Assembly (NCBI GenBank): GCA_020725805.1
Contig: DYEF01000114.1
Span: 1 to 18,769 of the forward strand
From: Bdellovibrio sp.
GTDB lineage: Bacteria; Myxococcota; SpSt-1050
Length of the DNA: 18,769 nucleotides
Reading direction: 5' to 3'
Of the stretch, positions 1-18,769 are shown one piece after another; the stretch's first letter is position 1; each line of letters starts with the position of its first letter. A model generated the notes under the pieces. The model searched no databases and was not told the DNA's origin. It saw only the letters and a list, made by a program, of their open reading frames with translations. The translations under genes and the position numbers were made by a program.

Positions 1-24
1 TATATGAAAATCAATGAAGCCGAA

Positions 25-72
25 AAATGTAACATTTTAATTTTGCAGAAATGTAACATTTTGACGTTGCAG
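25..72. repeat. Two tandem 24-bp repeats, possible IS end
   Basis: Two head-to-tail 24-bp units, 25-48 and 49-72, agree at 21 of 24 positions. Each unit contains a near-perfect palindrome (AAATGT-A-ACATTT type) followed by an AT-rich spacer and TTGCAG. No third unit is visible on either side. Insertion sequences of the IS21 family carry multiple short terminal repeats that bind the transposase, and this arrangement at the window edge would fit such an end lying to the left. Tandem operator sites for a gene left of the window are the alternative. No transposase is in view. Confidence 0.7.
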
Positions 73-88
73 TTACAAAGTTATTATC

Positions 89-700
89 TCATTCTTTATT
101 TTTTACCAGATACTCCCCTACTCTGCCAACCAGTTTTTCAGAGGGTTTCAAGGTCGAGTCCCCTTCCCTCCACTTTGCCGGACAGGCCTCATCCGGATGC
201 TTTGAAAGATACAGATGTGCCTTGATTTTTCTGACAAGTTCTTCCGCATTTCTGCCTACATTATCATAGGATATTTCCACACTCACAAGCCTTCCTTCCG
301 GATTAAAAACAAACGTCCCTCTCCTTGAGAGACCGGATTCCTCATCATAGACACCAAGCAATCCGGAAATTCTTCCGGTCGGGTCTGCTCCCATAGGAAA
401 TTTTACATTCTTAAGGAGTGGTTCGGAATCCTTCCATGCAAGATGGACAAATTTAGTATCTGTTGAAAAAGAAATTACTTCCACACCGAGATTCTTGAGC
501 TCCTCATATCTGTCTGCCAGATCGTTCAGTTCGGTAGGACAGACAAATGTAAAATCTGCAGGATAAAAGAAAAAGACCAGCCATCTGCCATCTCTCTGAA
601 ATTCTGTTGTTCTCTTCTCGGTAAATGCCCTTTCTACAGGGTCATATACATCAAAACTGATATCAGGTAATTTCTGACCGATTTTTAATACATCACACAT
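89..700 (-). CDS. ahpC: AhpC-type 2-Cys peroxiredoxin
   Basis: Thiol peroxidase that reduces hydrogen peroxide, organic hydroperoxides and peroxynitrite in the cytoplasm. The 203-residue protein has the peroxidatic motif FTFVCPTEL (Cys54, with Thr51), the conserved Arg near 126-127 in SRRGTFV, and the resolving-Cys motif EACPAKW (Cys173), so it is a typical 2-Cys enzyme that forms head-to-tail dimers. AhpC is usually about 187 residues; the extra length is spread over both ends. The start is supported by a strong ribosome-binding site (AGGAGG, 7 nt before ATG). No ahpF reductase is adjacent, so the electron donor (AhpF, thioredoxin or a rubredoxin-type system) cannot be told. It is transcribed alone, away from radC, and a 14-bp palindrome lies 57-70 bp upstream of the start. 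Confidence 0.95.
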   Translation of the reverse strand: MCDVLKIGQKLPDISFDVYDPVERAFTEKRTTEFQRDGRWLVFFFYPADFTFVCPTELNDLADRYEELKNLGVEVISFSTDTKFVHLAWKDSEPLLKNVKFPMGADPTGRISGLLGVYDEESGLSRRGTFVFNPEGRLVSVEISYDNVGRNAEELVRKIKAHLYLSKHPDEACPAKWREGDSTLKPSEKLVGRVGEYLVKNKE

Positions 701-757
701 ATCAGACCTCCTATAACAAATAAATCCGAAATTATTTGATTCAGGAATAATAATTAA

Positions 758-771
758 GTTTCAATTGAAAC
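758..771. promoter_or_regulatory. 14-bp perfect palindrome upstream of peroxiredoxin
   Basis: GTTTCAATTGAAAC reads the same on both strands. It lies 57-70 bp upstream of the peroxiredoxin start codon, where an operator would be expected. It does not match the PerR, Fur or OxyR consensus that I know. On the minus strand its right half supplies a TTGAAA that could serve as a -35 element, but no convincing -10 follows at 16-18 bp. A role as regulator site is inferred. Confidence 0.45.
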
Positions 772-800
772 CAAATTCCGCAAAAAATCGCCTTGTCAGG

Positions 801-894
801 TGCCGGTTATGATGTAACCCATTGTTATTATTAGTTAAAATAGAAACAAATACTTTCGGGTGCCAGGCAGGAAACATATGTTATGTAACCGGCA
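801..894. repeat. Inverted repeat pair in the ahpC-radC gap
   Basis: TGCCGGTTA at 801-809 has its exact reverse complement TAACCGGCA at 886-894, separated by 76 bp. The left arm also forms a small local hairpin, GGTTA-TGATG-TAACC (805-819), and the right arm contains GTTA-TG-TAAC (880-889). The rest of the 701-954 gap shows no open frame worth calling. It could be a regulatory region, a small RNA or a decayed repeat element. Confidence 0.4.
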
Positions 895-954
895 GAATTT
901 ACCGTTTCCCTCTTTTAAATCTGGAACGAAAATTGCAGAGATAAAGAAAATATT

Positions 955-1632
955 ATGCTTGGTGAAGTAATCATACCCGAAGAGATGCCGAGAGAAAGAC
1001 TCCTGAAATACGGAGAATCCAGTGTCAGTGATACCGAACTGCTTGCTATCATATTGCGCACCGGAAACAAAAAACACGGAAATGTCATTCATCTTGCTGC
1101 AAAACTTCTCAAAAACTTCGGAGGTCTTGACGGTCTCGACAGGGCAAGTATCTCAGAACTGACTTCAATAGGAGGAATCGGTAAGGTCAAGGCACTTGAA
1201 ATCAAAGCCGCACTTCAGCTGGGGAAAAGACTGAATACCAGAAAATTATCCGGCAGTCCGCTCAACCAGAGCTTCAAGGTTTATGAATACATAAGAGGAA
1301 GATTCATCAATGAAACCAAAGAGATATTCTGGGCAATAATTCTTAACAACAGACTTATTCCGGTAAAGGAGATATCCCTTACAATCGGGAATAGTTCCAG
1401 TTGTCCGATAGACCAGACCTATATTATCAGAGAGACCATCAAGGAAGGTTTCAATAATCTGATTATTGCTCATAATCACCCCTCTTCAGACCCCGAACCA
1501 AGTCTCGACGACATTGAATTTACCAGGCGGCTCAGCAAATCCTGCAAACTGATCGGGATAAATCTGCTCGACCATATAATAGTAGGAGGGAATACGTATT
1601 ACAGTTTTTCCGAAAAAAGAATTCTGACCTGA
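955..1632 (+). CDS. radC: RadC family JAB/MPN-domain protein
   Basis: A 225-residue protein of normal RadC length. The N-terminal part carries RERLLKYG and SDTELLAIILRTG, typical of the family, followed by a helix-hairpin-helix segment around 68-90 (LTSIGGIGKVKA). The C-terminal half is the JAMM metalloprotease-like fold: Glu139, then His173-Asn-His175 with the downstream Ser183 and Asp186, so the zinc-site residues are intact. RadC was named for DNA repair, but the radC102 phenotype was traced to recG and its biochemical role remains unsettled. There is no good ribosome-binding site before the ATG; the N-terminus nevertheless aligns with the family, and Met11 would cut into the conserved start. 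The stop codon directly abuts the stop codon of the convergent HU/IHF gene. Confidence 0.95.
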   Translation: MLGEVIIPEEMPRERLLKYGESSVSDTELLAIILRTGNKKHGNVIHLAAKLLKNFGGLDGLDRASISELTSIGGIGKVKALEIKAALQLGKRLNTRKLSGSPLNQSFKVYEYIRGRFINETKEIFWAIILNNRLIPVKEISLTIGNSSSCPIDQTYIIRETIKEGFNNLIIAHNHPSSDPEPSLDDIEFTRRLSKSCKLIGINLLDHIIVGGNTYYSFSEKRILT

Positions 1633-1911
1633 TTATTTCTTATCTACAAGATTTTTGAGTTCTCTGCCCGCCCTGAATACCGGAAGTTTTTTGGGAGCTA
1701 CAAGAATCTTCTCCCCTGAGTTCGGATTTCTGCCCATATATGATTTGTATGATTTTGTAAAAAATGAACCAAACCCTCTAAGTTCCACACGTCTGCCCGA
1801 CTGTAATGTCTTAACAATGAAGTCAAAAAATGATTCTACAATCAGTTCTGCCTTTCTGTAAGGAATATTATTTTTTTCACTTATCAGCGCAATCAAATCT
1901 GATTTATTCAT
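1633..1911 (-). CDS. HU/IHF-family nucleoid DNA-binding protein
   Basis: A 92-residue histone-like protein that bends DNA as a homo- or heterodimer. Visible family marks are the N-terminal helical part (MNKSDLIALISEKN), RGFGSF in the core and GRNP in the DNA-intercalating arm, whose proline is present. The sequence VELRGFGSF followed by GRNPNSGEKI is closer to IHF-beta than to classical HU, but the subfamily is not certain. The frame is open back to 1986, but I chose the ATG at 1911-1909: it has GAGGTGA five nucleotides upstream, gives the standard family N-terminus, and lies just behind a good promoter whose -35 and -10 fall inside the longer reading frame. The gene is monocistronic and convergent with radC. 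Confidence 0.95.
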   Translation of the reverse strand: MNKSDLIALISEKNNIPYRKAELIVESFFDFIVKTLQSGRRVELRGFGSFFTKSYKSYMGRNPNSGEKILVAPKKLPVFRAGRELKNLVDKK

Positions 1912-1933
1912 TTTTGTCACCTCATAGACTTCA

Positions 1934-1962
1934 ATAATGTAAATAAAATATGTTATTGTCAA
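1934..1962 (-). promoter_or_regulatory. Sigma-70-like promoter of the HU/IHF gene
   Basis: On the minus strand TTGACA (1962-1957) and CATTAT (1939-1934) are separated by 17 bp. Transcription would start near 1927, giving a leader of about 16 nt that contains just the ribosome-binding site. The perfect -35 and ideal spacing make this a convincing promoter. Confidence 0.7.
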
Positions 1963-2052
1963 GATAAAACTCGTTATGCAAAACATTTGATTTCCATTAC
2001 TGGCCGAGATGAACTATATTATCCACCAAACCGTTAGTCAGACTCATAAAAG

Positions 2053-2081
2053 TTGACAACAGGCAAATTTGCATCTATTTA
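2053..2081 (+). promoter_or_regulatory. Sigma-70-like promoter of the tRNA-Arg/tig run
   Basis: TTGACA at 2053-2058 and TATTTA at 2076-2081 are separated by 17 bp, placing the start near 2088, nine bases before the tRNA. The spacer contains a perfect 10-bp palindrome, GCAAATTTGC (2063-2072), which could be a repressor site or chance. With no terminator visible after the tRNAs, this may also drive tig and the genes behind it. Confidence 0.65.
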
Positions 2082-2096
2082 TTCAGATTCGCTGTT

Positions 2097-2170
2097 GCGC
2101 CCGTAGCTCAACTGGATAGAGCGTCGGACTTCGAATCCGAAGGCCGCCCGTTCGAGTCGGGCCGGGCGCG
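2097..2170 (+). tRNA. tRNA-Arg (anticodon TCG)
   Basis: A complete 74-nt cloverleaf: acceptor GCGCCCG (2097-2103) pairs perfectly with CGGGCGC (2163-2169), discriminator G2170. The D stem is GCTC/GAGC, the anticodon stem TCGGA/TCCGA encloses CTTCGAA with anticodon TCG at 2131-2133, and the T stem GCCCG/CGGGC encloses TTCGAGT. CCA is not encoded, so it must be added by the nucleotidyltransferase. It reads CGN arginine codons, chiefly CGA, which are uncommon in these genes compared with AGA/AGG. Confidence 0.97.
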
Positions 2171-2186
2171 TAAATAATGAGGTTCT

Positions 2187-2266
2187 GCGAGAGTGGCGGA
2201 ACTGGCAGACGCACCAGACTTAGGATCTGGCGGGAAACCGTGGGGGTTCAATTCCCCCCTCTCGCA
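2187..2266 (+). tRNA. tRNA-Leu (anticodon TAG)
   Basis: Acceptor GCGAGAG (2187-2193) pairs with CTCTCGC (2259-2265), discriminator A2266. Anticodon stem CCAGA/TCTGG encloses CTTAGGA with anticodon TAG at 2221-2223. A long variable arm (CGGGAAACCGT) and the T arm GGGGG-TTCAATT-CCCCC follow, as expected for a class II leucine tRNA. CCA is not encoded. It lies 16 bp behind tRNA-Arg and 29 bp before tig, with no terminator between, suggesting processing from a common transcript. Confidence 0.96.
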
Positions 2267-2295
2267 TTTAACGAGGGCTTTAAAAAGGAGTTTAT

Positions 2296-3528
2296 ATGAA
2301 GGTTAAGACGAAGGAAGTAAAGGTTGAGGAAATCAGTCAGATCGAGAGAAAAATAATCGCAGAAATCGACCCCGGATATTTCAGGGACGAACTCGAAAAG
2401 ACTTTCAGGGATGTAATCAAAAATGTAGCCATCAAGGGATTCAGACCCGGGAAAGCACCACGCCCTATCGTTGAAAAACTATACGGGGAAGCGATCAGGG
2501 AAGAGGTACTCCACAGGATAGAAAAGGATTTTATTTCCGAATATATGGAAGAAAACAATCTTGAGGTTGTATCTCCTATAAAACCGAGCCATACACACGA
2601 CGAAAAGAATCTGAGATTCGAATATCAGTTCGAGGTCAAGCCTCTTATCGCACCTTCAAATTACAGAGGAATAGAGGTCAAAGGCAAACAGGTAAATATT
2701 ACCGACGAGGAGATAGATGCGGTCCTGAATGATATTGTCGAGAGATACTCAAATCTTGTACCCAAGGAAGGTGATACCGTCAGTGAGGGAGATTTCATAA
2801 AAATTACAATCACTGCACATAAAGACCAGAAGATGGTCAATAAGCCTCTCTATGTGGAACTCAACGAAAAGAAAACAAAAAAGTTTATTATCGACGCTGT
2901 CGCAGGCAAAAAACTAAATGAGGAGATTGAAGTGAATGTGGCAGAAGGCTCGGAAGAGAAGATGAAGATCAGAATCGATGAAATCAAGAAAGTGGACAGA
3001 CCCGAACTAAACGATGAATTTGTCAAAAAATATCTTCAGATGGAATCACTTGATGCCCTGAAAAAGGATATCGCAGAAAAGGTAAAGGAAAGGAAGGAAA
3101 ATGAAGAGAAGGCAGCAAGATTCGAAAGTATAATAAAGGAGATTATCACAAGAAATCCGTTCCCGGTACCCCCCTCTATGGTTGAAAGGGCGGTCGAAAA
3201 ATACGTACATGACCTCGAACATTCATCCAAAAGGGAATTTTCAAGTGAAGAACACGATGCAATTGCAAATTCCGCACGGGACAATATGACATACGAGATT
3301 CAGAAATACCTGATTATGGAGGCAATAGGGAAACTCGAAGGTATAGATATAAGTGACGATGATATGGAGGCACATTTCAAGAAGATTGCAGACGAATCAG
3401 GTGAGAATGTAATTAAGATCAAGGCATATTATGAAAAGAATAATCTACTTGAAGGACTGAGAGAGGACCTGAGATTCAATAAGATTCGTGATTTTCTTAT
3501 CAACGAAGCCAAAGTTACAATCGAATAG
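2296..3528 (+). CDS. tig: Trigger factor chaperone with diverged PPIase domain
   Basis: Ribosome-bound chaperone that meets nascent chains at the exit tunnel. The 410-residue protein shows the N-terminal ribosome-binding domain with the signature GFRPGKAP (48-55), the middle FKBP-like domain at about 150-240, and the helical C-terminal chaperone arms, including a PELNDEF segment and a conserved [11 protein letters not shown] stretch. The middle domain has lost the usual FKBP marks (the F-x-GG segment and the G-x-F-I-P-G-F-E loop), so prolyl isomerase activity is doubtful, while the chaperone role should remain. A strong ribosome-binding site (AAGGAG) precedes the ATG. It is the first protein gene of the tig-clpP-clpX-lon run; clpP starts 14 bp after its stop. 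Confidence 0.95.
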
Positions 3529-3542
3529 CAGAGGGAGGCAAG

Positions 3543-4139
3543 ATGAGTTCACTTATTCCGTTTGTGATCGAACAGACAAGCAAGGGAGAAAGGTCCTTTG
3601 ATATATTCTCCCGCCTTCTTAAGGACAGGGTAATATTTTTGGGCGGTCCCATTGATGACGATATGGCAAATGTCATCATAGCCCAGATACTCTTTCTGGA
3701 ATCCGAAGACCCTGACAAGGATATCTATCTTTACATAAACAGCCCCGGAGGCTCCGTAACAGCCGGTCTTGCTATATATGATACAATGCAGTACGTAAAA
3801 CCAGATATCAGTACTATCTGCATAGGACAGGCAGCGAGTATGGCTGCGGTTCTTCTGTGCGCCGGGACAAAGGGTAAGAGACTCTCACTCCCGAACAGCA
3901 GAATCCTTATCCATCAGCCTATGGGAGGCGTACAGGGACAGGCTACTGATATCGAAATCCATGCCCGCGAGATAATCAAAATCAGAAATGTCCTGAACCA
4001 TATTATATCGAAACATACCGGTATGGATATTGCAAGGGTTGAAAAAGACACCGAACGTGATTATTTTATGAATGCAGAGGATGCTTTATCATACAGAATC
4101 ATAGACAGCATCTATACCACAAGAAAGGCATCCAAATAA
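3543..4139 (+). CDS. clpP: ATP-dependent Clp protease proteolytic subunit
   Basis: Serine peptidase that forms a double heptameric barrel and degrades proteins unfolded by ClpX or ClpA/C. The 198-residue sequence has the intact catalytic triad: Ser99 in GQAASMAA, His124 in ILIHQPMGG and Asp173 in TERDYFM. The glycine-rich strand SPGGSVTAG (67-75) that forms the oxyanion region is present. It starts with a short N-terminal region ([11 protein letters not shown]) typical of ClpP, including the usual little propeptide. A ribosome-binding site (GAGGGAGG) lies just upstream, and clpX follows after 12 bp. Confidence 0.98.
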
Positions 4140-4151
4140 TGAGGTTGTCAG

Positions 4152-5408
4152 GTGGCAGACAGAAAGAATAACAGACTTGAATACTGCTCGTTCTGCGGCA
4201 GAAGTGACAGAGAGGTAAAGAAACTCATTGCAGGACCGGGTGTGAGTATATGCAATGAATGTGTCGCCCAGTGTGAAACAATAATCGATGACTATGACCC
4301 ATACTCTGCCCTTGAGGAAGGGACATTCGATGTCCCGACACCCGGCGAGATTAAATCTATACTCGATGAATATATAATCGGTCAGGAGAGGGCAAAAAAG
4401 ATTCTTTCGGTCGCTGTTCACAATCATTACAGAAGGATAAGTCAGGCAGAAAACGAGAAAGACACTGAAGTGGAGTTTCAGAAGAGCAATATCCTACTCG
4501 TTGGTCCGACCGGCTGCGGCAAGACACTCCTTGCAGAGACACTGGCCCGTATCCTTAAAGTACCTTTTGCAATTGCTGACGCCACGACACTTACAGAGGC
4601 CGGTTATGTCGGGGATGACGTTGAAAATATCATTCACGCCCTGCTCCTTAAGGCCAATGACGATATCGAAAAGGCTCAGAAGGGAATTGTCTATATAGAC
4701 GAAATCGACAAGATTGCAAAAAAATCCGAATCACCATCAATAACAAGGGATGTATCCGGAGAAGGTGTTCAGCAGGCACTGCTGAGAATGCTCGAAGGCA
4801 CAATCACGAATGTCCCTCCAAAGGGGGGAAGAAAACACCCTCAGCACGACTATATTCCCGTTGATACCACCAATATCCTTTTTATCTGCGGAGGGGCATT
4901 TGCCGGTATTGAAAATATAATTTCAAGGAGGCTTACTAGCAGTGCTGCCGGGTTCGGAGCCAGAGTAATCTCCCGCAAAAGTACAAGACTCGGTGAAATT
5001 CTCAGGCATATTACAACAGAAGACCTGCTGAAATTCGGTCTCATTCCTGAACTTGTAGGAAGACTTCCTGTGATTGCCACCGTGGATGATCTGGATGAAA
5101 ATGCGCTCGTTGAGGTTCTCACCAGACCAAAAGATGCCATTATCAGGCAGTATTCGAAACTTTTCGAGGCAGAAAAGATATCACTCAGATTCACGGAGAA
5201 GGCACTCAAGGAAATCGCAAGAATAGCCATCAGCAAAAAGACCGGTGCCAGAGGACTGAGGGCAATTATCGAAAAAGCGCTTCTCGAGACAATGTTCTGT
5301 CTGCCTTCAATAAAGGGAATCAATACAATAACCATAGACGAAGAAATTATAAAAAACGGTGGTTATCCGATAGAAATTTTAAGCAGGAGAGATGCAAAAA
5401 GTGTCTGA
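4152..5408 (+). CDS. clpX: ClpX ATP-dependent unfoldase
   Basis: AAA+ hexamer that recognises tagged substrates and feeds them to ClpP. The 418-residue protein has the N-terminal zinc-binding domain (Cys12, Cys15, Cys34, Cys37), Walker A GPTGCGKT (118-125), pore loop GYVG (151-154), Walker B VYIDEID (180-186), the RKH loop (227-229), the arginine finger in GLIPELVGR (Arg304) and a sensor-2 GARGLR. The loop that docks on ClpP reads Ala-Gly-Phe (266-268) instead of the usual Ile/Leu/Val-Gly-Phe. The start codon is GTG, with GAGGT ahead of it, directly following clpP. Its 3' end overlaps the lon start by 17 nt, implying coupled translation. Confidence 0.97.
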
Positions 5409-7869
5409 AAAAATATTAAAAAACAATAAAAATGTCCCTTTTATCCCTCTGAGGGATCTGGTAATTTTCCCGTACACCACGGTCTCGATACTCGTGGGCA
5501 GGAGATTATCTGTCGAATCCCTTGAGGCAAGCCGCACATCGGCAACCGACAAAAACAAGATAATCCTCACCCTTCAGAAAAATCCCGAGGAACACGAACC
5601 TACAATCGAGACTATATATACCACAGGAGTCATAGGCAACATACTGAATGTTTCAAAAACACCTGAACAGACGAATAAGATTGTAGTGGAAGTACTGAAA
5701 AGGTGCAGAATTATCAATCTGAAACAGGACTCCTACTGGTCAGCCGACATAGAGGAAATCAGGTCTGCAGAGAATATTATTGGTGAAAAGGAAAAGGCCC
5801 TTTTTGACCTCATCTACAAGTCATATACGGAATACAACTCACTTCTTGACAAGCCAAAATCCGAAATGTTTACCTACAGTATGTTCGAGTCGGACCCCGA
5901 ACGGGTATTATACCTTCTGGCTCATTCACTGAACATAAAGAGTCTTTCGCAGAGACAGTTTCTGATCGATGAAATATCTCTGGAGAAGAGACTCGAAAAA
6001 TTATACGAAATCATCGAAGCCGAGATCGATATCATCAATATCGAGAAGAAGATCAGACAGCAGGTCAAAAAACAGATCGAAAAGAATCAGAGGGAATACT
6101 ATCTCAGGGAGCAGATTGATGTAATAAACAAGGAACTCGGCGTTCAGGACGACTTCAAGGCAGAGATTCAGGAACTCGAACAGATAATCAAGAACAAGTC
6201 TTTTACAGAAGAGGCAAGGGAGAGGGCCGAAAAGGAACTCGCAAAACTCAGGATGATGCCGCCTTCTTCTGCAGAAGCAACAGTCGTAAGAAACTATCTC
6301 GACCTGATTATATCACTGCCTTTTACGGAATTGTCCGAAGAGAAAAAGGATATTAAGGAGGCAAAGAGGATTCTGGATGAAGACCACTACGGACTGGACA
6401 TCGTTAAGGAGAAGATTCTCGACTATCTCGCTGTAAGACAACTAAGTGAAAACCCCAAGATGCCTATACTCTGTCTGGTAGGACCTCCGGGTGTAGGAAA
6501 GACTTCGCTTGGTAAATCTATCGCAAGGGCTACAGGAAGGTATTTCATCAGGATATCCCTCGGCGGTGTCAGGGACGAGGCGGAAATAAGAGGTCACCGC
6601 AGAACATATATAGGAGCACTCCCCGGTAAAATAATCTCTGCAATGAAAAAGGCAAAGACGATTAATCCTGTCTTTATGATAGACGAAATTGACAAACTGG
6701 CACAGGACTACAAGGGCGACCCGGCTGCGGCCCTCCTCGAGGTACTTGACCCCGAACAGAATAATACATTCCACGACCACTATCTGGATTTCGGTTATGA
6801 CCTTTCCAAGATACTCTTTATCACCACAGCCAACAATATGGAAACAATCCCCCTACCTCTTCTGGACAGAATGGAGGTAGTAAGGATACCCGGATATACC
6901 GATTACGAGAAACTCCACATTGCAAAGCAGTTCTTAATACCGAGGCAGAAAAAATTCAACGGTCTTGAGGCTTACAACATAAATATTCCTGACGAGACCA
7001 TATACAGTGTAATTCACCAGTATACCAGAGAGGCCGGAGTGAGAAACCTCGAACGTGAAATCGGTAACATTATGCATAAGCTTGCCCGCCAGATTGTTGA
7101 GACCGGTTCAGAAAAGGCCAGAGAGGAGAAATTTGATATTCTTCCGGAGAACCTCAAGAGTTATCTGGGTGTACCGAGGTATATCAAGGAGGAGAGACCT
7201 CCGGTTCTGCCGGTGGGTGTTGCCACAGGACTTGCGTGGACTAGTGCAGGAGGAGATATTCTCGCAATAGAGGTAATTTCGTACCCCGGCAAAGGGAATA
7301 TTACAATAACAGGCCAGCTTGGAGACGTAATGAAGGAATCCGCACAGGCAGCATTCAGTTATATAAAATCAATTGCAGAACACTTTGGTATCAGCATAGC
7401 TGATATCAACAACAGGGATTACCATATACACATTCCTGAAGGAGCCACGCCAAAAGACGGACCATCCGCAGGCATAACGATTGCCTGTGCCCTACTCTCC
7501 AATGTTCTGGGTATTCCTATCAGAAGTGATACCGCCCTTACAGGAGAAATTACACTCAGCGGACGGATTCTCCCGATAGGAGGATTGAAGGAAAAGGCGC
7601 TTGCGGCCTACAGAAACAATATCTTCAGAATAATCATACCGCTCAAAAACAGGAAAGATATCGAGGAAATCCCTGAAGAGATAAGAAAATCAATCAAATT
7701 TATACCAATCACAGGTATGGAAGAGGTAATTCTGGAGGCTTTCGACAGAAAATCAATAATTGATATAACTTCCAAAAACTCCGGAGACTTTTTTACCCTT
7801 AAAGATGTCGAGGCAACCCTCAGCAGGGAGAAGACACAGGAAGGCAAATGGGAGAACATATCCTCATAG
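5392..7869 (+). CDS. lon: Lon ATP-dependent protease
   Basis: Cytoplasmic AAA+ serine protease that removes misfolded and regulatory proteins. The 825-residue chain has the N-terminal substrate domain (about 14-210), a coiled-coil region, Walker A GPPGVGKT (364-371), Walker B FMIDEID (428-434) and the protease domain with the Ser-Lys dyad: Ser692 in KDGPSAG and Lys735 in [10 protein letters not shown]. It extends roughly 40 residues past the usual end of the protease domain. The ATG lies inside the end of clpX with AGGAG only 2-4 nt before it; a GTG nine bases further on (5401) has more normal spacing and is an alternative start. Its end overlaps the next gene by 22 nt. Confidence 0.97.
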
Positions 7870-9182
7870 TCGAAGATGACCCGAATCTGCTTTCTACACT
7901 AAAGGAACTCTTTGAGAGGGAGGGTTACAGGGTATCTGTCGCACCAACGGGGACAGAGGCATTGAAGATTTTATATGGTTCCCAGATAGACCTAGTCGTT
8001 TCAGATCTTATGATACCCGGTATCTCGGGGATGGAACTTCTGACATCGCTGACGGAGTCCGGATACAACTGCCAGTTTATAATGATAACCGCATACGGCA
8101 CAATAGAGACGGCAATCGAGGCAATTAAAAAGGGGGCATACGATTTTATCACCAAACCGGTCAACAGAAGCCAGTTGCTTAAAACCGCGAGACTTGCACT
8201 TGAAAGACAACAACTCTTAAATGAAAACAGGACTCTTAGGGAAAGGATTAAAAACCTTGAGAGGTCTGAGTTAATCGGCAATTCTGCCGCATTCAGACAG
8301 GTACTCGAAAAGGCAGATAATGTTGCACAGAGTGAGGCAACTGTTCTTCTGACAGGAGAATCAGGGACAGGAAAAGATGCCATTGCAAGATATATTCACA
8401 GTCGTAGTCCCAGAAGCCAGAAAAGTTATATACCTATCAATTGTGCCGCAATCCCGGAAAATCTTCTCGAGAGCGAACTCTTTGGTTATGCCAGAGGTGC
8501 ATTTACAGGTGCGGACAGAGACAAGAAAGGGAGATTCGAACTTGCAGACGGGGGAACAGTTCTGCTGGACGAGATATCAGAGATGCCATTATCCCTTCAG
8601 GCAAAACTTTTAAGAGTTATTGAAGATAAAGTTATCGATATCGTGGGAGGCACTTCCAAGAAAGTAGATATAAGATTTATTGCCGCAACAAATAAAGACC
8701 TCAGTCAGTTGACAAACAGCGGCAGGTTCAGGTCCGACCTTTACTTCAGATTAAACGTAATAAACATAAGGATTCCGCCTCTTAAGGAACGGACCGAAGA
8801 TATACCTCTGCTTGCAATGCACTTTGCCAATCTCTTTTCTGTAAAATACAAAAAGGAGATAAAATCAATATCACCGGAAGCACTGAATCTGCTTCAGACA
8901 TATCACTGGCCGGGAAACATAAGGGAACTTCAGAATCACATAGAAAAGGCAATCATTCTCTGCAAAAACAGTGAGCTAAAGTTAGCCGATTTTACCGAGC
9001 TCGATACAGGCCTGATTCCCAGAAAAGAGATAAATATTCCGCTCGGAATGCCGCTTGAGGAAATAGAAAAGATAATAATTTCAGAAACGCTCAAACTCAC
9101 AAAGGGAGATAAGAATCTGGCAGCCAAATTATTAGGTATAGCAACCAGAACTATCTACAGAAAAATCAATCCCGAAGAATAA
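7848..9182 (+). CDS. NtrC-family sigma-54-dependent response regulator
   Basis: Two-component transcription activator that opens promoters bound by sigma-54 RNA polymerase. The 444 residues hold a receiver domain (acidic pocket Glu9/Asp10/Asp11, phospho-acceptor Asp53, Thr81, Lys103), an AAA+ domain with Walker A GESGTGKD (170-177), the sigma-54-contacting GAFTGA loop (217-222) and Walker B LLDE (239-242), and a C-terminal Fis-type helix-turn-helix (AAKLLGIATRTIYRKI). All key residues are intact. AGGAAGG precedes the ATG, which lies 22 nt inside lon, so translation is probably coupled. No histidine kinase is adjacent, so the input signal is unknown; the position suggests a link to protein stress, but this is inferred. 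It ends 7 bp from a convergent gene. Confidence 0.95.
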   Translation: MGEHILIVEDDPNLLSTLKELFEREGYRVSVAPTGTEALKILYGSQIDLVVSDLMIPGISGMELLTSLTESGYNCQFIMITAYGTIETAIEAIKKGAYDFITKPVNRSQLLKTARLALERQQLLNENRTLRERIKNLERSELIGNSAAFRQVLEKADNVAQSEATVLLTGESGTGKDAIARYIHSRSPRSQKSYIPINCAAIPENLLESELFGYARGAFTGADRDKKGRFELADGGTVLLDEISEMPLSLQAKLLRVIEDKVIDIVGGTSKKVDIRFIAATNKDLSQLTNSGRFRSDLYFRLNVINIRIPPLKERTEDIPLLAMHFANLFSVKYKKEIKSISPEALNLLQTYHWPGNIRELQNHIEKAIILCKNSELKLADFTELDTGLIPRKEINIPLGMPLEEIEKIIISETLKLTKGDKNLAAKLLGIATRTIYRKINPEE

Positions 9183-9189
9183 AATTATC

Positions 9190-10077
9190 TCATTCAAGTT
9201 TTGAACCACAGGACGGACAGAATTTTGCTCCTGATACGAGTTCCTTCCGGCATTTTGAACAGACAACTTTCAGGGGAGCGCCGCACTCTATACAGAATGC
9301 CCCTGCCCCGCCCTTATTACCGCAGTTTGAACAGACGAGAGAAGCCACATTCGGCACGGACTGAACAGGAGGTTGCGGCTGAACCGGTACAGGGACTGCC
9401 GCAGGCGGAGGTGCATTTGTGCCCTGCTGAACAGACTGAGGCTGATTATATGTATTAACCGGAGGCTGATTAGGATTTATACCTGCTGCCTGAACCTCAA
9501 AAACCGAACCCGGGGCCTTCTGCATCAGAAGATGCTCTTCGTTGTTGAATATAAAATACATTACGCAAACTACCACAGCAATAAACGGCGTAGCAACAAA
9601 ACTCCCGATATAGGTAATGCTCAGTATTCCTGATATGAACCCGAATATAATAAGCATTACAAGATGCATACCAAATCCGACCTGAGAGACCAGAGCCTTG
9701 CTCTTCGACATTGCTTCACCCATAGATACCTTCTTATCGACAATATATACAACTACGTACATCCAGATAGTAGCCAGAAGCAATCCCGGAATAATGCAGA
9801 GAAATGTTCCAATTAAAACAAGAATTGTCAAAACAAGAAATGTCAGGAAGAGAGTTCCGAACTGGTCCATTGCAGAAAAGATATCACCTATTTCCGGTGT
9901 CTTCTGCTCCCGGACTCTTCTCAAAACCATCTTAATAAGACCACCGTACAGCGGCCCGGCAAGAATCCCGAGAGTTATGAAACCAACGATTCCGGCTATC
10001 AGACCTCCTACAATCAGAGGCACAATATCCTTAACAAAGAGTTCCCAGGAATACTTAAAAATTTTGTTAAAATCCAT
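9190..10077 (-). CDS. Multi-pass membrane protein with C-terminal double zinc ribbon
   Basis: A 295-residue protein of unknown function. Residues 1-178 contain four or five hydrophobic segments (about 17-50, 74-113, 136-177) of the glycine-rich, DUF975-like kind. A Pro/Gln-rich linker (about 195-245) follows, and the end holds two zinc ribbons: Cys249/252/262/265 and Cys273/276/287/290. Such ribbons usually mediate protein or nucleic-acid contacts, here presumably in the cytoplasm. The start follows a strong GAGGAGG site that begins right at the stop of the upstream polyamine gene (12-nt gap), so it is the last gene of that operon. It converges on the response regulator with no room for a terminator. 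A role in polyamine metabolism is not shown by the sequence. Confidence 0.85.
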   Translation of the reverse strand: MDFNKIFKYSWELFVKDIVPLIVGGLIAGIVGFITLGILAGPLYGGLIKMVLRRVREQKTPEIGDIFSAMDQFGTLFLTFLVLTILVLIGTFLCIIPGLLLATIWMYVVVYIVDKKVSMGEAMSKSKALVSQVGFGMHLVMLIIFGFISGILSITYIGSFVATPFIAVVVCVMYFIFNNEEHLLMQKAPGSVFEVQAAGINPNQPPVNTYNQPQSVQQGTNAPPPAAVPVPVQPQPPVQSVPNVASLVCSNCGNKGGAGAFCIECGAPLKVVCSKCRKELVSGAKFCPSCGSKLE

Positions 10078-10089
10078 CAGATCCTCCTC

Positions 10090-11157
10090 TCACTTCTTTA
10101 CTGCATTGGCAAACATCCATTCGACACAGAATGGTCTTACAAATACCGGGACAAAGTTTATCTTCTTAAATGACCTTCTCAAAATGTCTTTGAGCATATT
10201 GATTGTATCAGTGTCATAAACGTCACAGCACTGAATAGAAACCAGCCCGTCTTTGTTCAGATTTCTGGATATCTTTGCAAAAATGTCTCTCAGAAATTTT
10301 TCGCGGTCTTTAACTGTCAGCCACTCGGGGTGGAGAGTAAGGTCATAAATGATTGCATCAAAACCCTCGTGGTGTTCAAGAAAATTATTTGCATCATCAA
10401 TAATTACCTTAACCTTCTTGTTTTCAAACGCGTCGCCGCAAATCGAAGGTAGATGTTCCCTGCACGCTGCAACCACCATTTCGTCGATATCAATCAGATA
10501 TATATCCTTTGCCCCTCTTTTAATAAGTTCCTTAGCTACTCCTCCGTCACCGCCACCAAGAATAGCTACCTTATTTAAGAGTTTCTTCTCTGCTATAGGG
10601 CTTACCAGAGCATCATTATATTCGGCATCACCGATTTCTGCAATCTGGACATCATCATCCAGAAAGAGCATTTTGCCAAAACTGTCATTAAGAATTATAT
10701 CTATCTTCTGATATTTGGAATGTCCGGAAAAAATACGGTCTTTTATGTGATATCTTGTCTCTGTACCGATAGAGCCATAGGAAATCATCCAGTTGGTGTC
10801 ATTTATTTCCAGCTCGTCTCCTCTCTTAATCCTGATAGTCCTTGTGCTTGCAGGTTTAAGAATACTTCTGAAATATTCGAGCAGGGCATTTGTAGGTTCG
10901 GGTGTCTTCGAACAGGTATAGATATCGATTGATGCATGTTTTGCCTCGGGGAAGGTATGAACAGCCACATGTGATTCACTGATAATAGCAACAACCGTAA
11001 GCCCGATAGGTGTAAATTTGTGATTGACCACCTTAATAAGACCGAGCCTGCATTTATTTATGCCTACACGAACCATTTCGGTAATTGTCTTTTCGTCATT
11101 CAAATCAAACTTGCAGTTCAAAAACTCACACACAATCTGATTGCCATATGGTCTCAT
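10090..11157 (-). CDS. speD/speE: AdoMet decarboxylase-aminopropyltransferase fusion, spermine-synthase-like
   Basis: Bifunctional polyamine enzyme: the N-terminal part makes decarboxylated AdoMet and the C-terminal part transfers its aminopropyl group to a polyamine. In the chosen 355-residue form, the bacterial AdoMet decarboxylase motif SESH gives the pyruvoyl-forming Ser62, with His67 and Cys82 at the same spacing as Ser63/His68/Cys83 of the Thermotoga enzyme, so self-processing is expected. The transferase domain has GGGDGG (201-206) and the acidic IDIDE, but the usual spermidine-synthase DSTDP loop reads DLTLHP (from Asp272) and CVEWMF (Glu346) is near the end, as in animal spermine synthase. 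I start at 11157 because AGGAGAG lies 8 nt upstream; an upstream ATG (11175) overlaps the previous stop as ATGA but has a poor site. Confidence 0.92.
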   Translation of the reverse strand: MRPYGNQIVCEFLNCKFDLNDEKTITEMVRVGINKCRLGLIKVVNHKFTPIGLTVVAIISESHVAVHTFPEAKHASIDIYTCSKTPEPTNALLEYFRSILKPASTRTIRIKRGDELEINDTNWMISYGSIGTETRYHIKDRIFSGHSKYQKIDIILNDSFGKMLFLDDDVQIAEIGDAEYNDALVSPIAEKKLLNKVAILGGGDGGVAKELIKRGAKDIYLIDIDEMVVAACREHLPSICGDAFENKKVKVIIDDANNFLEHHEGFDAIIYDLTLHPEWLTVKDREKFLRDIFAKISRNLNKDGLVSIQCCDVYDTDTINMLKDILRRSFKKINFVPVFVRPFCVEWMFANAVKK

Positions 11158-11171
11158 ATACTCTTCTCTCC

Positions 11172-12260
11172 TCATCTCTTTTTAAGGGGATAAAGCCAGA
11201 GGTCAACAGGTACCTTGTACCTATAGGGAACCTTTAGAGGGAACTCAATCTTTCTGCCAGTTGCAGCACTCAGATAGGCCGCTATCATAATCTCAAGGAC
11301 CACCTTCCCGTCTTCTGCCGACTCGATTGGCTTTCTGCCATATAGGATACAATCGACAAAATGCTGCATCTCCTGAGGATAACCGTTCTGATAATTCCAG
11401 TCGTATTCGGGGAATGTCCAGCCCATACTTTCTCTCGGATTTGGTGTAAATCCTTTCTCTGAAAAACATTTTATTCCGCCGCCCCTTAAGAGGTCGGAAT
11501 AAATAACGCCCTCCGTGCCATAACATTCCATTACACTGTCCATTCCGCCTTTGAGTGCCCAGCTTGCCTCGAGATTGGCAAGAACCCCGTTGTCGAATTC
11601 TATAAGAACTATTACATTATCGTCCAGTTTTGTAATCTTCTTATGCAGGACAAGGTCAACCTGAGCATAGACACTCTTTACTTTGGGTTTATTCAGAAAC
11701 CATCTCGCAAATTCAATGGCGTGACACCCCATATCCATCATTATCCCGCCGCCTGCTGTCTCCCTCTTAAAAAACCACGGAGAATAAGGCCCTGCGTGTT
11801 TCTCCCACTCCTTTATCATATATGGCTTACCTATACCGCCTGCATCCACAATCTCCTTCGCCCTTACAAACTTCGGGATAAAACAGAGCTCCTCGGCATA
11901 AAAAGCAAATCTTTTATTTTTTCGGGAAGTCTCGATAATCTCATCGGCGTCTTCGAGCGTAAGGCATAAAGGTTTCTCGATTATTACATGCTTACCGTTT
12001 TTTAGACAGGTCACTGCAAAATCCTTGTGCAGATAATTGGGAACACCCAGTGTAATGATATCCACTTCATCAGACTCAGCCATCTGTTTGAGTGTCTCAA
12101 ACCGGTATTTCAGCCTGTTCTTCTTTGCAAATGCATCTCTGCGTTTCTTATCAACATCTGCAATGGCAACCACCTCGGCTCCGTTTACCTTCGAAAAGGC
12201 ATCAAAATGTACCTGACCGATAAATCCCGAACCGGTTATTCCTACCCTTAATTTTTCCAT
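11172..12260 (-). CDS. Gfo/Idh/MocA family NAD(P)-dependent oxidoreductase
   Basis: A 362-residue sugar or inositol-type dehydrogenase. The N-terminal Rossmann fold shows GSGFIGQVH (10-18), and the family motif EKP occurs at 95-97 with the catalytic lysine. The C-terminal substrate domain has GGGIMMDMGCHAIEFARW, the usual D-x-G-x-H segment that contributes catalytic residues. The substrate cannot be read from the sequence; members act on glucose-6-phosphate derivatives, UDP-sugars, inositols or anhydrosugars. GGAGG lies four bases before the ATG. It precedes the polyamine fusion by 14 bp (or overlaps it by 4 with the alternative start), so the two are co-transcribed, although a biochemical link between them is not obvious. 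No signal peptide is seen, so it is cytoplasmic. Confidence 0.92.
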   Translation of the reverse strand: MEKLRVGITGSGFIGQVHFDAFSKVNGAEVVAIADVDKKRRDAFAKKNRLKYRFETLKQMAESDEVDIITLGVPNYLHKDFAVTCLKNGKHVIIEKPLCLTLEDADEIIETSRKNKRFAFYAEELCFIPKFVRAKEIVDAGGIGKPYMIKEWEKHAGPYSPWFFKRETAGGGIMMDMGCHAIEFARWFLNKPKVKSVYAQVDLVLHKKITKLDDNVIVLIEFDNGVLANLEASWALKGGMDSVMECYGTEGVIYSDLLRGGGIKCFSEKGFTPNPRESMGWTFPEYDWNYQNGYPQEMQHFVDCILYGRKPIESAEDGKVVLEIMIAAYLSAATGRKIEFPLKVPYRYKVPVDLWLYPLKKR

Positions 12261-12283
12261 AAAACCTCCGCTTAATGATATCC

Positions 12284-12304
12284 GATATTGCCAAAGACAA
12301 TATC
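12284..12304. repeat. Short inverted repeat before the oxidoreductase gene
   Basis: GATATTG (12284-12290) and CAATATC (12298-12304) form a 7-bp inverted repeat with a 7-nt loop, between the lipoprotein stop and the oxidoreductase start. There is no T-run after it in the direction of transcription, so it is a poor terminator; an operator or an mRNA hairpin that partly separates the two gene groups is more likely. I found no convincing promoter in this 66-bp gap. Confidence 0.35.
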
Positions 12305-12326
12305 AATTGTTGACATAACTTGCTAT

Positions 12327-13661
12327 TTACCCTGCATCAGGATGCATCGAACTCTTTTTTGTAATACTGTATCTTATTCTGATTTCATTTGTTTTGTACT
12401 TTTTCCCGTCATAGGTTTCGAATTCCATATACAGAGTAATCTCTCCTTCGGACTTTGAAGGGAGTTCTGAATAAAACTGCGGGAGCTGAAGATTCCTGAA
12501 ACCCATATAAAACTCATCCTCAATATTCTTGAGTCTTCCTATATCATAGACCTCATTCGGAAACGGTTTTTCATTCTCAACAGGGGCTGTGCTGTATACA
12601 ATCAGGTCCTCGTAGACATCCAGTTTTGCACTGAGTCTGATGACCTTTACCGATGATTCCGGCAATGCATGGATATAGGATATATATCCGTACATCCAGT
12701 CCCAGTTACCATATCCCATATCTTCGTAATATGTAAAATTGACCTGTGAAGGTGTGACCGCTGTAAGTACCGGATTGGTTCTGATCTTATCCCTCAATGC
12801 AGAATACACAGTCATTTCATAACTCTTTCCGGGCTCAAGTCCGTATCCGAAAGATTCAGCAAGCCCGGGAACCACAAACGAAATTGCCCCGTTTTCGCCT
12901 TTATAATATCCGAAAAGCGAAGGGAAAAAATAATTTTTCTGACTCTGAAAATCATATTCATAATATTCCCCCGAATAGGCGAATTCAAGTTCTGCCTTTT
13001 TATCCTTCGTTACAGATTGTTCTCCGAGAAGGGTTGCAAAGTTCTTTCTCTCTCCTTCAACCATCTTTCCCCTCTCGAAATAGTAAGCCTTCAGAGTACC
13101 GGTATTGGCTATTTCATATTTAGAAGCCTTAATATCGGTTATCTCAAAGACATTAAACCCGATTCTGGCGATTGGATTTATTTCGACATTAACAGAAGTG
13201 TCTTCCTCTATCGTTAGGTCACTGACCGAACCCCTGAACGTTACATTCCCATCCTGTCCGATAGTCTCTACCACTACTGACCTGTCGGTACCCACAGGAA
13301 CGCTCACCGGGATAATTACTTTTGCAAACATACGGTCACCATAATTACAGTTTGGCGGAAAATATGTATCATATTCAAAGAAACCCTCGCTATCGGGTTT
13401 ATAATACCCACCGTCGCTCAGGCAGACCCATTCAGGTACAGAAGGAAAATCTATGCTCTTCTTTACGGGCGCCATATTATTGCCATATACAGAGACAACA
13501 AGTTTATTTGCATATTTCTGAATGAAACTGTTAAGCCCTCCCTCTCCCTGATGCTGGAATGCTAAAATGAGCTTCAGATTCTCCTTCTCCTGATTACAGG
13601 CGAAATAGATTCCAAAAATCAGAACCGATAAAAGAATAAAAGCAAAATAAATTCTTTTCAT
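12327..13661 (-). CDS. Putative exported lipoprotein of unknown function
   Basis: A 444-residue protein I do not recognise. The N-terminus (Lys-Arg, a hydrophobic stretch and Cys22 in IYFAC) resembles a lipoprotein signal peptide, but the -3 to -1 residues Tyr-Phe-Ala are not canonical, so lipidation is likely rather than certain. The mature part is rich in beta-type segments and aromatic residues with few cysteines, like secreted all-beta domains; residues about 100-165 resemble an Ig-like or carboxypeptidase-regulatory type fold in character only. It follows the FecR gene with the stop codon inside its GAGGTGA ribosome-binding site, eight bases before the ATG, so the two are translated together. 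The context suggests a cell-surface or periplasmic partner of the TPR-barrel and FecR proteins. Confidence 0.75.
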   Translation of the reverse strand: MKRIYFAFILLSVLIFGIYFACNQEKENLKLILAFQHQGEGGLNSFIQKYANKLVVSVYGNNMAPVKKSIDFPSVPEWVCLSDGGYYKPDSEGFFEYDTYFPPNCNYGDRMFAKVIIPVSVPVGTDRSVVVETIGQDGNVTFRGSVSDLTIEEDTSVNVEINPIARIGFNVFEITDIKASKYEIANTGTLKAYYFERGKMVEGERKNFATLLGEQSVTKDKKAELEFAYSGEYYEYDFQSQKNYFFPSLFGYYKGENGAISFVVPGLAESFGYGLEPGKSYEMTVYSALRDKIRTNPVLTAVTPSQVNFTYYEDMGYGNWDWMYGYISYIHALPESSVKVIRLSAKLDVYEDLIVYSTAPVENEKPFPNEVYDIGRLKNIEDEFYMGFRNLQLPQFYSELPSKSEGEITLYMEFETYDGKKYKTNEIRIRYSITKKSSMHPDAG

Positions 13662-13669
13662 TGTTCACC

Positions 13670-14572
13670 TCAGTAGTTGCTGGTATCTATAAAAATATTG
13701 ACATCGACCTTCTTGGCATTTACCTCTCCTGTAAAGTCCCTCGGCGTCACGACACCCTGAACATCCTGCTCTCTGAGAGGTTCTGTCAGGCTCTGTGAAT
13801 ATGCACTCCTTCTGGCAATATCCTCTTTCTCTGCTTCCCTGATGCCCAAGATGAGTTTTTCTTCAAAATTGCCAAATAATGTTTTTGTATCCGGCATCAT
13901 ACCCGAACCCTTTTCGAGCGTTTTATTGAGTTCGTTTTTAATCATGGCCATAATCGAGGTCTTCTGGTAGATATCCTGCAAAACATCAGGAGGAATAGGC
14001 TGGGGAGGAGTCGGAGCACTGCCTTCCTTTATTTCCGAGAAAGTTCCTTCAGAGAGCATAATCTCCGGCAGGTCCATCTTGTCTCTGCTGAAAACACCCA
14101 CAAAACCATTTATAAGAAATACTCTTGTCGTTCCGTCCTCTGCCACATCAAGTGCCAGATGAGTACCCCTGACTCCTGCTATTGCAGTTTTGGACTTAAA
14201 CTCAAATTTGCTTTTGCTGCTCACCTGCTTCTTTACAACAGCCCTGACTTTCCCTACAAATGTAAGAACAGATGCCTCCCTCTTATCCTGACTCTTGACC
14301 AACGATTCAATAAGAATCTTTGTCTTGGGAGCTATGCTTAGTATCGTTTGGTCAGAGAGTTTTACTACGGCCTTTGAGTTCTCTCCGGTAGAGAGTGTGG
14401 CGTTCAGTGCAAGCATTGTCCCTATCTTGGCGTCTTCCGGACTTTTGGCCGGATATTCAACCTTGACTGTCCCTTCCACCCATGTAATCTCCCCGACCGG
14501 ATTCTCCTCGGCATAAAGAGTTGAACTGATAATCAGAAAAAGCGGAAGCAGAATTACAAATTTGTTATACAT
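13670..14572 (-). CDS. Exported FecR-domain protein
   Basis: A 300-residue protein with a clear signal peptide (cleavage predicted after LYA, residue 21), then a FecR domain at about 26-185. The family hallmarks are the early EGxV strand (WVEGTVKV), L-x-x-G-D/N-like GENSKAVVKLSDQT, and the conserved TAIAGVRGTHLAL. The C-terminal 110 residues are charged and probably helical. It lacks the membrane anchor and anti-sigma N-terminus of the iron regulator FecR, so iron regulation should not be assumed; in many diderm bacteria such exported FecR proteins accompany TPR proteins. A strong AAGGAG site precedes the ATG, and the gene starts 14 bp after the TPR-barrel gene. The role is probably structural or ligand-binding in the periplasm. 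Confidence 0.88.
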   Translation of the reverse strand: MYNKFVILLPLFLIISSTLYAEENPVGEITWVEGTVKVEYPAKSPEDAKIGTMLALNATLSTGENSKAVVKLSDQTILSIAPKTKILIESLVKSQDKREASVLTFVGKVRAVVKKQVSSKSKFEFKSKTAIAGVRGTHLALDVAEDGTTRVFLINGFVGVFSRDKMDLPEIMLSEGTFSEIKEGSAPTPPQPIPPDVLQDIYQKTSIMAMIKNELNKTLEKGSGMMPDTKTLFGNFEEKLILGIREAEKEDIARRSAYSQSLTEPLREQDVQGVVTPRDFTGEVNAKKVDVNIFIDTSNY

Positions 14573-14586
14573 AATGATTCTCCTTC

Positions 14587-16254
14587 TCAGAATTTAAGTT
14601 CCCAGAAAAGCATTCCAAGATGCCTTTTATAGTCATAGATTTTGGTGATATTGGACTGATTAAGAATAAAACTGTATTTCAGACCAATCCTTCCTACTTT
14701 ACCCAGAATAAATTCAGGTCCGGCATTAAGAGAGAGTCTTTTATCGGACCTCTCTTCTACTACGCCATCCTCCATTACATATTCAGAATCAGAAAAGTCC
14801 CTCATGAAATAATCGGCCAGAAATCTCAGGTCGATTACAGAAAGCGCAACAATGGAAAGTCCCAGACCGAATCTCAGCCCTGAATATCTCCACTGACTGC
14901 CGTCTGCATTACTCTTATCGTATTCGAATCTGAACATCAGTGTATCATCTCCCATAAAATACAGCATACTCTCAAGTCCGGCACTATGCCCGGTGCCGCT
15001 CATCGAATTCAGAGACGAATCCTCAACACTCTGGTGGTAAAAATCCATTCTCAGTCTGTAGTAAGGCTTCAGAGTCAGAATATTTGCAAGTGAAAAAGAA
15101 AGATTCGGTGCTACCATAACAGACGTAAGATAAAAATTCGGGCCACTATCTGCACCTTCCTGATGAACGAATGAACCAAACTGGTCTGTAAAGAGATTCA
15201 GGACACCCGTCTCGAGCCCCGGAGAAAGACGATTTTTATCAAATATGAAATCATAGCTGTATCTCGCCCCTGTATAAACAAACATTATATCATAATAGTT
15301 TGCATCGAATTCGCTTCTCTTTATCATTGCATTCACAGGGAGAAAATGGAAATTACTGAAATATGTGAGTGTTGCGTTTGCTTTATGGCTGCCGTTCTTA
15401 AAATTAACTCCGCCGGACAGTTCAAGGTCGGTTCTGGCTCCCCATCTCATAGAAACGCTTCCGAGGTTTGTAAGATATTTGAGATTCTCATCCTCATTTT
15501 CGGCCATTTCAGGGACATTCGTATCTGCGACATATGTATTTCTGATCTTGAAGAAAGGACTAAACATACTTTTTGACTTCAGCTTCTCCTTATCCCCTGC
15601 AATATTATTTAGGATTCGTGCAGCCTCTCTTCCCTCCTCCGAATCCTTGTCGGCAGCAGCAGATTCAAGGTATTTCAGCGACTCATTAAGATTTTTTTCT
15701 TCCTGCGAAATAACGGCCAGATAATAAGCTGCTCTTGATTTATATGCTGCGGAAGATGAATACAGATCTGCAAACAATGGCTTTGCCTCCTTAAAATTCT
15801 GCATAGCCATATTCAGTGTTGCTATCAGGTATTTTATACCATCCTTATCCGCCACCGTATCCTTTACAGAATTCAGATATTCCTTTGCCTCCTTATATCT
15901 CTTGTCCTGAATATAACACTGGGCAATATCGGCATAGACATTATCCCTGTCCTTTTTTTCGAGACCTGAATCAATCTTCTTAAAAATATTGAGTGCCTCG
16001 GTACAGTCCTTTGAATATACAAATGACTTCCCGAGCATAATCAATGCCTCCTTATCCCCCGGATTTTTCTCCGTATATTTTCTGAGGACAGGTATCACTT
16101 CCGAATATTTTTTCTGGGAATAGAGGTCCAGTGCCTTCAGCAGTTCTTCCTCCGTCTGTAAATCTCCCGACTGGATACTTCCCGAAGGAATTACCTGAGC
16201 CGAAAGGCCTGAAACAACCAGCAAAATGGTAATAACAAGCGAACTGATCTTCAT
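14587..16254 (-). CDS. TPR protein with C-terminal outer-membrane beta-barrel
   Basis: A 555-residue exported protein. A signal peptide (residues 1-19, cleavage after LSA) is followed by tetratricopeptide-type helical repeats at about 33-215 (for example A-L-x-x-L-G-K-S-F-V-Y and Y-L-A-V-I-S patterns). From about 230 to the end are alternating hydrophobic strands beginning with VADTNV, rich in aromatic residues and ending in ELKF with C-terminal Phe, the signal for outer-membrane insertion. The order and size (about 200 residues of TPR, 320 of barrel) resemble Slam proteins, which move lipoproteins to the cell surface, but also other TPR-porin families; without a profile search the family is open. 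GGAGAGA precedes the ATG. It lies between the TerB-like and FecR genes. Confidence 0.85.
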   Translation of the reverse strand: MKISSLVITILLVVSGLSAQVIPSGSIQSGDLQTEEELLKALDLYSQKKYSEVIPVLRKYTEKNPGDKEALIMLGKSFVYSKDCTEALNIFKKIDSGLEKKDRDNVYADIAQCYIQDKRYKEAKEYLNSVKDTVADKDGIKYLIATLNMAMQNFKEAKPLFADLYSSSAAYKSRAAYYLAVISQEEKNLNESLKYLESAAADKDSEEGREAARILNNIAGDKEKLKSKSMFSPFFKIRNTYVADTNVPEMAENEDENLKYLTNLGSVSMRWGARTDLELSGGVNFKNGSHKANATLTYFSNFHFLPVNAMIKRSEFDANYYDIMFVYTGARYSYDFIFDKNRLSPGLETGVLNLFTDQFGSFVHQEGADSGPNFYLTSVMVAPNLSFSLANILTLKPYYRLRMDFYHQSVEDSSLNSMSGTGHSAGLESMLYFMGDDTLMFRFEYDKSNADGSQWRYSGLRFGLGLSIVALSVIDLRFLADYFMRDFSDSEYVMEDGVVEERSDKRLSLNAGPEFILGKVGRIGLKYSFILNQSNITKIYDYKRHLGMLFWELKF

Positions 16255-16272
16255 ATCTCTCTCCTGATTTAC

Positions 16273-16680
16273 TTATATTTTACACTGATTATATATTGAA
16301 TCAAGCTCATCAGATAGTTTCTTCATCCTTTTTACGACTGATTCAAGCCTTTTTGCTACTTTCTCGGACAGGTGCAGGCTCTCCCTTATCCATTCCGTTG
16401 CTTCTCTCTCGAGCTTTGAAATCTTTTCCTTTGAATGCAACACCTTATAGATCTCCTGCATAGTAAACAGCTTTTCCTCGAAGGAGTTAATCCCTTTCAA
16501 TATATCTCTGGCGTCTTTTGTGCTGTTTATATAAGATATAACCTTTTTGAATGTCTTTTCATCAATCTGAAGCAGGACAGATTCCTTCTCGACCGCCTCT
16601 ATCTCGTCATCTGTCAGATTTCCGTCAACGCCCAGTACCTGTAAAATGATTGCCATCAGCTGAACATTATTGATCTTCAT
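16273..16680 (-). CDS. TerB-like small helical protein
   Basis: A 135-residue, probably all-helical cytoplasmic protein without a signal peptide. The N-terminal half, with LMAIILQVLGVDGNLTDDEI (8-27), has the hydrophobic helix followed by DGxLxxDE that marks the TerB family, in which acidic residues bind metal (Asp19, Asp24/25, Glu26 are candidates). The C-terminal half is a charged helical stretch likely to form a coiled coil. TerB proteins were first known from tellurite-resistance clusters but are widespread; no other ter gene is here, so tellurite resistance should not be inferred. It is the first gene of the operon, 18 bp before the TPR-barrel gene, behind a promoter 27 bp upstream. GGGAG precedes the ATG. 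Confidence 0.7.
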   Translation of the reverse strand: MKINNVQLMAIILQVLGVDGNLTDDEIEAVEKESVLLQIDEKTFKKVISYINSTKDARDILKGINSFEEKLFTMQEIYKVLHSKEKISKLEREATEWIRESLHLSEKVAKRLESVVKRMKKLSDELDSIYNQCKI

Positions 16681-16706
16681 AAATACTCCCTGAAAAATGT
16701 TGATTA

Positions 16707-16735
16707 ATTATAATATACATAAGCAAAAATGCAAA
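16707..16735 (-). promoter_or_regulatory. Promoter of the TerB/TPR-barrel/FecR operon
   Basis: On the minus strand TTTGCA (16735-16730) and a perfect TATAAT (16712-16707) are 17 bp apart. Transcription would start near 16700, giving a leader of about 20 nt with the ribosome-binding site. No other good promoter is seen before 12260, so it probably serves the four envelope genes. Confidence 0.65.
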
Positions 16736-16763
16736 CAATAAAATTCCCCTTTTCCTCAAAAGA

Positions 16764-16808
16764 CGGCAGACCAACAGGTAAGATAATGAAAATTGCGGCA
16801 AACCAACA
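16764..16808. repeat. Two 13-bp direct repeats upstream of the pilZ promoter
   Basis: CGGCA-R-ACCAACA occurs at 16764-16776 and 16796-16808, with one difference (G/A). The 32-bp spacing is close to three helical turns, so both copies face the same side of the DNA. The second copy ends six bases before the -35 element of the pilZ promoter, the position of an activator binding site. Confidence 0.55.
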
Positions 16809-16814
16809 AATTTC

Positions 16815-16843
16815 TTTACATATTGTTAAAAATGAAATAATAG
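16815..16843 (+). promoter_or_regulatory. Promoter placed at the pilZ start codon
   Basis: TTTACA (16815-16820) and TAATAG (16838-16843) are 17 bp apart. The expected start, near 16850, is only about 3 nt before the ATG at 16853. The gene has no ribosome-binding site, which agrees with a leaderless or nearly leaderless transcript. Confidence 0.5.
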
Positions 16844-16852
16844 ACACCTGAT

Positions 16853-17194
16853 ATGGGAGAGAAAAGAAGAGAAGAGAGAATTTCCGTAGAACTCAAGGTT
16901 GGTTACAGAACAATAGGGTCATTTATAACCGATTACATAATCAATATCTCAAGGGGCGGAATATTTATTAATACATCGAAACCGCTTCCTGTCGGGACCA
17001 AAATAAGAATTCTCTTTTCAATCCCCGATATCCCCCTGCCATTCGACCTCAACGGTATTGTGAGATGGATTAATCCTGTCGGTCATTCAAGTCATTCACT
17101 CCCCGGAATGGGCATAGAATTTCTGGAAGTTGAAGAGAACGTCAAAAAGCGCATCGAAAAATTCATCAGTCAGCAGATAAAAAACCAGAAATAA
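16853..17194 (+). CDS. PilZ-domain c-di-GMP-binding protein
   Basis: A 113-residue single-domain protein that should bind cyclic di-GMP. Both ligand motifs are intact: R-x-x-x-R (Arg5, Arg9) and N-x-S-x-x-G (Asn31, Ser33, Gly36). The sequence pattern with GGIFINTSKPLPVGT and GxVRW, then PGMGIEF, is that of the PilZ subfamily expanded in Myxococcus and relatives. It has no output domain, so it probably acts by contacting another protein; the obvious candidate is the VWA protein encoded next, whose ATG overlaps this stop codon by one base (TAATG). No Shine-Dalgarno sequence precedes the start, which sits at the predicted transcription start. Upstream direct repeats suggest activation by a DNA-binding regulator. 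Confidence 0.93.
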   Translation: MGEKRREERISVELKVGYRTIGSFITDYIINISRGGIFINTSKPLPVGTKIRILFSIPDIPLPFDLNGIVRWINPVGHSSHSLPGMGIEFLEVEENVKKRIEKFISQQIKNQK

Positions 17195-18471
17195 TGTTCT
17201 CTTTTCTGCTACAGCTCTTCGAGAGACTCAACAAGAACGGAATCAGTCTTACGACAGATGAAAAAAGAGATATCATCTATTCGCTTCTGAATACGGATAT
17301 CAGTGACAAAAACAAATTCAGATACGCAGTAATCAGCAACGCATCACATAATTTATCTGACAGGGAAAAGGTATTACAAATACTCGATAATATCTCCCTT
17401 CCTGAACCAGAAATCATCGCTGATATAAAAGAGACGGGAGACAGAATCTCGAATGACATAAAAGCAAGAAAGGAATTCTTCAGAACATTATTCGGGGACA
17501 GAAATCTGCTTGAAATATTTCTCAATAATCTGAAAGACAGAAAAATGATGGAAGAGAGTGAATTTTTAGACAGGCTTTATGACGCTCTCGTCTGGGAGAA
17601 TAAGGAGAGCGATTTTTTTGAACTGATCAGACAAAACGGACTGACAGACGAATCGATAGATTTGTTACTGAAGATATCTCACGGTAAACCGGATATTGCC
17701 GGAAGTTCAAAGGCGGTTCAAAAAACCAAAAGACCTGATATCAGTTTTGTCGATTTCCGGGATATTTCCAACGAAGACCTCGATATTCTCAGGCAATCCA
17801 TCAAATCCGCAGCTGCAAAATTAAGAAAAAAAATCCATAATAATTACAGACAGGGGAAGACAGGTATACTCGATATTCACAAGACATTGAGGGCAAATGC
17901 AGCCTGTGAGAATATCCCCTTCAAACTGAGATTCAGAAAAAAGAGGCTGAAAAGACGTGATATTGTAGTTCTCTGCGATATGTCCCAGTCAGTAAGAAAT
18001 TCAGCTCTCATAATGATATCTTTTCTTAATGAACTTAGTCTTATATTCAGAAAAGTAAGAAGTTTTGCATTCGTAAGTGATATAACCGAAATTACACAGT
18101 ATGTCTCAAAAAAAGACCTTCACAGTATCATCAATTCACTCTTATCCGGGGGCATCAATAATATCTTCGGAAATTCAAATTATTCGCTCGCCTTCTATAA
18201 ATTCTTCAGCAAATATCAGGGGATTCTCGACAAAAACACAGTTGTCATAATTATCGGAGACGGAAGAAACAATTTCAACGAACCAAACCTGTCTGACCTG
18301 AAAAACATCAGGAGAAGAACAAACAGACTCTACTGGTTTGTACCCGAGCCGAGAGAACTATGGGGGAAGGGGGATTCACAACTCCCTGTATATCTCTCTG
18401 TCTCGGATAAAGCATTCACGACTACAAACATTGCGCAGCTCAGCACCGCCATTATGAAAATATCTGTATGA
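17194..18471 (+). CDS. CoxE-like von Willebrand factor A domain protein
   Basis: A 425-residue cytoplasmic protein. The N-terminal 180 residues are helical and charged and not recognised. A CoxE-type module follows: HKTLRANA (229-236), then basic residues before the VWA fold. The MIDAS metal site starts with Asp262-Met-Ser264-Gln-Ser266 (DxSxS kept, although the usual SGSM reads SQSV), and a second acidic loop is GDGRNN (355-360). VWA proteins of this class normally act with a MoxR-type AAA+ ATPase in maturing metal cofactors or complexes, but no such ATPase is in the window. Translation is coupled to pilZ through the TAATG overlap, suggesting that c-di-GMP status affects its activity; this is inferred. 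The target is unknown. Confidence 0.85.
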   Translation: MFSFLLQLFERLNKNGISLTTDEKRDIIYSLLNTDISDKNKFRYAVISNASHNLSDREKVLQILDNISLPEPEIIADIKETGDRISNDIKARKEFFRTLFGDRNLLEIFLNNLKDRKMMEESEFLDRLYDALVWENKESDFFELIRQNGLTDESIDLLLKISHGKPDIAGSSKAVQKTKRPDISFVDFRDISNEDLDILRQSIKSAAAKLRKKIHNNYRQGKTGILDIHKTLRANAACENIPFKLRFRKKRLKRRDIVVLCDMSQSVRNSALIMISFLNELSLIFRKVRSFAFVSDITEITQYVSKKDLHSIINSLLSGGINNIFGNSNYSLAFYKFFSKYQGILDKNTVVIIIGDGRNNFNEPNLSDLKNIRRRTNRLYWFVPEPRELWGKGDSQLPVYLSVSDKAFTTTNIAQLSTAIMKISV

Positions 18472-18490
18472 ATAATTATTTAGGGAGATA

Positions 18491-18573
18491 TGCGGAAGGG
18501 GGGACTTGAACCCCCATGGCTGTGAACCACTAACTCCTGAGGCTAGCGCGTCTACCAGTTCCGCCACTTCCGC
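18491..18573 (-). tRNA. tRNA-Leu (anticodon CAG)
   Basis: On the minus strand the acceptor GCGGAAG (18573-18567) pairs with CTTCCGC (18498-18492), with discriminator A from 18491. Anticodon stem CTAGC/GTTAG (one G-T pair) encloses CTCAGGA with anticodon CAG at 18539-18537. A long variable arm and the T arm with TTCAAGT make an 83-nt class II leucine tRNA. CCA is not encoded. It lies 19 bp after the convergent VWA gene and has its own promoter. Confidence 0.96.
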
Positions 18574-18583
18574 GCAGGCAGAT

Positions 18584-18611
18584 ATAATATTTATAAGCGA
18601 CAAAATGTCAA
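18584..18611 (-). promoter_or_regulatory. Promoter of tRNA-Leu(CAG)
   Basis: On the minus strand a perfect TTGACA (18611-18606) and TATTAT (18589-18584) are 16 bp apart, giving a start near 18577, just before the tRNA. The -10 region is nearly palindromic (ATATAATAT), and a TATAAT also reads on the plus strand at 18583-18588. The -35 overlaps the first codons of the divergent open frame. Confidence 0.65.
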
Positions 18612-18769
18612 GAAATGATTACCGGAATAACTGGAAATACCCCAAAATTTTTCATAAATCCTCCGCAAAACTAAATCTTAGCTGGTTTTTATTCACTTTT
18701 TTCTCTTTACTAAGCATCTGCTTTATCCTTTTCATAATGATTTTAAGCACTTCAGATAATCCGTCCCCA
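18605..18769 (+). CDS. N-terminal part of a probable single-pass membrane protein
   Basis: An open frame of 55 codons runs from ATG at 18605 to the window end without a stop. It encodes a hydrophilic, basic N-terminus (MSRNDYRNNWKYPK), a 23-residue hydrophobic segment at about 25-47 and the beginning of a polar region (STSDNPSP). This is the pattern of a bitopic inner-membrane protein with a short cytoplasmic tail, as in cell-wall enzymes or secretion components, but the family cannot be told. No ribosome-binding site is seen; a TATAAT at 18583-18588 could give a very short leader. A competing minus-strand frame exists (see rejected items). The gene is cut by the window edge. Confidence 0.5.
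   Translation, partial: MSRNDYRNNWKYPKIFHKSSAKLNLSWFLFTFFSLLSICFILFIMILSTSDNPSP

Follow-up and report, generated by a model that had tools for sequence, protein, structure and literature searches.

The window (the whole stretch of 18,769 nucleotides that was analysed) carries on its minus strand a gene for a fusion of AdoMet decarboxylase (AdoMetDC) with an aminopropyltransferase. The features of the locus are collected in Table 1. The open reading frame (10090-11175) has 361 codons when counted from its first ATG at 11175, and residue numbers of this 361-aa protein (P0001) are counted from that codon; numbers counted from the likely start are those of P0001 minus 6. As judged from the sequence, the in-frame ATG at 11157 is likely to be the better start, because AGGAGAG is placed 9 nt upstream of it, all the Desulfobacterota relatives start at a Met that is aligned with it in the family alignment, and the TGA that ends the upstream gene overlaps with the first ATG. 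An earlier note on this DNA had set the gene at 10090-11157, and the ribosome-binding site and the aligned Met of the relatives back this choice of start. The sister species, Deltaproteobacteria isolate SKW273 (G001/L036), has a fusion that is 90% identical and lies in the same gene order. We therefore regard the window gene as a genuine coding gene.

Table 1. Features of the fusion gene and its upstream neighbour in the window.
Feature	Position	Strand	Basis or remark
AdoMetDC-aminopropyltransferase fusion gene	10090..11157	-	355 aa from likely start; start by ribosome-binding site and family alignment
Class-1b AdoMetDC (SpeD) domain, about residues 7-125 of P0001	10801..11157	-	PF02675, TIGR03330, 1vr7
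Processing and catalytic residues Ser68 (pyruvoyl), His73 and Cys88 of P0001 (Ser62/His67/Cys82 from likely start)	10912..10974	-	T. maritima alignment, family alignment
Aminopropyltransferase domain (tetramerisation strands and Rossmann domain), residues 131-361 of P0001	10093..10785	-	PF17284, PF01564, 3c6k
GGGDGG (207-212); Asp210 = human spermine synthase Asp201	10540..10557	-	alignments
Cys246-Gly-Asp	10432..10440	-	column counts
DLTLHP (278-283) in place of D(S/T)DP; Asp278 = catalytic Asp276 of human spermine synthase	10327..10344	-	alignments; PMC3585406
Gfo/Idh/MocA-type oxidoreductase (GFO_IDH_MocA), directly upstream	11172..12260	-	order conserved in sister species (L248)

Three further genes on the same strand stand beside the fusion at 12327-16254, and their order is also kept in the sister species. 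One product has no match in Pfam, another has a FecR domain, and the third is a TPR protein that probably includes an outer-membrane part. In the flanking regions of the fusions that we looked at, neither a pyruvoyl-dependent arginine decarboxylase (PvlArgDC) nor an agmatinase turned up, and a polyamine cluster beside the fusion was rejected on this basis.

The N-terminal half of the protein matched the Pfam family AdoMet_dc (PF02675) with an E value of 2e-24 over residues 14-119, and its score against the NCBIfam model TIGR03330 (SAM_DCase_Bsu) was 95.6 bits, compared to a cut-off of 75.65. The AdoMetDC of Thermotoga maritima (1vr7) also matched this half (E = 5e-16). The residues Ser62, His67 and Cys82 are aligned with the residues of the ISESH, H and TC segments of the T. 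maritima enzyme, in which the corresponding roles belong to S63, H68 and C83 (PMC10407285), and the three residues are invariant in the alignment of the fusion family. The earlier note had stated that they are kept, and this is borne out by the T. maritima alignment. The residues and domain matches thus support the view that the decarboxylase half is intact.

The C-terminal half matched the Pfam families Spermine_synt_N (PF17284; 7e-10) and Spermine_synth (PF01564; 6e-27), and a phmmer comparison with human spermine synthase (SMS; 3c6k) gave an E value of 3e-21. The description of the protein in the earlier note as a fusion of the two enzymes is therefore confirmed by Pfam and NCBIfam. The Asp of the GGGDGG motif corresponds to Asp201 of human SMS, which is known as an active-site residue (PMC3585406). 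The DLT-x-x-P motif, the I-C-G-D segment and the Asn that the earlier note had compared with human SMS are all present, and each of them is aligned with the human enzyme. A Leu after the catalytic Asp was also found in 7 of the 39 ordinary enzymes, and the DLT motif is thus not diagnostic alone.

The window protein belongs to a small family of fusions of about 358 aa that is scattered over at least three bacterial groups. The members are 357-369 aa in length and show 45-50% full-length identity to the window protein. When 195 genomes of its own phylum were searched with the transferase domain, this family was found only in its own genus (two genomes, two species). Two outstanding matches were obtained from 395 sampled genomes of the phylum of a Desulfobacterota-type genome, and in the class of one of these matches full fusions of 357-358 aa were present in 14 of 155 genomes; of the Desulfobacterota sequences whose start had been trimmed, most have a length of exactly 358 aa. 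High-scoring fusions were found in eight genomes of the phylum that includes Stahlbacteria and Hydrothermota (one of them cut by a contig end), and at least seven are full-length and 48-50% identical to the window protein. No family member was seen among 13 genomes of the phylum of a Cloacimonadota locus, and the matches listed from a scan of a contig collection were mostly ordinary spermidine synthases (SpeE). The scattered distribution suggests that the family has been spread by horizontal transfer. A viral origin was also considered and rejected: of two scans of viral contigs, one yielded no relative and the other nothing beyond SpeE-like matches with identities up to 34%, and phage records carry speD and speE only as separate genes. 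In the Stahlbacteria/Hydrothermota phylum, a relative of the transferase half (L257; G991 C51:2108-2791) is broken by stop codons and is apparently a copy in decay.

A stand-alone transferase of the animal SMS type (L156/L199; C2:130791-131519), with the segments LCGR, DLTMDP and SYLERWTF, is encoded in one genome (G432), which also has an ordinary SpeE (L245; C4:174120-174794). The stand-alone protein is a candidate for a dedicated bacterial spermine synthase lacking the AdoMetDC half. Other fusions of AdoMetDC with a transferase, of 426, 488 and 440 aa (L009, L016 and L121), were found in the phylum of the window genome. They have the same domain order as the window protein, as do the fusions of Ca. 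Pelagibacter (PMC11107197), but in the trees L009, L016 and L121 fall among ordinary SpeE. The fusion therefore arose more than once, and for this reason the fusion architecture alone is no evidence for a link to animal SMS.

Several traits separate the fusion family and human SMS from the ordinary enzymes. Cys246 was present in all 15 fusions, in the stand-alone L199 and in human SMS, compared to 2 of the 39 other enzymes, and Asp175 in 14 of the 15 fusions, L199 and human SMS, compared to 1 of the 39. His192 and His187 are missing from the fusions, L199 and human SMS, but are present in 38 and 34 of the 39 others, respectively. The fusions and human SMS have DLT without the usual DP or EP after it. 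The family ends directly after the last strand, and the tail that follows the conserved Trp353 is only 7-10 aa long (20 in one member), whereas it is 35-73 aa in the full-length ordinary enzymes. No family member has the YHE motif or the C-terminal segment that ordinary spermidine synthases carry. The window protein itself has 8 residues after Trp353 and possesses YND instead of YHE, and its score against the NCBIfam speE models was 116.9, far below the cut-off of 249.55. Although an ordinary SpeE together with a separate SpeD performs the same reactions with the same fold in each half, the ordinary SpeE is unfused and differs in YHE, D(S/T)DP and the C-terminal segment. On account of these traits and of the position in the tree described below, the reading of the window protein as an ordinary SpeE spermidine synthase was rejected.

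One point of likeness to human SMS did not hold. The earlier note had equated the Glu of CVEWMF with human Glu353, but when the alignment was anchored on the invariant Trp, the column of Glu353 was found to hold Val351 of P0001, and Glu352 is the next residue; that is, the comparison was one residue out of register. An equivalent of Glu353 is present in the fusions of the Stahlbacteria phylum (L249-L255; SFCEYWVF) and in the SYLERWTF segment of L156/L199.

The phylogeny of the C-terminal domain, which the earlier note had named as a check, placed the window protein outside ordinary SpeE and together with human SMS. The main tree had 56 rows, among them spermidine and thermospermine synthases of solved structure, SpeE from archaea and bacteria, and the three other bacterial fusions. 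In this tree, a branch supported with 100/98 separates the window protein, the family fusions, the stand-alone L199 and human SMS from ordinary SpeE, the thermospermine synthases and the three unrelated fusions. The same split was obtained with 99/98 in another set and with 98 in a quick tree. In the AU test, the placement of human SMS with eukaryotic spermidine synthases was rejected (p = 0.018) with the larger set of fusions; with a smaller set lacking the fusions of the Stahlbacteria phylum, the value was p = 0.16, which is not significant. Human SMS, the one animal sequence in the trees, has a very long end branch (2.3-2.7) and attaches on the longest internal branch. It is the closest non-bacterial neighbour of the window protein in the tree, with 32-34% identity in the transferase domain.

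Sequence scores alone set human SMS only slightly apart from the other transferases. When a profile of nine family members was made without human SMS, human SMS was the top PDB match with 131.8 bits, and the next match had 130.3 bits. Human SMS was the third PDB match when the window protein alone was used as the query, the top match (1e-28, extending into the linker) when one Desulfobacterota fusion was used, and near the bottom of the PDB list when an ordinary SpeE was used. An AlphaFold2 model of the fusion had a mean pLDDT of 89, and Foldseek with this model placed 3c6k/3c6m at ranks 1-7; about 365 columns were aligned in each of the first six of these matches. Human SMS was the sole full-length match, and the other solved structures listed cover the transferase half only. 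The overall rmsd to human SMS was about 9 Å, probably because the two domains are placed differently relative to each other in the single-chain model. In VIA-align 2, the scores were tied among the transferases, but 3c6k_B spans model residues 11-361, with 325 residues aligned.

Taken together, the kinship with animal spermine synthase is well supported, and among the transferases found in this analysis the transferase domain of this family is the closest to it. Human SMS (3c6k, 3c6m) and the window protein are alike in the two domains, the catalytic Asp pair, DLT-x-x-P, Cys-Gly-Asp and the lack of a C-terminal extension. They differ in that human SMS has Glu at motif 3 and Glu353, in contrast to Asp229 and Val351 of the window protein. 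In addition, the N-terminal domain of human SMS has lost AdoMetDC activity, whereas the window protein keeps Ser62, His67 and Cys82, and the window protein is therefore a relative, not a member, of animal spermine synthase. The earlier note had likened it to an active ancestor of the animal enzyme. The kinship is real, as seen from the tree, the AU test and Foldseek, but the word ancestor overstates it; the protein is an extant cousin.

The general link to animal SMS is not new. In December 2025, Li et al. (J Biol Chem; PMC12803844) showed that animal spermine synthase derived from a bacterial AdoMetDC-spermine synthase fusion, and reported that its closest bacterial homologues are mostly fusions of class-1b AdoMetDC and a transferase with 30-32% identity to human SMS. 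The corresponding identity found here is 30-33%. Two fusions assayed by them, the deltaproteobacterial MBW2649524 (358 aa) and the Krumholzibacterial MCK4773364 (376 aa), show AdoMetDC activity, and in E. coli they produce spermine together with some spermidine; the Krumholzibacterial fusion is leaky, making about 60-fold more spermine than thermospermine (PMC12803844). Judged by its description and length (358 aa), MBW2649524 likely belongs to the Desulfobacterota fusions found here. The window protein resembles these enzymes in architecture and length class, but differs from them in its lineage, a genus of two species, and in its length of 355 aa.

In the window genome, the fusion is the only AdoMetDC and the only recognizable soluble aminopropyltransferase, and no other PF01564 protein with GGGDGG was seen. 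Three other proteins with PF01564 were rejected as further polyamine enzymes: L034 is a membrane-fused protein of 957 aa with GFGSGT instead of GGGDGG, and L033 and L035 lie in open reading frames of 1017 and 739 aa. Genes for PvlArgDC and then agmatinase are adjacent elsewhere in the genome (L237 1459-2991; G000 C41). Ornithine decarboxylase was rejected as a source of putrescine, since LysA is the genome's sole PF02784 protein. The route from arginine through agmatine, putrescine and spermidine to spermine is thus complete on paper, because PvlArgDC, agmatinase and the fusion are all encoded.

We therefore propose, with a probability of roughly 0.7, that the window protein is a bifunctional polyamine enzyme of an animal-SMS-like fusion family, which would make spermidine and then spermine with putrescine supplied from arginine. 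That is, the N-terminal domain would cleave itself at Ser62 to form the pyruvoyl group and would decarboxylate S-adenosylmethionine, and the C-terminal domain would move the aminopropyl group first to putrescine, giving spermidine, and then to spermidine, giving spermine, as in the assayed relatives. The putrescine would come from arginine by the action of PvlArgDC and agmatinase. Spermine is a plausible product because it is formed in E. coli by two bacterial fusions that, by the published description, are the closest homologues of the animal enzyme (PMC12803844).

The residue at motif 3 speaks partly against spermine. In a pattern of bacterial spermine synthases given in 2024, all the enzymes that act mainly as spermine synthases have Glu in motif 3, although its authors state that Bacillota were over-represented in the set behind it (PMC11107197). 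At motif 2 the pattern has Asp and, two residues on, Gly, and both are present in the GGGDGG of the window protein; at motif 3, the window protein and all the family fusions have Asp229, and human SMS has Glu. This departure agrees with an alternative that we regard as unlikely, in which the fusion is in practice a spermidine synthase, acting directly or through N1-aminopropylagmatine, and makes little or no tetraamine. If the organism makes spermidine, the protein, as the sole recognizable soluble transferase, has to use either putrescine or agmatine as the aminopropyl acceptor. Moreover, agmatine is available through PvlArgDC, and it served as an acceptor for 17 of the 18 bacterial spermidine synthases that were tested (PMC11107197). 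However, the window protein falls together with human SMS and with fusions of the type for which spermine formation has been demonstrated, and the whole family lacks the YHE motif and the ordinary C-terminal segment. Asp229 also occurs in the clade of thermospermine synthase-like enzymes (7xif, 1uir, 6bq2), and the leakiness of the Krumholzibacterial fusion points in the same direction, so that thermospermine or another tetraamine (norspermine or aminopropylated agmatine derivatives) might be the main product. We consider this improbable, since most thermospermine synthases have GGGEG as the dcAdoMet motif (PMC11107197), whereas the window protein has GGGDGG, and the 100/98 branch lies between it and these enzymes.

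Two other explanations concern the likeness to human SMS and the N-terminal domain. The likeness could be due to long-branch attraction or convergence, and the family would then be merely a divergent lineage of SpeE. The long branches on which human SMS is placed and the value of p = 0.16 with the smaller set would agree with this explanation. Against it, the AU value falls to 0.018 once the added fusions break the branch, the C-terminal truncation, the invariant Cys246 and the loss of His192 are common to both groups, the structure comparison recovers the same two-domain architecture, and an independent analysis arrived at the same link (PMC12803844); we thus give this explanation little credence. 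The other explanation takes the N-terminal domain for a neofunctionalised SpeD, which would decarboxylate arginine or ornithine instead of AdoMet. Such SpeD homologues are widespread (PMC10407285), and the conserved Ser, His and Cys are by themselves not discriminating. But the fusion is the sole SpeD homologue of the genome, its partner domain requires decarboxylated AdoMet, a separate PvlArgDC is encoded, and the TIGR03330 score exceeds the cut-off, and we find this explanation hardly credible.

Human SMS carries a dead AdoMetDC-like domain, and loss of human SMS causes Snyder-Robinson syndrome. Living bacterial relatives with an intact domain show a possible ancestral form of this enzyme. 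The window protein adds a further lineage to the published link, together with a list of common residues and a broader picture of how the family is distributed. If the proposed spermine activity is true, the Asp at motif 3 of the family is an exception to the published sequence rule (PMC11107197). A more specific idea, which we hold to be doubtful, is that the fusions of the window genus and of the Stahlbacteria phylum, and not those of the Desulfobacterota, are nearest to the donor of animal SMS, and that in this organism three enzymes lead from arginine to spermine, with both decarboxylases being pyruvoyl-dependent. The AU test gave p = 0.205 for human SMS placed with the subclade of these two groups, a value at which this placement is not rejected, and the trees lend it no support either.

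A different arrangement of related genes was seen in a Hydrothermota genome (L037 4316-7700), in which an unfused speD adjoins a transferase with GGGEGA. They are followed by an apparent gene for a pyruvoyl arginine decarboxylase, by one for an ordinary SpeE and by an agmatinase-like gene, and together these genes form a compact polyamine cluster.
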